From NCBI RefSeq assembly GCF_000189535.1, contig NC_015145.1:1-64000 (forward strand): 64,000 nucleotides of DNA, read 5' to 3'. Positions 1 through 64,000 of this stretch are shown piece after piece. The translations under genes and the position numbers were made by a program. The notes beneath the pieces were generated by a model, which made no database searches, was not told the origin of the DNA, and saw nothing but the letters and a program-made list of their open reading frames with translations. Every line of letters starts with the position of its first letter. Position 1 is the first letter of the stretch. This DNA comes from Pseudarthrobacter phenanthrenivorans Sphe3. Its GTDB lineage: Bacteria; Actinomycetota; Actinomycetes; Actinomycetales; Micrococcaceae.

Positions 1-394
1 TGTATATGCACGCTTCCCCCGGCTGCTCAAACGCACTGCGCCTGAGAGATTCAGATGGGGCCAAAAAGCGGACACAAAGGACTTCACAACGTTAGGGCAA
101 AATGAGCCGCCGAGTCAAACCGGCGCAGGGCTCAACGGTTGTCCCCAGCTGTGCCTAACCTACCCCTCGAACCTGTGGATGAAGTGGCTCACAAGGCCGT
201 TTTCAGAACAACACCGGTGTAATTATCCACAAGCTACTTGCCAGCTATCTTCTAGGCTTTTCATCCCCTAGAGTGGCCCAGTAGCCGATTATCCACGTGC
301 TGTGTATAACCCTGTGGATGAAGCTGAACCAGAGGCTGGTTCCGCGCTTGCGGCTGCAGGCAATGCAGGCAAAGCAAGTTGAGGGAACCGATTG
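1..394. other. dnaA upstream region, left part of the origin
   Basis: No gene fits here. The stretch carries DnaA-box-like 9-mers: a perfect TTATCCACA at 223-231, TTATCCACG at 289-297, TGTGTATAA at 301-309 and TGTGGATGA at 174-182 and 313-321. In this group of bacteria rpmH normally reads leftwards from just outside such a window, so part of this stretch is probably its promoter; that is inference, because rpmH itself is not in the window. The boxes close to dnaA are consistent with DnaA autoregulation. Confidence 0.7.
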
Positions 395-1819
395 ATGACA
401 GTAGACGAAGCCAACCACGCCAATACTGTCGGAAGTTCCTGGCGGCGGGTGCTCACCCTGCTGGAACAGGACCACCGCGTTTCGCCACGGCAGCGGGGCT
501 TTGTCATCCTTGCCCAGGCCCAGGGCCTGATCGGTTCCACCCTCCTGGTGGCTGTTCCCAACGAGCTCACCCGTGAAGTCCTGCAGACCCAGGTCAAGGA
601 TGCCCTGGATGATGCCCTGCACAATGTCTTCTCCGAGGACATCCGGTGCGCCATCGACGTGGACACTGACCTGGTTCCCATCCACCAGGAACCCGAGCCC
701 GTCGTCGTCGAGCCGTCCTTCTCCCCGGACCAGCTCATCGAGCAGAAGCCGCAGCCCATGCTGCCCAGCACCTCCCATGAATTCGGCCGGCTCAACCCCA
801 AGTACGTCTTCGATACTTTCGTGATCGGTTCCTCCAACCGGTTTGCCCACGCCGCCGCAGTCGCCGTGGCTGAAGCACCGGCCAAGGCGTACAACCCACT
901 CTTCATTTACGGTGATTCAGGCCTCGGAAAAACGCACCTCCTGCACGCCATCGGCCACTACGCCCGCCGGCTCTACAGCGGAATCCGCGTCCGCTATGTG
1001 AACTCCGAGGAGTTCACCAACGACTTCATCAACTCCATCCGCGACGATGAAGGCGCCAGCTTCAAGACCACGTACCGCAACGTGGACGTTCTGCTGATCG
1101 ATGACATCCAGTTCCTGGCCGGCAAGGACCGGACGCTGGAAGAGTTCTTCCACACCTTCAATTCGCTCCACAACAACAACAAGCAGGTGGTCATCACCTC
1201 GGACCAGCCGCCTAAGCTGCTGGCCGGATTTGAAGACCGCATGAAGTCCCGCTTCGAGTGGGGCCTGCTGACGGACATCCAGCCGCCGGAACTCGAAACC
1301 CGGATCGCGATCCTCCGCAAGAAGGCACTGAGCGAGGGACTGTCCGCTCCGGACGACGCTCTGGAATACATCGCATCCAAGATCTCCAGCAACATCCGCG
1401 AACTTGAGGGCGCCCTGATCCGGGTCACGGCGTTCGCGAGCCTGAACCGCCAGCCCGTGGATGTTGCCCTCGCCGAAATGGTGCTCAAAGACCTCATCAC
1501 CGACGACGGCGCCCAGGAAATCACTTCGAGCCAGATCCTCCAGCAGACCGCGGAGTACTTCAAGCTCAGCATGGAGGAGCTCTGCAGCAAGTCCCGGACC
1601 CGCACCCTGGTGACCGCACGCCAGATTGCCATGTACCTCTGCCGGGAACTCACGGACATGTCGCTCCCCAAGATTGGCCAGGAACTGGGCGGTCGCGACC
1701 ACACCACCGTGATCCACGCTGACAGGAAAATCCGTGAGCTGATGGCTGAACGCCGTGTGATCTACAACCAGGTGACCGAGCTGACCAACCGCATCAAGCA
1801 GCAGCAGCGCGACTCATAG
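395..1819 (+). CDS. dnaA: Chromosomal replication initiator protein DnaA
   Basis: DnaA binds 9-bp boxes at the origin, oligomerises in its ATP form and opens the duplex. The 474-residue protein has the usual layout: an N-terminal helicase-interaction domain, a variable acidic linker, an AAA+ domain with Walker A (GDSGLGKTH) and Walker B (LLIDDIQFL), and a C-terminal box-binding domain ending in the signature [18 protein letters not shown] at 395 is preferred; an in-frame TTG lies one codon earlier. GAGGG at 381-385 is a plausible ribosome site. The gene is flanked on both sides by DnaA boxes, as expected for an origin-linked, autoregulated dnaA. Confidence 0.98.
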
Positions 1820-2346
1820 CCGCCGCACCTATACCTTATTAACAGGTGCATGTGGATAAGCCTGTGGATAGTTAAGGGGACAACCGCGGTTAATGGGCTT
1901 AAAACCCTTAAGGCGCCTGTGGATTCCGAAAATCGCGAAAAATGTTGTCCCCATCCACACCCTGTTTAAAACCTGCTCCACCCACAGTCCATGAACAGGG
2001 CTTAACCGCCGAACTGCGCGGTGAGGGAGAGTTATCCACAGTTTCCACAGCAGTTATTAACACTACTAATCCCAAAAAATTGAAATCCCTCAAACAACAA
2101 GACCGTTCCGCACACCCACCCCGGTCCGGGCCGGACGGCCCTCAAGCACCGGGACCACCAGGGGGATGGGTTAATCCCGGATCTTCCGGCTAAGCTGTCA
2201 GCAGCGCTCCCATCCTTGGGTTTTTCATGTGGTTCCCTCAGCACGGACCATGCAGGTTCAGGAACGGGGGCACCACACTTTGTGGAACTTCCAGCGCGTC
2301 GTTCCAGGAACCTAGAAGCAGCAGCAATGAAAGGCGGCACCCTTCC
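1820..2346. other. oriC: Replication origin oriC (dnaA-dnaN intergenic region)
   Basis: This 527-bp gene-free stretch has perfect DnaA boxes at 1851-1859 (TGTGGATAA) and 2032-2040 (TTATCCACA). Near matches are TGTGGATAG at 1863-1871, TGTGGATTC at 1919-1927 and CCATCCACA at 1951-1959. An AT-rich run at about 2050-2100, unusual in this GC-rich DNA, directly follows the last perfect box and is the best candidate unwinding element. The 9-mer TTATTAACA occurs at 1836-1844 and 2054-2062. Position between dnaA and dnaN matches the origin of other actinobacteria. The last ~150 bp also contain the dnaN promoter and ribosome site. Confidence 0.9.
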
Positions 2347-3471
2347 GTGAAGTTCAGAGTCGATCGGGACGTCCTGGCAGAAGCCGTCACATGGACAGCC
2401 CGGTCGTTGTCTCCGCGGCCGCCCGTACCCGTCCTCTCCGGCCTGCTGTTGAAAGCCGAAGCCGGCACTGTGAGCCTCTCCAGCTTCGACTACGAGACGT
2501 CGGCCCGGCTGGAGATTGGTGCTGACATCCGCGACGAAGGCACCATCCTGGTGTCCGGCCGCCTCCTCGCGGATATCTGCCGCAGCCTGCCCTCCGCTCC
2601 GGTTGACGTCGAAACCGACGGCAACAAAGTCACCCTCACCTGCCGCCGAAGCAGTTTCCATCTCGCCACGATGCCTGAGGCCGAGTATCCGCCCCTGCCC
2701 GCGCTTCCGGCCATCAGCGGAACAGTTCCCGGTGATGCCTTTGCGCAGGCGGTGTCCCAGGTGATCATCGCTGCGAGCAAGGACGACACCCTCCCCATCC
2801 TCACGGGCGTCCGGATGGAGATTGAGGATGACCTGATCACGCTCTTGGCGACTGACCGCTACCGCCTGGCCATGCGCGAGGTGCCGTGGAAGCCCGTCAC
2901 CCCCGGAATTTCCACCAGTGCGCTGGTCAAGGCAAAAACCCTTAACGAGGTGGCCAAGACCCTGGGCAACAGCGGCGACATCAACCTCGCACTCTCCGAT
3001 GACGACAGCAGGTTGATCGGCTTCGAAAGCGGCGGCCGCACCACCACGTCGCTGCTCGTGGACGGTGACTACCCCAAGATCCGTTCACTGTTCCCGGACT
3101 CCACCCCCATCCACGCCACGGTCCAAACCCAGGAGCTCGTCGAAGCCGTCCGCCGTGTGTCCTTGGTTGCCGAACGCAACACTCCCGTGCGCCTTGCCTT
3201 CACCCAGGGCCAGCTGAACCTCGACGCCGGAACCGGCGAGGACGCCCAGGCCTCCGAGGAACTTGAAGCCCAACTGTCCGGGGAAGACATCACGGTGGCG
3301 TTCAACCCGCACTACCTGGTGGAAGGGCTCAGCGTGATTGAAACCAAGTTCGTCCGGTTCTCGTTCACCACAGCACCCAAGCCCGCCATGATCACGGCCC
3401 AGGCTGATGCGGACGGCGAGGACCAGGACGACTACCGCTACCTGGTGATGCCCGTCCGCCTCCCCAACTAG
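2347..3471 (+). CDS. dnaN: DNA polymerase III beta sliding clamp
   Basis: The beta clamp is a ring-shaped dimer that tethers DNA polymerase III to DNA. The 374-residue protein begins MKFRVDRDVLAEAV and shows the three-fold clamp architecture, with the typical C-terminus YLVMPVRLPN that ends the peptide-binding pocket. The GTG at 2347 is chosen over upstream in-frame starts because the family N-terminus begins exactly here and AAAGG lies about 12 bases upstream. An acidic insertion near residue 300 (GTGEDAQASEELEAQ) is a common actinobacterial variation. Its stop codon lies inside a large inverted repeat. Confidence 0.97.
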   Translation: MKFRVDRDVLAEAVTWTARSLSPRPPVPVLSGLLLKAEAGTVSLSSFDYETSARLEIGADIRDEGTILVSGRLLADICRSLPSAPVDVETDGNKVTLTCRRSSFHLATMPEAEYPPLPALPAISGTVPGDAFAQAVSQVIIAASKDDTLPILTGVRMEIEDDLITLLATDRYRLAMREVPWKPVTPGISTSALVKAKTLNEVAKTLGNSGDINLALSDDDSRLIGFESGGRTTTSLLVDGDYPKIRSLFPDSTPIHATVQTQELVEAVRRVSLVAERNTPVRLAFTQGQLNLDAGTGEDAQASEELEAQLSGEDITVAFNPHYLVEGLSVIETKFVRFSFTTAPKPAMITAQADADGEDQDDYRYLVMPVRLPN

Positions 3472-3528
3472 GTAGCGCCAAGTGTCGTTATGGACGTCCA
3501 AAACGACACTTACTGCTACCTAGTTGGG
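3463..3528. repeat. 66-bp near-perfect palindrome overlapping the dnaN stop
   Basis: The element is symmetrical about 3495/3496. Arm segments CCCAACTAGGTAGC (3463-3476) and AAGTGTCGTT (3480-3489) are answered by AACGACACTT (3502-3511) and GCTACCTAGTTGGG (3515-3528), with a perfect TGGACGTCCA at the centre (3491-3500). Only four of 33 base pairs mismatch. The left arm includes the last dnaN codons and stop. It could act as a dnaN transcription terminator or 3' mRNA hairpin, although no T-run follows; the length suggests a dispersed palindromic repeat rather than a simple terminator. Confidence 0.8.
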
Positions 3529-3575
3529 CAGCCCACGATTGTTTCCCGCACCCTAGCGCAGAAGGAAGTTCCACA

Positions 3576-4460
3576 ATGCACATTGGACTGATCGGCCTTG
3601 GCAAAATGGGATTCAACATGCGCGAACGCCTGCGCAAGGGCGGCATTGAGGTCACGGGCTTCGACCGGAACCCCGACATCACGGACGTCGCAACCCTCGA
3701 TGAACTCATCACCGCAGTACCGGCTCCCCGGCTCATCTGGGTCATGGTCCCCGCAGGTGCGATCACGGACGCTGTGGTCAATGAGCTCAGCGAAAAGCTA
3801 GATGCGGACGACCTGGTGATTGACGGCGGAAACTCACGGTTTACCGAGGACCAGAAACACGCCGAACTGCTTGCCGCCAAGGGTATCCACTTCGCGGATT
3901 GTGGAGTATCGGGCGGTGTATGGGGCCTCCAGAACGGCTATGGCCTGATGGCCGGCGGCGATGCTGCTGATATTGAACGTGCCCTTCCTGTTTTCGATGC
4001 CCTGCGTCCGGAAGGCGAACGGGCCGACAGTTTTGTTCACGTTGGCGGTGTGGGGGCGGGCCATTACGCCAAAATGGTCCACAACGGAATTGAGTACGGC
4101 CTGATGCAGGCCTACGCCGAGGGCTACCAGCTGCTGGCGTCCAAGGACATCATCAATGACCTGCCCGGCACGTTCCGCGCCTGGCAAAAGGGCACCGTGG
4201 TCCGGTCCTGGCTGCTGGACCTGCTGGTAAAAGCCCTCGATGAGGATCCGGGCCTGCAGAACATCGACGATTATGTCGAGGATTCCGGTGAGGGCAGGTG
4301 GACCGTGGAAGAGGCCATCGCCAACGCCATTCCAGCCCCGGCCATTACGGCAGCGCTGTTTGCCCGCTTTGAATCCCGCGAGGACAGTTCACCGGCCATG
4401 AAGATGGTGTCCGCGCTGCGCCACCAGTTCGGCGGGCACGCAACCCGTCCCGCCAAGTAG
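3576..4460 (+). CDS. gnd: 6-phosphogluconate dehydrogenase, decarboxylating (short form)
   Basis: It oxidatively decarboxylates 6-phosphogluconate to ribulose 5-phosphate in the pentose phosphate pathway. The 294-residue protein has the Rossmann motif GLGKMGFNM at its N-terminus, the substrate motif DGGNSRF near residue 88, the GVSGGVWG signature and the catalytic helix with HYAKMVHNGIEYG. The length places it in the short, typically NAD-preferring family rather than the ~470-residue NADP enzyme. Position between dnaN and recF is conserved in actinobacteria. The cofactor preference is inferred from family length only. Confidence 0.92.
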   Translation: MHIGLIGLGKMGFNMRERLRKGGIEVTGFDRNPDITDVATLDELITAVPAPRLIWVMVPAGAITDAVVNELSEKLDADDLVIDGGNSRFTEDQKHAELLAAKGIHFADCGVSGGVWGLQNGYGLMAGGDAADIERALPVFDALRPEGERADSFVHVGGVGAGHYAKMVHNGIEYGLMQAYAEGYQLLASKDIINDLPGTFRAWQKGTVVRSWLLDLLVKALDEDPGLQNIDDYVEDSGEGRWTVEEAIANAIPAPAITAALFARFESREDSSPAMKMVSALRHQFGGHATRPAK

Positions 4461-4505
4461 CATCCAGCCGGGAACCCGACGGTTCCCAGAATTGCCGAAG
4501 ACCGC

Positions 4506-5717
4506 GTGTACCTAGAACACCTTTCGCTGACTGACTTCCGCAGCTATGCCCAGGTGGACCTCGCCTTGGGCCCCGGCGTCACCGTGCTGGTAGGTTACAA
4601 CGGCATCGGCAAGACCAACCTGATGGAGGCCATCGGGTACCTCGCAACGATGAGCTCGCACCGGGTGAGCTCTGATGCACCCCTCCTGAGGTTCGGGACC
4701 GATCGCGCCCTGGTCCGCGCAAGGCTGGTCCGGGGCGGGCAGATCACCATCCTTGAGCTTGAAATCAACGCCGGGCGTGCCAACCGCGGAAGGATCAACC
4801 GCAGCAATCCCGTCCGGGCCCGCGATCTCCTGGGTATTTGCCAGACGGTACTTTTCGCGCCCGAGGACCTGGCACTGGTGAAGGGTGACCCTTCCAACCG
4901 CCGCCGCTTCCTCGACGAGCTGCTCGCGAGCCTCGTTCCACACCACGCTGCCACCCGAAGCGACTACGACCGCGTGCTGAAACAGCGCAACGCCCTCCTG
5001 AAATCCGCCCGGGCCGGCAAATTCACGTCCGCCCATGAAGCCACCCTGGATGTTTGGGACCAGCACATGGCCCGTGCCGGCGCTGAGCTCCTGCACGCAC
5101 GCCTTGAGCTCGTGGAGCGCCTCCGGCCGCATCTTGCCCGGGCTTATGCCCAGCTGACTGACGAATCCAAGCCTGCTGACGCCGTCTACCGCTCCACGCT
5201 CCAGAACCAGATGGACGACGACGGCGCCGCGCTTGTGGGAGCTGGCGGCACCGCCGCCGGAGGTGCTTCGGCAGGGGCGGAAGACCTGCTCAGCTTCGGC
5301 GTCGAGCAGCTGACGGAACGGTATGTGCAGGCTTTTGCTGAGTCCCGCCGCAAGGAACTCGAGCGGGGCATCTCGCTGGTGGGGCCACACCGCGATGAAC
5401 TCGAGCTCGTCCTGGGGCAGGCGCCAGCGAAAGGCTATGCTTCCCACGGTGAGACGTGGTCCATGTGCCTGTCCCTGCGCCTCGCGTCCTACTATGTGAT
5501 GCTGGACGATGCCAGGACCGGAGGCTCCGCCCCGATCCTGATCCTGGATGATGTTTTTGCCGAGCTGGACGTGCAGCGTCGGCGTAAACTGGCCGCAATA
5601 GTCTCCGGCGCGGAACAGGTCCTGGTGACCGCCGCCGTCGACGCCGATATCCCGGAAGAGTTGTCCGGACGGCGGGTGAAGGTCATCCCGGGAGGTATTG
5701 ATGAGCAGGGACAATAA
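4506..5717 (+). CDS. recF: DNA replication and repair protein RecF
   Basis: RecF is an SMC-like ATPase that helps load RecA at single-strand gaps and stalled forks. The 403-residue protein starts at GTG 4506 (MYLEHLSLTDFRSYAQVDL). It has Walker A GYNGIGKTN near residue 35, a central coiled region, and a C-terminal signature and Walker B (LILDDVFAELD). A Gly/Ala-rich insertion of about 20 residues (near 245-260) looks like a flexible loop. The gene overlaps the start of dciA by 17 bases, so the two are probably translationally coupled. Confidence 0.95.
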   Translation: MYLEHLSLTDFRSYAQVDLALGPGVTVLVGYNGIGKTNLMEAIGYLATMSSHRVSSDAPLLRFGTDRALVRARLVRGGQITILELEINAGRANRGRINRSNPVRARDLLGICQTVLFAPEDLALVKGDPSNRRRFLDELLASLVPHHAATRSDYDRVLKQRNALLKSARAGKFTSAHEATLDVWDQHMARAGAELLHARLELVERLRPHLARAYAQLTDESKPADAVYRSTLQNQMDDDGAALVGAGGTAAGGASAGAEDLLSFGVEQLTERYVQAFAESRRKELERGISLVGPHRDELELVLGQAPAKGYASHGETWSMCLSLRLASYYVMLDDARTGGSAPILILDDVFAELDVQRRRKLAAIVSGAEQVLVTAAVDADIPEELSGRRVKVIPGGIDEQGQ

Positions 5718-6261
5718 CAATGGCGGCGGGCTCCAGCCAGGCCGCGACCCGGACAACATCGATGCTCCACGGGCTGCCCTGAACCGGATGCGCGAAGCCG
5801 CCGCCGCCCGCGGAGAAATCCGAAGGTCCGCGCCCCGCCCCGGCTCCGCGAAGGCCAAACGTGGGATCCGCGATACCCGCGGCTTCAGCCAGTTCCACGC
5901 GACCGGCCGTGATCCCCTGGGTCTTGGCAAGGTGGTGGGCAGGCTGGTGGCGGAACGGGGCTGGACTTCGCCGGTGGCGGTGGGATCGGTCATGGCGGAA
6001 TGGGCCACGTTGGTGGGCCCCGAGATCTCAGCCCATTGCACGCCGGAGAGCTTCACTGACACCACCCTGCATGTCCGTTGTGATTCGACGGCCTGGGCTA
6101 CGCAACTGCGGCTCCTCAGCTCCAGCCTTTTGGAGAAATTCCGGGTGGAACTCGGCGATGGGGTTGTCACAAGCATCCATGTGCTCGGTCCCGCAGCGCC
6201 CAGTTGGCGGAAGGGCGGACGGTCGGTGAATGGGCGGGGACCCCGGGACACCTATGGATAG
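5701..6261 (+). CDS. dciA: DUF721 / DciA-family protein, predicted helicase loader
   Basis: The DUF721 family includes DciA, the ancestral loader of replicative helicase DnaB in bacteria without DnaC or DnaI. The 186-residue protein has a basic, disordered N-terminal half and a KH-like domain from about residue 75 onward (LGKVVGRLVAERGWTSPVAV to VTSIHVLGP). ATG 5701 is preferred to a TTG one codon upstream. It overlaps recF by 17 bases, the conserved recF-dciA-gyrB order in actinobacteria. The loader role is inferred from the family. Confidence 0.88.
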   Translation: MSRDNNNGGGLQPGRDPDNIDAPRAALNRMREAAAARGEIRRSAPRPGSAKAKRGIRDTRGFSQFHATGRDPLGLGKVVGRLVAERGWTSPVAVGSVMAEWATLVGPEISAHCTPESFTDTTLHVRCDSTAWATQLRLLSSSLLEKFRVELGDGVVTSIHVLGPAAPSWRKGGRSVNGRGPRDTYG

Positions 6262-6642
6262 GCCCGCCACCGGCTATTGAAAATCGTCCCTGCGGCGTGT
6301 AGAGCCCTGAAAGGGCCTTCGGGTGTATAGGCACCCGGACGCCGTACTGCCAGCGCACCCAAGGTGCGGTCACGGGCCTTGCATCGGCACACCACTGTTC
6401 GCTGACAGCTCTGGAATGCGGGGAAATACGCTGTTTCGCGGTAGAATCGTTGCAGATAACTGGGCGCGGGTAAAACGTTGACTGAGTCCGTTTTCCGTGC
6501 GCTTCCAGCACGCGGAGTGCGGATCCCCGTCAGCAAGTCACCGGCGCTATAAGTTTGTGCCTGTTGGCGGATGACTTTCCTGTGTTGGACCAGGAGAGGA
6601 TTTGGCCGGCCATCATCGAGAACAGAGGAGTCGACAGCGCCT
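6262..6642. other. gyrB upstream region
   Basis: The 381-bp stretch between dciA and gyrB has no convincing gene. A short hairpin CGGGTG/CACCCG at 6320-6337 lacks a T-run. TAGAAT at 6442-6447 could be a -10 element but has no good -35 at normal spacing. AGAGGAG at 6624-6630 is the likely gyrB ribosome site. A long leader would suit supercoiling-sensitive gyrB control, but that cannot be shown from the sequence. Confidence 0.5.
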
Positions 6643-8730
6643 GTGGCTAACGACAATACAGATATTCTGGCAGCCGAATCCGGAATCGAGGATGCCCGCA
6701 CGCCTGACACCCCGGCCGCGCCGGCCACCCAGCGCGAGTACGGCGCCAGCGACATCACTGTCCTCGAAGGCCTTGAAGCGGTGCGGAAGCGCCCGGGCAT
6801 GTACATCGGTTCCACTGGACCCCGCGGTCTCCACCACCTTGTTTATGAAGTGGTGGACAACTCGGTGGATGAGGCCCTGGCAGGCTACTGCACGCACATC
6901 GAGGTGGTCCTGCAGGCCGACGGCGGCGTGAAGGTCGTCGACGACGGCCGCGGGATTCCCGTGGACATGCACCCCACTGAGCACAAGCCCACCGTTGAAG
7001 TGGTCATGACCATCCTGCACGCCGGCGGCAAGTTCGGCGGCGGCGGGTACGCCGTTTCCGGTGGCCTGCATGGCGTGGGCATCTCCGTGGTGAACGCCCT
7101 GTCCAGCAGGGTAGATACCGAAGTGCGGCGCCAGGGCCACGTCTGGCGGATGTCCTTCGCCGATGGGGGCAAGCCCCAGGGCAGCCTGGTCAAGGGCGAG
7201 GAAACGGACCTTACCGGCACCACCCAGACGTTCTACCCGGATCCGGCGATTTTTGAGTCCACGGAATTCGATTTCGAAACCCTTCGTGCCCGCTTCCAGC
7301 AGATGGCCTTCCTGAACAAGGGGCTCCGCATCACGCTGACGGATGAACGCACCTCCGCCGAAGAGGAAGATGACGCCGACCTGGACCTGGATGGCGTGGT
7401 CACCGAGGGGGAAGTCAAAGCCGAGCACCGCACTGTGGTGTACCAGTACGACGAAGGCCTGCTCGATTACGTCAAGCACCTGAACTCCGGCAAGAAGGTG
7501 GATGTGGTCCATGAGGACGTCATCGCCTTCGAGACCGAGGACAAGGACCGCAAGATCGCCCTGGAAATGGCGATGCAGTGGACCAATGCGTATTCCGAAA
7601 GCGTCCACACCTACGCCAACACCATCAATACCCATGAGGGCGGAACGCACGAAGAAGGCTTCCGTGCTGCCATGACTTCCCTGATCAACCGGTACGCGCG
7701 CGAGAAGGGCATCATCAAGGAAAAAGACGACAACCTCACGGGTGATGACATCCGTGAAGGCCTCACCGCCGTCATTTCCGTGAAACTGGCAGAGCCGCAG
7801 TTTGAAGGCCAGACCAAGACCAAGTTGGGCAACTCCGAGGTCAAGGGCTTCGTGCAGCGCGTGGTCACCGACGGCCTTGGAGACTGGCTGGAACGCAATC
7901 CCGGCCCCGCCCGCGATGTGATCCGCAAGGCAATCTCGGCGGCACAGGCACGCATGGCGGCGCGCAAAGCCCGCGACAACGCACGCCGCAAGAGTCCACT
8001 GGAATCCTTCGGCATGCCGGGCAAGCTCTCCGACTGCTCGTCGAAAGACCCCGAGAGGTGCGAGGTCTACATCGTGGAGGGTGACTCGGCAGGCGGGTCC
8101 GCCAAGCGCGGACGCAACCCCGAGACCCAGGCGATCCTTCCCCTCCGCGGCAAGATCCTGAACGTGGAACGCGCGCGCCTGGACAAGGCGCTGGGCAATG
8201 CCGAGGTCCAGTCCATGATCACCGCGTTCGGAACGGGCATCGGCGAGGACTTTGACCTCTCCAAGCTGCGCTACCACAAGATTGTCCTGATGGCGGATGC
8301 CGACGTGGACGGCCAGCACATCACCACCTTGCTGATGACGTTGCTGTTCCGCTACATGCGGCCCCTTATCGAAAACGGCTACGTATACCTTGCCCAGCCG
8401 CCCCTGTACCGCATCAAGTGGTCCAACGCCGCCCACGACTACGTCTACAGCGACCGTGAGCGGGACGCCAAGCTCGTGGCCGGGCAGGCAGCCGGACGCC
8501 GGATTCCCAAGGACAACGGCATCCAGCGCTACAAGGGCCTGGGCGAAATGGACTACACGGAACTGTGGGACACCACCATGGATCCGGACAACCGCACGCT
8601 GCTGCAGGTCACCATGGACGACGCCCTCGCCGCGGACCAGATTTTCTCGGTCCTGATGGGCGAGGACGTGGAGTCCCGCCGTAATTTCATCCAGCAGAAC
8701 GCCAAGGACGTCAGGTTCCTGGACATCTAG
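6643..8730 (+). CDS. gyrB: DNA gyrase subunit B
   Basis: GyrB supplies the ATPase for negative supercoiling. The 695-residue protein has the GHKL ATPase domain ([42 protein letters not shown]), a transducer domain, and the TOPRIM domain with [10 protein letters not shown] and metal-binding DADVDGQH, then the RYKGLGEM tail. GTG 6643 is chosen because AGAGGAG sits 12 bases upstream and the N-terminus then matches the family; upstream in-frame codons give an unlikely Cys/Trp/Arg-rich extension. It is co-oriented with gyrA 58 bases downstream. Confidence 0.97.
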
Positions 8731-8788
8731 GAAGACCCTTCTTCCAGATATTCGGACCCTGACATATACCTGAAACGGAAAATACAAA

Positions 8789-11467
8789 ATGAGCGACGAA
8801 ACACCCGAGAACCCGGTCCCCGAGGCCGGGAACCCGGACACCGTTCTTGAAGGCGATGTGCTGGTTGACCGCGTGGAGCAGGTGGACCTGCAGACGGAAA
8901 TGCAGCGGTCCTACCTGGACTACGCCATGGCCGTCATCGTGGGGCGTGCCCTTCCCGACGTCCGCGACGGCCTGAAGCCTGTCCACCGCCGCGTACTTTA
9001 CGCAATGTTCGACGGCGGCTACCGGCCGGACCGGTCCTTCAACAAGTGTGCCCGTGTGGTGGGCGAGGTCATGGGCCAGTACCATCCGCACGGCGATACT
9101 GCGATCTATGATGCGCTGGTCCGCCTGATCCAGGACTGGACGATGCGTTATCCCTTGGCCCTTGGCCAGGGCAACTTCGGCTCGCCCGGCAACGATGGTG
9201 CCGCAGCCCCCCGGTACACCGAAACCAAAATGGCCCCGCTCGCCATGGAGATGGTCCGGGACATCGACGAGGAAACCGTCGACTTCCAGGACAACTACGA
9301 CGGCAAGAACCAGGAACCCACTATCCTGCCGGCCCGGTTCCCCAACCTGCTGGTCAACGGGTCCTCGGGCATCGCCGTCGGCATGGCCACGAACATCCCG
9401 CCGCACAACCTGCGCGAAGTAGCGGACGGCGTGCAGTGGTACCTGGCCAACCCGGGAGCCAGCCGCGAGGAGCTGCTGGAAGAGCTCCTGCTCCGCGTCA
9501 AGGGCCCTGACTTTCCCACTGGCGCCACCATCCTGGGCCACAAGGGCATCGAGGACGCCTACCGTACCGGCCGCGGTTCCGTCACCATGCGGGCTGTGGT
9601 CAACGTGGAGGAGCTGCAGGGACGCACCTGCCTGGTGGTCACGGAACTGCCGTACCAGGCGAACCCGGACAACCTCGCCATCAAGATCGCCGAGCTGGTC
9701 AAGGACGGCAAGATCCAGGGGATCGCCGACCTCCGCGATGAGACCTCCGGCCGCACCGGCCAGCGGCTGGTTATCGTGCTCAAGCGCGATGCTGTTGCCA
9801 AGGTTGTCCTGAACAACCTTTACAAGCACACCGAACTGCAGAGCAACTTCTCGGCCAACATGCTGGCCATCGTGGACGGCGTTCCCAGGACGCTCAGCCT
9901 GGACGCGTTCATCCGCCACTGGGTGACCCACCAGATGGACGTCATCGCCCGGCGCACGCGGTACCGCTTGCGCAAGGCTGAAGAAGAAGCCCACATCCTC
10001 CGTGCGCTCCTTAAGGCGCTGGACATGCTGGACGAAGTCATTGCGCTGATCCGTGCTTCCAACACCACCGAAGCCGCGCGCGATGGCCTGATGGAACTGC
10101 TGGACATCGACGAATTGCAGGCCAGGGCAATCCTGGACATGCAGTTGCGCCGCCTCGCTGCACTGGAGCGCCAGAAAATCCAGGACCGGCACGCTGAACT
10201 CGAGGCACTGATTGCCGAGTACAACGAGATCCTTGGCTCCGAGCAGCGCCAGCGCGAGATCATCAGCACCGAGCTGGGCGAGATCGTGGACAAGCACGGA
10301 GATGATCGCCGCACCAGGATCCTGATGGGATTCGACGGCGACATGTCCATGGAGGACCTCATTCCCGAAGAGGAAATGGTGGTTACCATCACCCGCGGCG
10401 GCTACGTCAAGCGGACCCGCAGCGACAACTACCGCTCGCAGCAGCGCGGCGGCAAGGGCATCAAGGGTGCCCAGCTCCGGGGCGACGACGTGGTGGAGCA
10501 CTTCTTCGTCACCACCACCCACCACTGGCTCCTGTTCTTCACGAACCTCGGCCGCGTTTACCGGGCCAAGGCATACGAGCTCATGGAAGCAGGCCGGGAC
10601 GCCAAGGGCCAGCACGTGGCGAACCTGATGGCCTTCCAGCCGGATGAACACATTGCCCAGGTACTGGACCTGAAGGACTACCAGCAGGCACCGTACCTGG
10701 TCCTGGCCACCAAGCGCGGACTGGTGAAGAAGACCCGGCTGGAGGACTACGACACCAACCGCTCCGCCGGCGTCATCGCCATCAACCTCCGTGACGGGGA
10801 CGAACTGGTGTCCGCCCAGCTGGTCTCGGAGACCGATGACCTGCTGCTGGTCTCCCGCAAGGGCCAGTCCATCCGCTTCACGGCCACCGAAGACGCACTC
10901 CGGCCCATGGGCCGGGCCACGTCCGGCGTCACCGGCATGAAGTTCCGCGAGGATGACGAACTCCTGGCAGCCAACGTTGTAACCGACGGCTCCTTCGTCT
11001 TCATCGTCACCGAAGGCGGCTACGCCAAGCGCACGGCCGTCGAGGAATACCGCCTGCAGGGACGTGGCGGCCTTGGTATCAAGGTGGCCAAGCTCGCCGA
11101 GGAACGTGGTGACCTGGTGGGGGCGCTCATCGTCCAGGAGGAGGATGAGGTCCTGGTGGTCATGGAGGGCGGCAAGGTTGTCCGTTCATCAGTTGCCGGC
11201 GTCCCCGCCAAGGGCCGCGACACGATGGGCGTCATCTTCGCCAAACCGGACAAGAACGACCGGATTATTGAAGTGGCACGCAACAGCGAACGCGGCATCG
11301 AGGGCGAGGAATCGGCGGAGGATGACGTAACGTTGGCTGAAGATGGCGGCTCCGCAGCGGAAGCCGCAGCGCCAGCAGTGGCAGATGAATCACCGGCCGT
11401 TGAGTCAGAGGACGCCTCGGGCGACGCTGAGCCGAACGAAGACTACACGGAGGTAACGAGTGAGTAA
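8789..11467 (+). CDS. gyrA: DNA gyrase subunit A
   Basis: GyrA cuts and reseals DNA within the A2B2 gyrase. The 892-residue protein shows the breakage-reunion domain ([18 protein letters not shown]), the quinolone-determining segment [15 protein letters not shown], the catalytic tyrosine in [10 protein letters not shown], and the C-terminal beta-pinwheel with the GyrA box QRGGKGI. In the QRDR a Thr occupies the place of E. coli Ser83. The final ~45 residues are an acidic, Ala/Glu-rich tail, common in actinobacteria. Its stop overlaps the next gene's GTG by 8 bases, indicating coupling. Confidence 0.98.
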
Positions 11468-12173
11468 TCCCGACTCATTTCCCAAGTCGAACAGTACCGT
11501 TCCCGACGGCAGCCGGCCCTCGGCCGCTCCCCGGGTGAACGCCCCCGTTCGTCCCCAGCAGCGCCCTGCTGCACCCGCAACTGCCCCCGGGCAGCAGCGT
11601 CCGGCAGTTCCCGGGCAGCGTCCTGCCCAAGGGCCTGCCCAGGGCGAACGCCCCGCCGGCCAGGCGGCCCAGCGGCCGGCGCCCGGCCAGCCCGGCCAGC
11701 GCCCGGCAGCGGGACAGCGGCCAGCCATGGGCGCGCAGCGGCCCGGCCAGGGCAACCCCGGGCAGGGGCAGGGCACTCCGGGCCTGGTCAAGCCCGCTCC
11801 GAAAGCCAAAGTCCGGCGCGCCCGGCTGCTGGTCAGCAAGGTGGACCCCTGGTCCGTCCTGAAGATGGCCTTCCTGCTGTCCGTGGCACTGGGAATTGTC
11901 ACCGTGGTGGCCGCCATCGTGCTGTGGACTGTCCTTGACCTCACCGGCATCTTCGACCAGGTGGACAGCCTGCTGGGTACGCTGGCCGGTACCGAAGGCG
12001 GCGGCTTCGAGCTGAAGAAGGTGGCATCCCTGGGACAGGTGGCCTCCTTCGCCACAATCATCGCGGTGGTAAACGTGGTCCTGCTGACGGCGCTGTCCAT
12101 GCTGTCAGCAGTGCTGTACAACATTTCCGCCACCTTGGTGGGCGGCATTGGCGTGACCCTCACGGACGACTAA
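11460..12173 (+). CDS. DUF3566 transmembrane protein downstream of gyrA
   Basis: The 237-residue protein has a disordered N-terminal half of repeating Gln-Arg-Pro-Ala/Gly units (about residues 30-105), then a DUF3566 membrane domain starting near [18 protein letters not shown]. Two hydrophobic helices follow (about 135-160 and 195-225). The family sits directly behind gyrA in most actinobacteria. Start is GTG 11460, inside the end of gyrA. The function is not established; the conserved tail with the [11 protein letters not shown] motif marks the family. The N-terminal repeats vary and are probably unstructured and cytoplasmic. Confidence 0.87.
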
Positions 12174-12207
12174 GTCCCTCCTCCCGCGGGTGTCCTGCCT
12201 GCGGAAA

Positions 12208-12228
12208 GGCCCGATTTGAGATCGGGCC
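12208..12228 (+). terminator. Hairpin after the gyrA-DUF3566 unit
   Basis: GGCCCGAT (12208-12215) and ATCGGGCC (12221-12228) form a perfect 8-bp stem with a five-base loop. No strong T-run follows, so termination may be partial. The loop overlaps the proposed -35 of the tRNA-Ile promoter. Confidence 0.45.
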
Positions 12229-12245
12229 GGGATGTGCTGTAAAGT
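12216..12245 (+). promoter_or_regulatory. Candidate tRNA-Ile promoter
   Basis: TTGAGA at 12216-12221 and TAAAGT at 12240-12245 are spaced by 18 bases and end 25 bases before the tRNA-Ile gene. The match to a sigma-70-type consensus is moderate. Confidence 0.45.
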
Positions 12246-12270
12246 CATGTCTCGGCCCGATGAGGGATCG

Positions 12271-12344
12271 GGGCGTATAGCTCAGGCGGTTAGAGCGCTT
12301 CGCTGATAACGAAGAGGTCCCAGGTTCAAGTCCTGGTACGCCCA
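12271..12344 (+). tRNA. tRNA-Ile (GAT anticodon)
   Basis: The 74-base sequence folds as a standard cloverleaf. The acceptor stem is GGGCGTA/TACGCCC, the anticodon stem CTTCG/CGAAG encloses CTGATAA with anticodon GAT at 12305-12307, and the T-arm carries GGTTCAAGTCC. The 3' CCA is not encoded; the sequence after A12344 is CGG. The tRNA-Ile/tRNA-Ala pair after gyrA is conserved in actinobacteria. Confidence 0.97.
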
Positions 12345-12412
12345 CGGAACCTGTGCAGGTTCGAACAGGTCAGGTTTGCGGAAACGTCAAGCCGGACCGG
12401 AACGGGGAGCAT

Positions 12413-12529
12413 GTGAAGAAGTTGCTTGTACTGGCAGCAGCGATCGCAGGCTTCCTGGTGTTCAGGAAAGCACAGGAATCCGAAGCCCGGAAAGATGTCT
12501 GGAGCAAGTCAACCGACACGGTGGACTAG
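12413..12529 (+). CDS. DLW-39 family microprotein
   Basis: A 38-residue reading frame from GTG 12413 to TAG 12529 gives MKKLLVLAAAIAGFLVFR followed by a charged tail containing KDVW and ending TDTVD. It matches the DLW-39 family, named for its Asp-x-Trp motif and length of about 39 residues, which lies between gyrA and the tRNA genes in many actinobacteria. Residues 4-17 form one hydrophobic helix, so it is probably a small membrane protein with a cytosolic or surface tail. GGGGAG lies just upstream of the GTG. Function is unknown. Confidence 0.85.
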   Translation: MKKLLVLAAAIAGFLVFRKAQESEARKDVWSKSTDTVD

Positions 12530-12576
12530 CCCCGGAGCCCGGACAGGAGCTGGTCAAAGGCTTCCTGATCCTAGGG

Positions 12577-12582
12577 TATGAT
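12577..12582 (+). promoter_or_regulatory. Candidate -10 element of tRNA-Ala
   Basis: TATGAT at 12577-12582 is preceded by GGG and ends 18 bases before the tRNA-Ala gene. No clear -35 is visible at 16-18 bases upstream, so this is a -10-only call. Confidence 0.4.
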
Positions 12583-12600
12583 TGACGGGTTGCTTCTTAT

Positions 12601-12673
12601 GGGGGCATGGCGCAATTGGTAGCGCACCTGCTTTGCAAGCAGGGGGTTCGGGGTTCGAGTCCCCGTGCCTCCA
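12601..12673 (+). tRNA. tRNA-Ala (TGC anticodon)
   Basis: The 73-base gene has acceptor stem GGGGGCA/TGCCTCC, anticodon stem CCTGC/GCAGG with anticodon TGC at 12634-12636, and T-arm GGTTCGAGTCC. CCA follows at 12674-12676, so the 3' end is genomically encoded, unlike the neighbouring tRNA-Ile. A strong terminator follows. Confidence 0.97.
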
Positions 12674-12681
12674 CCATAAGG

Positions 12682-12719
12682 AAAGTCCCGGTCAGCGGAA
12701 ACGCGGGCCGGGACTTTTG
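12682..12719 (+). terminator. Intrinsic terminator after tRNA-Ala
   Basis: AAAGTCCCGG (12682-12691) pairs with CCGGGACTTT (12708-12717) and runs into TTTTGTTTT, a clear Rho-independent terminator. Confidence 0.85.
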
Positions 12720-12772
12720 TTTTGCCTGCGGAGGCACGAACATCAGGTGGAACTGCGCATTAGGGTTGACCA

Positions 12773-13723
12773 GTGAACTTCTTTCTCGCAGCAATTGGCG
12801 TCCTGGGTGTGGCCTCTTCCGGGCCACTGATTGCCGCGACCCTGGGAGCCACCACCGTGAGTGCCCTGGCTATTGCCTTCTGGCGCAATGCCATCGGCGC
12901 CGCGGTGATGGCTTCGCCCACACTTGTCCGGGAGCCACGGCAGTTCGGCAGCATCACGCGGGGCGAATTCCGCTGGTGCCTGCTCGCTGCCGTCGCGCTT
13001 GCCTTCCACTTCGCCTGCTTCATAACTTCGCTGCAACTCACGTCGGTTGCTGCTGCCACGGCACTGGTGTGCCTGCAGTCGGCGTGGATCGCCGTCTTCC
13101 AGCTCTTCCGGGGTACCCGCCACCCCTGGCAGGTGCTGGTGGGCCTTGGCGTTGCCTTTGGCGGTGTGGTGGCCATCACCGGCTTCGATATGGGTTCTTC
13201 CCCGCAGGCCCTGCTGGGTGACCTGCTGGCCGTGGCCGGTGGGGCGCTGGCAGGCCTGTACACCCTGGCGGGAGGAAAAGCCCGGCAGAGCATGACGACG
13301 GGAACCTACACCACCCTTTGCTACGGCATGTGCGCAGCGCTGGTGGCCGCGATGGCCGTGCTGTGGGGACAACCGCTGGTGGGGTTCGATGCTGCGGGCT
13401 GGCTGGGAATCCTGGCCATCACGGTGTGCGCGCAACTTGTAGGCCACACTGCCTTCAACCATCTGCTCGCCACCATGAGCCCGCTGCTGGTGTCCATGAT
13501 CATCCTCCTGGAAATTCCGGGAGCTGCAATCCTTGCGGCCGTCTTCCTCCAGGAGACGCTGCCTGCCGGCACCTACGCGGGACTGGGGCTGATCCTGGTG
13601 GGACTAGCCGTCGTGGTCCTGGGCCAAAAATCCGGCAGGGCTCCCCGCCGGGCAAGGTCAGCCGGGCACGGCCAGGAGGAGCCGCCGTCGGGCCGTCCGC
13701 TGGCGGAACTCGGAACAGACTGA
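12773..13723 (+). CDS. EamA/DMT-family transporter
   Basis: A 316-residue inner-membrane protein with ten hydrophobic segments arranged as two EamA repeats (FLAAIGVLGVASSGPLIAAT near the N-terminus; the second repeat begins near LLGDLLAVAGGALAGLY). The drug/metabolite transporter superfamily exports small metabolites, amino acids or drugs; the substrate cannot be read from sequence. The start is GTG 12773, with only a weak ribosome site, so translation may be modest or leaderless. The C-terminus (last ~35 residues) is charged and disordered. It converges with the glycosyltransferase gene. Confidence 0.85.
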   Translation: MNFFLAAIGVLGVASSGPLIAATLGATTVSALAIAFWRNAIGAAVMASPTLVREPRQFGSITRGEFRWCLLAAVALAFHFACFITSLQLTSVAAATALVCLQSAWIAVFQLFRGTRHPWQVLVGLGVAFGGVVAITGFDMGSSPQALLGDLLAVAGGALAGLYTLAGGKARQSMTTGTYTTLCYGMCAALVAAMAVLWGQPLVGFDAAGWLGILAITVCAQLVGHTAFNHLLATMSPLLVSMIILLEIPGAAILAAVFLQETLPAGTYAGLGLILVGLAVVVLGQKSGRAPRRARSAGHGQEEPPSGRPLAELGTD

Positions 13724-13753
13724 ACTATCTAACGTGACCGTGCCCGGCGGGGT

Positions 13754-14629
13754 CTACTGTCCGCCGCGGCGGACAGGCTGTGCGGTGTTGACGGTATGGA
13801 TGGCCCGCAGGAGCTTGGCGGGGAAGTACACCGAGAAAAAGACCACCATGGGCGCCTTCAGGGCCATCTTCTTAACGTTGTGGGCCTTGTAGGTGCGGTC
13901 GAACCGGGTGACGTAGTACCGGTAGTCGCGGGGGGAATCTTCCAGCCGGCGGGCGGACATGCCGGAAACCATCTGCGGGCAGTACTGGATCTTCAGGTCA
14001 TTTTCGGCGAGGTGCAGGGACAGATCGATGTCCTCGTGCATCTCGTCCTTTTCGTCGCGGCAGGTTTCACCCCGGATTGTCTCCCAGGCCGAGGACCTCA
14101 GGGCCATGTTGGAACCAAAGAGGAAATGGTACTGGTGTTTGGCCAGCTTCAGCATGAGCTGGCGCATTTTATCGTCGGCCTTTAGGCCGAAACGCCGCAT
14201 GGGCATGTCGTAGTACACCACGGGTCCGGTGGCTGCCTGGACGGACGGGTCGAGAAATGCTTTCTGGACCTGCTCCACCCAGTCAGGCTCCACCACCGAG
14301 TCGGCGTCGATCCTGCCCAGGACGTCACCGGTGGCGTTGTCCAGGCCGAAGTTCCGGGTGGGGATGAGCCCCTGTTCCTTATCCTGGCTCAGCAGGATGA
14401 TAGGACTTTCCGGGTACTCGAGCTGCATCTGGCGCACAATACGGGCTGTGCGGTCCTTGGACAGGTTGTCCACCACCAGGATTTCGTGCGCGGGGACGGA
14501 CTGGTAGATGGCAGCAATGAGGCACTGCCGGATGACGCTCTCCTCGTTATACGCCGGGATGACGATGGACACGCGGGGCAGGTGTGCTGCGTCGTTCAAG
14601 GCATCCCCAGAGGATTGTTCGGCTGACAT
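13754..14629 (-). CDS. Family 2 glycosyltransferase
   Basis: GT-A-fold glycosyltransferase of 291 residues. VSIVIPAYNEESVIRQ forms the nucleotide-binding strand, RIDADS is the metal-binding DXD, and MHEDIDLSLHLAE supplies the ED catalytic-base region. A C-terminal hydrophobic stretch (APMVVFFSVYFPAKLL) suggests membrane attachment. ATG 14629 is chosen because the domain begins soon after it; farther upstream starts add a Pro/Arg-rich extension unlike any domain. The ribosome site is poor. The acceptor is unknown; likely roles are cell-wall polysaccharide or glycolipid synthesis. Confidence 0.85.
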   Translation of the reverse strand: MSAEQSSGDALNDAAHLPRVSIVIPAYNEESVIRQCLIAAIYQSVPAHEILVVDNLSKDRTARIVRQMQLEYPESPIILLSQDKEQGLIPTRNFGLDNATGDVLGRIDADSVVEPDWVEQVQKAFLDPSVQAATGPVVYYDMPMRRFGLKADDKMRQLMLKLAKHQYHFLFGSNMALRSSAWETIRGETCRDEKDEMHEDIDLSLHLAENDLKIQYCPQMVSGMSARRLEDSPRDYRYYVTRFDRTYKAHNVKKMALKAPMVVFFSVYFPAKLLRAIHTVNTAQPVRRGGQ

Positions 14630-14692
14630 CAGTTCAAATCTAGCATCGACCCACCGCCCGCCCCGGGACGGCGTGGATCCCGGGTACAGGAA

Positions 14693-14721
14693 AGGGCCCC
14701 GCCCTTTGGAGGCGGAGCCCT
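14693..14721 (-). terminator. Terminator of the 14748-15689 gene
   Basis: AGGGCCCCGCC (14693-14703) and GGCGGAGCCCT (14711-14721) pair with one mismatch and a seven-base loop. Read on the minus strand the stem is followed by a short T-rich tail. Confidence 0.65.
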
Positions 14722-14747
14722 GTCCTGTCGGTGCCCGAAGCGGTGGG

Positions 14748-15689
14748 TCAGGACTGGGTGGTGCCCTTGTCCCCGCTGCTGATGTTGGACGCAATGTTCT
14801 TGGTGGCGGTCTTTGCATCGGTGGCTGCCGTTGATGCGCCCTCCGAAACATCCTCAGCCACGTGCTTGGCCTTCTCGCCGGTCTCCTCCGCCTTGTCCCC
14901 GGCTGCTCCGGCAACTGTTGCGGCTGCCTCCCCGGCTTTCTCCGTGGCGTCGGCTGCGGTTTCCTTGACCTCGTTCACCGTGGTGGCGGGAACAGGAGCG
15001 GGCGTGGGCGTCACCGGGGAGGGCGTCTTCCACGGGTCTTCCACCGGCTTGGATGCCTTCCAGGCTGCGACGCCGGCGGCAACGGCAGCTGCAATGACCC
15101 CAAAGACGAGCCAGCCGCGCTTCTTCGGTTTTTCCGGCTCGGCAAGCTGGATGCCCACCGTACGTCCAGCCTGCGTGGCCGCCGCCTTCAGCTGGGTGCC
15201 CTTGGCCTGCGCCTGCTCCTGGAGGGCGTGAATGATGCCTACATCGCCGAGCTTCTGCGCCACGGCGTCGACGTGCGCCGGCGTGCTCTCAAGAGTGCGG
15301 TGGACCGCGTCAGAGGCATGGCCGATCTGGTCAGACAGGCGGGGCAGGTACTCAACCACCACCCGGTCGCGGGCGTTCAGGAGAACCGGGGTGGCCTTAT
15401 CCAGTGCCTCATGCAGCTTGGGGGATGCGCCCTCGACGGCATCGTTGATCCTGGGTGCCAGGTGTGCCAGGCCGTCCTGGATGCGCGGAGTCACAGTGGC
15501 TACCCCGTCTGCCGCTTTGTGTGCGGCGGACTTGAGGCCTTCCTGGATCTTGGGAGATGCGGTATCCAGGCTGTGCTGCAGCATGTCCACGGCTGCTTCC
15601 ACACGGGGGGCTGCCCAATCCCTGGCATTCTCTACGGCGCTGGTGACTGACTGCTCAAGGTCACGGGCAATACGATCCGATTTCTTCAC
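14748..15689 (-). CDS. Membrane-anchored helical-repeat protein, function unknown
   Basis: The 313-residue protein is Ala-rich. Residues 40-160 contain repeated amphipathic units with Pro-Lys/Arg-Ile/Leu cores (SPKIQEGL at 45, PRIQDGL at 68, PRINDAV at 79, PKLHEAL at 90, PRLSDQI at 116), spaced by multiples of 11 or nearly so, as in apolipoprotein-like helices. A single membrane helix lies at about 192-210 (GWLVFGVIAAAVAAGVAAW), and the tail is an acidic, Ala/Glu/Thr-rich helix. It looks like a bacterial envelope-associated or stress-type protein. A divergent promoter region separates it from the cyclophilin gene. Confidence 0.7.
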   Translation of the reverse strand: MKKSDRIARDLEQSVTSAVENARDWAAPRVEAAVDMLQHSLDTASPKIQEGLKSAAHKAADGVATVTPRIQDGLAHLAPRINDAVEGASPKLHEALDKATPVLLNARDRVVVEYLPRLSDQIGHASDAVHRTLESTPAHVDAVAQKLGDVGIIHALQEQAQAKGTQLKAAATQAGRTVGIQLAEPEKPKKRGWLVFGVIAAAVAAGVAAWKASKPVEDPWKTPSPVTPTPAPVPATTVNEVKETAADATEKAGEAAATVAGAAGDKAEETGEKAKHVAEDVSEGASTAATDAKTATKNIASNISSGDKGTTQS

Positions 15690-15844
15690 AACTACCTCCC
15701 GATTAATGTGACGGTTCTGTGGTTAGCCTACGTGGCATGGTGTTCACCCGCTATTCTCCCTGCGGATTTTAGGCGGATTTCACCGAGCGCGGAACTGTCC
15801 GCCCAGCCAGCTCCACCCGGGACCGCCGTGAAAGAATGGGGCCT

Positions 15845-16390
15845 ATGACTGCCATCGCAACAGCAAAAGCAACCATCCACACGAGCCTCGGCGACATCGT
15901 CGTCAACCTCTTCGGCAACCACGCACCGAAGACCGTCAAGAACTTCGTCGGCCTCGCCACGGGCGAGCAGGCATGGACCCACCCCGAAACGGGCGAAGAC
16001 AAGACCGGCACCCCGCTCTACAACGGGACCATCTTCCACCGCATCATCAAGGATTTCATGATCCAGGCCGGCGATCCGCTGGGCCGTGGCACGGGTGGCC
16101 CCGGCTACCGTTTCGACGACGAAATCCACCCCGAGCTCAGCTTCAACCAGCCCTACAAGCTGGCCATGGCCAACGCCGGCATCCAGATGGGCAAGGGCAC
16201 CAACGGTTCCCAGTTCTTCATCACCACCATCCCCACGGACTGGCTGCAGGGCAAGCACACCATCTTCGGTGAAGTTGCGGACGACGAATCCAAGAAGGTC
16301 GTAGACGCCATCGAGGGTGTCCGCACCGGCATGGGCGACCGCCCCGTTGAGGACGTCACCATCAACAGCATTGATATCGAACAGCTGTAA
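15845..16390 (+). CDS. ppiA: Peptidyl-prolyl cis-trans isomerase, cyclophilin type
   Basis: Cyclophilins isomerise Xaa-Pro bonds. This 181-residue cytosolic form lacks a signal peptide. It begins MTAIATAKATIHTSLGDIVV and contains the active-site segments FHRIIKDFMIQAGDP and GTNGSQFFITT. The Trp of the cyclosporin pocket is in TDWLQGKHTIFGEV. The ATG at 15845 is preferred to one three codons upstream, because GGGG then falls at ribosome-site distance and the family N-terminus matches. The rhomboid gene follows nine bases later and may be co-transcribed. Confidence 0.93.
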   Translation: MTAIATAKATIHTSLGDIVVNLFGNHAPKTVKNFVGLATGEQAWTHPETGEDKTGTPLYNGTIFHRIIKDFMIQAGDPLGRGTGGPGYRFDDEIHPELSFNQPYKLAMANAGIQMGKGTNGSQFFITTIPTDWLQGKHTIFGEVADDESKKVVDAIEGVRTGMGDRPVEDVTINSIDIEQL

Positions 16391-16399
16391 TAACGGTCC

Positions 16400-17275
16400 A
16401 TGAGTTACGGAATTCCGTCGGCTGAGCCGTCCGCGCAGGTTCCTGTGTGCCCACGGCACCCGGACCGGCCCTCCTACGTGCGCTGCCAGCGGTGCGGGCG
16501 CCCTGCGTGCCCCGATTGCCAGCGGGCGGCCGCCGTCGGATTCCAATGCGTTGACTGCGTCAACGAGGCACAACGCACGACGCCGGAAGTACGGACCGTC
16601 TATGGCGGCGCCGTGGCCACCGGCAAACCCATGGTGACGTTCGGGATCATCGCCGCCTGTGCAGTCCTTTACGTCCTGCAATGGGTCATCCCGTCGGATG
16701 CCGTCTTCCGGAACCTTGCGTTCGCATCTGTCTATGCCACCCCGGAGTACGGGGCATTCGAACCGTGGCGGATGCTTACCGCGGCGTTCCTGCACTCCCA
16801 GGGGTTCATTCTCCACATTGTGCTGAACATGTACATGCTGTGGATTTTCGGCCAGGCACTTGAGCCGCTCCTGGGCCGCGTGCGGTTCCTTGCCGTTTAT
16901 CTGCTCTCGGCCATTGGCGGTTCAGTGGGCTACCTTGCCCTGACGCCGATCCTCCCGCCTGGAGGCCCGGTGGGGGTGGTTGGTGCGTCTGGTGCCATCT
17001 TCGGACTCTTCGGCGCAATGCTTCTGGTGCAGCGCCAGCGTGGCGGTGACACCCGTCAGCTGTGGGTCTTGATCGCCATCAATGGCGTGATAGGTTTCCT
17101 GATCCCCCAGATTGCCTGGCAGGCCCACCTTGGCGGACTCATCACCGGCGCGCTGTGCGCAGCCGTGGTGGCCTATGCCCCACGTGGCCGGCGGCAGGGG
17201 CTTCTCCAGGCTGCCGGGCTTCTGGCCGTCCTTGTGCTCCTGATAGCCGTCAGCTGGGTCAGGGTATCCCTGTAG
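16400..17275 (+). CDS. Rhomboid-family intramembrane serine protease with N-terminal zinc finger
   Basis: The 291-residue protein begins with a B-box-like Cys/His cluster (C17, H20, C29, C32, C37, C40, C50, C53), then six to seven membrane helices. The catalytic serine is in GASGAIFG (S197) and the catalytic histidine in AHLGG (H243); the HS..H..NMYMLW segment supports the oxyanion region. Such Zn-finger rhomboids are common in actinobacteria; substrates are unknown. ATG 16400 lies nine bases behind the cyclophilin stop, consistent with an operon. A terminator follows at 17311. Confidence 0.92.
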   Translation: MSYGIPSAEPSAQVPVCPRHPDRPSYVRCQRCGRPACPDCQRAAAVGFQCVDCVNEAQRTTPEVRTVYGGAVATGKPMVTFGIIAACAVLYVLQWVIPSDAVFRNLAFASVYATPEYGAFEPWRMLTAAFLHSQGFILHIVLNMYMLWIFGQALEPLLGRVRFLAVYLLSAIGGSVGYLALTPILPPGGPVGVVGASGAIFGLFGAMLLVQRQRGGDTRQLWVLIAINGVIGFLIPQIAWQAHLGGLITGALCAAVVAYAPRGRRQGLLQAAGLLAVLVLLIAVSWVRVSL

Positions 17276-17310
17276 CCCTCCGATGACTTGCGGCAGTGGC
17301 CGCAGACCAA

Positions 17311-17350
17311 GAAGACCCCGGCGTCCTGAGGACGTCGGGGTCCTTCTTTT
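17311..17350 (+). terminator. Terminator after the rhomboid gene
   Basis: GACCCCGGCGTCC (17314-17326) and GGACGTCGGGGTC (17330-17342) pair with one mismatch, followed by CTTCTTTT. AAGGACC is mirrored by the other strand, so it could also work in reverse. Confidence 0.8.
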
Positions 17351-17800
17351 CCACAGGGCTTATCCACAATGTTGGTAACTTACACGCCTGTAGTTCGACC
17401 TGCAGCAGGACCAAAGTCCCGGAACGGCGGGCTGTTTCCCCAGAAAACGTCGTTTTTCTCCACACCTGTGGAAAACTTCTGGGGAAATGGGTGTGCTTAA
17501 GTGGACAACCGCCCTTCTCCAGGGCCTTCTGTGGATAACAAGGGCAAATCGGCCTTGATCCGGCTGTGGACGCCCCTCGTGGCGCCTGCTATCAACAACG
17601 TTATGCACACTGTTAATAAACAACAGCGGTGTAGTTTTAGGCCTTCCGCAAGGCTGGTTCGCAGCACCCGGGCCACGAACGCCTTCTCCCGCGCAAGAAG
17701 TATCCACACCTGTGGATAACTTGTGGGTATCGCGATGTTGGTAAGTGGATAAGCTTCACTTGATCACCGTTTGGCGCACTATCGCTTTTTTCCACAGGAG
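17351..17800. promoter_or_regulatory. DnaA-box cluster A, upstream of the AhpD-like gene
   Basis: This gene-free 450-bp stretch has three perfect DnaA boxes: TTATCCACA at 17360-17368 and TGTGGATAA at 17530-17538 and 17711-17719. Single-mismatch boxes are GTATCCACA at 17700-17708 and AGTGGATAA at 17744-17752. TTATGCACA at 17601-17609 and weaker TCCACAG-type matches also occur. The 9-mer TGTTAATAA, also found in oriC, is at 17611-17619. The density is comparable with oriC itself. It may titrate DnaA, resemble datA or DARS, or control the adjacent gene. Confidence 0.8.
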
Positions 17801-17805
17801 AGTCA

Positions 17806-18273
17806 ATGACCCCGACCACCAAGCACATCTTCCTCGATAAACAGCACCCCGTGCTGTGGCGGGCACTGAATGGACTGGGGCTCAAGCTCAAGGAAGCGGC
17901 TCAGGAAGCGGGTATCGACACAAGGACGATGGAACTCCTGAACGTGCGCATATCCCAGCTCAACGGCTGCGCCTACTGCCTGGACCTCCACGTGAAGGAA
18001 GCAGTCGAGGCCGGCGAAACACACCAGAGGCTGGCTGTACTACCTGCCTGGCGTGACACGTCATTGTTCACCGAGAAGGAGCGCGCTGCCCTGGCACTGG
18101 TGGAAACCATCACGGAACTGCCCGGGCACAACGTGCAGGAGCATGAGGAAGGTTTCGCCAGGAAACACCTCACGGAGGAGGAATTCTCGGTGGTCAGTTG
18201 GCTGGCCATCACCATGAATGCCTTCAACCGCATCTCGATCACCAGCCACCACCCGGTCCGCCGGAAACGGTAG
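17806..18273 (+). CDS. Carboxymuconolactone-decarboxylase / AhpD-like protein
   Basis: This 155-residue all-helical protein carries the AhpD-type redox motif with C55, C58 and H62 in NGCAYCLDLH, as in alkylhydroperoxidase-like members that relay electrons through a thiol pair. It probably detoxifies peroxides or shuttles thiols, but the substrate is unknown. ATG 17806 has GGAG at 17796-17799. It is unusual in being enclosed by DnaA-box clusters on both sides. Its last codons lie in a tandem duplication of 18 bp that also duplicates the stop. Confidence 0.88.
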   Translation: MTPTTKHIFLDKQHPVLWRALNGLGLKLKEAAQEAGIDTRTMELLNVRISQLNGCAYCLDLHVKEAVEAGETHQRLAVLPAWRDTSLFTEKERAALALVETITELPGHNVQEHEEGFARKHLTEEEFSVVSWLAITMNAFNRISITSHHPVRRKR

Positions 18274-18294
18274 TCACGCCGGAAACGGTAGTCA
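18259..18294. repeat. 18-bp perfect tandem duplication at a stop codon
   Basis: CGCCGGAAACGGTAGTCA occurs twice back to back (18259-18276 and 18277-18294). The TAG in the first copy ends the AhpD-like gene; the second copy repeats it outside the frame of use. Confidence 0.85.
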
Positions 18295-18300
18295 CAGAGC

Positions 18301-18440
18301 CACCGGTTATCCACAGGTCTTCCACATTGTTAATAACCGCATCCGCGGTGCCAGTTTGGACTGGGGGCAGGGTGGCGGTGCTGCGAACGAAGCGGCGGCC
18401 GTGAGCTTCCGGTCCTTATCCACAGTGTGGATAACTTTCC
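18301..18440. promoter_or_regulatory. DnaA-box cluster B, downstream of the AhpD-like gene
   Basis: This stretch holds three perfect DnaA boxes: TTATCCACA at 18307-18315 and 18416-18424, and TGTGGATAA at 18426-18434. The last two form a 19-bp palindrome around G18425. The 9-mer TGTTAATAA is at 18328-18336. The stretch lies between convergent genes (AhpD-like and tag), so a promoter function is unlikely, which favours a DnaA-binding or titration role. Confidence 0.8.
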
Positions 18441-18473
18441 CAACAGCTGGGGAAAAGCCCCTCCGCGTGGATG

Positions 18474-19079
18474 TCAGGCCGGCCAGACTCCGGAGGAGCC
18501 ACGCCGGTGGCTCCCCACCAAGTGGGTGTCCACCATGCCGATGGCTTCCATCAGGGCAAACATGGTGGTGGGCCCGACGAAGGCGAAGCCCCTTTTCCTG
18601 AGGGCCTTGGAGAGGGCGATGGATTCCGCCGACTGGGTAGGAACGTCTGCGTGGACCTCGGGGCGTGGTGTGACTGCAGGCTGGAACTGCCAGACGAAGT
18701 CCACCAGGCCGCCGTCCTGCCGCAATGCCACGGTAGCCCGGGCATTCTTTACGGCAGCCTGGATTTTCATCCGGTTCCTTACGATGCCCGGGTCCTGCAT
18801 GAGCCGCTCAACGTCATGTTCGGTGAACAAGGCAACAGCATCAGGGTCGAAGCCGATGAAGGCGGCCCGGAAGGCCGGGCGTTTGCGCAGGATGGTTGCC
18901 CACGAAAGGCCGGCCTGGAATCCCTCGAGGCAGATGCGTTCGTAGAGGCCCTGTTCGTCCCGAACGGGAAGGCCCCACTCGTTGTCGTAATAATCCCGCA
19001 TCAGGGGATCGGTGGACGCCCAGGCCGGGCGGGCCAGTCCGTCCGGGCCCACCAGGACACCGGATGGGTCAGGCGCCAT
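18474..19079 (-). CDS. tag: DNA-3-methyladenine glycosylase I
   Basis: Tag removes 3-methyladenine from alkylated DNA, starting base-excision repair. The 201-residue protein shows the family segments YYDNEWGLPV, LYERICLEGFQAGLSWATIL, FVWQF and SKALRKRGFAFVGPTTMFALMEAIGMVDTH. Compared with my recollection of the E. coli enzyme, the zinc ligands look altered: the His of YHDNEWG is Tyr here, and the N-terminal Cys and C-terminal Cys are absent, so it may lack the structural zinc. It reads minus, next to crgA. Confidence 0.9.
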   Translation of the reverse strand: MAPDPSGVLVGPDGLARPAWASTDPLMRDYYDNEWGLPVRDEQGLYERICLEGFQAGLSWATILRKRPAFRAAFIGFDPDAVALFTEHDVERLMQDPGIVRNRMKIQAAVKNARATVALRQDGGLVDFVWQFQPAVTPRPEVHADVPTQSAESIALSKALRKRGFAFVGPTTMFALMEAIGMVDTHLVGSHRRGSSGVWPA

Positions 19080-19083
19080 GCTT

Positions 19084-19335
19084 TTATGAACGCCAGCGGG
19101 TGGTCATCAGGAACCCGATGATGGCGATCCCGAAGCCGGCGACGATGTTCCACGACTCCCATGCCTGGACGGGATAGCGTCCTTCGCTGATGTAGAACGT
19201 GATGATCCAGAAGAGGCCGATAATCATCAGTCCGAACATGACCGGCTTGAACCAGACCGGGTTGGGCTTGTACGTCTGGGAAGAAGCCGGCTGGGCGGTG
19301 CTGGCAGTCTTCTTGCGAGGCTTTGACTCGGGCAC
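19084..19335 (-). CDS. crgA: Cell division protein CrgA
   Basis: CrgA is a small actinobacterial membrane protein that links FtsZ and penicillin-binding proteins to the septum. This 83-residue protein has a Lys/Ser-rich cytosolic N-terminus, the core KPNPVWFKPVMFGLMIIGLFWI (first membrane helix, about 26-49) and a second helix near 64-80 ending in RW. The gene lies between tag and the divergent sortase gene, as in other Micrococcales near pabA/pknB. Start is ATG 19335. Confidence 0.93.
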   Translation of the reverse strand: MPESKPRKKTASTAQPASSQTYKPNPVWFKPVMFGLMIIGLFWIITFYISEGRYPVQAWESWNIVAGFGIAIIGFLMTTRWRS

Positions 19336-19508
19336 TGGCTCTCCTTGGCGGGCTGGGCAAGCTCGGCGTTCCGGGCTTGATATCCTGCAAGAAGGAAATT
19401 GCCAGCGGTCCGCGCGATCTTGGTCAAGTCTGGATTCTTACTAGCAGCCAATTCTAGCCGCAGTTCAGGGGCCGCCGGTGCCCGTCGGAACCGCCCGGAG
19501 GAGAACGC

Positions 19509-20294
19509 GTGGTATTGCAGGAGAAGGCGAGGCAAGCTGCTGCGCCGCCTGCCGGCGTCGTAATACTGCGCGGGGCTGTGCAAGTGGTTGGCGAGCTGCT
19601 CATCACCGCCGGGATCATCCTTCTCCTGTTTGTCGCCTGGCAGCTGTGGTGGACCAATGTTGAATCGGACGCCAAACAGACAGAGGTCATCAAGGAATTC
19701 GCGCAGGACCTTGCCGGTGCTCCCCCGGCCGCGGCGGATGCAGCGGCGCCGCCCGCCGGGGAGGACTTCGGTGAGCCCGTGGTGGCAACCGCTCCGGCCC
19801 ATGCAGGGACCATCGGCATCATGTACATTCCGCGGTTCGGTCCGAACTACACCCGGCCGATCGTCCAGGGAACCACCAGCGACGTACTGGATACCTTGGG
19901 GCTGGGACATTATGGGACTACCGCCATGCCGGGGGCGGTAGGGAATTTTGCGGTCGCGGGCCACCGGCAGACCCACGGTGCCGTCCTGGACAATATCCAC
20001 ACCCTGGTCCCCGGGGACAAGATCTACGTCCAGACCAGGGACGGCTATTACGTCTACGTCTTCCGGAACAACCAGATCGTCATGCCCTCGCGCACCGATG
20101 TCCTGGAGCCGGTGCCCACCAGGCCCGGTGCCACCCCCACCGAAAGATTCCTGACCATGACAAGCTGCAACCCACGCTTCGGGGCCGAGGAACGCATCAT
20201 TGCCTACGCACTGCTGGACAGCTGGCGTCCCGCCTCGGCCGGCCCGCCGCCGGAAATAGCAGCCCAAGTGGCTGCAGCGATCGGAAAGGGCTGA
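19509..20294 (+). CDS. Class E sortase
   Basis: Class E sortases attach proteins to the actinobacterial cell wall, typically recognising LAxTG-type signals. The 261-residue protein has an N-terminal membrane helix (about 30-51), a catalytic histidine in AVAGHRQTHG, the catalytic cysteine in LTMTSCNPRFGAEERI and the nearby arginine. The class E assignment follows from the gene context (crgA-sortase-pabA-pknB) and motif spacing. The next small gene starts two bases after the stop, so they are a unit. Confidence 0.88.
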   Translation: MVLQEKARQAAAPPAGVVILRGAVQVVGELLITAGIILLLFVAWQLWWTNVESDAKQTEVIKEFAQDLAGAPPAAADAAAPPAGEDFGEPVVATAPAHAGTIGIMYIPRFGPNYTRPIVQGTTSDVLDTLGLGHYGTTAMPGAVGNFAVAGHRQTHGAVLDNIHTLVPGDKIYVQTRDGYYVYVFRNNQIVMPSRTDVLEPVPTRPGATPTERFLTMTSCNPRFGAEERIIAYALLDSWRPASAGPPPEIAAQVAAAIGKG

Positions 20295-20296
20295 GC

Positions 20297-20467
20297 ATGT
20301 ACGGCTGGATCTTCCGCCATCTTCCCGGCCCGCTGTGGCTCCGGATCTTCACCTCATTGGTGCTGATTGCCGCCGCACTGGTATTGATGGTTCAGTTCCT
20401 TTTTCCCTGGATGTCCGAGTACACCCAATTCACCGACTCAACGATTGGTTCAGCAGACCGGCCATGA
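20297..20467 (+). CDS. 56-residue membrane peptide between sortase and pabA
   Basis: ATG 20297 to TGA 20467 encodes MYGWIFRHLPGPLWLRIF, followed by a hydrophobic helix (residues 19-39, SLVLIAAALVLMVQFLFPWM) and a polar C-terminus. Its stop overlaps the pabA ATG in ATGA, giving translational coupling. Similar short membrane peptides sit at this place in related genomes as far as I know, but I know no function. The location suggests a link to cell-envelope processes. Confidence 0.75.
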   Translation: MYGWIFRHLPGPLWLRIFTSLVLIAAALVLMVQFLFPWMSEYTQFTDSTIGSADRP

Positions 20468-21105
20468 CCACAACCAAGATCCTCGTGGTGGATAACTACG
20501 ACAGCTTCGTCTACACCCTGGTGGGCTACCTCCAGGAACTCGGCGCGGAAACCACCGTGGTCCGCAATGACGACGTCACCCTGGCGGAAGCCATTGAACT
20601 GGCGAGTACCCGGGATGGCGTCCTCATCTCTCCCGGTCCGGGAAACCCCGCGGAGGCCGGGGTGTGCATTGACCTGATCAGGTGGTGCGGCGAGAACAGC
20701 GTGCCCATGTTCGGAGTCTGCCTGGGGCACCAGGCCCTGGCGGAGGCCTTCGGCGGCAAGGTGACGCACGCGCCGGAACTCATGCACGGCAAGACCTCGC
20801 AGGTCCAGCACATTGGCACGAGTGTCTTCGCCGGGCTTCCCTCCCCCGTCACCGCCACGAGGTATCACTCGCTGGCCGCCGTCCGGGAATCGATCCCGGA
20901 CGTCCTGGAAGTCACGGCAGAGACTGCATCCGGTGTGGTGATGGGACTCCAGCACCGCACTGCACCACTGTGCGGCGTGCAGTTCCACCCCGAGTCCGTG
21001 CTGACCGAGGGCGGCTACCAGATGCTCGGCAACTGGCTTGAGTCGCTGGGCATGAAGGGCGCGGCAGCCCGCGCTGCCAAGCTGAGCCCGCTCATCCAGC
21101 ACTGA
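20464..21105 (+). CDS. pabA: Aminodeoxychorismate/anthranilate synthase component II (glutamine amidotransferase)
   Basis: PabA/TrpG supplies ammonia from glutamine to the chorismate-amidating subunit for folate or tryptophan synthesis. The 213-residue class I amidotransferase has the nucleophile in GVCLGHQAL and the downstream His-Glu pair in GVQFHPESVLTEGG. ATG 20464 (MTTTKILVVDNYDSFVYTL) is chosen; upstream in-frame codons belong to the peptide gene. This position ahead of pknB is conserved in actinobacteria. Which pathway it serves cannot be told without the partner subunit. Confidence 0.92.
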   Translation: MTTTKILVVDNYDSFVYTLVGYLQELGAETTVVRNDDVTLAEAIELASTRDGVLISPGPGNPAEAGVCIDLIRWCGENSVPMFGVCLGHQALAEAFGGKVTHAPELMHGKTSQVQHIGTSVFAGLPSPVTATRYHSLAAVRESIPDVLEVTAETASGVVMGLQHRTAPLCGVQFHPESVLTEGGYQMLGNWLESLGMKGAAARAAKLSPLIQH

Positions 21106-21111
21106 CTGGGC

Positions 21112-23055
21112 CTACAGCAGCCCCTTCTTTGAGGGCGTTGGGGTAGGCGTCGGTGTCGGCGTTGGCGTGGGGCTCGGCGGTGGTGGCGGCGCCTTCGCCA
21201 CCACAATCGTGACAGTCGCCCCCTGCTCGACGGCGGCGTTCACGGGTTCGTTTTGGTCCGTCACCCTGCCGGGCTCCACCTGTGCGTTTTCGGCCTCGGT
21301 TACCGCCGGGACCAGGCCCAGTTCCTTGAGGGCCGCCTCGGCTTCCTCACGGGTACGGCCTCGCAGTTCGGGCACCGCCACCTTGCCCGTGGACACCACC
21401 AATTCAACGCTGGTTCCCACTCCCACCTTCTGCCCGGGGGCAGGACTGGTGGTGATGACGATTCCGGCAGGAACGGTGGCGCTGTTGGCCGTAGTAGTGG
21501 ACGGTGCGCCCACCAGTCCATTTTGGCGCAGGATATCCCTGGCCGCGGCTTCGGTCATCCCCGGAAGGTTCTCCGGGATCATGACCGCGCTGGGTCCCTC
21601 CGAGATGTTCAGGACCACTTCCGCCCCGGGGTCCAAGGAGGCACCTGACGCAGGGTCGGTGCCGATGGCTGTTCCCTTGGCAACGGTGTCGTGCTGTGAC
21701 CGGACGATCCGCGGCTTCAGGTCGGCGTTGTACAGTTCCTGCAGCGCTGCAGACTCAGTCATGGACACCACTGCGGGAACCTGGACTTTGGGCACTGCCG
21801 GGGCAGGGCGGTTGATGATGCTGTAAAGCCAGAGTGTTCCACCGGCCAGGACCAGCAGGGTGAAGAGCACCAGCGTAGTGATCCAGGCACGACGGCGGGA
21901 CTTCTGCCGGGGGCTCCGCTCACGTTCCGGAGGCAATCCCAGGGGCAGGGCATCTGCGGGTGCGTCATCGTCGCCGGCCACAAGGGGGTAGGCAGTTCCG
22001 CGGCGGGTGGCGTCCAAACGGCCGGTGGGGGCCTCATCCACGAAACCGGCGGCGCCGGCGGCGGCGAAGGCCTCAGTGGCTGGAGCGGACGGGGCAGGGA
22101 CATGGTCGTTCGGGTCTGTTGGCGCTTCGGAGGCTGCCAGTGCTGGTACTGGAACCCCTGAACGGGCAGCGCGCAGGGCACGGCGGAAGGCAGCCGCATC
22201 CTGGAAGCGGTCCTCGCGGTTCTTCTGCAGGGCCTTTGCCAGGACACTGTCCAGGGCTGGCGTTACCTGCGGATTGAGGCTGCTGGCCGGCTCCGGAATT
22301 TCACGGACATGCTGGTACGCCACGGACACGGGACTGTCCCCTACGAACGGCGGCCGCGACGTGAGCATTTCGTACAGCAGGCAGGCTGCGGAGTACAGGT
22401 CGCTGCGCGCATCAACCGTTTCGCCCCGTGCCTGCTCAGGGGACAAATACTGTGCTGTGCCCACCACGGCCTGGGTCTGGGTCATGGTTGCCGAGGAGTC
22501 GGCGATGGCCCGGGCGATGCCGAAGTCCATCACTTTCACCGAGTTGGTGCCCTCGCAGTACATGACGTTGGCCGGCTTGATGTCCCGGTGGACGATTCCC
22601 GCCTTGTGGCTGTACTCAAGGGCTCCCAGGACGCCCAGGCAGTAGTCGATTGCCTGGTCAATCGTGACGTCGTGGGCGCGGATCAGGTCGCGGATGGTCT
22701 TGCCCTCCACGTACTCCATGACGATGTAAGGGACCCGGACGTTTTCCTCCGAGCCGTCATGGATGAGGTGTTCGCCCGTGTCGTATATGGCAACGATGGA
22801 GGAATGGTTGAGGGCAGCCACCGCTTGCGCTTCCCGCTTGAACCGTGCCTGGAACTGCGGGTCACGGGCCAGGTCGGCGCGCAGCAGCTTGATGGCCACG
22901 GTCCGCCCCAGTCTCGTATCGGTACCCCGGTAGACGTCCGCCATCCCGCCACGGCCGATCAGGCCGCCCAGCTCGTAGCGGCCGCTCAGGACGCGGCGGT
23001 TATCCACCGGGAGGCTGTCCTCCCGGTGCAGCGGTGTTCGCGGTGACTCGTTCAC
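21112..23055 (-). CDS. pknB: Membrane Ser/Thr kinase with PASTA domains
   Basis: PknB-type kinases sense muropeptides and phosphorylate division and cell-wall proteins. The 647-residue protein has a kinase domain (GRGGMADVYRG; K56; catalytic D158 in HRDIKPAN; DFG 177-179; SPEQARGETVDARSDLYS), a disordered juxtamembrane part, a membrane helix at about 391-414, and three extracellular PASTA repeats (about 424-490, 491-558, 559-627). The tail is Pro/Thr-rich and ends in SKKGLL. It is the last gene of the operon that starts with fhaA. The four-to-fewer PASTA count differs among relatives. Confidence 0.95.
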   Translation of the reverse strand: MNESPRTPLHREDSLPVDNRRVLSGRYELGGLIGRGGMADVYRGTDTRLGRTVAIKLLRADLARDPQFQARFKREAQAVAALNHSSIVAIYDTGEHLIHDGSEENVRVPYIVMEYVEGKTIRDLIRAHDVTIDQAIDYCLGVLGALEYSHKAGIVHRDIKPANVMYCEGTNSVKVMDFGIARAIADSSATMTQTQAVVGTAQYLSPEQARGETVDARSDLYSAACLLYEMLTSRPPFVGDSPVSVAYQHVREIPEPASSLNPQVTPALDSVLAKALQKNREDRFQDAAAFRRALRAARSGVPVPALAASEAPTDPNDHVPAPSAPATEAFAAAGAAGFVDEAPTGRLDATRRGTAYPLVAGDDDAPADALPLGLPPERERSPRQKSRRRAWITTLVLFTLLVLAGGTLWLYSIINRPAPAVPKVQVPAVVSMTESAALQELYNADLKPRIVRSQHDTVAKGTAIGTDPASGASLDPGAEVVLNISEGPSAVMIPENLPGMTEAAARDILRQNGLVGAPSTTTANSATVPAGIVITTSPAPGQKVGVGTSVELVVSTGKVAVPELRGRTREEAEAALKELGLVPAVTEAENAQVEPGRVTDQNEPVNAAVEQGATVTIVVAKAPPPPPSPTPTPTPTPTPTPSKKGLL

Positions 23056-23070
23056 TGGCTGTCCCGGCAG

Positions 23071-24777
23071 CTACGGCTTGCAGGTGGGCGGGGCGCCGGG
23101 CAGTTCACCGTCAGCGCAATCGGGCAGGGATGATTCCGCGGTGGGTACGGCCACAGCAGTGGTGGTGGGTGACGGGGGTGCCGGAGCGGTGGTGGTAGGC
23201 GCGGGCGGCGCCACTGCATAGACCACTGTGATGGGGGATCCCACGGGAACCAGCCCGGTGGGATTCAGTTCCAGGACCCTGCCCGGGGCCGCGGCAGTGC
23301 TTTCCTGCGGAACAACTGTCACGGCGAGTCCCAGTGCCGCGAGTTCTGCCTGGACCTGCCGGTAGTCCTTTCCAAGGTAAGCCGCCGGGATCACGTTCAC
23401 CGTCTCCTGGGTGGGAGTGGGGGTCGGTGTGGACCGCGTCTGGGTGGGGGTGGCGGACTGGGTGGTCCTGGTGGGGCTCGCGCTGCTCGTCTGCGGGCTG
23501 CTGGTGGTCGCTCCCGACGTGGGGTCGTCCGAGGGAAAGAGGACTCCCCGCTGGCTGAGGAAGAAGCCCACCAAGGCGAACAGAAGGAGCAGGATCAGGG
23601 CGATCAGCGGCCACGTCCAGGGGCTGCGTCCCTTCCGCTGGGGCTCGTCGGCGGGCTCGTCGTCGTACGTTGTTTCTTCCGGAATCCATTTGCGCTCGGC
23701 AGCGAGTGCGTTGGCCCGGGCAAGCGCTCCCTGGCGGCCCTCGGCATCGGCGGCGGCAGCGCCCGCCGCCGCCCCTGCTGCGGCACCTGCCGCACCCGCG
23801 CCCAGCACCGGCAGGGCAGAGGTAGGCGTTGGGGAAGACTCCTGCTGTGTCCCGATGACGCCGGTGGGCGCGGTGGCTGTATCCACGGGGGCGGTGACCG
23901 GGCCGGTTCCGGTGTCGAAGAGGAGCATTCCCGGCACCGCGGCGTGCGCGGCTTTGATGTCACCGTTGCGGATGGCCTCAGCGGCCTCGGCGAGCTTGAT
24001 CGCGTTTTCCGGCCGGTTCTTGGGGTCCTTGGCAAGCATGGACATGAGGAGTGCACGCACCGGAGTGGGAAGCGTCTCCGGCAGGGGCGGCGGAGCATCG
24101 TTGACCTGGGCCAGGGCGATAGCGATCTGGGATTCGCCGGAGAAGGGGCGGTGTCCGCTCAGGCACTCATAGCCGATGACGCCAAGGGAGTAGATGTCCG
24201 AGGACCCCGTGGCGGTTTGGCCGGTAGCCTGCTCAGGAGCGAGGTATTGGGCCGTTCCCATGACCTGTCCGGTCTGCGTAAGCGGCACCTGGTCGGCGAG
24301 GCGGGCAATGCCGAAGTCGGTGACTTTCACCCGTCCGTCGGGCGTGATCAGGAGGTTGCCGGGCTTCACGTCACGGTGCACCAGGCCCTGGGCGTGGGCG
24401 ACGGCGAGGGCGCGGGCAGTCTGGGCGATGATGGACAGCGTGCGGTCCGGGGACAGGACCTGCTCGTGTTCGATGATGCTGCTCAGCGGCTGGCCGGGCA
24501 CCAGTTCCATGACCAGGTAGGCGGAGCCCTCCTCCTCGCCGTAGTCGAACACGTTGGCGATGCCCACGTGGTTCAGGAGCGCGGTGTGGCGGGCCTCAGC
24601 GCGGAACCGCTGAAGGAAGCCGGGGTCGCCGGTGTATTCCTCCTTCAGGACCTTGATCGCGACGATGCGTCCCAGGACGAGGTCTTTGGCTTTCCATACC
24701 TCACCCATGCCGCCGATCGCGATCCGCGTGGTCAGCTGGAATCTGCCGCCGAGGGTGATTCCGGTTGTAGGCCTCAC
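23071..24777 (-). CDS. pknA: Ser/Thr protein kinase (PknA type)
   Basis: The 568-residue kinase starts at GTG 24777, overlapping the pbpA stop in GTGA. It has the glycine loop [14 protein letters not shown], catalytic [17 protein letters not shown], and [24 protein letters not shown]. An Ala-rich linker leads to a membrane helix (near 390-411, [19 protein letters not shown]) and a single PASTA-like extracellular segment ([25 protein letters not shown]). It is translationally coupled within the operon and works with PknB in growth control. Confidence 0.93.
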
Positions 24778-26234
24778 TTATTCAACACCGCCTCAAAAAT
24801 TCTCTTCGCGTTCGGACTGGTTAGCTGTGCTCCGGTGGTGATGTCCACGCCCTCCATGACGATGGTGACACCCACCTGCGGGTTGTTTGCGGGGGCAAAG
24901 CCGGTGAACCAGGAGTTGTTGGTGCCGTTTCCGAGCTCCGCGGTTCCTGTCTTGCCAGCCACTTGTACGCCCGGCACGGCCGCCCGGTTGGCGATGCCTT
25001 CACTCACGGCACTGACCATCCACTCGGTGATCTGGTTGGCGATCTCGGGTGTGGTGGAGGTGCGCAGTTGCTCGGGTTGCGGTTCGTCGATGACGCGCAG
25101 GTCCGGCGACCGGAGGGCCTTGATCAGGTTCGGCCTCATCTGCACGCCGTCGTTGGCAATTGCTGCAGTCATCAGCGCAACCTGCAGCGGGGTGGCCCGG
25201 ACGTCCTTCTGGCCGATGGCGGACTGGGCCAGGCCGGGTGCGTCCAGGTCATCCGGGAATCCGTTGCCCTTGGCGTAGCCGAGCTTCAGCTGGTCTCCCA
25301 TGTCCTCGCCGAATCCGAACTTTTGGGCCTGCTCGGCGATGGCGTCGCGGCCCAGATCCAGCGCGATGCTGGCAAACGGCGTATTGCAGGACTGCTGGAG
25401 CGCGAAGGCGAAGCTGGCCGTGTCCCGGGTGTAGCAGTTGCCGCCCGCGTAGTTGGGCAGCGTGTACTGGATGCCCGGGAACGGCATTTCTGCCGGGTTG
25501 GGGAGCACGCTGTCCTTGTTGTACTTTCCTGATGCAAGGGCCGCAGCCGTGTCCACCAGTTTGTAGACCGAACCGGGAGCGAGGAGTTCCCCGGTGGGGC
25601 CGCTGACATTCTGGTTGAGGTTGATGCCCGGAACCTTGAGCAGCTCGTTGATGTTGGCGCTCTCGGCGTTGGGGTCCTGCGTTGCGATCAGGTTGGGATC
25701 GTAGGACGGCTTGGAAACCATGGCCAGGATGGCACCCGTTTTGGGATTGGTGACCACGATCGATCCACGCTGGCCGTCCGGAATAAGGCTGTAGGCGAGC
25801 TGCTGGATTTCCGGATCCAGGGTGAGTTCCACCGAGGCACCCTTGGGCTGGTTGCCCAGGAACAGCTGGCCCACCCGGTCCAGGAACAGCTGGTCCGAGT
25901 TCCCGGTGAGGACCTCGCCCATGGACTGTTCCAGCCCCGTGGCACCGAAATTCTGGGAGAAGTAGCCCGTAATTCCGGCGTAGAGCTCCGGCTGCGCATA
26001 GGTCCGCTGGAACTTGCAGGTCTCTGAGGCGCCCTCCACCGATTCCGCTACCGGGGAACCGCCCACAATGATCGCGCCGCGGTCGTTGCAGTAGTTCTGG
26101 AGGATGGCCCGCTGGTTCCACGGGTTGGCCTTCAGCTCATCCGCGCCCACCACCTGGACATAACTGATGGCGCCAAAGATCAGGGCGAACATGGCGATGG
26201 CTGCCACCCATGAGTGCCGTATTGCCTGGTTCAC
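24774..26234 (-). CDS. pbpA: Class B penicillin-binding protein (PbpA type)
   Basis: A 486-residue transpeptidase that cross-links peptidoglycan. It has an N-terminal membrane anchor (about 10-30), a dimerisation region, and the three catalytic motifs: SVYK in [11 protein letters not shown], and KTG in [12 protein letters not shown]. It sits between rodA and pknA and overlaps both neighbours by four bases. PbpA in mycobacteria is a division PBP controlled by kinase phosphorylation; the same role is inferred here. Confidence 0.95.
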
Positions 26235-27628
26235 GAATGCTTCACCGCCTCGGTAGGAGTGTCAATGCCCATGGATTCTTCTGCTTCGCCTGGCCGCAAT
26301 GGCGTTGTGTCCACCGGGCCGCGGGCCGTGTGCGAGATCATCAGGAGCAGGCCAACAATGATCCAGTTGGCGAGCAGCGAAGAGCCGCCGGCCGCCAGGA
26401 ACGGCGTGGTCAGGCCTGTCAACGGGATGAGCCGCGTGACGCCGCCGATCACCACGAAACACTGCAGTGCCACAGCGAAGGACAACCCGCAGGCCAAGAG
26501 CTTGCCGAACGCGTCGCGGGTGCCCAGGGCAGCGCGGAAACCACGGGTAAAGAGCAGCAGGTACATCATGACGACGGCGAAGAGGCCCACCAGGCCGAGT
26601 TCCTCGCCGAGGGACGCGATGATCATGTCGCTGTTGGCGAAAGGAACGAGGTCCGGCCTGCCCTGGCCTAGTCCCGTGCCCACCAGGCCCCCGTTGGCCA
26701 TGCCGAAGAGGCCCTGGACGATCTGTCCGCTGCCGCCGGGTGAGCGGTCGTAGACCTCGGGGGTGAAGGCATTGAGCCAGCCGTCGATGCGGAGTTCCAC
26801 GTGGGAGAAGACCTGCGCCGCAACGAACCCGCCGCCAAAGATGAGGGCCAGGCCGATCACCACCCAGCTGATGCGGCTCGTGGCGACGTAGATCATCACG
26901 ATGAACAGCCCGAAGAACAGTACCGAGGAGCCGAGGTCGCGCTGGAAAATCAGCACGCCGATACTGACGAGCCAGGCCGTGATCATGGGGCCCATGTCTT
27001 TGAAGCGTGGGAACTGCAGCGGCCCGATCTTGCGGCCCGCCAGCAGGATCAGGTCGCGGTTGGAGGAAAGATACCCGGCAAAGAATATGGCGAGGGTAAT
27101 CTTGGCAACCTCACCAGGCTGGAAGGTCATGGGACCGAGGCGGATCCAGACGCGGGCGCCCAGGATTTCGCCGGCGCTTATGCCAGGAATCAGCGGCAGG
27201 ATGAGCAGCAAGGCACTGGCCGCCAGGGAAATAAAGGTGAACCTGCGGAGGATCCGGTGGTCCTTGAGGAACCAGATGACGGCGATTGCCACTGCCATGG
27301 CGATCAGGGTCCAACGGAGCTGGTTGTTGCCGGTGTCGTCGCCCGGGGCATCCAAGCGGTGGATCATCGCAAGCCCGAGGCCGTTAAGGGCAACGACCAG
27401 GGGAAGTATTACGGGGTCGGCATATTTCGCCCGGAAACGGAGGACACCGTGGAACACCAAGGCCGCTACTGCCAGAAGGCTGGACTGGAACCAGAAGTCT
27501 GAATCAAACGCCTTTTCCTGGTCCACTCCCACCAGCATGTTGGCTCCGATGCCCACGGCCAGGGCCAGCAGGAGCAACGCAAGTTCAACGTTGCGCCGAG
27601 GTTTGGGGGTAGTGCTGAGTTGGCTCAT
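26231..27628 (-). CDS. rodA: FtsW/RodA/SpoVE-family peptidoglycan polymerase
   Basis: SEDS-family glycosyltransferase of 465 residues with about 12 membrane helices. It carries the family signature in the large loop (GARVWIRLGPMTFQPGEVAKI) and the VPFANSDMIIASLGEELGL segment. It polymerises glycan strands together with a class B PBP, here pbpA, which lies immediately downstream and overlaps it. It overlaps pstP by four bases. The RodA role (elongation) is inferred from the operon, since FtsW is normally in the dcw cluster. Confidence 0.93.
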   Translation of the reverse strand: MSQLSTTPKPRRNVELALLLLALAVGIGANMLVGVDQEKAFDSDFWFQSSLLAVAALVFHGVLRFRAKYADPVILPLVVALNGLGLAMIHRLDAPGDDTGNNQLRWTLIAMAVAIAVIWFLKDHRILRRFTFISLAASALLLILPLIPGISAGEILGARVWIRLGPMTFQPGEVAKITLAIFFAGYLSSNRDLILLAGRKIGPLQFPRFKDMGPMITAWLVSIGVLIFQRDLGSSVLFFGLFIVMIYVATSRISWVVIGLALIFGGGFVAAQVFSHVELRIDGWLNAFTPEVYDRSPGGSGQIVQGLFGMANGGLVGTGLGQGRPDLVPFANSDMIIASLGEELGLVGLFAVVMMYLLLFTRGFRAALGTRDAFGKLLACGLSFAVALQCFVVIGGVTRLIPLTGLTTPFLAAGGSSLLANWIIVGLLLMISHTARGPVDTTPLRPGEAEESMGIDTPTEAVKHS

Positions 27629-29316
27629 CGGACCGCCTCACAGGTGACGGTGGGACTGGGTGACGGGGAGGGGCTGGCGGGCGTCGCCGACGCATCAGGG
27701 GCTGGTGCGGGAGCAGCCGACTCGGGCGGCGGGGTTGTTCCGGGGGACGGCGACGGGCTTGGGCACTCGTCTTCCGGGGAGGTGCTTCCCGTAAGTTCGA
27801 GATTCTTCACGATCCGCTGGGCGTCGTAAAGGTCATTCGCGGGAACCGTCTGGCGGACGCGTTGCTGCGAGAACGGCGGCAGGGAGTCCATCCGGATATC
27901 CGTCACGGCTTCCAGGCTGGACAGCTGGATGGGGCCGAGCCGCTGCGAGACGCCGTTATAGATGGCCACGCGGGAATCAAACTCCCCAACGTAGTAACGG
28001 GTCTGCGTCCAGGCATAACCGAGCCAGAGTCCCACTGTCAGGACCAGAAGCACCGCTGCCGCGATGGACCATGTCACCCACCGGCGGGGCCTGAGCGGGA
28101 CCAGGGCATCCTCGTCACTGGCCTGTGGTTCGGCCTTGTGGGTCAGGAGAGTAGCCGCCCGACGGGCCACCGTGCGCCCGGCGATGGTGGGAATGGAGCC
28201 CGATTCCGCGGCCGCTGCTGCCGCGCCAACCAGTTCGTGCGGGCGGGAGGAGAGTTCCTCACGCAGGACCTCGGCGGAGAGGTGCTCACCCAGGTGCGGG
28301 TCGGTGGAAGCCGGCTCCGCTGTGCCCGTATTGGCGCTGCTCGCGGACGGGTCCGCCGCTTCGGCATCCTTGCCCCGGTTCCCGTGAACTTCGGCATTCT
28401 TGTTTTCGGACTTCGATGCGGACGCTTCAACGTCCTTGTCCTTGTCCTTGTCCTTGGACTCTGCCGCGGCTGCGGCCGCAGCGGTAGCGGCTGTGGCACC
28501 ACCTGTAGAAGGGATGACGTCGACGGCGGCGGTACTGACGTCGTCGGGCGTTTCCTCCACGATTTCCACCATGACCACGGTGACGTTGTCCGGGGAGCCC
28601 GCCTCGAGCGTGAGGTCCACCAGGGTTTCCACGCACTCGCGGAGGTCCTTGGTTTCGCGCACCGTCCGTTCCACCGCATGGCCGGCGACGTAGTTCAGGC
28701 CGTCGGAGCACAGCAGCCAGCGGTCTCCCGGGCGGACATCAAGGGTGTCGAGATCGAGTTCGGGGCTGGCATCAACATCCCCCAGGACCCGCATCAGGAC
28801 GTTCTTGTGGGGGTGCGTTTCGGCTTCCTCAGGGCGCAGCCGGCCCTCGTCGATGAGCCGCTGGACGAAGGTGTGGTCAACACTGACCTGTTTGAACTCA
28901 TCGCCGCGCAGGCGGTAGGCGCGGGAGTCCCCGATATGGGCGAAGTGCAGCTTTCCCTCGGCCAGGAGGAGTGCGGTGACGGTGGTCCCCATGCCCGCGA
29001 GCTTGGGGTTTTGATGCACAAGTTCGGAGAGCAGGGAATTGGCCGTCTGGATTTCGTCGGCAAGGACGGTGCCGGCATCGCCGTCATAGTCGCCCCGGTC
29101 CAGGTGGATCATGTCCAGGACGGTGGCGGCGGAAGCGACGTCGCCTCCCGCATGGCCGCCCATTCCATCCGCAACGACGGCGAGGTGCCGCCCCACGTAG
29201 GCCGAATCGTCGTTCTTGGAACGGATCCGGCCCACGTCGGAGCGCGCGGCGTAGCGCATGATGAGAGGCCGCTGCGCGGGCTGGGGCCCGTTGGCGGGAT
29301 CTTGCGTGAGAGCCAC
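27625..29316 (-). CDS. pstP: PP2C-type Ser/Thr phosphatase
   Basis: PstP removes phosphates put on by PknA and PknB. The 563-residue protein starts at GTG 29316. It has the PP2C domain with metal ligands in SKNDDSAYVG, VADGMGGHAGGD and GSPDNVTVV (about residues 20-255), then a long Ala/Lys/Asp-rich linker, a membrane helix (near 415-435, WVTWSIAAAVLLVLTVGLWLGYAW), and a Pro/Ser-rich extracellular tail. The linker contains a KDKDKDKD run from GTCCTT repeats. It overlaps rodA by four bases. Confidence 0.95.
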   Translation of the reverse strand: MALTQDPANGPQPAQRPLIMRYAARSDVGRIRSKNDDSAYVGRHLAVVADGMGGHAGGDVASAATVLDMIHLDRGDYDGDAGTVLADEIQTANSLLSELVHQNPKLAGMGTTVTALLLAEGKLHFAHIGDSRAYRLRGDEFKQVSVDHTFVQRLIDEGRLRPEEAETHPHKNVLMRVLGDVDASPELDLDTLDVRPGDRWLLCSDGLNYVAGHAVERTVRETKDLRECVETLVDLTLEAGSPDNVTVVMVEIVEETPDDVSTAAVDVIPSTGGATAATAAAAAAAESKDKDKDKDVEASASKSENKNAEVHGNRGKDAEAADPSASSANTGTAEPASTDPHLGEHLSAEVLREELSSRPHELVGAAAAAAESGSIPTIAGRTVARRAATLLTHKAEPQASDEDALVPLRPRRWVTWSIAAAVLLVLTVGLWLGYAWTQTRYYVGEFDSRVAIYNGVSQRLGPIQLSSLEAVTDIRMDSLPPFSQQRVRQTVPANDLYDAQRIVKNLELTGSTSPEDECPSPSPSPGTTPPPESAAPAPAPDASATPASPSPSPSPTVTCEAVR

Positions 29317-29318
29317 GG

Positions 29319-29801
29319 CTATGGCCTCAATTCGATGACCGTCTTGCCGATTCTCACGGGAACCCCTGGCTCAACCGGCAGGGCGCGGGTAAGTTGCTGG
29401 TCCGCCAGGTACGTACCGTTCGTGGAGCCGAGATCCTCAATGAACCACCGGCTGCCCTGGGGAAACAGCCGTGCGTGGCGGCCGGAGGCATAGTCGTCCT
29501 CCAGGACCAGCGTGGCCTCCTGTGCCCGTCCCAGGAGGATAGGACTCGCGGCCAGCGGAAGGGTGGTCCCCTTGAGCGGGCCCTCGACGACCACCAGCTG
29601 GTGGGCCTGCTGCTTTACCGGCTGCGGGGTGGCTTCCGCCAGGTCAGGATTCCTGCGGACCTGGCGCGGGCTGGGGGCGCCGGAGGCTGCCTTGCGCCCC
29701 ACCATCAGGTCCCGGCGCATGGCTGAAACAATGCTGAAGATCAGCACCCACAGCAGCAGGAGGAAGCCGAAACGCAGGGCTGTGATGGTCAAGTCGCTCA
29801 T
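29319..29801 (-). CDS. fhaB: FHA-domain protein FhaB/FipA type
   Basis: A 160-residue protein with an N-terminal membrane helix (about 9-26) and a C-terminal FHA domain (LGRAQEATLVLEDDYASGRHARLF, GSTNGTYL) that binds phosphothreonine. It probably recruits kinase-modified cell-division proteins to the membrane. Its start overlaps the fhaA stop (29798-29801), and pstP follows after two bases. Confidence 0.93.
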   Translation of the reverse strand: MSDLTITALRFGFLLLLWVLIFSIVSAMRRDLMVGRKAASGAPSPRQVRRNPDLAEATPQPVKQQAHQLVVVEGPLKGTTLPLAASPILLGRAQEATLVLEDDYASGRHARLFPQGSRWFIEDLGSTNGTYLADQQLTRALPVEPGVPVRIGKTVIELRP

Positions 29802-30541
29802 GCGCGGCCACCAGGGCTGGCAGGCAGAAGGCGGAAGATAATTTTTGTCCGTCCCATCGTGATGGTGGAGCCGTCAGTGAGTTCGGTGCTCCCTGACACC
29901 TTCTGTCCGTTGACGTAGCTGCCGTTGGTGGAACCCATGTCCACGGCGCTGGTTACGCCGTTGGCAGTGCGGATTTCCAGATGGCGGCGCGAAACGCCGG
30001 TGTCTTCAACGTGGATGTCGGCTTCGGATGACCTGCCGAGGACGATTGAGGGGGCGTTAAGGGAGTAGCGCTGGCCGTCGATGTCCAGTACTGGCTGCAG
30101 GCGGACAGGCTGCCGGCTGGGGGCTGCGGGAACGTTGGAGCGGGGGGCCTGGCCGCCGGGAGCGTTCTGGGACTTCTCGGTGGAGGACAGAATCTCGAAA
30201 TCGCCGGCCCGCAGCTCGGCATTCCTGCGGAAGGAAATCCGCACGGAACCCTGGAGCGTGTATCCCTGGCTGCGGACGTGGTTGATCACGACGTCGCAGA
30301 GTTCTTCAGCAAGGGGAGTGCCCCATTCCTGGGCCCGCCTGAAGTCCTCATCACTGAGCTGGACGTCAAAGACGTTGGGTACCAGGGTCCGGCCGGCCGC
30401 GACCGTCAGGGATTTATGGTCCACTTCGCGGCGCAACCTGCTGGCGATCTCCACTGGTTCAACCTGGGCGCGCGAGCCGGTGGAGAAGACGCCCCGGACA
30501 GCCTTTTCAATGCCGCGTTCAACCTTGTCCAGCAGGCCCAT
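29798..30541 (-). CDS. fhaA: FHA-domain protein with N-terminal DUF3662
   Basis: FhaA binds phosphorylated partners such as MviN and controls peptidoglycan precursor flipping. The 247-residue protein has an N-terminal DUF3662 domain (GLLDKVERGIEKAVRGVF; about 1-120) and a C-terminal FHA domain (LGRSSEADIHVEDTGVSRRHLEI, GSTNGSYVNG). It is the first gene of the minus-strand operon fhaA-fhaB-pstP-rodA-pbpA-pknA-pknB, linked throughout by overlaps or tiny gaps. Confidence 0.93.
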   Translation of the reverse strand: MGLLDKVERGIEKAVRGVFSTGSRAQVEPVEIASRLRREVDHKSLTVAAGRTLVPNVFDVQLSDEDFRRAQEWGTPLAEELCDVVINHVRSQGYTLQGSVRISFRRNAELRAGDFEILSSTEKSQNAPGGQAPRSNVPAAPSRQPVRLQPVLDIDGQRYSLNAPSIVLGRSSEADIHVEDTGVSRRHLEIRTANGVTSAVDMGSTNGSYVNGQKVSGSTELTDGSTITMGRTKIIFRLLPASPGGRA

Positions 30542-30917
30542 GGTTCTTCTCCTTTCCCCCCGTCCGCGGGGCTGTTCTCATTGCGGAACTCCACCTGCAG
30601 TGCAGTTCGTAAGTCGGCGGTGTGCCTGCACGCAGCAGCCACCCCTACATCCGATACTACTGGGCACGCCTGTGAATGACCTTAATCAGCAACGCCCGGG
30701 GAGTGCCAAAAGTTCAGTCCCAGACGTTCCAAGGCCCGCGGTGTGGGGGTGCGGCGGCGGTCTGTTGCTGCCTGTTCGGGCAGGTCCCATCAATGGCTGA
30801 CGGAGCCCTGGAACTCCCAATTGGTGTTTTCTGTCCAGTGTCCGTTATGCTTGATCTCGCTGCTTTTACAAGGTCGCGGATCCGGGAAACCGGCCGATGC
30901 CGGGTGAAAGAAGTTGC
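30542..30917. other. fhaA promoter region and tRNA-Leu upstream region
   Basis: The 376-bp gap between fhaA (minus) and tRNA-Leu (plus) has no gene. GGAGAAG immediately before fhaA is its ribosome site. A candidate plus-strand promoter for the tRNA has TTGGTG at 30821-30826 and TTATGC at 30845-30850, 18 bases apart. The fhaA promoter was not recognised. Confidence 0.5.
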
Positions 30918-31000
30918 GCGCGAGTGGCGGAACGGCAGACGCGCTGGCTTCAGGTGCCAGTATCCGAAAGGGTGTGGGGGTTCAAATCCCCCCTCGCGCA
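30918..31000 (+). tRNA. tRNA-Leu (CAG anticodon)
   Basis: The 83-base class II tRNA has acceptor stem GCGCGAG/CTCGCGC, anticodon stem CTGGC/GCCAG with anticodon CAG at 30951-30953, a long variable arm, and T-arm GGTTCAAATCC. No CCA is encoded (CGC follows). It is followed by a perfect terminator. Confidence 0.96.
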
Positions 31001-31012
31001 CGCAATCAAGAT

Positions 31013-31045
31013 AGAGCCCCGGTCGAAAGACCGGGGCTCTTCTGT
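31013..31045 (+). terminator. Terminator after tRNA-Leu
   Basis: AGAGCCCCGGTC (31013-31024) and GACCGGGGCTCT (31029-31040) form a perfect 12-bp stem with a GAAA tetraloop and a T-rich tail. The hairpin is symmetrical enough to work on both strands. Confidence 0.9.
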
Positions 31046-31150
31046 TTAACAACCAGCCCCGGATCCTGGCCTTGTTCGCGCATCCGGCCCTTGAAGGTCC
31101 GGATTTGCGCACAAGCTTAGGTTTAGGAGGGGCCGGGATGCGCCCCAAGG

Positions 31151-31849
31151 CTATGGCCGCGCGGAAGCCTTGAACCGGCGTCGTGAGTTGGCCAAGTGGC
31201 TGCGCATGGCAGCCGCCGCGGCAGCTTCGTCGCCGTCGGCAATGGCCTCGGAGATGGAACGGTGCTCCTGGACCACCTGGTCGAAGTGGTCCCGGGCGTA
31301 ATGTTCGACGCCGGTCATCAGCCGGGTGCGCGGCATCGCGATCATCGTTTGGCCCAGGGCGGCCAGGCAGTCGGAGTAGTAGGGGTTGCCGGAGGCAGCC
31401 GCCACGGCACGATGGAACTCGAAATCCGCCTTCATGGCGTGCGCGGGGTGTCCGGCACTGGCCGTGAACTCTTCCAGCGCCGACGTTACAGCCCGCAAGT
31501 GGCGCTCGGTGTGGTTGCGTGCAGCCAGCGCTGCGGCCTCGGCTTCCACGCCCATCCGGAATTCCAGCAGGTGCAGGCGGTCTTCCGTGGTGGCCACGGG
31601 ACGGGCCCCGGGTGCTGGCCGGGGCCCGTCCGACGGCGGCGTGAGGGCGAAGCTGCCGCGCCCGCGTTCAGTCTCCACGAGCCCTTCGGCCTGGAGCCGG
31701 GTCAACGCGGCGCGGACAACGGTCCGGCTCACGCCGAAATCGCTGATGAGGGTGTTTTCGCTGGGGAGCTTCTCACCAGGCTGGATAACGCCGTCGACGA
31801 TGCGGTTGCGAAGGTCGGCGGCGAGGTCCGCGGTCAGGTTCCGGCTCAT
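31151..31849 (-). CDS. GntR-family (FadR subfamily) transcriptional regulator
   Basis: A 232-residue regulator with an N-terminal winged helix (LRNRIVDGVIQPGEKLPSEN; VSRTVVRAALTRLQAEGLVETERGRGSFAL) and a C-terminal FCD ligand-binding domain with metal-binding His/Asp residues (DFEFHRAVAAASGN). It lies immediately behind the talarate/galactarate-type dehydratase (24 bases apart), so they form a unit. The ligand is probably a sugar acid from that pathway. A TTGTATTACAA palindrome in front of the dehydratase fits the FadR-type operator consensus. Confidence 0.92.
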   Translation of the reverse strand: MSRNLTADLAADLRNRIVDGVIQPGEKLPSENTLISDFGVSRTVVRAALTRLQAEGLVETERGRGSFALTPPSDGPRPAPGARPVATTEDRLHLLEFRMGVEAEAAALAARNHTERHLRAVTSALEEFTASAGHPAHAMKADFEFHRAVAAASGNPYYSDCLAALGQTMIAMPRTRLMTGVEHYARDHFDQVVQEHRSISEAIADGDEAAAAAAMRSHLANSRRRFKASARP

Positions 31850-31873
31850 GGCTTCAAGGTTACGGCTTCAGGG

Positions 31874-33001
31874 TTACGCGCCGAATTCCACGGACTCGGT
31901 GGTCCAGGCGCGTGCCTCGTCGCTGAGAGTGACGCCGAGGCCGGGGCGGTCCGGCACGATCATCCGTCCGTCCTTGGTTTCGAGGCGCTCGTTGAACAGC
32001 GGGTCCAGCCAGTCGAAGTGTTCCACCCAGGGTTCGCGCGGGTATGCGGCGGCGAGGTGCAGGTGGATCTCCATGGCGAAGTGCGGGGCGAGGCCCAGTC
32101 CGCGCTCGTCGGCCAGGGCAGCGAGGCGGAGGAACTGGGTGATGCCGCCCACCCGGGGTGCGTCGGGCTGGATAATGTCGCAACCGTTGGCGTTGATGAG
32201 GCCCTTGTGTTCGGCCACGGAGGCCAGCATTTCGCCGGTGGCAATGGGCGTATCCAGGACGTTCGCCAAGTGGGCGTGGCCTTCGAAGTCGTAGGCATCC
32301 AGCGGTTCCTCGATCCAGACAAGGTTGAATTCCTCGAGCTGGCGTCCCATGCGCAGGGCGGTGGCACGGTCCCATTGCTGGTTGGCGTCCACCATCAGCG
32401 GGACGTCCCAGCCGATGTGTTCGCGGATGCCGGCCACGCGGCGGAGGTCTTCCTTGCTGTCCGGCAGCCCGACCTTGATCTTGATGCCCCCGATGCCCTC
32501 TTCGAGGGACTGGGTTGCACGCGCTTTCACTTCTTCCAAGGTGGCGTTCAGGAAGCCGCCGGAGGTGTTGTACGTCTGGACGGAGTCACGGTACGAGCCG
32601 AGGAACTTCGCCAGGGACAGGCCGGCGCGCTTGGCTTTGAGGTCGTAAAGGGCTATGTCGATGGCGGCGAGGGCCTGGGTGGCGACGCCGGACCGGCCCA
32701 CCGAGGCGCCTGCCCACAGGAGTTTGGTGTAGATCCTGGCGATGTCGTTGGGGTCTTCACCGATGATGCCCTCCGCCACTTCCTTGGCATGGGCGTACTG
32801 GGCCGGGCCGCCTGCCCTCTTGGAGTAGCTGAAGCCGACGCCGGTGTGCCCGAGTTCGGTGGTGATCTCGGCGAAGAGGAAGACCACCTCGGTCATGGGT
32901 TTTTGCCTGCCGGTGAAGACCTTGGCATCGCTGATGGGAACAGTGAGGGGGAGGCGGGCGGTGGACAGCTTGACGTGCCGGATCAGGTCAACGGGGCTCA
33001 T
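31874..33001 (-). CDS. L-talarate/galactarate dehydratase-type enolase-superfamily enzyme
   Basis: A 375-residue member of the mandelate-racemase group. The catalytic KxK is K174/K176 in GGIKIKVGL, metal ligands are D205 (VDANQQW), E231 (WIEEP) and E257 (ATGEM), and the His-Asp dyad is D280/H307 (APHFAMEIHLH). These positions are all 21 less than the residues I recall for the Salmonella L-talarate/galactarate dehydratase (K197, D226, E252, E278, H328), so the assignment is favoured over a generic racemase. Only assay could settle the substrate. It is the first gene of a unit with the GntR regulator. Confidence 0.82.
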   Translation of the reverse strand: MSPVDLIRHVKLSTARLPLTVPISDAKVFTGRQKPMTEVVFLFAEITTELGHTGVGFSYSKRAGGPAQYAHAKEVAEGIIGEDPNDIARIYTKLLWAGASVGRSGVATQALAAIDIALYDLKAKRAGLSLAKFLGSYRDSVQTYNTSGGFLNATLEEVKARATQSLEEGIGGIKIKVGLPDSKEDLRRVAGIREHIGWDVPLMVDANQQWDRATALRMGRQLEEFNLVWIEEPLDAYDFEGHAHLANVLDTPIATGEMLASVAEHKGLINANGCDIIQPDAPRVGGITQFLRLAALADERGLGLAPHFAMEIHLHLAAAYPREPWVEHFDWLDPLFNERLETKDGRMIVPDRPGLGVTLSDEARAWTTESVEFGA

Positions 33002-33060
33002 GGATTCTCCTAAAGGCGTGCTGGGCTCCTTCGCCCACCTGCTTAGGATATAAGTAGCGA

Positions 33061-33075
33061 ACTTGTATTACAAGT
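33061..33075. promoter_or_regulatory. FadR-type operator before the dehydratase
   Basis: ACTTGTATTACAAGT is a perfect 15-bp palindrome (ACTTGTA, T, TACAAGT) 60 bases upstream of the dehydratase start. Its core TTGTATTACAA fits the FadR-subfamily consensus TNGTNNNACNA. The GntR gene in the same unit is the likely binder. Confidence 0.75.
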
Positions 33076-33125
33076 AGGGCGGGTCTGCATTCACCCGGAT
33101 GCTGCAGCCCGGGATGCGAACTCCC

Positions 33126-33827
33126 TCAGCCCCGCAACGCGCCCAGGCCGGCAATCAGCGCCTCGAGTCCGAGTTCGAAGGCGGCGTCCGCGGGCCGGGC
33201 AGGGGTTCCCCCTGCGGAGGGCGGGGCGGCGCTCCGCACTGCGGCTGTGAAATGGGGGGTCGATTCGGCCATGGAGCCCGAATCGAAGATGTCCTCGGGG
33301 GCGGTGACGTCGTACGCGGAGCCGAAAATGAAGGACTCGAGCGCCACAATCGAGGAGATCACTCGCTCCTGGGGGAAGCCGGCGTCGAGGAAGCCCTTGC
33401 TGACGGTCTCGTACATCGCCAGTGTCTGCGGCGCATCGGTCACGGGAAGGACCGCGATCACCGGAATCAAGGGTGTGTGCTCGGCGAAAACGTTCCGGTA
33501 GCTCCAGGCCCAGCTGCGCACCGCCTCCTCCCACGTGGTTGTTCCGAAGCCCGAGACATCCACAAGTGATGTGAGGTGGTCCTCGACCAGCAGCAGGACG
33601 TCCCGTTTGGCGGCAACGTGGTTGTAGAGGGCCGACGGCGCCACGTCCAGTTCCTTGGCCAGGCCCGCCATGGTGAGCCCGTCGTAGCCCTTGCGCTTGA
33701 TGAGGTCCAGGGCGGCGGCCGTGATCCCCCCTTTGTCCAGGATCGCGGCCGAGGGCCTGCCCGCCCGCCTCTTCTGCCGGCCGGCATCCCCGGACGGGCG
33801 CCCCTGCATGGCTGATACTGCCGGCAT
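33126..33827 (-). CDS. TetR-family transcriptional regulator
   Basis: A 233-residue regulator with an N-terminal TetR helix-turn-helix (ITAAALDLIKRKGYDGL, AGLAKELDVAPSALYNHVAAKRDVL) after a basic extension, and a C-terminal ligand domain. ATG 33827 is preferred because AAAGAAAGG lies just upstream; an alternative ATG at 33857 adds ten residues. It is divergent from the amine oxidase, and a 25-bp palindrome lies between the two. The same palindrome precedes the agmatine deiminase operon, so the ligand is likely agmatine, putrescine or a related amine. Confidence 0.87.
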   Translation of the reverse strand: MPAVSAMQGRPSGDAGRQKRRAGRPSAAILDKGGITAAALDLIKRKGYDGLTMAGLAKELDVAPSALYNHVAAKRDVLLLVEDHLTSLVDVSGFGTTTWEEAVRSWAWSYRNVFAEHTPLIPVIAVLPVTDAPQTLAMYETVSKGFLDAGFPQERVISSIVALESFIFGSAYDVTAPEDIFDSGSMAESTPHFTAAVRSAAPPSAGGTPARPADAAFELGLEALIAGLGALRG

Positions 33828-33904
33828 TCCTGGCCTTTCTTTGGTGGTCCCCAGCATTATTCCATCCGGTACTTCCGGTCCGGGGAGGCAGCGGTTATAG
33901 TTCT

Positions 33905-33929
33905 AATAAATGAATGCCATTCATTTATT
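33905..33929. promoter_or_regulatory. 25-bp TetR operator before the amine oxidase
   Basis: AATAAATGAATG, one central C, then CATTCATTTATT forms a perfect palindrome with 12-bp arms. On the opposite strand it is identical to the element at 51404-51428. It lies 78 bases ahead of the TetR start and 37 bases ahead of the oxidase start. TATAGT at 33896-33901 could be a -10, but no good -35 was found. Confidence 0.85.
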
Positions 33930-33966
33930 GGTTCCCCGTCACCGGAGGGGTCAAAGAGAGGACATC

Positions 33967-35352
33967 ATGCTGAACCTGAACCGCGACGTTGTAGTCGTCG
34001 GAGCCGGACCATCGGGACTGACCGCCGCCCGTGAACTGAAGAAGGCCGGCCTCACCGTCGCCGTGCTCGAAGCCCGCGACCGCGTGGGCGGCCGCACCTG
34101 GACCGACACCGTGGACGGGGCCATGCTCGAAATAGGCGGCCAGTGGGTCTCGCCGGACCAGACCGTCCTCCTGGACCTCCTCCAGGAGCTGAACCTGCAA
34201 ACCTACCCCCGCTACCGTGAGGGCCAGTCGATGTACATCGGCAGGGACGGCATCCCGGTCCGCTATGCAGGCGGCACCTTCCCCGTGGACCCGGACACCG
34301 AAGCGGAGATGAACAAGCTCGTCGCCTTGCTGGACGGCCTCGCGGCGGAGATCGGCCCCACCGAGCCCTGGGCCCACCCCAAGGCACGCGAACTGGACAC
34401 CATCTCCTTCCACCACTGGCTGCGCAGGCACTCCGGAAACGAGGAAGCCTGCAACAACATCGGCCTCTTCATCGCGGGCGGCATGCTCACCAAACCCGCC
34501 CACGCCTTCTCCGCACTCCAGGCGGTGCTCATGGCCGCCTCCGCCGGTTCCTTCACCCACCTCACGGACGAGGACTTCATCCTCGACCGGCGCGTAGTGG
34601 GCGGCATGCAGCAGGTGTCGCTGCTGCTCGCGCAGGAGCTGGGGGACGACGTCGTGCTTGATTCCCCGGTGCGCACCATCAACTGGGAGCCGGACGCGGA
34701 CGGCGGCCACCGCGTCAGCGTCGAATCGGACCAGGCGACGGTCAACGCCCGCTTTGTCATTATGGCGGTCCCGCCCAACCTCTACTCCCGCGTCTCATTC
34801 AACCCGCCGCTGCCCCGCCGGCAGCACCAGATGCACCAGCACCAGTCGCTCGGCCTCGTCATCAAGGTCCATGCCGTCTACAGCCGGCCTTTCTGGCGGA
34901 ACTCCGGTCTCTCCGGCACCTGCTTCGGCGCCGGGTCCCTTGTCCAGGAGGTCTACGACAACACCAACTTCGGTGACACCAGGGGCACCCTGGTGGGCTT
35001 CGTATCCGATGAAAAGGCCGACGCCGTCTTCGAGTTGGGTGCCGAAGAACGCAAGCGCGCCATCCTGGAATCCATCGCCGGGTTCCTGGGCGCCGAGGCA
35101 CTCGAGCCCGAGGTGTACTACGAGTCCGACTGGGGCTCGGAGGAATGGACCCGCGGCGCCTACGCCTCGAGTTACGACCTGGGCGGCCTCCACCGCTACG
35201 GCAAGGACCAGCACGCCCCCGTTGGCCCCATCTACTGGTCCTCCTCGGACCTCGCTGCCGAGGGCTACCAGCACGTGGACGGGGCCATCCGGATGGGACG
35301 CCTTACGGCTGCCAGGGTCTGCGAAGCCGCGAAGCTGCCGGTTCCCGCGTAG
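33967..35352 (+). CDS. FAD-dependent amine oxidase, putrescine-oxidase-like
   Basis: A 461-residue flavin amine oxidase. It begins MLNLNRDVVVVGAGPSGLTAA, with the FAD-binding RVGGRTW motif at about residue 40, and has the C-terminal Rossmann return (VDGAIRMGRLTAARV). The N-terminus and overall pattern resemble actinobacterial putrescine oxidases as I remember them, so substrate is probably putrescine, giving 4-aminobutanal, ammonia and H2O2. ATG 33967 is preferred over an upstream ATG inside the operator; AGAGAGG precedes it. A TetR operator sits just upstream. Confidence 0.85.
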   Translation: MLNLNRDVVVVGAGPSGLTAARELKKAGLTVAVLEARDRVGGRTWTDTVDGAMLEIGGQWVSPDQTVLLDLLQELNLQTYPRYREGQSMYIGRDGIPVRYAGGTFPVDPDTEAEMNKLVALLDGLAAEIGPTEPWAHPKARELDTISFHHWLRRHSGNEEACNNIGLFIAGGMLTKPAHAFSALQAVLMAASAGSFTHLTDEDFILDRRVVGGMQQVSLLLAQELGDDVVLDSPVRTINWEPDADGGHRVSVESDQATVNARFVIMAVPPNLYSRVSFNPPLPRRQHQMHQHQSLGLVIKVHAVYSRPFWRNSGLSGTCFGAGSLVQEVYDNTNFGDTRGTLVGFVSDEKADAVFELGAEERKRAILESIAGFLGAEALEPEVYYESDWGSEEWTRGAYASSYDLGGLHRYGKDQHAPVGPIYWSSSDLAAEGYQHVDGAIRMGRLTAARVCEAAKLPVPA

Positions 35353-35373
35353 ACGGGACGGACGGCTGGATTC

Positions 35374-35385
35374 TAAGCATGCTTA
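35374..35385. promoter_or_regulatory. TAAGCATGCTTA palindrome before the PNPOx-like gene
   Basis: A perfect 12-bp palindrome 55 bases ahead of the gene start, flanked by C and CC. The identical core occurs at 44284-44295 beside the MarR gene, so it is a likely MarR operator. The downstream gene would belong to the same regulon. Confidence 0.7.
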
Positions 35386-35440
35386 CCAATAGGCTGGCGG
35401 GTGGGGAGCGTCCCTGTACGCACACGAACGAAGGTGAGAC

Positions 35441-35923
35441 ATGACTGACACCGAGAGCATCAGCAAGGTTACGGACATCATCAACGATTCACGGATCGGG
35501 ATGCTGACCACGATCAACGAGGAAGGCGCCCTTGTCAGCCGCCCGCTGGCCGTTCAGGACGTGAAGGACGACGGCGACATGTGGTTTTTCACCGGGCTCG
35601 GCACCTCGCAGGTGGCCCATGTCCGGGCTGACCCGCGCGTGAACGTTTCCTTTGGCAAGAACACCGAATGGGTGTCCGTGGCCGGCACGGCCGAGGTGGT
35701 CACGGACCGGGAGAAGATCCGTGAAATGTGGAACCAGGCTGTTGAGGCGTGGTTCCCGGACGGGCCGGACACTCCCGAAGTGTGCCTGCTCCGCATCGAC
35801 TCGGACTCCGCGGAGTACTGGACCAGCCCCGGCGGTACCGCCGCGACGGTCTTCCAGTGGGTCAAGTCCAAGGTCACCAACAGCCGCATGAGCGTTGGCG
35901 AAAGCGGAACGGTAGAGCTGTAA
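35441..35923 (+). CDS. Pyridoxamine 5'-phosphate oxidase-like (general stress protein 26 type) protein
   Basis: A 160-residue FMN-binding split-barrel protein with IGMLTTINEEGALVSRPL, DMWFFTG and VNVSFG. This family includes flavin/F420 reductases and stress proteins similar to Bacillus GSP26; the enzymatic role is unknown. GAAGGTGAGAC precedes ATG 35441, a good ribosome site. The upstream palindrome links it to the MarR-controlled stress cluster near 44 kb. Confidence 0.87.
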   Translation: MTDTESISKVTDIINDSRIGMLTTINEEGALVSRPLAVQDVKDDGDMWFFTGLGTSQVAHVRADPRVNVSFGKNTEWVSVAGTAEVVTDREKIREMWNQAVEAWFPDGPDTPEVCLLRIDSDSAEYWTSPGGTAATVFQWVKSKVTNSRMSVGESGTVEL

Positions 35924-35930
35924 GAGGCCC

Positions 35931-36533
35931 CTACCAGCCGGTCAGGGCGCCCAGGACGGCGGGCAGCAGCACGTCGTCCCGGCCCCAGACCGGGTCCAGG
36001 ACTTCCACATACCAGGAGTCGGCCAGCAGCAGTGCCAGCGATTCGTTGGTTTCATCGGCCCAGTCCCGGATCTGCTCTTCCGTTACGGGGTTCTCGCTGG
36101 AACCCAGGACAGTCACCACTTCGCCGCCGTCCACGGTCACCGGGATGGCGGCGTTGCTGGACTCGCCCGGCGCATGGGCCACCGTCACCAGTTCCGTCCG
36201 GGCAGAGAGGGCCAGAAGTTCGGCCGCGGTGTCGGCAACGCAAAAGCCGGTGACGTACTCGCGCTGGGCGAGGCCGGCGGACCGCAGCCCAGGCTGGGAC
36301 TCCTTCGTAAAAAGTCCGGTCCGGTTCAACACAGCGAGCCTGGCGGCGATAGGCGCGGTCTCGGCGTCGTACGTTGCAGCGAGGGTGCCCGGCTGGAACC
36401 CGCTGCGCCCCTCAAGCCAGCGGGCAGTCAGCTCACCCGCCGCGGCCAAGGTGGTTGCCTGCCGCCACACACCCCGGTCTTCCAGCAGTCGGCCGAACTG
36501 GTCTCGGGTTGGCACTTCGAGGGGATCCATCAT
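35931..36533 (-). CDS. DUF6919 domain protein
   Basis: A 200-residue cytosolic protein. The segments TARWLEGRSGFQPG and VLNRTGLFTKESQPG, followed by REYVTGFC, match what I recall of the DUF6919 family from actinobacteria. No catalytic motif is obvious; it may be a small enzyme or regulatory protein. Start is taken at ATG 36533, with another ATG one codon downstream. It is convergent with the PNPOx-like gene, seven bases apart. Confidence 0.65.
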   Translation of the reverse strand: MMDPLEVPTRDQFGRLLEDRGVWRQATTLAAAGELTARWLEGRSGFQPGTLAATYDAETAPIAARLAVLNRTGLFTKESQPGLRSAGLAQREYVTGFCVADTAAELLALSARTELVTVAHAPGESSNAAIPVTVDGGEVVTVLGSSENPVTEEQIRDWADETNESLALLLADSWYVEVLDPVWGRDDVLLPAVLGALTGW

Positions 36534-36595
36534 TGGATGCTACCGCCGTCGCACTGCCCGTTCCATGCAGGGAGACACGGCAGGTAATGTCCCCG

Positions 36596-37207
36596 CTACG
36601 CCTGCTCCGCCCGGATGCCCGCGGCCTTCTCGGCTGCGGCGAGGGAGGCGTCGAGGCTGGTCACCGCGTCGGGATAGTCCTGGTGCGGCGCCGTGCGCAG
36701 CTCGTCAGCCTGGCGCATTGCTTTGATGAAGGCCGAGGTTTCCGGCGTCCGCACATCCGTCAGGGCCGGAAAGTCGATGGAGCATGCCGGGTCCAGTTCG
36801 TAGCGGCGCCAGCGCGCAATCAGTTCGTCGTGGCGCTGCTGTGCTTCCTGGTGCGCCGACGCCCGCACCTGCGCGTCCCGGCGATCATTGCGCCACGCCA
36901 GGTACCTGGCGCTGCCCCTGTACGCCGCCACGCCCGCAGCCACGCCCGCGCCACTGAGGAAGAGTCCTGCCCACGGCGAAATGAGGGCCGGGATCAGCAG
37001 GGCCGGGACGGCCACGCATGAACCCAGGAACACGTCCCAAAAAAGCTGGTCCGAGCGCTCGGGACTGCCCTGTGGTCCAGTAAGGGCGCGGCGGCGGACG
37101 ACATAAACGGTGGCGGCGACGCTGGCCACCAGCACAAGGCCGCACAAGACAACGGCGCCCGCCCCCTGGAACAGGCTCTGCACCACGGCTTCCAGTACGT
37201 CTGACAC
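36596..37207 (-). CDS. Two-helix membrane protein, function unknown
   Basis: A 203-residue protein. Two N-terminal membrane helices (about 8-35 and 60-90, including GAGVAAGVAAYRGS) are followed by a charged cytoplasmic domain with Arg/Asp/Glu-rich helices. GTG 37207 has GGAGG about eight bases upstream and is preferred to an upstream start. I recognise no family. It lies alone between the DUF6919 gene and the molybdopterin enzyme. Confidence 0.65.
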   Translation of the reverse strand: MSDVLEAVVQSLFQGAGAVVLCGLVLVASVAATVYVVRRRALTGPQGSPERSDQLFWDVFLGSCVAVPALLIPALISPWAGLFLSGAGVAAGVAAYRGSARYLAWRNDRRDAQVRASAHQEAQQRHDELIARWRRYELDPACSIDFPALTDVRTPETSAFIKAMRQADELRTAPHQDYPDAVTSLDASLAAAEKAAGIRAEQA

Positions 37208-37413
37208 CTTGCACCTCCAGCGCCGCAGCCGCGGGCCAGTTGCCCCGGCTGGTCCTTCCATTGCACCGTGTTCGCCCCCCCGGGGTCAATGGCCTGGCAG
37301 GCGTGGACAGGAAGCCGCAGCCGTCCTGTTGGGGCCGGCAAAAGTTGGGTACATTCCCGGTAAGCGGACCGGCACCGACGCCGTGTGCCCATTTCCGGAC
37401 AGGAGAATCAGCC

Positions 37414-39885
37414 ATGGCTCGGATAGACCGGATCGCCGAACCCTGGGGGACCAGGACGCCGTATGCAGGCGGCACAAGTTGGCCCGTCAGGGTGGACACG
37501 CACCTTGCGGAAGGGGTGGAACCGGAGTCGGTGGACCGCTGGGTACAGACCGCCTCGATCCTCCATTCCAACGGTGACGCCATGGACATTGCGGTCAAGG
37601 ACGACCGGATTGTTGGTGTTCGGGGACGTGCTTCGGACCGGGTGAACCACGGACGCCTCGGACCCAAAGACCTCTACGGCTGGCAGGCGAACGCTTCCGC
37701 GGACAGACTCACCAGGCCCCTCATCCGGGAGAACGGCCGGCTCGTGGAAACCGACTGGGACACGGCCATGGACAAGGTGGTGGCGCAGTCCAAAGCACTC
37801 CTTGCCGAGCAGGGTGCCAGTGCCATCGGCTTCTACACCACCGGGCAGCTTTTTGCGGAGGAGTACTACACCCTGGGCGCCGTAGCCCACGGCGGGATTG
37901 GCACCAACCACGTGGATGGAAACACCCGCCTGTGCACGGCCACCGCGGCGGAAGCCCTCAAGGAATCCTTCGGCTGTGATGGCCAGCCCGGGTCCTACAC
38001 GGACGTGGACCACGCGGACGTGATCGCCCTGTACGGCCACAATGTCGCCGAAACCCAGACCGTCCTGTGGAGCCGCATGCTGGACCGGCTGGCCGGCCCA
38101 AATCCGCCCAGGATTATCTGCGTTGACCCGCGTCTCACACCTGTTGCCCGGGCCGCCACCGTCCACCTGGCGCCGCGGCCAGGTACCAACGTGGCCCTGA
38201 TGAACGGGCTCCTGCACGAAATTGTCACCAACGGGTGGGTTGACCGGGACTACATCCAGGCCCATACCGTGGGATTCCAGGAACTGGAGAAGGAAGTCAG
38301 GAAGTACCCGCCCGCGCTCGTGGCTGAAATTTGCGGAGTGCCGGCGGAGAAGATCCGGGAAGCCGCAGCGATCCTCGGCGCTGCAGAACGGCTGCTCTCC
38401 ACTGTCCTGCAGGGCTTCTACCAGTCCAACCAGGCAACGGCTGCGGCGGTGCAGGTCAACAACGTCAATATCATCCGAGGGATGCTGGGGAAACCGGGCT
38501 GCGGGATCCTGCAGATGAACGGCCAGCCCACGGCGGAGAACACCCGCGAGTGCGGTGCAGACGGTGATCTGCCCGGCTTCCGCAACTGGTCCAACGATGA
38601 CCATGTCCAGGACCTGGCCCGCGTCTGGAATATCGACCCCATGAGCATCCCGCACTACTCCCCGCCCACGCACGTCATGCAGATGATGAGGTACGTGGAG
38701 GAGGGCTCCATCCGCATGCTGTGGGTCAGCGGAACAAATCCGGCGGTTTCGCTGCCCGAGCTCACCCGCGTCCGCTCCATCCTTAAACAGGACCGGCTCT
38801 TCCTGGTGGTGCAGGATATTTTCCTCTCCGAGACCGCGCAATTGGCCGACGTCGTCCTGCCCGCCGCCACCTGGGGGGAGAAGACCGGGACGTTCACCAA
38901 CGTGGACCGCACCGTGCACCTGTCCGAGAAGGCCGTGGACCCGCCGGGGGAGGCCCGTCCCGACCTGGACATCTTTATTGATTACGCGCACCGGATGGGC
39001 CTGAAGGACAAGGATGGCCAGCCGCTGGTCAAATGGCATGACGCCGAGTCCGCCTTTGAGGCATGGAAGGAGTGCAGCCGAGGCCGGCCCTGCGACTACA
39101 CGGGCATAACCTATGACAAGCTCCGCGGCGGGTCCGGCATCCAGTGGCCGTGCAATGACGCGAACCCGGACGGTGCCGAGCGCATCTACGCGGACGGGAA
39201 GTTCTGGGCACACCCCGAGTACTGCGAAACCTACGGCCGCGACCTCATCACCGGTGCTCCCGTGGAGCCGTCGGAATACAAGGCGCTCAACCCGGAGGGA
39301 CGCGCCGTCATCAAGGCCGCCGAGTACGTCCCGCCGCACGAGCTCCCCAGCCGGCAGTACCCGCTCCAGCTCATCACCGGCCGCACGCTGTTCCACTTCC
39401 ACACCCGCACCAAGACGGCCCGGGCCCCGGAGCTGCAGGCAGCCGCACCCGAGGTGTGGGTGGAGATGTCAGCCCACGACGCCGGCACGCACGGGATTGC
39501 GGAAGGAGACGTTGCCGAGGTGGAGACACCCCGCGGTTCCGTCAGGGCACAGGTGCGGATCGGCGGGATCCGCGAGGGTGTCCTCTTCCTCCCCTTTCAC
39601 TACGGCTACTGGGATACCGGGGCGGGACATGAGCCCGAGGGGAACGGCCGTGCCGCTAATGAACTGACCATTACGGATTGGGACGCCGCTTCCAAACAGC
39701 CCATCTTCAAAACCGCCGCTGCCCGTGTCCGAAGGGTTGGCGGAGGGGATGGCCCGGCTCCGGCACCGACCAACACAGCGTCCGCACCCGCCGTCGAACT
39801 TCCTGTGGGGGCCAGGACCAAGGGAATCCAATCCGCCCTGGCCTCTGAAGACATCCGCACTACCGCAGGGGAGGGACAGCAGTGA
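37414..39885 (+). CDS. Molybdopterin oxidoreductase lacking the N-terminal [4Fe-4S] cysteines
   Basis: An 823-residue member of the DMSO-reductase superfamily related to assimilatory nitrate reductases and formate dehydrogenases. The Mo ligand is likely C174 in NTRLCTATAAEALKESFG, followed by GCDGQPGSYTDVDHADVI. The MGD-binding domains are intact, including the C-terminal TRTKTARAPELQ. The segment that normally holds the cluster cysteines (CxxCxxxC near 46-58 and a fourth near residue 83) reads TASILHSNGDA and RLGPKD, with no cysteine. Electrons must therefore enter or leave by another route. AGGAG at 37401 precedes ATG 37414. Confidence 0.87.
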   Translation: MARIDRIAEPWGTRTPYAGGTSWPVRVDTHLAEGVEPESVDRWVQTASILHSNGDAMDIAVKDDRIVGVRGRASDRVNHGRLGPKDLYGWQANASADRLTRPLIRENGRLVETDWDTAMDKVVAQSKALLAEQGASAIGFYTTGQLFAEEYYTLGAVAHGGIGTNHVDGNTRLCTATAAEALKESFGCDGQPGSYTDVDHADVIALYGHNVAETQTVLWSRMLDRLAGPNPPRIICVDPRLTPVARAATVHLAPRPGTNVALMNGLLHEIVTNGWVDRDYIQAHTVGFQELEKEVRKYPPALVAEICGVPAEKIREAAAILGAAERLLSTVLQGFYQSNQATAAAVQVNNVNIIRGMLGKPGCGILQMNGQPTAENTRECGADGDLPGFRNWSNDDHVQDLARVWNIDPMSIPHYSPPTHVMQMMRYVEEGSIRMLWVSGTNPAVSLPELTRVRSILKQDRLFLVVQDIFLSETAQLADVVLPAATWGEKTGTFTNVDRTVHLSEKAVDPPGEARPDLDIFIDYAHRMGLKDKDGQPLVKWHDAESAFEAWKECSRGRPCDYTGITYDKLRGGSGIQWPCNDANPDGAERIYADGKFWAHPEYCETYGRDLITGAPVEPSEYKALNPEGRAVIKAAEYVPPHELPSRQYPLQLITGRTLFHFHTRTKTARAPELQAAAPEVWVEMSAHDAGTHGIAEGDVAEVETPRGSVRAQVRIGGIREGVLFLPFHYGYWDTGAGHEPEGNGRAANELTITDWDAASKQPIFKTAAARVRRVGGGDGPAPAPTNTASAPAVELPVGARTKGIQSALASEDIRTTAGEGQQ

Positions 39886-40364
39886 AGATCGGACTGGTCC
39901 TGGAACAGCTGCACCGGGACGAGAATGACCTGGCGCAGCAGCTATTCCATGTCTCAGAGCGGCACAAGGTGGACCATGAGATCTACCACCTGGGCCGTGA
40001 CCTGGCGAAATGGTCGCAGCAGCACGTCCGGGAGATTGCCGCCATTGCGTCCCAATATGGGCAGGACCTGGACCCGGAACCGCGGAGCGAGAACACGCTC
40101 ATGGAAAAGGTCCGTGAAAAGGGCAGCCAGCTTGTGGGCCGTGACGCCGAGGCCGGGCTGCTGCTCCTGCGGGATCTCCGCGAGGTATACATCAAGGCCT
40201 GCGGAGTCTCGGCGGACTGGGAGCTGCTGGCCCAGGCGGCGCAAGGCATCAAGCACACCGACCTGCTCGAAGTCGCCCAGCGCTGCCACCCCCAAAATCT
40301 CCGCCAGATGAAATGGGCGAACGGAAAGCTTAAGGAGTCCGCAACCCAGATCCTGGTGAGTTGA
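39882..40364 (+). CDS. Small helical protein coupled to the molybdopterin oxidoreductase
   Basis: A 160-residue protein predicted to be nearly all helix, with His/Glu-rich segments (QLHRDENDLAQQLFHVSERHKVDHEIYH). It starts at GTG 39882, overlapping the oxidoreductase stop in GTGA, so the two are probably made in fixed ratio. I do not recognise the family. The His/Glu pattern is reminiscent of ferritin-like or hemerythrin-like four-helix proteins, but I cannot identify a metal site with confidence. It may be a partner or maturation factor. Confidence 0.72.
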   Translation: MKIGLVLEQLHRDENDLAQQLFHVSERHKVDHEIYHLGRDLAKWSQQHVREIAAIASQYGQDLDPEPRSENTLMEKVREKGSQLVGRDAEAGLLLLRDLREVYIKACGVSADWELLAQAAQGIKHTDLLEVAQRCHPQNLRQMKWANGKLKESATQILVS

Positions 40365-40384
40365 GCAGGAGTATCTTGGGGACC

Positions 40385-40765
40385 ATGCGAATCAAAATGT
40401 GCAGCATCCACGTCAAGGACCCGGCCGCCGCCCACCGGTTCTACACCGAGACGCTGGGCTTCGACACCCTGATGGCCATGCCGGAGTACAACCTGTTCAT
40501 CATCAAGGACCCGGGTGCGGACGCGAATTCAGTGGGCCTGCTGCTGGAACCCAGTGACAATCCAATTGGCGCCACCTACATGAACGCCGTGCACGACGCC
40601 GGGCTTCCCGCCATTGTCTTCGGCGTTCCGGACGTGCGGGCCGAGTACGAGCGGCTGATGAAGGCGGGAGTCAGCTTCAAAAGCGGACCGACCGAGGACC
40701 CTTCCGGGATCAGCGCGGTGTTCGATGACGGCTGCGGGAACTACGTCCAACTGCACCAGGACTGA
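40385..40765 (+). CDS. VOC/glyoxalase-family protein
   Basis: A 126-residue protein of the vicinal-oxygen-chelate fold, with two beta-alpha-beta modules (HVKDPAAAHRFYTETLGF near residue 9; AGLPAIVFGVPDVRAEYERLMKAGV near 75). Members include glyoxalases, antibiotic-resistance proteins and dioxygenases; the type cannot be fixed. ATG 40385 lies 20 bases after the helical protein gene and may belong to the same transcript. Confidence 0.85.
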   Translation: MRIKMCSIHVKDPAAAHRFYTETLGFDTLMAMPEYNLFIIKDPGADANSVGLLLEPSDNPIGATYMNAVHDAGLPAIVFGVPDVRAEYERLMKAGVSFKSGPTEDPSGISAVFDDGCGNYVQLHQD

Positions 40766-40806
40766 CGTCCCGGGCCCGACTCCCGAGGCGGGTCAGCGGG
40801 TTAAGA

Positions 40807-41202
40807 TCAGGCGCGCGCCTTCTTGGCAGCTTTCTTGGCGGCCTCGTCCTTGACCCGCTGGGCCTCGGCGCGGACGGCGGCATGGGTGGCACGCTCGGTG
40901 ACCAGCCACTGCGGGGGAGCCTGCAGCAACGCGGTGATTTCCGCCGTCGTCAGGGCCTCCTCAACGCCGCCGCGGGCCAGGCCGCTGATGGAGACGTTTA
41001 GCTTTTGCGCCACAACCGGGCGCGGGTGCGGGCCGTTGCGGCGCAGTTCGGCCAGCCATTCCGGCGGGTTGGCCTGGAGCTCCGCGAATTCCTCGCGGGT
41101 AATGGTTGAATCCTGGAACTCCTGCGGCGTCGCGGGCAGGTAGATGCCAAGTTTCTTGGCAACGGTGGCCGGCTTCATGGACTGGGAGTTTGCAGAGGTC
41201 AT
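40807..41202 (-). CDS. DUF5997 family protein
   Basis: A 131-residue protein matching DUF5997: SQSMKPATVAKKLGIYLPATP at the N-terminus, then a repeated helical segment, and a Lys/Ala-rich tail (AAKKAAKKARA). It is divergent from a LysR-type substrate-binding protein, a pairing known in Arthrobacter relatives. Function is unknown; the tail suggests nucleic-acid binding. Confidence 0.83.
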   Translation of the reverse strand: MTSANSQSMKPATVAKKLGIYLPATPQEFQDSTITREEFAELQANPPEWLAELRRNGPHPRPVVAQKLNVSISGLARGGVEEALTTAEITALLQAPPQWLVTERATHAAVRAEAQRVKDEAAKKAAKKARA

Positions 41203-41239
41203 GCTTCAAGGGTATCCGGGCGGACGGTACTGTGAAGAC

Positions 41240-42016
41240 GTGCCCACCCACGACGCCTCCCCAGAAAACGGCCCTGACGGCCAGGACCAGACAGCAGTCC
41301 CGGCCGGGCAGGCGGAAAGCGCCCCGCCCCGCGTGCTCCGGATCGCCTACGTGGCAGGCGTGACCCCGGGCAAATGGATTCGCCGCTGGGAGGAGCGGAT
41401 GCCGGGCGTTCCGCTACAGGCGGCAATGTCCGACGACGGCGCGCAGGTTGACGCTGTCCGCGGCGGTTCCGCGGACATGGCCTTTGTCCGCCTGCCCATC
41501 GAGCGCGAGGGCCTGAACGTTATCCCGCTCTACGAGGAGCAACCCGTTGTGGTGGCTCCCAAGGGCCACGAGATTTCCGTGTTCGAGGAAGTGGCACTGG
41601 CCGACTTGGAGCAGGAGTCCTTCCTGGATGTGGCCGCTTTGGGCGGTCCCGAGCCTGCCCTGCAGCTGGTTGCTGCCGGAGCGGGCCTGGCCATTCTTCC
41701 CATGTCCGTGGCCCGGCATTACAACGTGAAGGACACAGTGGCCCGGCGCCTCACCGGCGCCCCGGGTACGGAGATCGCTCTGGTCTGGCCCGCGGACTCC
41801 ACGGATGAGGTCCTCGAGGAGTTCATCGGGATCGTGCGGGGACGCACCGCCCAAAGCTCGCGGCAGCCGTCAGCGCAGCCCGTCAAGGTGAAGAAGGAGC
41901 CCAAGCCGGACCGGCGCGGCAGCGGAGCCAGGAAGGCACCCAAAGTGGCGCAGCGGTACGCGCCCAACCCGGACAAAGGGAGGGGCAAGGGCTCGCGGAA
42001 AAAGGGCAAACGGTAG
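41240..42016 (+). CDS. LysR-type substrate-binding-domain protein without DNA-binding domain
   Basis: The 258-residue protein has the effector-binding fold of LysR regulators (RIAYVAGVTPGKWIRRWEERMPGV, VRGGSADMAFVRLPI, EQPVVVAPKGHEI, AGAGLAILPMS) but no helix-turn-helix, and its last ~50 residues are a Lys/Arg/Pro-rich tail. It probably binds a small ligand in the cytoplasm. GTG 41240 is inferred from the domain start. It is divergent from DUF5997, suggesting a two-gene module with shared control. Confidence 0.8.
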   Translation: MPTHDASPENGPDGQDQTAVPAGQAESAPPRVLRIAYVAGVTPGKWIRRWEERMPGVPLQAAMSDDGAQVDAVRGGSADMAFVRLPIEREGLNVIPLYEEQPVVVAPKGHEISVFEEVALADLEQESFLDVAALGGPEPALQLVAAGAGLAILPMSVARHYNVKDTVARRLTGAPGTEIALVWPADSTDEVLEEFIGIVRGRTAQSSRQPSAQPVKVKKEPKPDRRGSGARKAPKVAQRYAPNPDKGRGKGSRKKGKR

Positions 42017-42098
42017 TCCCAAACCGCCCCTAACCTCGCAAGCCCGGCCAGGGAACCCTGCGGTCGTGGGCCCAGGCCCAACTGCCTGAGGACATGGA

Positions 42099-42130
42099 AC
42101 AGGCCGGCCCCCGAGTGGGAGCCGGCCTGT
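42099..42130. terminator. Bidirectional terminator between convergent genes
   Basis: ACAGGCCGGC (42099-42108) and GCCGGCCTGT (42121-42130) form a perfect 10-bp stem with a 12-base loop between the LysR-like gene and the convergent DUF3618 gene. There is no long T-run. Confidence 0.7.
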
Positions 42131-42152
42131 CACGTCCGGTTAGAGCACCGAT

Positions 42153-42815
42153 TTAGGTGTTTTGGACGTTGGTTTTGGCGTCGGTGGCGCGGTCTTTGAC
42201 GTCGGTGGCGGCGTGTTGGCCTTCGGTTTTGACGTTTTGGGCTGCGTCGGTGGCGGTGGCCTTGACGTTGTCCATGGCTTCCTGGGCTGGTTCCTTGAGG
42301 TCTTCGACGACGGTTTTGGCGGCGTCGGTGACCTGGGTGGCCAGGGGCTGGGCGGCGGTTTTGAGCTGGTCGGCGGCCTGGCGTTCTTTTTGGCTGGCCG
42401 GGATCAGAGAGGAGATGAGCATTCCGGCGCCGAACGCGATCAGGCCGGCGGCCAGGGGGTTGCCCTGGGTTTTGGCTTTGACCTGGTCCGGTGCCTGGGA
42501 GATCGCGGTGCCGGCGTCGCTGAGTTTGGCTGCGGCGGTGTCCTTGGCGCCGTGGAGGGTTTCTCCGGTGGAGTGCATGGCGTTGCCGGTGTGTCCGGCG
42601 CCGGAGTGGACTGTGTCCTGGACGGTGGTGCTGGCGGAATCTGCTGCGCCCATGATTTTCTCCTTGACCCCGGTGACGGCGCCTTTTACCTTGTCGGTCT
42701 GGCGGTGGACGATGTTGGAGGGGGTGACTTTGTCGGCGACCGCGTCCACGTTGGTGCCCAGGCGTGCGCGGGTGGCTTCTATGTCTGAACGGATTGCGTC
42801 CGGGTTATCGCTCAT
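42153..42815 (-). CDS. DUF3618 family protein, repeat-rich
   Basis: A 220-residue protein starting MSDNPDAIRSDIEATRARLGTNVDAVADKV, the DUF3618 signature. A single hydrophobic segment (PLAAGLIAFGAGMLISSLIP near 118-137) may insert in the membrane, with Ala/Thr-rich amphipathic helices on either side (TATDAAQNVKTEGQHAATDV). The gene is last in the minus-strand unit 44097-42153. Function is unknown; relatives occur in stress-regulated envelope operons with holin-like proteins. Confidence 0.87.
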   Translation of the reverse strand: MSDNPDAIRSDIEATRARLGTNVDAVADKVTPSNIVHRQTDKVKGAVTGVKEKIMGAADSASTTVQDTVHSGAGHTGNAMHSTGETLHGAKDTAAAKLSDAGTAISQAPDQVKAKTQGNPLAAGLIAFGAGMLISSLIPASQKERQAADQLKTAAQPLATQVTDAAKTVVEDLKEPAQEAMDNVKATATDAAQNVKTEGQHAATDVKDRATDAKTNVQNT

Positions 42816-43243
42816 CGGTTTACCTCACCTGGTTTTAGGGTTGGGGGAATTTCTGAGAGTGTTTCGCCTGTCTGGGGCAGGCCCTTGATCTGTTTGAGTT
42901 CCTTGCGGCCCATCGCGGCCAGGACGGCGGCGATGATGCCCCAGAGCACGGCGACGATCACGGCGGCCCAGCCCAGCGGCATGAGCGCGCCCAGGGCGAA
43001 CATCAGGGCCAGGGAGAGGAAGACCAGGACGAAGTGTCCGGCCACGCCGGCGCCGCCGAGCATGCCCGAGCCCTTGCCGGCCTTGGTGGCGGATTGTTTG
43101 AGTTCGGCTTTGGCGAGCTCCACTTCCTGGCGCATGAGCGTGGACAGGTCCCGCGTCACGTCGCCCAGCAACTCGCCCAGCGAAGCGTTATCGGCCTTCT
43201 GATGCGCCGCACTCGGCGGCATCTCCGGAATAGAACTACTCAC
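42812..43243 (-). CDS. Phage-holin-like (Actinobacterial Holin-X) membrane protein
   Basis: A 143-residue protein with an acidic N-terminal helix (LGELLGDVTRDLSTLMRQEVELAKAELKQ) and two membrane helices (about 65-88 and 90-112) ending in a Lys-rich tail. It matches the chromosomal holin-X family, which is usually next to DUF3618 and is not a lysis gene. It overlaps both neighbours by four bases, so translation is coupled. Confidence 0.87.
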   Translation of the reverse strand: MSSSIPEMPPSAAHQKADNASLGELLGDVTRDLSTLMRQEVELAKAELKQSATKAGKGSGMLGGAGVAGHFVLVFLSLALMFALGALMPLGWAAVIVAVLWGIIAAVLAAMGRKELKQIKGLPQTGETLSEIPPTLKPGEVNR

Positions 43244-44097
43244 AGCTGGCGTCCTTCCGTTGACCGGTAGGTGCCGTCCTCAGCGCGGTAGCTGCCGTCT
43301 TCGTCGCGGAACGGATCGTCCTCGTACCGGAGGGGAGTGTCCTCAGCCGTCCCTGCGGGCAGCGTTGAGGTGGAAACCGGTGCCCCGCTCCCGACCACGG
43401 GTTCGGCGAAGAGGTCGTCGGTGCCCGCGGCGTAAACCGTCTCCTGATGGATCGGAGCAACCGGCTGGGGCTGCACGGAGCGCTGCGGGGATGAGCCCTG
43501 GACAGCACCCTGCGACTCAACAGCACCTGCAGTCAGCCCGCGGGTGAGGCGGCCGGCGAGGACGCCCGCGCCTGCGGCGAGCAGCAGGAAGGTTCCCGGC
43601 TTGTTCCGGGCGAACCTCTGGACTTCGCCAAGCAAATCACCCGGCTGCTTGTTCTCCAGCCAGGAGGCGACCGTTTCAGTGCTGCTGGCGGCCTGGCGGA
43701 TCAGGTCGCTGGCCACACCCTGCTGGTCAGGGGCGTCGGCCATGCTCTGCAACTGGCTCGAAATGGTGCGGATACCCTCCGCCGCCTTCTGCTGCTGGGT
43801 CCCGGCCTGGCTCGTAAGGCCCGACTTCGCCTGGTGCAACAGATCCTGGGCGCTGGACTTAGCCTCGGAGGCCACGTGCGCAGCTTCTTCCTTGGCGGTC
43901 TGGGCAACTCCCTGGGCGGCCGAGGCGGCTTCACCTGCAACGTGGGAAGCCTCTTCCTTTGCCGCCTGGCTCTTGGAATTTCCGGCCGAACCGGCAGCAG
44001 GAACGGTGCCAAAGCTTTCGGTAGCGCCTGCTTCCGGTGCCCCGTAGGGGTTAGTGGTAGCCGGGGTGGATGTCTGGGGCCATTGGTTCTCTGTCAT
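43240..44097 (-). CDS. LEA-like repeat protein, first gene of envelope stress unit
   Basis: The 285-residue protein has an Asn/Pro-rich N-terminus, then helical Ala/Glu/Lys/Ser repeats (AKEEASHVAGEAASAAQ and AKEEAAHVASEAKSSAQ, about 21 residues apart), a short hydrophobic segment (GTFLLLAAGAGVLAGRLTRG), and an acidic C-terminus rich in Tyr-Arg/Asp. ATG 44097 is preferred over one five codons upstream, with GAAAGAGAG before it. The repeats resemble LEA and DUF3618 proteins. Its promoter region contains several MarR-type palindromes. Confidence 0.75.
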   Translation of the reverse strand: MTENQWPQTSTPATTNPYGAPEAGATESFGTVPAAGSAGNSKSQAAKEEASHVAGEAASAAQGVAQTAKEEAAHVASEAKSSAQDLLHQAKSGLTSQAGTQQQKAAEGIRTISSQLQSMADAPDQQGVASDLIRQAASSTETVASWLENKQPGDLLGEVQRFARNKPGTFLLLAAGAGVLAGRLTRGLTAGAVESQGAVQGSSPQRSVQPQPVAPIHQETVYAAGTDDLFAEPVVGSGAPVSTSTLPAGTAEDTPLRYEDDPFRDEDGSYRAEDGTYRSTEGRQL

Positions 44098-44154
44098 CGG
44101 GCTCTCTTTCATGAAGGGTCAGCTGGCGATCAAGAACCAGCAGTGCTGGCTAGT

Positions 44155-44296
44155 AGTAAGCATGGTTACTAATTAGATACTAAGCACACTTCCCTTTTGG
44201 AATGCAAGGGGGGCCCGCATAAATGGCGGCGGGGCGAGGGGTTTTGGTGGCGGCGATAGTAAGCCTACTTGCGAATCTGATGCTAAGCATGCTTAT
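44155..44296. promoter_or_regulatory. MarR operator region between divergent genes
   Basis: Four related elements lie in the divergent promoter region: AGTAAGCATGGTTACT (44155-44170), TAAGCACACTTC (44181-44192), TAGTAAGCCTACTTG (44257-44271) and TAAGCATGCTTA (44284-44295). Each has an AGTAAGC/TAAGC half and a matching GCTTA or TTACT half. They are likely binding sites of the MarR protein encoded at 44371, allowing control of both directions. Confidence 0.7.
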
Positions 44297-44370
44297 TGTA
44301 GAGAATGTAGCGACGCAAAAAGAGGTGATCACACCCTGCACTTCGCCACCCACAGGAAGGCCACGGCCCG

Positions 44371-44898
44371 ATGACCAGCAATCTCGATCCAGATGCCCGG
44401 ACCAGCTACCGCCTCATCACTGTGGCGGCCCGGCTGGTGCAGCGGCGGCAGGACGATGCCCTGGCGCACCTGGGCCTCACACGCGCCGCAGTCATTGCAC
44501 TCGAGGGCCTGGCCGGAGGCCCGCTGAACCAGGAGCAACTCGCGGAAGCGATCCGCGTCCAAAGCCAGACCCTGGGCCGCGTCCTGATTCGCCTGGAAGG
44601 TGCCGGGCATATCACCAGGACACGCCAATCCACGGACCGCAGGCAGTTCAAGGTGGAGCTCACGGAATCCGGGGCTGCTGTCCTGGAAGCCGCCCGACGG
44701 GCCGAGATCAACGCCTATCCGGATGACCCAAGCATCGACTGGAAAGTACTGAGCCGGGAACTGGCTAAATTTGTGTCCGCCCTGCCTGCCCACCGGGACC
44801 AGGGCGTAGTCCCCTTTGCGGCTCCGGAACACCGGACAGTGAGGCGCCCGCCGGGGCGCGGCAGCGGTCTTCGCGGAGTGGATCAGCCCCGCCTTTAG
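44371..44898 (+). CDS. MarR-family transcriptional regulator
   Basis: A 175-residue winged-helix protein (LITVAARLVQRRQDDALAHLGLTRAAVIALEGL; QEQLAEAIRVQSQTLGRVLIRLEGAGHITRTRQSTDRRQFKVELTESG). MarR proteins are usually repressors released by phenolics or oxidants. AGGAAGG precedes ATG 44371. It is divergent from the LEA-like gene, and its candidate operators also occur at 35374 and 46730, so it may control the whole envelope-stress set. The Arg/Pro-rich tail is unusual. Confidence 0.87.
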   Translation: MTSNLDPDARTSYRLITVAARLVQRRQDDALAHLGLTRAAVIALEGLAGGPLNQEQLAEAIRVQSQTLGRVLIRLEGAGHITRTRQSTDRRQFKVELTESGAAVLEAARRAEINAYPDDPSIDWKVLSRELAKFVSALPAHRDQGVVPFAAPEHRTVRRPPGRGSGLRGVDQPRL

Positions 44899-44961
44899 GC
44901 ATGCTGTGCTGAAGATCCGCGGACCGGGGAATCAGCCCTGTCCCAGAGCCCAGGCATGAAT

Positions 44962-44994
44962 CAGCCCCGCCCCGGGAGATCCGGGGCAGGGCTG
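44962..44994. terminator. Bidirectional terminator after MarR gene
   Basis: CAGCCCCGCCCCGG (44962-44975) and CCGGGGCAGGGCTG (44981-44994) pair with one mismatch and a five-base loop. It serves both the MarR gene and the convergent gene at 45004. Confidence 0.75.
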
Positions 44995-45003
44995 TCGGCG
45001 GTC

Positions 45004-45303
45004 CTAGCCGGCGTCTTTGCTGCGTGAAGGCGGCTGGTTGTCCAAAAGTCCCCGCTGGGCGAGATCGGCGGCGTCTGACGCCTCCTCCGGCAACGGGTCG
45101 GTGGCAGGGGGAACGTCGCCTGGCGCGTAGTCCGCGAGCCCGGCTGCAACCCGTTCCTGGTCCGCTGCCGCCTGGTAGGCGTCGTCGTCGATGTCCGCCG
45201 GCATCTTCCCGTGCCCCGTCCGGGTGGGCTGGGGGAGGGCGTCCTCTTCCGGGACGATGATTCCGCCCAGGGCGGGATCGCGGCTTTCGTCTGCGGTGGT
45301 CAT
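45004..45303 (-). CDS. Acidic hypothetical protein
   Basis: A 99-residue, acidic, probably disordered protein (TADESRDPALGGIIVPEEDALPQP, ADIDDDAYQAAADQERVAAGLADYAPGD). It is preceded by a good AAGGAG ribosome site. No family is recognised. It follows the baeRF-like gene at a distance of 50 bases, so it could be the third gene of that unit. Confidence 0.6.
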   Translation of the reverse strand: MTTADESRDPALGGIIVPEEDALPQPTRTGHGKMPADIDDDAYQAAADQERVAAGLADYAPGDVPPATDPLPEEASDAADLAQRGLLDNQPPSRSKDAG

Positions 45304-45353
45304 GGTGCTCCTTCCAACGGCTGGTTTTCCTGGCTGATCGGCAGGCCGGTTTC

Positions 45354-46490
45354 TTACGACGACGGCACAGCTGGTCCCGTGGGCCAGCGGAGAAGGGCGG
45401 CAACATCCACGCCTGCAGGCAGGACGGGGCCGGGGACCAGGAGAACGCGCGCGTCCGTCAGTGCTGCCGCCCGCAGCAGGGCTGCAGGGGCAGAAACCTC
45501 ACCGAGGACGTTTGCCGCCAGGGATTCCTCCTCCGCAGTGGCGATCCACGGCTCGGCGTCCAGTGCCAGCAGCGTCCGTTCGGAGAGGGCCGCGTCATCG
45601 AAAATCAGCACTTCCACCTGTGCCTGCTGGAGCGCATGCACCACCGCGCCAATACCGGTGGCAGACTCCGGGTTGGCCTGGCCCTCCTGCGTGGCCAGCC
45701 GCTCCATAATGTCCTGCTGTTCGGCGGCCCATTGCTCGGCCACCCGCTGATTGACCTGGTCCTCCAAAAGGGAGTGGTCCGCCCCTGCAGTGTGGGTGTG
45801 CGAATCCACCACGGATACCAGCGCCTGGCTGGCCTTGGAAAGCTGCTCCTGCACCAGCCTCCGGGCGTGGATGTCTCCTGCCAGGACTACCAGGCGCGCG
45901 CCGCTGCTGCCCGCGACCCGGTCGATCTCGCCCGCAACCTCGTCTGCGTTGCGGCGCCACACATCCTCGGTGTGGTGCTGGAAGCGGAGGTGGGCCCAGC
46001 CGCCGCCCTGGAACTTTTTGATGTGCTCGGTGCTTCCCTGCACTTCTTCGACGCTGGCAGCGGATCCTGCGCCAGCGTAGTGCAACCGGATCTCACCGTG
46101 CTCCCGGCTTACTTCCGCCACAATGTAGGGGAAGTCCTCCGGGCGGTGTTTTACAAGCTGCAGCAGGTCGGGGATGGGATCGACAGAAATCCGTTCCGCC
46201 CCCACACGGTCTCCCGGCAGGACCTCGTTGAGCTCCACCTTCCCTTGGTGCACCAGGATGAACCTGGACACCGGGGAAGGGAGCCCTGTCTCGGGTTGCA
46301 GGGCCTCCTCCATCGCATCGAGGTCCGCCGGGGATGCGCCTTGGGCTTCCAGCGCCGCCCGCGTGTTGCCGGGCCGGACGTCCGCAGCTTCCAGCGTGTC
46401 CACAGTTCCGGTGCCGGCATCCACATAGGCGGTGCACCAGGGGCCGGGCAGCCGGTAAAGATCCGAGTACTCCTTGAGGCTTCCGGTCAC
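45354..46490 (-). CDS. Vms1/baeRF-type release-factor-like protein
   Basis: A 378-residue protein with the eRF1-like fold of the bacterial Vms1/ankZF1-related (baeRF) family. The family motif QHHTEDVWRRNADEV (near residue 170) and the segment VVLAGDIHARRLVQEQL are visible. Such proteins are thought to act on stalled ribosomes or peptidyl-tRNA, and a close relative is Rv2629 of M. tuberculosis, a dormancy gene. It overlaps the 71-residue gene by four bases. It lacks a canonical GGQ motif. Confidence 0.8.
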   Translation of the reverse strand: MTGSLKEYSDLYRLPGPWCTAYVDAGTGTVDTLEAADVRPGNTRAALEAQGASPADLDAMEEALQPETGLPSPVSRFILVHQGKVELNEVLPGDRVGAERISVDPIPDLLQLVKHRPEDFPYIVAEVSREHGEIRLHYAGAGSAASVEEVQGSTEHIKKFQGGGWAHLRFQHHTEDVWRRNADEVAGEIDRVAGSSGARLVVLAGDIHARRLVQEQLSKASQALVSVVDSHTHTAGADHSLLEDQVNQRVAEQWAAEQQDIMERLATQEGQANPESATGIGAVVHALQQAQVEVLIFDDAALSERTLLALDAEPWIATAEEESLAANVLGEVSAPAALLRAAALTDARVLLVPGPVLPAGVDVAALLRWPTGPAVPSS

Positions 46491-46702
46491 CGTCCCTCCT
46501 CCTCATCGCTGATGGAGTCCCGTGATGCGACCGGATTGAGGGCTTCCCGAACCTCCGCAGGATCCGTGTCGTCGGGGAAAGGTTCTGTTTCCCGCCATTC
46601 CTCCGCGTGGGGAGGCTGGTTTGCGTGGACCGCGCCCTGGGCTTCGTGTTTCAGCTCGTCGTCCAGGATGGGACCGTGCTTGGTATTGCCGCGTTCAGCC
46701 AT
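46487..46702 (-). CDS. 71-residue acidic hypothetical protein
   Basis: The 71-residue protein (MAERGNTKHGPILDDELKHEAQG, ending EEEGR) is acidic and probably disordered. It is translationally coupled to the baeRF-like gene, and a MarR-type palindrome lies 28 bases upstream. Similar small proteins are found beside stress genes in Arthrobacter as far as I can recall; no function is known. Confidence 0.72.
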   Translation of the reverse strand: MAERGNTKHGPILDDELKHEAQGAVHANQPPHAEEWRETEPFPDDTDPAEVREALNPVASRDSISDEEEGR

Positions 46703-46729
46703 GACGATCTCCTTCGCTCCGTGAAATTT

Positions 46730-46746
46730 AGTATCACAGGCTTACT
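46730..46746 (-). promoter_or_regulatory. MarR-type operator before the baeRF unit
   Basis: Read on the minus strand the sequence is AGTAAGCCTGTGATACT, with AGTA/TACT flanks and AGTAAGC as in the 44.2 kb operators. It would bring the 71-residue protein and baeRF-like gene under the same MarR control. Confidence 0.55.
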
Positions 46747-46810
46747 AGTTCGTCATTTCACGGTAGCACCGGGACGCGGTGGTTTAAAGGGGGAAAGGGA
46801 AGGGAATGCC

Positions 46811-47146
46811 TCAGGCGGAGCAAGCGTCCTGAAGGGCCTTCACTGAATCCGCCGGCACCTCGTCCCCGGCCGCCGCTATCTCGCCCAACGGCGTCGTAAT
46901 TTCTGCCGGCACCCCGGCCGTCCGGGCGGCCGAAACCAAGCCTGCAAGCACCTGCTTGTCCTCGACGCTGACCAGGCCGTCCTGGACCACGGCGCAGATC
47001 TGGCGGTTCACTTCTTCGGCGGCGGCGGAAGCGACCTTGGAAGCGGCATCACTGGCGGCGTTGCCGGCCGCCTCCTCGACGGCACCACAGCCGGCAAGAA
47101 GCAGGAGAAGAGGGGCGGCGGACAGGGCGGCAAGACGGCGATTCAT
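46811..47146 (-). CDS. Small predicted lipoprotein
   Basis: A 111-residue protein with an N-terminal signal peptide ending in the lipobox LLAGC (Cys20), then an Ala-rich helical domain (AVEEAAGNAASDAASKVASAAAEEVNRQ) and a C-terminal helical part with one further pair of cysteines. It is probably anchored on the outer face of the cytoplasmic membrane. No function is assignable; it is monocistronic. Confidence 0.75.
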   Translation of the reverse strand: MNRRLAALSAAPLLLLLAGCGAVEEAAGNAASDAASKVASAAAEEVNRQICAVVQDGLVSVEDKQVLAGLVSAARTAGVPAEITTPLGEIAAAGDEVPADSVKALQDACSA

Positions 47147-47240
47147 TTGTCCAGCCTATCGGCTGGGCACCGGGGCCTGCCGAACCCGCGTCCGCCGGAC
47201 CGGCGTGAAGGCCGGCCACGGCAGGAACGCCCGGCGTCCT

Positions 47241-48497
47241 TTACCGTCCGCTGGCCGCCGGAACGCCCAGGATGCTGTCCAGCAGTCTGTTCCGGAACTT
47301 GCCCTCCGGATCGTGGGAGGCGGCCAGCGAGCGGAAGTCGGCGAAGCGGGGGTAGAGGGACTCCCAGTCATGGCCTCCTGCGGAAAAGAGCTTGCCCCAG
47401 TGCGGACGGGCACCGAAAGGCCGAAGGAGCTCCTCGAGTTCCGGCAGGAGGGCTTCCACCTCCGGCTGCATTTGCTTCCATGTGAAGTGCAGCGCAACGC
47501 TCTGCTGCCGGTAGAAGGGGCTGAGCCAGAATTCGTCGGCGGCGCCGGTGCGGATCTCTGAAACAAAGAGCAGGGGCGCGAGCTTGTCCGCGAGGCTGCG
47601 TACGGCCTCTATGGCTGCCGGAGCGTGCTCCAGCGGCAGGATGAATTCGCTTTGCAGCTCCTCACCCTTGCTGGGCGTGAACTCGTGGCGGAAGTGCGGC
47701 AGGCGGTCGAGCCACTGGCCCGGTTCATCCATTTGGAGGGTGCAGTTCTCGGCTGACATGTCCGGCAGGGGGTGCCGGGGGGTGCGGGCAGCGGTGGCTC
47801 CGAACAGCTCTCCCAGGGGAGGCTCGGAGTCCAGCGCCTTGAGCCAAACCTGGTTGACGGAGCCGCCGGCGTAGTTGGTGAACAGGCTGACGCTGTACGC
47901 ACTCGAGACCAGTTCCCCGAAACTGGCCAGGGCCCTGTCCCATGGCAGGTCCTCCAGCACGCGCTGGCGCATCCGGAAGCTGGGCTGAACGGCCAGTTCC
48001 AGGCCGGTCACGATTCCCAGAGCGCCCAACCCCACCACGCTTGCCAGGAACTCGTCGCCGTCCTGCCTGGAGAGGGTGACCGTTTCACCGGACGGCCTGA
48101 CCAGCTCGATGGATTCGACGGCACCGGCCAGGGACTGGTTGTTTACGCCAGATCCGTGCGTTCCGGTTTGGACCGCTCCGGCCACGGAGATGTGCGGCAG
48201 CGAGGCCAGGTTGTGGATGGCCACACCGGATTCTTCCAGCGACCGGCAAAGTGTTCCGTAGCTCACTCCACCGCTGACCCGGACTGTTTGACGCTCCGGG
48301 TCCAGCTCGATCCTCTGCGGCAGGGCGTCCAGGAGCACATGCACGCCATCGGTGTCGCCCACCCGGTTAAAGGAGTGGCGGGAGCCAAGAGCCTTGACCT
48401 TTTCCGCCCCCGCAACGATGCCCGCAAGTTCTGCCACCGAGGACGGCCTCTGGACATCCGCTGAGGCGTATTCGAGGTTTCCTGCCCAGTTCTTCAT
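47241..48497 (-). CDS. Alditol-oxidase-like FAD-binding protein
   Basis: A 418-residue protein of the vanillyl-alcohol-oxidase FAD superfamily. KNWAGNLEY, the covalent-FAD motif GSRHSFN (H41), NLASLPHISVAGAVQTGTHGSG and the C-terminal HWGKLF segment match Streptomyces alditol oxidase AldO in order and spacing. It is likely to oxidise sugar alcohols such as xylitol or sorbitol at C1 with O2. It is monocistronic or the last gene of the amidase unit, 82 bases behind. Confidence 0.88.
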   Translation of the reverse strand: MKNWAGNLEYASADVQRPSSVAELAGIVAGAEKVKALGSRHSFNRVGDTDGVHVLLDALPQRIELDPERQTVRVSGGVSYGTLCRSLEESGVAIHNLASLPHISVAGAVQTGTHGSGVNNQSLAGAVESIELVRPSGETVTLSRQDGDEFLASVVGLGALGIVTGLELAVQPSFRMRQRVLEDLPWDRALASFGELVSSAYSVSLFTNYAGGSVNQVWLKALDSEPPLGELFGATAARTPRHPLPDMSAENCTLQMDEPGQWLDRLPHFRHEFTPSKGEELQSEFILPLEHAPAAIEAVRSLADKLAPLLFVSEIRTGAADEFWLSPFYRQQSVALHFTWKQMQPEVEALLPELEELLRPFGARPHWGKLFSAGGHDWESLYPRFADFRSLAASHDPEGKFRNRLLDSILGVPAASGR

Positions 48498-48579
48498 TCA
48501 GTCGGCTTTCCGGTTGGAAGTGGTTGTGGCCTCCTCAACTGTCAGCGCTAACAATCCTTGGTGTCAAGGCGGGTCCACG

Positions 48580-50319
48580 TCAGTCAGCGTCCCGCTGTCC
48601 GTCTGCGGAACTGGTCCGTGGCGGCGGAACCCGGCGGCTGCCGGTGGCCTCGAAGGCGGCGGCAAGATGCAGCAGGACGGCGTCGCTGTAGGCCCTGCCC
48701 GCGAAGGTCAGGCCCACCGGCATGGCGATGTCCGGGGCGAGGCCCATGGGCACCGTGACCGTGGGGATGCCGAGGTGCCGGGGGACAAGGTTGCCGTTGG
48801 ACACCCAGACGCCGTTGCGCCAGGCCAGCTCCGCCGAATGCTCATTGCGGTCGGCATCGGCAGGGCCAACATCGGCGGCGGCCGGGAACACTACGGCATC
48901 CAGGCCCAGGCCGTCCATCCACTGCTCCAGATCAATCCGGCGGGTCTCCTCCAAGCCCCGGAGTCCCGCCGCGAGGTGGGGGATTTCGGCCATAACCGGG
49001 ACGCCGTTCGCACGGATCCAGGACGGGTAGTCACTGATATCGTCTTCGAACCCGTGGTACCGGTCCGGGAGGGAGCCGTCCGGGCCGGGGAAGATCGCTG
49101 CACCATCGACGTCGGAAAGGCTGCGGAGGTTCGGATCCCCGTTGGCATCGAGGAAGTCATGCCAGGCCCAGGCGGAAAGGTCCACGATTTCCCGGCGGAG
49201 GTACCCAGGAGGCACCAGGCCTCGGGTGGCAATGGTGGGGGCACCAGGACGGTCCCCCTCATAGTTGGACACCACGGGGAAGTCCACCTCGATGACCTCG
49301 GCCCCCGCGGCTTCAAGGTCCCGGCGGGCGGCTTCCCACAGCAGGATGATGGATGCGCGGGTGTCGATGCGCTGCCCCGTGGGCCCGCCAATGCCCGGTG
49401 CGGAAGCCGTTCCGGCCCTGGGATCTGCGTTGATGTACATCCTGGGCACGCCGATGCGCTTGCCGGCGAGAGCGCGGGCAGCCGCCGCCCGGTCCGGAAC
49501 GGCCAGGTCCAGGTAGGAGTCCGGCCTGACCTCCGAGGCCTTGGGGATGGGGATCCACGGCTGCACGCGCCAGAAGTCGCCCCGGCTCTCCGGATCGTCG
49601 GCCACCACCACATCCAGCACTTCCAAGAGGTCGTCCATGGTGTGGGTATGCGGCACCACCACGTCCATGGTGGGAACCAGTGGCCAGTTTCCGCGCACAG
49701 AGATGACGCCGCGCGACGGGGTGTAGGCGCACAGTCCGTTGTTCGACGCCGGGGCCCGGCCCGAGGACCACGTTTCCTCTGCGAGACCGAAGGCTGAGAA
49801 GCTTGCAGCAGTGGCTGTTCCGGAACCGTTCGAGGATCCCGAGGCGAAAGCGGCGGTGAGGTAGTCCGCGTTATAGGGGCTTTCCGCCCGGCCGTAGACA
49901 CCCCGCTGCATGCCGCCGTTGGCCATGGGCGGCATGTTGGTCAGGCCGATCAGGACCGCTCCGCCCGAGCGCAGCCGCTCAATGGTGAACGCATCCTGCT
50001 GTGCCACCACGTCCTTGAAGGCCGGGGATCCGGCGGCGACGGTCAGGCCACGCACCTTGTAGCTGTCCTTGGCCGTATAGGGGATGCCGTCCAGCGGACC
50101 GAGCAGGGCTCCCTGCGCACGGCGCACGTCCGAGGCCCGGGCCTCCGCCAGAGCTTCCGGATTCATCACTACCAGCGCATTCAGGCGTATGCCGGATGAG
50201 TCATACTTCTCGATACGCTCCAGGTACTGGCGCACCAGCTCCTCACTGGTGACCTGGCCCGCCTGAAGTGCTGCACGAATCCGGGCAATGCCCGCTTCCA
50301 CGACATCGAACCCGCTCAT
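48580..50319 (-). CDS. Amidase-signature family protein
   Basis: A 579-residue amidase. The Ser-cisSer-Lys triad is likely K84 (YTAKDSY), S162 (SGSSNGSG) and S186 (ETWSSGRAPAS); the last deviates from the usual DTGGS-I-R. It may hydrolyse a small amide. It is coupled to the agmatine deiminase gene by an ATGA overlap, so N-carbamoylputrescine hydrolysis is a possible role, though that reaction is usually done by nitrilase-type enzymes. Start is ATG 50319. Confidence 0.87.
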   Translation of the reverse strand: MSGFDVVEAGIARIRAALQAGQVTSEELVRQYLERIEKYDSSGIRLNALVVMNPEALAEARASDVRRAQGALLGPLDGIPYTAKDSYKVRGLTVAAGSPAFKDVVAQQDAFTIERLRSGGAVLIGLTNMPPMANGGMQRGVYGRAESPYNADYLTAAFASGSSNGSGTATAASFSAFGLAEETWSSGRAPASNNGLCAYTPSRGVISVRGNWPLVPTMDVVVPHTHTMDDLLEVLDVVVADDPESRGDFWRVQPWIPIPKASEVRPDSYLDLAVPDRAAAARALAGKRIGVPRMYINADPRAGTASAPGIGGPTGQRIDTRASIILLWEAARRDLEAAGAEVIEVDFPVVSNYEGDRPGAPTIATRGLVPPGYLRREIVDLSAWAWHDFLDANGDPNLRSLSDVDGAAIFPGPDGSLPDRYHGFEDDISDYPSWIRANGVPVMAEIPHLAAGLRGLEETRRIDLEQWMDGLGLDAVVFPAAADVGPADADRNEHSAELAWRNGVWVSNGNLVPRHLGIPTVTVPMGLAPDIAMPVGLTFAGRAYSDAVLLHLAAAFEATGSRRVPPPRTSSADGQRDAD

Positions 50320-51347
50320 GCCAGCGGGCCTTTCACTGCAGGTGCCGGCTGCTGCTGGGTGATGCAGTGGATGCCCCCGCCGAAGGCGAAGATATTGCGG
50401 GCGTCCACAAGCTCCACCGTCCGGCCAGGGTAGGCACGTTCCATGATTCCTGCCGCCACGGCGTCGTTAGGATCGTCAAAGCTGCAGAGGACCACCACGC
50501 CGTTGGCCACGTAGTGGTTGATGTAGGACCAGTCCACAAAGCCCTCCTCATCCTCCAGGCAGGTGGGGGCCGGTACATCGATGATCCGCAAGGGCCGGCC
50601 TTGGGCGTCCGTCTGGCCGGAAAGAACGGCGTGGAGTTCCTCGGACACCCCGTAATCAGGGTGGGAAGGATCGCCCTGCCGGTGCAGCAGGATGGTGCCC
50701 GGGCCTGCAAAAGCCGCCACGATGTCCACATGTCCCCGGGTTCCGAACTCACCGTAGTCGCGGGTGAGCCCGCGCGGCAGCCAGATGGCCTTGCTCGTTC
50801 CCAGGACGGCGTGGATTTCCGCCTCCACCGACTCCTTGGTGGCTCCGGGGTTGCGCGCCGGATCCAGTTGGACCGTCTCGGTCAGCAGTACGGTGCCCTC
50901 ACCGTCCACATGGAATCCACCGCCTTCATTAACCAGGGAACTGGGCCGGACCCCGACTCCCGCCTCCGCTGCTACCGTGCGGGCAACACCCTGGTCGTTG
51001 CCCCACTCGGCCCACTGCTGCGCGCCCCAGCCGTTGAAGACCCAGTCGATGGCGGCCAGCCCGCCGTCCCGGAGGCGGGTGAAGGTGGGGCCGCTGTCCC
51101 GCAGCCATGCGTCGTCGAGCGGTACTTCCACTACGGCGATGCCCTCGCCGAGCCACTCCTTCGCCGCAGTGGTATCGCGGGGGTGGGCCGCAACGGTGAC
51201 CGGTTCGTACCGGCTGATGGTGCGGGCAACCTGTGTCCAGGCGGCCCGGGCCCGGTCCAGGGTGGGGCTGCCGGATGGACCGAAGGTCTGGTTGGGCGGC
51301 GGGAAGGCCATCCACGTGCGCTGGTGAACATCCCACTCCGCGGGCAT
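50316..51347 (-). CDS. aguA: Agmatine deiminase / peptidylarginine-deiminase-like protein
   Basis: The enzyme hydrolyses agmatine to N-carbamoylputrescine. This protein has MPAEWDVHQRTWMAFPP at the N-terminus, guanidino-binding residues in DDAWLRDSGPTF, GHVDIVAAF and the catalytic Cys in AFGGGIHCITQQQP. The ATG at 51347 gives 343 residues and starts exactly at the family motif. An in-frame ATG at 51419 would add 24 residues but lies inside the TetR operator; a leaderless start there cannot be excluded. It is followed by the amidase in an ATGA overlap. Confidence 0.88.
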   Translation of the reverse strand: MPAEWDVHQRTWMAFPPPNQTFGPSGSPTLDRARAAWTQVARTISRYEPVTVAAHPRDTTAAKEWLGEGIAVVEVPLDDAWLRDSGPTFTRLRDGGLAAIDWVFNGWGAQQWAEWGNDQGVARTVAAEAGVGVRPSSLVNEGGGFHVDGEGTVLLTETVQLDPARNPGATKESVEAEIHAVLGTSKAIWLPRGLTRDYGEFGTRGHVDIVAAFAGPGTILLHRQGDPSHPDYGVSEELHAVLSGQTDAQGRPLRIIDVPAPTCLEDEEGFVDWSYINHYVANGVVVLCSFDDPNDAVAAGIMERAYPGRTVELVDARNIFAFGGGIHCITQQQPAPAVKGPLA

Positions 51348-51403
51348 GTGGGCAGGGCAGCCGTCCAGCGTCGGTGCAGGAGTGGACCCGGGGCTGATGG
51401 AAG

Positions 51404-51428
51404 AATAAATGAATGGCATTCATTTATT
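51404..51428. promoter_or_regulatory. 25-bp TetR operator before the agmatine deiminase operon
   Basis: AATAAATGAATG, central G, CATTCATTTATT: a palindrome with perfect 12-bp arms, identical on the opposite strand to the element at 33905-33929. It overlaps the upstream candidate start of the deiminase. Repression by the TetR at 33126 is inferred. Confidence 0.85.
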
Positions 51429-51503
51429 ATGGGGACGGTGGTTCACCTGCGCAAGGGTGGCGCCAAGAGTTACGTCGTGGAATCCGGGCAGGGAACGCGG
51501 TCC

Positions 51504-52217
51504 TCAGGCGGGCCGGCTCTTTCCGTCCACGGCAGCCAGGATGGCCTGTGCCAGCTCGGCCGGCCGGGTGAATTGCGGCCAGTGCCCCGTGGGCAGATCG
51601 ACGTACTCCACGTTCCGCATCCGCGACAGTTCGGCCACGAAGGGGTGTCCTGCCTGGATCCACTCCCGGAGCATCGAGGACGGAAACTCGCACGCGATCA
51701 CGGTGGCGGGGACGTCGTAGCGCCGGTCATCGTGCAGGTGCTGCCGGCCGTAGGCCACGCCCTTGGGCTGGGGAATGGCGCGGCGCCGGAAAGCTTCCCG
51801 CAGCCCGTCGTCGAGGTCCACCAGGTCCCCGTCTTCGAATGCTTCCCAAGGAGGCAACGGAATGTCGTCACCCTCGGCACGGAGTTCATCGTTAATCACG
51901 CCTCCTTCGCCCAGCGGACCGCTGTCCACGTAGACGGCACGCGCAACCCTTTCGGGCCGCGCATCAAGGGCGGCATGGATGATCGCACCGCCGCCGGAGT
52001 GGCCCACCAGGACAACCTTGCCGTCCAGGCCGTCGATGGCCGCTGTCACGGCGTCCACGTGGTCCTGCAGGGTGATGCCGGACCGGCTTGCGTCAACGGA
52101 TTCAAGCCCGGGCAGTGTCATGGGATGAGGCCGGTGTCCGGCTGCTTCCAGCGCCGGCGTGACCTCGTGCCAGGATGAAGCATCCAACCAAAAACCGGGA
52201 ACGAGGATGATGTCCAT
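51504..52217 (-). CDS. Alpha/beta hydrolase
   Basis: A 237-residue esterase-like protein. The nucleophile elbow is GHSGGG (S74), the oxyanion region is near LVPGFWLDASSWHEV, and the catalytic His is probably in LPTGHWPQF near the C-terminus. Similar proteins (methylesterase-like or salicylate-esterase-like) hydrolyse small esters; the substrate is unknown. It precedes the agmatine operon on the same strand, but a 25-bp operator and about 85 bases separate them, so they may be transcribed apart. Confidence 0.85.
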   Translation of the reverse strand: MDIILVPGFWLDASSWHEVTPALEAAGHRPHPMTLPGLESVDASRSGITLQDHVDAVTAAIDGLDGKVVLVGHSGGGAIIHAALDARPERVARAVYVDSGPLGEGGVINDELRAEGDDIPLPPWEAFEDGDLVDLDDGLREAFRRRAIPQPKGVAYGRQHLHDDRRYDVPATVIACEFPSSMLREWIQAGHPFVAELSRMRNVEYVDLPTGHWPQFTRPAELAQAILAAVDGKSRPA

Positions 52218-52443
52218 GAGGGAACCCTAGCCTGTCGCCACAGAACTGCGCAGCGGTGCAATGAGGGATTCCGGCAGCAAATATCAAGGGCTTCCGTGCT
52301 GGCGAGACGGGCAGTAAAGTCCGGGAGTAGCTGTGTTTTCGTCTCCAACACCACCCGAGGGAGAGCCTGTATGAACCGGCCGGAGTCCTGGTGCGATCCG
52401 TGCGGCGCTGCGTGCCGCGGGCAAGGGCTGGAGGTTTGAGGAC

Positions 52444-54018
52444 GTGAGCAGCGGAGCATCGGAGCCACGGACTGCCCCGGCCAAACGCGAAACCTTCCAC
52501 TCACGGCGGCTCTTCATCCTCTCGGCCATCGGATCAGCGGTGGGCCTCGGCAATATCTGGCGCTTTCCCTACATCGCCTACGACAACGGCGGCGGCGCAT
52601 TCCTGATTCCCTACCTGGTGGCGCTTCTGACGGCCGGCATTCCGCTGCTGTTCCTCGACTACGCGGTAGGCCACAAATTCCGGGGATCAGCGCCGCTTGC
52701 CTACCGCCGGCTCCACCGGGCCGCCGAACCGCTGGGATGGTGGCAGGTACTGGTCTGCTTCGTGATCGCCGCGTATTACGCGGTGATCATCGCCTGGTCC
52801 CTGATGTACACCATCTTTTCGTTCACGGAGGCTTGGGGTGACGACGCCGAGGGCTACTTCTTCGGAACATTCCTCGCTGTGGCCGAAGCACCTGGGGTGG
52901 GATTCACCTACGTGCCGTCGGTCTTCTTCCCGCTGCTGCTGGTGTGGGCGGCAGTGATCGTCATTATGGTGGCGGGAATCCGGAAAGGCATCTCGCGTGC
53001 CAACTCCATCCTTTTGCCGCTGCTCATGGTGATGTTCCTGCTCCTGGTGGTCCAGTCGCTGTTCCTTCCCGGCGCGGCGGAAGGGCTCAACGCCTTCTTT
53101 ACCCCGGACTGGGCCGCGCTTGCAGATCCCTCGGTGTGGGCGGCCGCCTACGGGCACATCTTCTTCTCGCTGTCCGTGGGCTACGGCATCATGGTCACGT
53201 ATTCCTCCTATCTGAAGCGCCGCACGGACCTCACCGGTTCGGGCATGGTGGTTGCCTTCTCGAACTCAGGTTTTGAAATCCTCGCCGGCATCGGTGTTTT
53301 CGCGGCTCTTGGGTTCATGGCGCAGGCGGCAGGCTCGGGCGTGAACGACGTGGTGACCCAGGGCATCGGCCTGGCGTTCGTTGCGTTTCCCACCATCGTC
53401 TCGCAGGCTCCGTTCGGGGCCGTCATGGGCGTGCTGTTTTTCGGGTCCCTGGTCTTCGCCGGAATAACGTCCCTAATTTCGGTCCTGGAGGTCATCGTGG
53501 CCGCGGTCCAGGACAAGCTGGGCTGGGGCCGGGTCCAGGCGTCGGTGGTGGTCAGTGTCCTGGTGGCGGCCGTGTCGCTGGGACTGTTCCCCACGGCCAC
53601 CGGGCTCTACCTGCTGGACACCTCCGACGCGTTCGTCAACAGCTTCGGCATCACACTTGGCGCGCTGGTCACAGTGGTGGTGCTGGCATGGTTCCTGCGC
53701 AAGCTGCCCTTGCTGTCCGCCCACCTGAACCGCGTTTCAACCGTCAAGATGGGGCGGCTGTGGATGGTGCTTGTTGCCGGTGTTGTGCCGCTCGCCCTCA
53801 TCTACATGGTGGCCAACGAATTCATCAGCAAGATTTCCACCACGTATGAGGGGTATCCGGAATGGTTCGTTGGCCTGTTCGGTTGGGGCATGTCCGCAGC
53901 GCTCGTCGTCGTGGCGCTGGTCCTGACCTTCATCCCCTGGAGCCGCAGTTCCAAAGCCCATCACGATCCCGAATATGACGAAGTAGTGGAGAGGGAAGCA
54001 GAGGAGACGGCGCCATGA
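52444..54018 (+). CDS. Neurotransmitter:sodium symporter family transporter (MetP-like)
   Basis: A 524-residue Na+-coupled transporter with 11-12 membrane helices and the NSS signature FILSAIGSAVGLGNIWRFPYIAYDNGGGAFLIPY. It is followed by a MetS-type small subunit in an ATGA overlap. The pair resembles the methionine/alanine importer MetPS of Corynebacterium glutamicum, so methionine or alanine is the likely substrate. GTG 52444 is chosen from the family start; GGAGGTTTGAGGAC lies upstream. Confidence 0.9.
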   Translation: MSSGASEPRTAPAKRETFHSRRLFILSAIGSAVGLGNIWRFPYIAYDNGGGAFLIPYLVALLTAGIPLLFLDYAVGHKFRGSAPLAYRRLHRAAEPLGWWQVLVCFVIAAYYAVIIAWSLMYTIFSFTEAWGDDAEGYFFGTFLAVAEAPGVGFTYVPSVFFPLLLVWAAVIVIMVAGIRKGISRANSILLPLLMVMFLLLVVQSLFLPGAAEGLNAFFTPDWAALADPSVWAAAYGHIFFSLSVGYGIMVTYSSYLKRRTDLTGSGMVVAFSNSGFEILAGIGVFAALGFMAQAAGSGVNDVVTQGIGLAFVAFPTIVSQAPFGAVMGVLFFGSLVFAGITSLISVLEVIVAAVQDKLGWGRVQASVVVSVLVAAVSLGLFPTATGLYLLDTSDAFVNSFGITLGALVTVVVLAWFLRKLPLLSAHLNRVSTVKMGRLWMVLVAGVVPLALIYMVANEFISKISTTYEGYPEWFVGLFGWGMSAALVVVALVLTFIPWSRSSKAHHDPEYDEVVEREAEETAP

Positions 54019-54152
54019 CTCCCATCGCCATCACCATGATGATCATCGCTATTCTCACGGTTTGGGGCGGCCTGGCGCTTGCGCTGGTGAACCTTAAGAG
54101 GCATCCGGAAGACGAGGGCGCCCTGCCGGAGGAGCACGCACCCGAACTTTGA
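54015..54152 (+). CDS. MetS-type small subunit of the NSS transporter
   Basis: A 45-residue protein (MTPIAITMMIIAILTVWGG, then ALALVNLKRHPEDEGA and an acidic tail). One membrane helix covers residues 4-25. It matches MetS, the required small partner of MetP in Corynebacterium. The start ATG overlaps the transporter stop. The family is normally next to the large subunit, as here. Confidence 0.85.
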   Translation: MTPIAITMMIIAILTVWGGLALALVNLKRHPEDEGALPEEHAPEL

Positions 54153-54190
54153 GCTGGTGCCCCAGTCCGGATGCGGGGGACCGCATGACC

Positions 54191-54260
54191 CGCGAGTTTC
54201 TGTCCGGATATGGGGACTTCCGTGGGGGGTTATCCCGGCATATCTGGACAGAAACCCGCG
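54191..54260. repeat. 70-bp inverted repeat after the metS gene
   Basis: CGCGAGTTTCTGTCCGGATATG (54191-54212) and CATATCTGGACAGAAACCCGCG (54239-54260) match in 20 of 22 positions, separated by 26 bases. It lies between convergent genes and could terminate both, but the size and lack of a T-run suggest a dispersed palindromic repeat, like the one at 3463-3528. Confidence 0.75.
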
Positions 54261-54270
54261 AGGGGGTTGG

Positions 54271-56229
54271 TCAGGGGAAGCTGGGGACGTAGCTGGGAAC
54301 GCCGACGGCGTCCGTTGACACGGGTGCGCCGGTGTCGTTGATGACGTGGTCCAGTGTGCCCGCGCCCAGGTTGACCGTCAGCAGGCTGTGCAGCTTCACG
54401 CCCGGTGTCACCGGCACTTCAAAGCCGCGGGTGGCGTGGATGGTGGGGTCCACGTTGTTGTACACGTAGCTGCCGCCGCCCCAGAGTTCGTGGGTCTTCA
54501 CAGAATCGGCGATCTTGTAGCCGGCCCAGCCCAGGACGCCGTCGTGCTGCCATGCGGCCTGGTTGGGTGCATCGTAGGGCAGCTCATTCTGGAAGAAAAC
54601 GGTCCTGCCGTTCTCGCCGTTCCAGATGACGTTGTACTCCTGGTAGTGCTCCACGAACAGGCCCGTAGCCGTGACGTTGTCACCGTTGATGATCACGCCG
54701 TTCCTGCCGGTGTTGGTGGTCCAGCCCACCCCGTTGCCATGATCGGCACGCCAGGCCCAGATGTGGTCCAGGAGGACGTTGTCGCTGTTGACCTCCAGGC
54801 TGACCGAGGCTTTGCCCACGTGCGGCCCGCCGATGCGGAAGAAGACGTCATGGAGCGTGGTGGGATTGGCGGGATCAGTGTGGACAGCCGAGTTGGCGGA
54901 CCCGCTGCCCTCGCCCTGCCGGGCCTTTCCGATCCGCATCAAAGCCGGTGAATTCACTTCGCCGGCATCGATGGTGACGGCGGCAATGTCCACGCCGGGC
55001 ACGTCCGCGACTGTCAGCGGGACGGCGCCGTTGACGGCCGTGAGGGTGGCTATGCCCAGCCCCAGGACGACCGTGTTGGCCCTTTTGACCTCGATGCTCT
55101 CATCAATGCCGTAAACCCCGGGGGTGAGCAGCAGGTTCCTGCCGCGTGCCAGCTGGGAGTTGATGGTCTTGACGGAATCCGAGGGGCTGGCCACATAGAA
55201 GTCGGACAGCGGGATGCTGCGGCCCGGCGTCGGACCGTTTTCCCAAGTGGTCCCGGACGACTCCACGCGGACTGCGGGAACGAACACGCTGTACTGCCCG
55301 GCCGAATCCAGCGTGAGGTAGGGCTTCTCGCGGCTGATCGGTGTATCCGCCAGGGTGGTGTATGGCGGGTTGGGGAAGGACTGCGCCGGCGCCCCGTCCA
55401 CGCCGGAGAACACCTGGTTCCAGACCCCGTTGGACCAGTTGCCAATGCTGCTGTCCCGCACGAAGTACTGCTGCTGCGAGCCGTTGATGACGTCGCCCGT
55501 CTTCGAATCGGAGATGAAGCCGCCGCTGGCGTACTGCGGGCCCGCGGTGCAGTAGTCCATGAGGGAAAGGTTGCCGCCGGTGATGTTGATCCGCCGCATG
55601 GGCGAGGCCTGGGAAGCTGCCCAGAAATTGGCGGAGCTTCGGCAGCCCTCGAGGCCGGTGACATTGATGGTGAGGTTGGACAGGGACCGCCAGAAGTTGT
55701 TCAGGGCGATGCAGTTGTCCGCGGTGAGGCAGCGGTTGTAGACGTCCACGTGCCCGTTGATGGTGACGTCCGTGGGGGAGGCGCCGAGCCCAGCGACTTC
55801 TGTGGAGTATCCCACCTGGACGATGAGCGGCTCCTCGGCGCTGCCGTAGGTTCCCGGTTTGAACAGCAGGGAGTAGCGTTTGGATCCCATTTCATCGTCC
55901 ACCTGTTCGGCGGCGATGGAATCAACCGTGGCCTGGATTTCAGCCACCGGCATGCTGGGATCGAAGATCCGGACATTGGGGCCGAAGTCCGGTTCCGCGC
56001 CCTGCGGAAGGGCCGGGGGAGCCGCCGGTGCAGGAGCCTGTTGCACCGATGCCTGCGAGACGGCGGGAGCGGCCGGCGCAGCGGCGGCCATACTTCCGCC
56101 GCTGGCAACCAGGCCGGCCAGGAGGGCAACGGCACCGGCGACATGCCGGCGCCGGTCCTGCGTGCGCCGCAGGTGCGGTTTGTAAGGCCTGTCTGCACGC
56201 GGAGGATGGGGGACGTGGGCTAGCGGCAT
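54271..56229 (-). CDS. Secreted right-handed beta-helix protein, GH55/pectate-lyase-fold-like
   Basis: A 652-residue protein with an N-terminal signal or anchor region (HVAGAVALLAGLVASGGSMAAA near residues 27-50), an Ala/Pro linker and a long region of beta-helix coils. Repeating segments such as NLTINVTGLEGC, TVVLGLGIATLTAV and NVLLDHIWAWRADHGNGVGW support that fold. The arrangement resembles GH55-type beta-1,3-glucanases and proteins often mis-annotated as adenylyl cyclase. ATG 56229 has AGGA upstream and gives a sensible signal. It is divergent from a CebR-type sugar operon with an operator-like 14-mer at 56291. Confidence 0.65.
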   Translation of the reverse strand: MPLAHVPHPPRADRPYKPHLRRTQDRRRHVAGAVALLAGLVASGGSMAAAAPAAPAVSQASVQQAPAPAAPPALPQGAEPDFGPNVRIFDPSMPVAEIQATVDSIAAEQVDDEMGSKRYSLLFKPGTYGSAEEPLIVQVGYSTEVAGLGASPTDVTINGHVDVYNRCLTADNCIALNNFWRSLSNLTINVTGLEGCRSSANFWAASQASPMRRINITGGNLSLMDYCTAGPQYASGGFISDSKTGDVINGSQQQYFVRDSSIGNWSNGVWNQVFSGVDGAPAQSFPNPPYTTLADTPISREKPYLTLDSAGQYSVFVPAVRVESSGTTWENGPTPGRSIPLSDFYVASPSDSVKTINSQLARGRNLLLTPGVYGIDESIEVKRANTVVLGLGIATLTAVNGAVPLTVADVPGVDIAAVTIDAGEVNSPALMRIGKARQGEGSGSANSAVHTDPANPTTLHDVFFRIGGPHVGKASVSLEVNSDNVLLDHIWAWRADHGNGVGWTTNTGRNGVIINGDNVTATGLFVEHYQEYNVIWNGENGRTVFFQNELPYDAPNQAAWQHDGVLGWAGYKIADSVKTHELWGGGSYVYNNVDPTIHATRGFEVPVTPGVKLHSLLTVNLGAGTLDHVINDTGAPVSTDAVGVPSYVPSFP

Positions 56230-56290
56230 TGCTGGTCCTGTTCGTTGGTGGGATTCGTCGAGCCTGGCCGGCAGCGTGATGGTGCGACCG

Positions 56291-56304
56291 TGGGAGCGCT
56301 CTCG
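56291..56304. promoter_or_regulatory. CebR-like operator near the beta-helix gene
   Basis: TGGGAGCGCTCTCG matches 12 of 14 positions of the CebR site TGGGAGCGCTCCCA as I recall it from Streptomyces. It lies 62 bases upstream of the beta-helix gene start on the minus strand. A half site CGCTCCCA is at 56354-56361. Confidence 0.7.
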
Positions 56305-56367
56305 TCGGGGAAGCGTAACACCGCGCAGGTTGCCCGGCAAGGAAAAATGGAATCGCTCCCACCATGG

Positions 56368-56373
56368 TTGACA
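56368..56373 (+). promoter_or_regulatory. Candidate -35 box of the cebE promoter
   Basis: TTGACA is an exact -35 consensus. No convincing -10 is seen at 16-19 bases (ACACCA at 56391 and ACCATT at 56393 are weak), so only the -35 is called. The operator at 56403 would lie over or just behind the transcription start. Confidence 0.45.
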
Positions 56374-56402
56374 ACTTGGCGTGACGTAGGACACCATTGG
56401 CG

Positions 56403-56416
56403 TGAGAGCGCTCCCA
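56403..56416. promoter_or_regulatory. CebR-like operator before cebE
   Basis: TGAGAGCGCTCCCA matches 13 of 14 positions of the CebR consensus; TTCGCTCCCA follows at 56421-56430 as an additional half site. It is 127 bases upstream of the cebE start and between the divergent genes. Confidence 0.75.
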
Positions 56417-56542
56417 CCATTTCGCTCCCACCACTCACCCAACCGGACCCTTGTGTTGCTGCGCGTGTTCCTGCGCGCTCGTGCCGCTGCGGTCCGGACC
56501 TGGTCTATGGAGTGGATCCATATGACGAAGGAGTCTTCCCCA

Positions 56543-57835
56543 GTGAAAAAGCCCAGCAAATTCTTTGTTCTTTCGGCCGCCGCGGCGTGCCTCTCCCTGT
56601 CACTGTCCGCCTGCGGATCGTCGGCTCCGGAAAAAGGCGGCGTCAATGATGCCACCGGTTCCGATCCGGTCACCCTGACAGTAGGCACCTTCAACGAATT
56701 CGGCTACGAGAAGCTCTTTGAGGAGTACCAGGAGCTGAACCCCAACGTCACCATCGAGCACAAGAAGGCGGCCACCAGCAACGAGGCCCGGGACAACCTC
56801 ACCACCCGCCTGGCTGCCGGATCCGGCTTGTCCGATATCGAAGCCGTCGAGGTGGACTGGCTCCCTGAGCTCCTGCAGTACCCGGACCAGTTTGCGGACC
56901 TCAGCGATCCCGCAGTGGAGGGCCGCTGGCTCGACTGGAAGACCGAAGCAGCCACCACAGCCGACGGCAAGCTGGTGGGGTACGGAACCGACTCCGGTCC
57001 CGAAGCCGTCTGCTACAACGCCGAACTGCTGAAGAAAGCCGGGATGCCCACCGACCGCGGTGAAGTGGCCAAGATGCTTGGCGGCACCTGGGAAAGCTAC
57101 TTCGACGCCGGCCGGAAGTTCACGGCCGCCAACCCGGGCGCTGCCTGGTTCGATTCCGCCGGGGCCATCTACCAAGGCATGAGCAACCAGCTCGAGAAGG
57201 CCTACGAGGAGGAGGACGGCACCGTCATCGCCACGGAGAACCAAAAGGTGAAGGACATCTACAACCAGGTGCTCAAGGCGTCCACGGAGGACGGCCTGTC
57301 AGCCCATCTCAAGCAGTGGAGCGATGACTGGGCTTCCGGTTTCCAGACCAATGCCTTCGCCACAACCCTCTGCCCCGGCTGGATGCTCGGCGTCATTGAG
57401 GGCAACGCGGCGGGAGTAACCGGCTGGGATGTGGCCAACGTCTTCCCCGGAGGCGGCGGCAACTGGGGCGGTTCCTACCTGACGGTACCTGCCCAGGGCG
57501 ATCACCAGGCCGAGGCCAAGAAGCTGGCGAACTGGCTGACGGCACCGGAGCAGCAGATCAAGGCCTTCACCGCAAAGGGAACCTTCCCCAGCCAGAAGGA
57601 GGCCCTGGAAAGCAGCGAACTGCTGGGACAGACCAACGCCTTCTTCAATGGTGCGCCTACGGGCGAGATCTTTGCCGAGCGCGCCAAGGCTGTTGAGGTG
57701 ACCCCCTTCAAGGGCACCAAGTTCTTTGCCATCAACGACGCCATGCAGCAGGCCCTCACCCGCGTGGACGTTGACAAGACGGACGACGCCGCCTCCTCCT
57801 GGGAGAAGTTCGTCACCGCAGTGAAGTCGCTCTAA
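56543..57835 (+). CDS. cebE: Sugar ABC transporter substrate-binding lipoprotein (CebE-like)
   Basis: A 430-residue extracellular binding protein: lipoprotein signal MKKPSKFFVLSAAAAC followed by SACGSS with the lipobox Cys. The mature part has the family 1 fold (VTLTVGTFNEFGYEKLFEEYQ, GGGGNWGGSYLTVP). GTG 56543 is chosen because AAGGAG lies ten bases upstream and the signal then starts normally. Together with cebF, cebG, a GH1 beta-glucosidase and a LacI repressor it resembles cebEFG-bglC-cebR of Streptomyces; cellobiose, cellooligosaccharides or laminaribiose are likely ligands. Confidence 0.88.
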   Translation: MKKPSKFFVLSAAAACLSLSLSACGSSAPEKGGVNDATGSDPVTLTVGTFNEFGYEKLFEEYQELNPNVTIEHKKAATSNEARDNLTTRLAAGSGLSDIEAVEVDWLPELLQYPDQFADLSDPAVEGRWLDWKTEAATTADGKLVGYGTDSGPEAVCYNAELLKKAGMPTDRGEVAKMLGGTWESYFDAGRKFTAANPGAAWFDSAGAIYQGMSNQLEKAYEEEDGTVIATENQKVKDIYNQVLKASTEDGLSAHLKQWSDDWASGFQTNAFATTLCPGWMLGVIEGNAAGVTGWDVANVFPGGGGNWGGSYLTVPAQGDHQAEAKKLANWLTAPEQQIKAFTAKGTFPSQKEALESSELLGQTNAFFNGAPTGEIFAERAKAVEVTPFKGTKFFAINDAMQQALTRVDVDKTDDAASSWEKFVTAVKSL

Positions 57836-57837
57836 CC

Positions 57838-58830
57838 ATGGCTGTCACCGACCGGGTCAAGCCCCCCAGGGCCGGGCGCAGCCCCCTGCCCGCGAACGAC
57901 GGAAAGAGCGTCCGGCGCCTGGCGTTTTCGCAACAGGTTTCCAAGTGGGACGTGAAGTTGTCCCCCTACCTGTACATCTCCCCGTTTTTCCTCCTGTTTG
58001 CCATCACGGGACTCTTCCCGCTGGGGTACACGGCGTGGGTTTCGCTTCACAACTGGAACCTCATCGGCGGGCAGGGAAAGTTCGCGGGACTGGACAACTA
58101 CGCGTTCGTCATAGCCCAGCCCTATTTCTGGAATGCCGTGGGCAACACCTTCAGCATCTTCATCCTTTCCTCGGTTCCCCAGGTTGTCCTGGCACTGGTG
58201 ATCGCGGCGGTGCTGGACGCGAACCTGAGGGCCAGGACGTTCTGGCGGATGGGTGTGCTGGTGCCGTTCGTCGTTGCACCCGTAGCGGTGGGGCTGATCT
58301 TCAACAACCTCTTTGCAGACCAGTTCGGCCTGATCAACGAGATCCTGAAGGTTGTGGGGCTTGACCCGGTCCGGTGGCACTCTGATTCGCTGGCAAGCCA
58401 TGCTGCCATTGCCACCATGGTGAACTTCCGGTGGACCGGCTACAACGCGCTGATCTTCCTTGCCGCCATGCAGGCAATTCCGCGGGACGTGTTCGAGGCG
58501 GCAACCATTGACGGTGCGGGCCGGCTGCGGCAGTTCTTTTCCGTGACCGTCCCGATGCTTCGCCCCACCGTGATTTTCGTTGTGATCACCTCCACCATCG
58601 GCGGCCTGCAGATCTTCGACGAGCCGCGGGTCTTTGACCAGTCCGGCCTGGGCGGGGCTGACCGGCAGTGGCAGACGCTGACCATGTACATCTGGGAACT
58701 TGGCTGGGGCCAGCGCAACTTCGGCAGGGCCTCTGCCGTGGCATGGCTGCTCTTCCTGATCATCGTGCTGATCGCCCTGCTCAACTTCTTCATCACCAAG
58801 CGCATCGCCAGCCAGGGAGGCCGCAAGTGA
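57838..58830 (+). CDS. cebF: Sugar ABC transporter permease (CebF-like)
   Basis: A 330-residue permease with six membrane helices and the EAA loop (FEAATIDGAGRLRQFFSVTVPML near residue 220) that contacts the ATPase. It starts at ATG 57838, two bases after cebE. It pairs with CebG to form the channel; the ATPase (MsiK-like) is not in the window and is usually encoded elsewhere. Confidence 0.9.
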   Translation: MAVTDRVKPPRAGRSPLPANDGKSVRRLAFSQQVSKWDVKLSPYLYISPFFLLFAITGLFPLGYTAWVSLHNWNLIGGQGKFAGLDNYAFVIAQPYFWNAVGNTFSIFILSSVPQVVLALVIAAVLDANLRARTFWRMGVLVPFVVAPVAVGLIFNNLFADQFGLINEILKVVGLDPVRWHSDSLASHAAIATMVNFRWTGYNALIFLAAMQAIPRDVFEAATIDGAGRLRQFFSVTVPMLRPTVIFVVITSTIGGLQIFDEPRVFDQSGLGGADRQWQTLTMYIWELGWGQRNFGRASAVAWLLFLIIVLIALLNFFITKRIASQGGRK

Positions 58831-59741
58831 GCTCCGTTCCCATGATCGAACAGACTGCCGGCAAGGGCGCGGCCAGGGCCGCCGCCCGCCGGAACGCCGG
58901 AGGGAACCGCAAAACCGGCTTCGGTGGCGCCCGGCGGCCCGGATTCCTGACCTACGGTTTCCTGGGCGCCGTTCTCCTCGCCTCGGTGTTCCCGCTCTAC
59001 TGGTCCTTCCTGGTGGGCAGCCACGACAACACCGTCCTGAGCCGCGGCATCCCGCTGCTCCCGGGCGGAAACTTCCTGGCCAACGCGGCGAAGGTCTTTG
59101 ACAGCATCCCGTTCTGGAAGGCGATGGGCAACAGCCTGATCGTCTCCGGCGTCACCGCGGCGTCCGTCGTCGCCTTCTCCACCCTCGCCGGCTTCGCCTT
59201 CGCCAAGCTCCGCTTCCGCGGCAGCAAGGGCCTGTTGGTGTTCGTCATCGCCACAATGGCCGTTCCCACCCAGCTGGGCGTAGTCCCGCTCTTCATTGTG
59301 ATGTCCAAGCTGGGCTGGACCGGATCGCTCTGGGCCGTCATTATCCCCGGCCTGGTCACCGCTTTCGGAGTGTTCTGGATGACCCAGTACCTCCGGGACG
59401 CCCTGCCGGATGAACTCATTGAGGCTGTGCGTATGGACGGCGCGTCCATGATCCAGGCTTTCTGGTACGTCGGGTTCCCGGCTGCCCGGCCCGCGGCGGC
59501 CATGCTCGCGCTGTTCACCTTCGTGGCAACCTGGACGAACTTCTTCTGGCCGTTCATCGTCCTGGACCCCTCAAACCCCACCCTCCCGGTGGCACTGCAG
59601 CTGCTCCAGGCGGCCCACTTTGTTGACTACTCCGTGGTGCTGGCCGGTGCGGTCCTGGCCACCGTCCCCCTCTTGCTCCTGTTCATCGCGGCAGGCCGGC
59701 AACTCGTATCAGGAATCATGCAAGGAGCAGTAAAAGGATGA
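58827..59741 (+). CDS. cebG: Sugar ABC transporter permease (CebG-like)
   Basis: A 304-residue permease with six membrane helices and an EAA loop (IEAVRMDGASMIQAFWYVGFP). GTG 58827 overlaps the cebF stop in GTGA, with AGGGAGG 12 bases upstream. The final TGA is overlapped by the GH1 start, so all four genes are tightly coupled. Confidence 0.9.
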   Translation: MSSVPMIEQTAGKGAARAAARRNAGGNRKTGFGGARRPGFLTYGFLGAVLLASVFPLYWSFLVGSHDNTVLSRGIPLLPGGNFLANAAKVFDSIPFWKAMGNSLIVSGVTAASVVAFSTLAGFAFAKLRFRGSKGLLVFVIATMAVPTQLGVVPLFIVMSKLGWTGSLWAVIIPGLVTAFGVFWMTQYLRDALPDELIEAVRMDGASMIQAFWYVGFPAARPAAAMLALFTFVATWTNFFWPFIVLDPSNPTLPVALQLLQAAHFVDYSVVLAGAVLATVPLLLLFIAAGRQLVSGIMQGAVKG

Positions 59742-61216
59742 GTTCCAACCCGCTTCCGTTTCCCCAGGGTTTCCTGTGGGGAGCCGCGACCGCCGCCTAC
59801 CAGATCGAAGGCTCCGCCCACGCCGGCGGCAGGAAGGACTCGATCTGGGACACCTTCGCCCGTGTGCCCGGTGCCGTGGCGGACGGCCACAACGGCGACG
59901 TGGCCTGTGACCACTACCGGCGCTACAAGCAGGACGTGGCGCTGATGAAGAGCCTGAACATGAAGGCCTACCGCTTTTCCACTTCCTGGGCACGCTGCAT
60001 GCCCGACGGCGTTACCCCCAATCCGGAGGGCATCGCCTTCTATTCCAGCCTGGTGGATGAACTGTTGGCGGCCGGTATCACGCCGTGGCTGACCCTTTAC
60101 CACTGGGACCTGCCGCAGGCACTGGAGGACAAGGGCGGCTGGGCCAACCGGGACACTGCGTACCGCTTTGCCGAGTACGCCGCCGTGATGCACGAGGCAC
60201 TGGGGGACCGGGTCCGGTTCTGGACAACGCTCAACGAGCCGTGGTGTTCGGCGTTCCTCGGTTATGCCGCAGGCATCCATGCCCCCGGACGGCAGGAACC
60301 CCGGTCGGCCCTGGCTGCCGCCCACCACCTGCTGCTGGGCCATGGCCTCGCCGCAAGGGAACTCCGACGCCTGGACGCGGACGCCGCATTGGGCATCACC
60401 CTGAACCTGACCGTGGCGGATCCCCGCGACCCGGACAACGACGGCGACCGTGACGGCGCCCGGCGGATCGACGGCCAGTTCAACAGGATCTTCCTGGACC
60501 CGCTGTTCAAGGGGGAATACCCGGCGGATCTGTTGGCTGACGTGGCCCACCTGGGCCTGGACGAAGCCGTCCAGGCGGGGGATCTGGACATCATCTCAGC
60601 GCCGCTGGACCTGCTGGGCGTGAACTACTACCACGGTGAATCCGTCACCAAGGATCCCGCGGACCTGCCCACCAGTGTGGAAGCGGACGCCGCTGCCGCC
60701 GGCGAATCCCGCCGCCCGGCGTCGCCCTTTGTCGCCGCGGACGGGGCGCGGTCAGTGCCACGCGGACTTCCCGTGACGGGGATGGGCTGGGAGGTCCAGC
60801 CGGAAGGGTTGCGGCGGCTGCTGAACAGGCTGCATGCCGAGTACACGGGTCCGGCGGGAATTCCGGTGTACATCACCGAGAACGGCGCCGCCTATCCTGA
60901 CGTCCCCGATGAAGCGGGCTTCGTGGACGACCAGGAGCGGCTCGCCTTCTTCGCCGCCCACCTCCAGGCCGTGCATGGGGCCATCACGGACGGCGTGGAC
61001 GTGCGCGGCTACCTGGCATGGTCCCTGCTGGACAATTTCGAATGGTCCTTCGGCTACCACCAGCGCTTTGGCCTCGTCCGGGTGGACTACGGCACCCAGG
61101 AGCGCGTCCCGAAGGCCAGCGCCCTGTGGTACTCGGCAGTTGCGGCCGCCAACGCTGTCCCGGACGCGGATTCCGGCGTGTCATCCGCGGGGGCAGGTGT
61201 CGTATTGTCTGTGTAA
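59738..61216 (+). CDS. bglC: GH1 beta-glucosidase (BglC-like)
   Basis: A 492-residue cytoplasmic glycoside hydrolase that splits imported beta-glucosides to glucose. The acid/base is E167 (TLNEPW) and the nucleophile E381 (YITENGAAY), with the N-terminal signature PQGFLWGAATAAYQIEG. It has no signal peptide, which fits hydrolysis after uptake by CebEFG. It overlaps cebG in ATGA and cebR in TAATG. Confidence 0.93.
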   Translation: MSSNPLPFPQGFLWGAATAAYQIEGSAHAGGRKDSIWDTFARVPGAVADGHNGDVACDHYRRYKQDVALMKSLNMKAYRFSTSWARCMPDGVTPNPEGIAFYSSLVDELLAAGITPWLTLYHWDLPQALEDKGGWANRDTAYRFAEYAAVMHEALGDRVRFWTTLNEPWCSAFLGYAAGIHAPGRQEPRSALAAAHHLLLGHGLAARELRRLDADAALGITLNLTVADPRDPDNDGDRDGARRIDGQFNRIFLDPLFKGEYPADLLADVAHLGLDEAVQAGDLDIISAPLDLLGVNYYHGESVTKDPADLPTSVEADAAAAGESRRPASPFVAADGARSVPRGLPVTGMGWEVQPEGLRRLLNRLHAEYTGPAGIPVYITENGAAYPDVPDEAGFVDDQERLAFFAAHLQAVHGAITDGVDVRGYLAWSLLDNFEWSFGYHQRFGLVRVDYGTQERVPKASALWYSAVAAANAVPDADSGVSSAGAGVVLSV

Positions 61217-62268
61217 TGAACCAAAAGACCCACCGTCCTGCCCAGGTGAAAGCAGGTCGGCCCAGCCCCACGCTGGAGGATCTTGCCACCGCCGCGGGCG
61301 TGTCCCGCTCCACTGCGTCCCGGGCCATCAACGGCGGATTGAAAGTGAGCCCGGAGGCCCAGGCGGCTGTAGAGGCCGCGATCGTGGCGCTTGGCTACAC
61401 CCCCAACCGTGCCGCGCGGAGCCTGGTGACCAAGCGGACGGCCTCCGTGGCGCTGGTCATTCCGGAGCCGGATGCACGGGTCATGATGGATCCCTTCTTC
61501 GCCGCCGTCATTACCGGGGTGAATGAGGCCCTTCGCAGCACGGACATGCAGCTGGTGCTGTTGATGTCCCGGGCAGGGGACGATTCCGAGCGGACCAAAC
61601 GGTACCTGCGCGGAGGGCACGTGGACGGCGCGATCGTCGTCTCACACCACCGGGCCGACAACTGGGTGGAGTCGCTCGGAAGCACCGGCCTGCCCACCGT
61701 CTTCATCGGCCGGCCGTGGGACACGGGATCGGGGATTCCCTTCGTGGACCTGGACAACTTCGAGGGCGGCCGGCTGGCGGCACGCCACCTGGCCGCGATC
61801 GGCCGCACCAGGCTCGGAACCGTGGCGGGCCCAACCGACATGACAGCCGCCGTCGACCGTTTGGACGGGTGGCTGCAGGGGCTGCGGGAGGCGGGGCTTG
61901 AGCCCGGGCCCGCCATCCACGCGGACTTTACGACGGCGGGGGCGGCAGACGCCGCCCGCAACCTTCTGGCCCGCGCACCGGAGCTCGACGGCGTCTTCGC
62001 GGCCTCCGACCTCATGGCGCTGGGGGTCATCGACACCCTGCGCGGCGGGGGCCGGGAAGTGCCGGGGGACGTGGCGGTCGTAGGATTCGACAACCACTCC
62101 CTGCTGGCGGCCAACGGACTGGGCCTGACCACGGTGACCCAGCCCATGGTGGACATGGCCGTCACGGCAGGGCAGCTACTGATCCGGGCGATCGACCACC
62201 CCGAAGAGCAGCTGGAGCCGGTGATCTTCCCGGCGGAGCTCGTGGTGCGCGGAAGCACAAACGGCTGA
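61216..62268 (+). CDS. cebR: LacI-family repressor (CebR-like)
   Basis: A 350-residue repressor. The helix-turn-helix is LEDLATAAGVSRSTASRAING, followed by the hinge and a periplasmic-binding-like ligand domain (ALVIPEPDARVMMDPFFAAVITGVNEAL, VDGAIVVSH, VGFDNHSLLAANGLGLTTV). ATG 61216 overlaps the beta-glucosidase stop by one base. It is expected to bind the 14-mers at 56291 and 56403 and be released by cellobiose or a similar disaccharide. Confidence 0.92.
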   Translation: MNQKTHRPAQVKAGRPSPTLEDLATAAGVSRSTASRAINGGLKVSPEAQAAVEAAIVALGYTPNRAARSLVTKRTASVALVIPEPDARVMMDPFFAAVITGVNEALRSTDMQLVLLMSRAGDDSERTKRYLRGGHVDGAIVVSHHRADNWVESLGSTGLPTVFIGRPWDTGSGIPFVDLDNFEGGRLAARHLAAIGRTRLGTVAGPTDMTAAVDRLDGWLQGLREAGLEPGPAIHADFTTAGAADAARNLLARAPELDGVFAASDLMALGVIDTLRGGGREVPGDVAVVGFDNHSLLAANGLGLTTVTQPMVDMAVTAGQLLIRAIDHPEEQLEPVIFPAELVVRGSTNG

Positions 62269-63426
62269 TCAGCGCCACCGGCGTCCCGCCCGCTCCTTCC
62301 GTTCAGCGGTCTCCCGCTCCGCCCAGCGCTGCGACTTGCCTGCGGCAGCGACCTTCTGGTGCCACTCCCGCTGGTAGGCACGCTGCGCGGCGGCATCGCT
62401 GCGGCGGGCCAGGGCGGCCAGTTCCCGCTGGAGCTTCTGGTAGTTGTGCCAGCGGCGCTCCTCCAGCTTGTCCTCCTGGATCGCAGCCTGCACGGCGCAG
62501 CCGGGTTCGCCGTGGTGGGCGCAGTCCGAAAACCTGCAGCGGCCGGCCAGCTCCTCCACGTCGCCGAACATTTCGCCAAAGCCGTCCTCGGCGTCGAACA
62601 AACCGAACCCGCGCACACCCGGCGTGTCCATCAGGACTGTCCCGTTGGACAACGGCACCAGCTCCCGTGCGGTGGTGGTGTGCTTGCCCCTGAAATCGCC
62701 GGACCTGACCTCCCCCGTGTCCTGGACCTCGCGGCCCACCAGGGCGTTGATGAGTGTGGATTTTCCTGCACCGGAGGGACCGAGCAGGACGATGGTGCCG
62801 CCCGCCGGAACGTGCGCCAGCAGGTGCTCGATGCCGTCGCCGTTTTCCGCGGACGTGGTGACCACCTCCACACCCGCAGCCTGCAGGATGACCTTCCCGA
62901 CGACGTCGTCCGCCACTGCGGCGAGGTCCGCCTTGGTGACAATCACCAAGGGAGTGGCCCCGGAGTCCCAGGCGGCAACAAGCGTGCGCTCCAGCCGGTT
63001 GTGCGTAAGGGGCCGGTCCACCGGCACCACCACGCCCACCATGTCCATGTTGGCCGCAAGGACCTGGGCCTCCGAGGAGTCCTCGAAGGCGCGCTTGCGG
63101 CTCAGCTCCGAGCGCCGCGGAAGGACGCCCAGGATCTGGCGCACGCCCGCCCGGTTCGGCCCGAGCCACACCCAGTCCCCGGTGACCGCGGTCTCACCGG
63201 TAAGCGGGTAGGGCAGGTGGAGGAGTTCCGCGCCGGCCGCCACCAGCAGCAGGTTGCGGTCCACCCTGACCACGCGCCCACGTTCAGTGGCGTCAGGGAC
63301 GGGATGGTTGTCGAAGTGCTCGGCGACGGCGGACGTATAGCCGTAGAGGAGGGGTCCGCTGCTGACCGGGCTGGAGCTGTTTGCAGGGATACTGCGGGCC
63401 AGGGCATGGCCTGGGGATGTGTTCAC
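62269..63426 (-). CDS. rsgA: Ribosome small-subunit-dependent GTPase RsgA
   Basis: RsgA checks the maturing 30S subunit and releases RbfA. The 385-residue protein has an N-terminal OB fold (about 50-110), a circularly permuted GTPase with TKAD (G4, about 165), GPSGAGKST (G1) and DTPGVRGFG (G3), and the C-terminal zinc-binding C/H cluster (GRCRFSDCAHHGEPGCAV). GTG 63426 is preceded by CGAGG. The C-terminus is Arg/Lys-rich, suiting rRNA binding. Confidence 0.93.
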   Translation of the reverse strand: MNTSPGHALARSIPANSSSPVSSGPLLYGYTSAVAEHFDNHPVPDATERGRVVRVDRNLLLVAAGAELLHLPYPLTGETAVTGDWVWLGPNRAGVRQILGVLPRRSELSRKRAFEDSSEAQVLAANMDMVGVVVPVDRPLTHNRLERTLVAAWDSGATPLVIVTKADLAAVADDVVGKVILQAAGVEVVTTSAENGDGIEHLLAHVPAGGTIVLLGPSGAGKSTLINALVGREVQDTGEVRSGDFRGKHTTTARELVPLSNGTVLMDTPGVRGFGLFDAEDGFGEMFGDVEELAGRCRFSDCAHHGEPGCAVQAAIQEDKLEERRWHNYQKLQRELAALARRSDAAAQRAYQREWHQKVAAAGKSQRWAERETAERKERAGRRWR

Positions 63427-63753
63427 TGTGATACCTCGGGGAATGTCTCCCCGGGCATCGGCCGCTACGGCCCGGGGGCCAGGCGCTCCGCGGTTAAATC
63501 GGGCGGACGGTGCGGGGGAGGGTGTGGATGATGGACGCGGAGCGCATTGGGCGCACGTTCATGACAGTCATCAAAACCACCTTCCTTTCCCGAACCTGGG
63601 CCGTTATCCGGGCCGCATGCTGTGAAGCTGACGGCTCCCGCTCGTCCCACTGTAGCCGCGGGCCCGGGAGTGCACCAGAGCCTGCGCGGTTCTCTGTTGG
63701 TAAAGGCCGCTGACCAGCGGTTTTGCCTTGGATAGTGCTCCGGCCGGGCGTAG
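63427..63753. other. Gene-free stretch between rsgA and the Nramp gene
   Basis: The 327 bp contain no convincing reading frame with a ribosome site. A small CCGCTG/CAGCGG hairpin is near 63708-63720, with no T-run suited to either neighbour. The rsgA promoter must be here, but I see no clear boxes. Confidence 0.5.
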
Positions 63754-63788
63754 GTTGGCTGGAGTTGCCTTTTTCTTATCCAGCCAAC
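63754..63788 (+). promoter_or_regulatory. Inverted repeat in the leader of the Nramp gene
   Basis: GTTGGCTGGA (63754-63763) and TCCAGCCAAC (63779-63788) are perfect inverted arms with a 15-base T-rich loop (TTGCCTTTTTCTTAT within). It ends 15 bases before the start codon and just ahead of AGGAGG. It could be an operator for a metal-responsive regulator or an mRNA hairpin controlling translation. Confidence 0.6.
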
Positions 63789-63802
63789 ACTCAGGAGGAA
63801 CC

Positions 63803-64000
63803 ATGGACGATGAGGCCATGGACAGCGCCGCGCCGCGGACCAAAGCTGCGCTCAATGCGGATCAGGAGGCGTCCTTCCGGGCGGATCACGCGGACCGTAT
63901 CGATGACGACGGAGGCCGTCCCGCCAAGTGGCGCATCATTGGTCCCGGGCTGGTGGTCGCCGCCACTGGCGTGGGGGCTGCCGATATGGTGGCCACCCTG
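63803..64000 (+). CDS. Nramp-family metal-ion transporter (partial, 5' end)
   Basis: Only the first 66 residues are in the window; the gene runs off the right edge. The N-terminal part is hydrophilic and acidic (MDDEAMDSAAPRTK) and continues into the family motif GPGLVVAATGVGAADMV of helix 1. AGGAGG lies ten bases before ATG 63803. Nramp/MntH proteins import Mn2+ or Fe2+ with protons. Position and motif support the call, but the metal-binding DPGN motif is not visible: in helix 1 the residues here are GVGAADM, as in distant Nramp-related members. Confidence 0.75.
   Translation, partial: MDDEAMDSAAPRTKAALNADQEASFRADHADRIDDDGGRPAKWRIIGPGLVVAATGVGAADMVATL

What the first reader, a model, noticed from the sequence alone, without database searches (positions are those of the whole stretch)
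17351..18440. Second dense DnaA-box locus, 15 kb from oriC
Six perfect DnaA boxes (17360, 17530, 17711, 18307, 18416, 18426) lie in about 1.1 kb on both sides of an AhpD-like gene, plus at least two single-mismatch boxes. The dnaA-dnaN interval itself has only two perfect boxes. With base composition near 66 percent GC, about 0.1 perfect box is expected by chance in the whole window on both strands. Cluster B lies between convergent genes, so promoter control alone does not explain it. It may titrate DnaA (datA-like), reactivate it (DARS-like) or be an accessory origin.
Basis: partly seen in the sequence, partly recalled or inferred. Interest (0 to 1): 0.78.

Follow-up and report, generated by a model that had tools for sequence, protein, structure and literature searches.

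The report
Ancient DnaA control site beside crgA
Near its replication origin this soil bacterium carries a dense patch of binding sites for the protein that starts DNA replication, and a shorter form of the same patch recurs beside the same cell-division gene in most of the actinobacteria examined, so it is probably an old and little-studied switch for replication.

Summary
In detail: six perfect DnaA boxes lie at the stated coordinates, against 41 in the 4.54-Mb genome. All 24 same-genus genomes examined carry at least three perfect boxes at this site; 11 of them lack the AhpD gene. The cluster is built of units: two direct DnaA boxes, an inverted weak box, then a palindrome near TTACACNNGTGTAA. 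A unit model hits 212 of 245 family genomes. Across the class the composite lies 3' of crgA in 54 of 68 genomes, against 5 of 752 control windows; outside the class, crgA adjoins it in 11 of 15 picked loci. By position, the mycobacterial counterpart is the Rv0010c-Rv0011c site, one of five top DnaA-bound regions in published IDAP-seq and ChIP-seq; its variants mimic dnaA variants by an unknown mechanism (PMC7738170). Best reading: an ancient extra-oriC locus that sets how much active DnaA is available, working like datA or DARS, enlarged in Micrococcaceae. Not shown here: DnaA binding in this organism, the direction of the effect, and what binds the palindrome. AhpD-promoter control is refuted as the main role; an accessory origin is unlikely.

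The parts
17347..17397 (+). Unit X1: boxes TTTTCCACA (17347-17355) and TTATCCACA (17360-17368), inverted weak box TGTTGGTAA (17370-17378), palindrome TTACACGCCTGTAG (17380-17393)
   Evidence: R1 match 57.8 bits; R2 match 33.9 bits, best of the genome; mean identity 0.87 over 13 relatives
17456..17538 (.). Group Y1: TTCTCCACA (17456+), TTTTCCACA (17467-), weak inverted box in TTAAGTGGACAA (17497-17508), perfect box 17530-17538 (-)
   Evidence: stretches 17456-17477, 17494-17507 and 17530-17538 have mean identity 0.84, 0.85 and 0.87 over 13 relatives
17588..17636 (+). Unit X2: weak box, TTATGCACA (17601-17609), inverted weak box TGTTAATAA (17611-17619), degenerate palindrome ending in TGTAGTT (17630-17636)
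   Evidence: R1 match 44.3 bits; identity 0.78
17700..17752 (.). Group Y2: GTATCCACA (17700+), perfect box 17711-17719 (-), TTATCCACT (17744-)
   Evidence: identity 0.85
17788..17796 (+). One-mismatch box TTTTCCACA just 5' of the AhpD-domain gene
17806..18273 (+). AhpD-domain gene lying inside the cluster, dispensable for it: found in 13 of 24 relatives
18305..18339 (+). Unit X3: perfect box 18307-18315, TTCCACA, inverted weak box TGTTAATAA (18328-18336); palindrome not recognisable
   Evidence: R1 match 19.3 bits; identity 0.85
18416..18456 (.). Group Y3: two perfect boxes facing each other (18416-18424 +, 18426-18434 -) and CCAACAGCTGGGG
   Evidence: identity 0.87
16400..17275 (+). Rhomboid protease gene, left landmark of the locus
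   Evidence: Pfam Rhomboid
18474..19079 (-). tag, DNA-3-methyladenine glycosylase I, between the cluster and crgA here
19084..19335 (-). crgA, cell division protein, landmark of the locus across the phylum
   Evidence: Pfam CrgA
206..231 (-). Partial copy of the composite (palindrome core plus a perfect box at 223-231) 5' of dnaA
   Evidence: R2 match 19.1 bits; perfect box

Best explanation
An extra-oriC DnaA-binding control locus. DnaA loads on a strong box with a second direct box and an inverted weak box a fixed distance away, next to a palindrome that either binds a second, still unknown protein or is itself a special DnaA dimer site. The complex sets how much active DnaA is available to oriC, either by holding or inactivating it (datA-like) or by reactivating it (DARS-like). 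The single-unit form next to crgA is old; in Micrococcaceae it has been multiplied to about three units, and the window has six perfect boxes. Shown by sequence: the architecture, its conservation and its place. Shown by others for the mycobacterial counterpart: DnaA binding in vitro and in vivo. Inferred: that DnaA binds here, and that the consequence is control of DnaA activity.
For: Six of the genome's 41 perfect boxes in 1.1 kb. Same site with at least three perfect boxes in 24 of 24 relatives, AhpD gene absent in 11; elements 78-87% identical to the window in 13 relatives while the rest of cluster A and B is 37% and 29%. Unit model R1: 212 of 245 family genomes, 30 of 32 genera. 67 TTRTCCACA within 450 bp 3' of crgA in 68 non-family genomes (47 of 68 genomes, 21 of 30 families) against 5 in the other 384 kb of the same loci (expected 0.4). 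Palindrome with at most two mismatches in 31 of 68 gaps against 0 of 802 control windows. Box-palindrome composite at 31-34 nt: 54 of 68 against 5 of 752. Model R2: best hit of the whole genome at this locus in 14 of 16 genomes, 8 of the 10 not used to build it. Mycobacteria: Rv0010c-Rv0011c among the five top DnaA regions in IDAP-seq and ChIP-seq; site variants give longer cells like dnaA variants; neither neighbouring gene changes expression in dnaA mutants (PMC7738170).
Against: No binding or replication data for this organism. The published work left the mechanism open and saw no change of initiation rate in its dnaA mutants. Some groups depart: f23, f32 and f47 have no TTRTCCACA in the gap (0 of 9) though they keep the composite with weaker boxes; f35 has no composite (0 of 3) and f37 only 1 of 5, and that one is weak, although f37 has boxes in 5 of 5. 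In the window's own genome none of the three exact palindrome matches is at the locus; its copies are degenerate. Composite thresholds were set after seeing the pattern.
Confidence: 0.6

Rival explanations
1. A coupling site between replication and division or segregation: DnaA and a second protein on the palindrome form a complex that reports origin firing to the division machinery, or that helps to organise the origin region, rather than changing DnaA activity.
For: The unit stays next to crgA, a cell-division gene, across the phylum. Further copies of the palindrome lie about 100 bp 5' of a WhiB-family gene in the own genome and beside the same gene in two other family members, and near a Glp divisome gene in three f22 genomes. 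A second oriC-proximal box group lies in the parS array.
Against: In Micrococcaceae the cluster stays by rhomboid while tag lies between it and crgA. The palindrome pattern occurs only one to three times per genome, so links to other genes rest on few sites.
Confidence: 0.18
2. Transcription control or insulation: DnaA regulates or terminates transcripts of the neighbours (AhpD gene, rhomboid, tag, crgA, or the PH-domain gene in mycobacteria).
For: One box lies just 5' of the AhpD gene. In an f22 genome the unit lies 5' of a PH-domain gene.
Against: AhpD is absent in 11 of 24 relatives while boxes stay. Cluster B and the class-wide position are at 3' ends. In M. tuberculosis dnaA mutants neither Rv0010c nor Rv0011c expression is altered.
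Confidence: 0.12
3. Accessory or former replication origin.
For: oriC-like tandem boxes followed by TGTTAATAA, a motif also beside the boxes in the dnaA-dnaN interval; the 50-mer at 17590 is in the least stable 0.1% of the window.
Against: The dnaA-dnaN origin is intact, nearly invariant over 20 aligned genomes, and holds the least stable 50-mer of the window. In most other families the unit is a single short composite.
Confidence: 0.04

Closest known systems
M. tuberculosis Rv0010c-Rv0011c DnaA interaction site (PMC7738170; passages, outline and section 7 seen)
   Same: Lies in the gap 5' of a PH-domain-type gene and 3' of crgA (Rv0011c = crgA is recalled), has DnaA-like boxes and a palindrome about 65 bp 5' of Rv0010c; in an f22 genome my palindrome lies about 54-67 bp 5' of the bPH_6 ORF.
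   Different: The mycobacterial-type loci have one unit; here there are about three units over 1.1 kb with an AhpD gene inside and tag before crgA. The paper does not describe the element beyond mycobacteria in the passages I saw.
E. coli DARS1/DARS2 (PMC8682772, PMC5295017; passages seen)
   Same: Non-coding DnaA-box group outside oriC with boxes in opposing orientation; tandem boxes facing an inverted one as in the E. coli stretch read in L273. Mycobacterial site variants look like reduced-activity dnaA alleles, as loss of a reactivating site would.
   Different: Spacing and sequence differ; DARS lie far from oriC; IHF and Fis sites not looked for; no reactivation data.
E. coli datA (PMC5295017, PMC5742627; passages seen)
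   Same: About 1-kb locus with several high-affinity boxes outside oriC.
   Different: datA needs IHF; no hydrolysis or titration data here.
B. subtilis oriC-proximal DnaA-box clusters (Okumura 2012, paper not held; cited in PMC5295017 and PMC5742627)
   Same: oriC-proximal DnaA-box clusters.
   Different: Six separate clusters; strong early initiation only when all six are removed.
Streptomyces coelicolor DnaA-box cluster (Smulczyk-Krawczyszyn 2006, not held; cited in PMC5742627 and PMC4585315)
   Same: Actinobacterial DnaA-box cluster reported to repress untimely initiation.
   Different: I could not see its coordinates. From memory one of its clusters (H69) may be the crgA gap; untested.

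Membership tests
Mycobacterial Rv0010c-Rv0011c DnaA site | Place 3' of crgA in the ppiA/rhomboid-crgA interval | tested here: met
   Window order ppi, rhomboid, cluster, tag, crgA; f22 loci
Mycobacterial Rv0010c-Rv0011c DnaA site | DnaA boxes plus palindrome at fixed spacing | tested here: met
   X1 matches model R2 with 33.9 bits, best in the genome; X1 was one of the 44 sequences of the model; X2 weaker, X3 without palindrome
Mycobacterial Rv0010c-Rv0011c DnaA site | DnaA binding in vitro and in vivo | not testable with these tools
   Published only for mycobacteria
DARS | Core of three boxes, I and II in opposing orientation | tested here: inconclusive
   Each X unit has two direct boxes and one inverted weak box; spacing differs from the E. 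coli stretch
DARS | Promotes ADP-to-ATP exchange on DnaA | not testable with these tools
   needs biochemistry
DARS | IHF and Fis sites | not tested
   not searched for
datA | Several high-affinity boxes outside oriC | tested here: met
   Six perfect boxes; affinity itself not measured
datA | IHF-dependent DnaA-ATP hydrolysis | not testable with these tools
   needs biochemistry
Replication origin (oriC) | Box array next to an AT-rich unwinding element | tested here: inconclusive
   Cluster A best 40-mer 65% AT against 72.5% in dnaA-dnaN; 50-mer at 17590 in the least stable 0.1%, that at 2052 the least stable
Replication origin (oriC) | Skew switch or replication start | tested here: inconclusive
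   GC skew too weak; no replication profile
Promoter operator of the AhpD gene | Tied to that gene | tested here: not met
   Boxes present in 11 of 11 relatives without the gene

The most novel reading that the evidence does not exclude
A phylum-wide DnaA switch of Actinomycetota, of a kind of its own: DnaA and a second conserved regulator bind side by side at crgA, and the regulator's palindrome also sits 5' of dnaA and of division-related genes (WhiB family, Glp), so one module ties DnaA activity to cell division; Micrococcaceae raised its dose by multiplying the unit.
Probability: 0.25. Interest if true: 0.9.

Novelty: new variant of a known kind. Interest (0 to 1): 0.75.

Why it matters
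How actinobacteria limit replication to once per cycle is poorly known: the best-studied devices (datA, DARS with IHF and Fis) are from E. coli. A short composite that stays next to crgA across a phylum and is a proven DnaA target in mycobacteria gives that question a defined piece of DNA to delete. Here it is enlarged threefold in a harmless, culturable soil genus. It also points to an unidentified palindrome-binding partner.

Tried and rejected
AhpD promoter control as the main role: rejected, the gene is missing in 11 of 24 relatives while boxes stay. Fixed distance to dnaA as the defining feature: rejected; the unit goes with rhomboid/crgA, for example in L098, where dnaA and the gyr genes are inverted relative to rhomboid. 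GC skew to find the origin: uninformative. First reading of TGTTAATAA as a separate palindromic site: replaced by an inverted weak DnaA box, because other families have TGTGGANAA there. MtrA as binder of the palindrome: its published motif is a direct repeat (passages). BldD was dismissed from memory only (spacing). Mechanical class count dropped 17 loci whose crgA strand was ambiguous; replaced, which has all 68. Literature: no held paper joins crgA and DnaA boxes on this point (two papers, judged from the listing; passages of one of them seen); the Micrococcus and Arthrobacter searches, the D78 search (none) and the search gave nothing on this locus from their listings; the link came.

Full report
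Observation. The six perfect TTATCCACA are at the stated coordinates, and seven one-mismatch boxes lie between 17347 and 17796. The genome has 41 perfect boxes in 4,535,320 bp (reversed control pattern: 4). At the rate outside the locus 0.008 are expected in 1,075 bp, P(>=6) about 4e-16. dnaA-dnaN has two perfect boxes, with a third 5' of dnaA.

Genus. A search with the rhomboid protein gave 24 same-genus genomes, and I fetched the region of all 24. Every one has at least three perfect boxes on the 3' side of rhomboid, all within about 2.1 kb of it. The AhpD gene is detected in 13 of 24. In the 13 AhpD-bearing relatives, aligned to the window, the elements are 78-87% identical to the window while the remaining positions of cluster A and B are 37% and 29% identical. 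This is what selection on binding sites looks like. A named exact-pattern scan found 78 records, all titled Arthrobacter, Pseudarthrobacter or Micrococcaceae bacterium; such a scan shows positives only.

Architecture. The cluster is built of units X (box, 3-4 nt, box, about 1 nt, inverted weak box TGTTRRTAA, palindrome) each followed by a group Y of boxes in inverted orientation. The third unit is recognisable by its GTTAWTAA motif in 19 of 24 relatives. In the window X1 is complete, X2 degenerate, and X3 lacks a recognisable palindrome.

Family and order. A sequence-only model of the unit (R1, 26 sequences) hits three places in the own genome with E below 0.01, all at this locus; weaker hits include the oriC stretch 1836-1870. 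It hits 212 of 245 family genomes and 30 of 32 genera at E<=0.01; two genomes of the sample (own and G001) had contributed to the model. In the order sample it hits 37 of 198, of which 15 are Micrococcaceae. In the 20 regions I picked and fetched from both searches the boxes lie 3' of rhomboid, also in families f4, f6 and f8; in one (L098) dnaA and the gyr genes are inverted relative to rhomboid. Ten loci from other families of the order, examined first, had no perfect box within about 3 kb of the 3' side of rhomboid (L026-L030 and L062, L064-L068, which overlap in part); some of these families carry the composite with other box letters, for example G025.

Class. CrgA was found in 141 of 148 class genomes. 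I examined 68 of them outside Micrococcaceae: 28 fetched automatically as the best CrgA scores, and 40 that I chose to spread over families. TTRTCCACA occurs within 450 bp 3' of the crgA stop in 47 of 68 genomes and 21 of 30 families: 67 boxes in 30,434 bp, against 5 in the other 384,240 bp of the same loci (expected 0.40). Reading the contexts showed a palindrome. Counted against TTACACNNGTGTAA it is present with at most two mismatches in 31 of 68 gaps against 0 of 802 control windows, and with at most three in 55 against 11 of 802. A box 31-34 nt before the palindrome occurs in 54 of 68 genomes, 26 of 30 families, against 5 of 752 control windows. The thresholds were chosen after seeing the pattern, so these counts describe rather than test it. 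Departures: f35 0 of 3; f37 (large genomes, probably Streptomyces, my inference) boxes in 5 of 5 but composite in only 1 of 5 and weak; f46, f50 and f53 none; f23, f32 and f47 keep the composite with weaker boxes and no TTRTCCACA.

Tests on other data. A model of the composite (R2, 44 sequences) has its best whole-genome hit at this locus in 14 of 16 genomes, including 8 of the 10 that had not contributed (in G243 it is 3' of rhomboid, crgA not located); exceptions are G472, where it lies about 0.2 kb 5' of gyrB and 9 kb from crgA, and G538, which has no good hit. In a phylum sample it hits 170 of 296 genomes at E<=0.01. From the hits outside the class I picked 15 strong ones (E 1e-10 to 1e-6): crgA adjoins the element, 3' end towards it and 7 to about 360 bp away, in 11 of 15; the tblastn matches are weak (36-59 bits), but in 8 of the 11 sortase, pabA, pknB or other neighbours of this region confirm the place. 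In the other four I could not find crgA.

Published evidence. In PMC7738170 (passages, outline and section 7 read) purified M. [quoted passage not shown] ChIP-seq in M. smegmatis found homologues of the same five. Recurrent changes in Rv0010c-Rv0011c fall mostly in a small palindrome 65 bp 5' of Rv0010c, which the authors see as two DnaA-like boxes. Site variants give longer cells, as dnaA variants do; neither flanking gene changes expression in dnaA mutants; the authors name titration and nucleotide exchange as possibilities and leave it open. Rv0011c is crgA (recalled). In an f22 genome the unit lies between crgA and a PH-domain ORF, with the palindrome about 54-67 bp 5' of that ORF, so I take the two sites to be the same. 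Reviews cite datA-like box clusters in B. subtilis and S. coelicolor that repress untimely initiation (passages only).

The palindrome. TTACANNNNTGTAA occurs one to three times per genome in 16 of 16 genomes, one of them at the locus in 8 of 16; in the own genome none of the three exact matches is at the locus. One own copy lies about 100 bp 5' of a WhiB-family gene, and two other family members have the palindrome beside the homologous gene; in three f22 genomes a copy lies near acetyltransferase and Glp/MoeA-type genes (profile searches run on one representative of each). A partial composite lies 5' of dnaA (206-231). Whether the binder is a second protein or DnaA itself is open: use apart from boxes speaks for a second protein, the published reading for DnaA.

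Mechanism. DnaA binding is shown for the mycobacterial counterpart and inferred here. Control of DnaA activity or availability is the reading that best fits a conserved, gene-independent, box-rich site whose variants mimic dnaA variants. Sequence cannot give the direction: the longer cells of mycobacterial variants resemble weak dnaA alleles and so favour a reactivating, DARS-like role, while the clusters of B. subtilis and S. coelicolor repress. I give the two about equal weight. An accessory origin is unlikely, though cluster A does hold one of the less stable stretches of the window.

Noveltywise this is a new variant of a known kind: extra-oriC DnaA-box control loci exist, and the mycobacterial site is published. 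What I did not find in print, within and 83 of an open-licence library, is its extent over the phylum, the fixed box-palindrome composite, and the multiplied form in Micrococcaceae.

Noticed in passing
Own chromosome C1:4242061-4242445 (L031:11562-11946), about 8 kb upstream of dnaA: Four perfect DnaA boxes in 0.4 kb inside an array of exact parS sites (GTTTCACGTGAAAC, 7 in L031) near parB; 8 of 8 relatives examined have at least two perfect boxes 8-9 kb from dnaA on that side.
   Followed up: partly
window:1820-2100: dnaA-dnaN interval with near-invariant TTATCCACAGTTTCCACA...TTATTAACACTACTAAT followed by an A-rich stretch in 20 aligned genomes; looks like an origin-unwinding arrangement.
   Followed up: partly
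Own chromosome C1:1282347 (L256:2048): Palindrome TTACACGCGTGTAA about 100 bp 5' of a WhiB-family gene; same in G084 and G243.
   Followed up: partly
L289:6459-6510 and L291:6121-6174: Composite about 0.2 kb 5' of gyrB in G472, which has no box in its crgA gap, and a second composite about 2.3 kb past gyrA in G547.
   Followed up: partly
L098 (G103): dnaA, dnaN and gyr genes are inverted relative to ppi-rhomboid, yet DnaA boxes stay by rhomboid.
   Followed up: no
window and flanks, -200 to +224 kb: GC skew is very weak and does not switch clearly at dnaA.
   Followed up: partly
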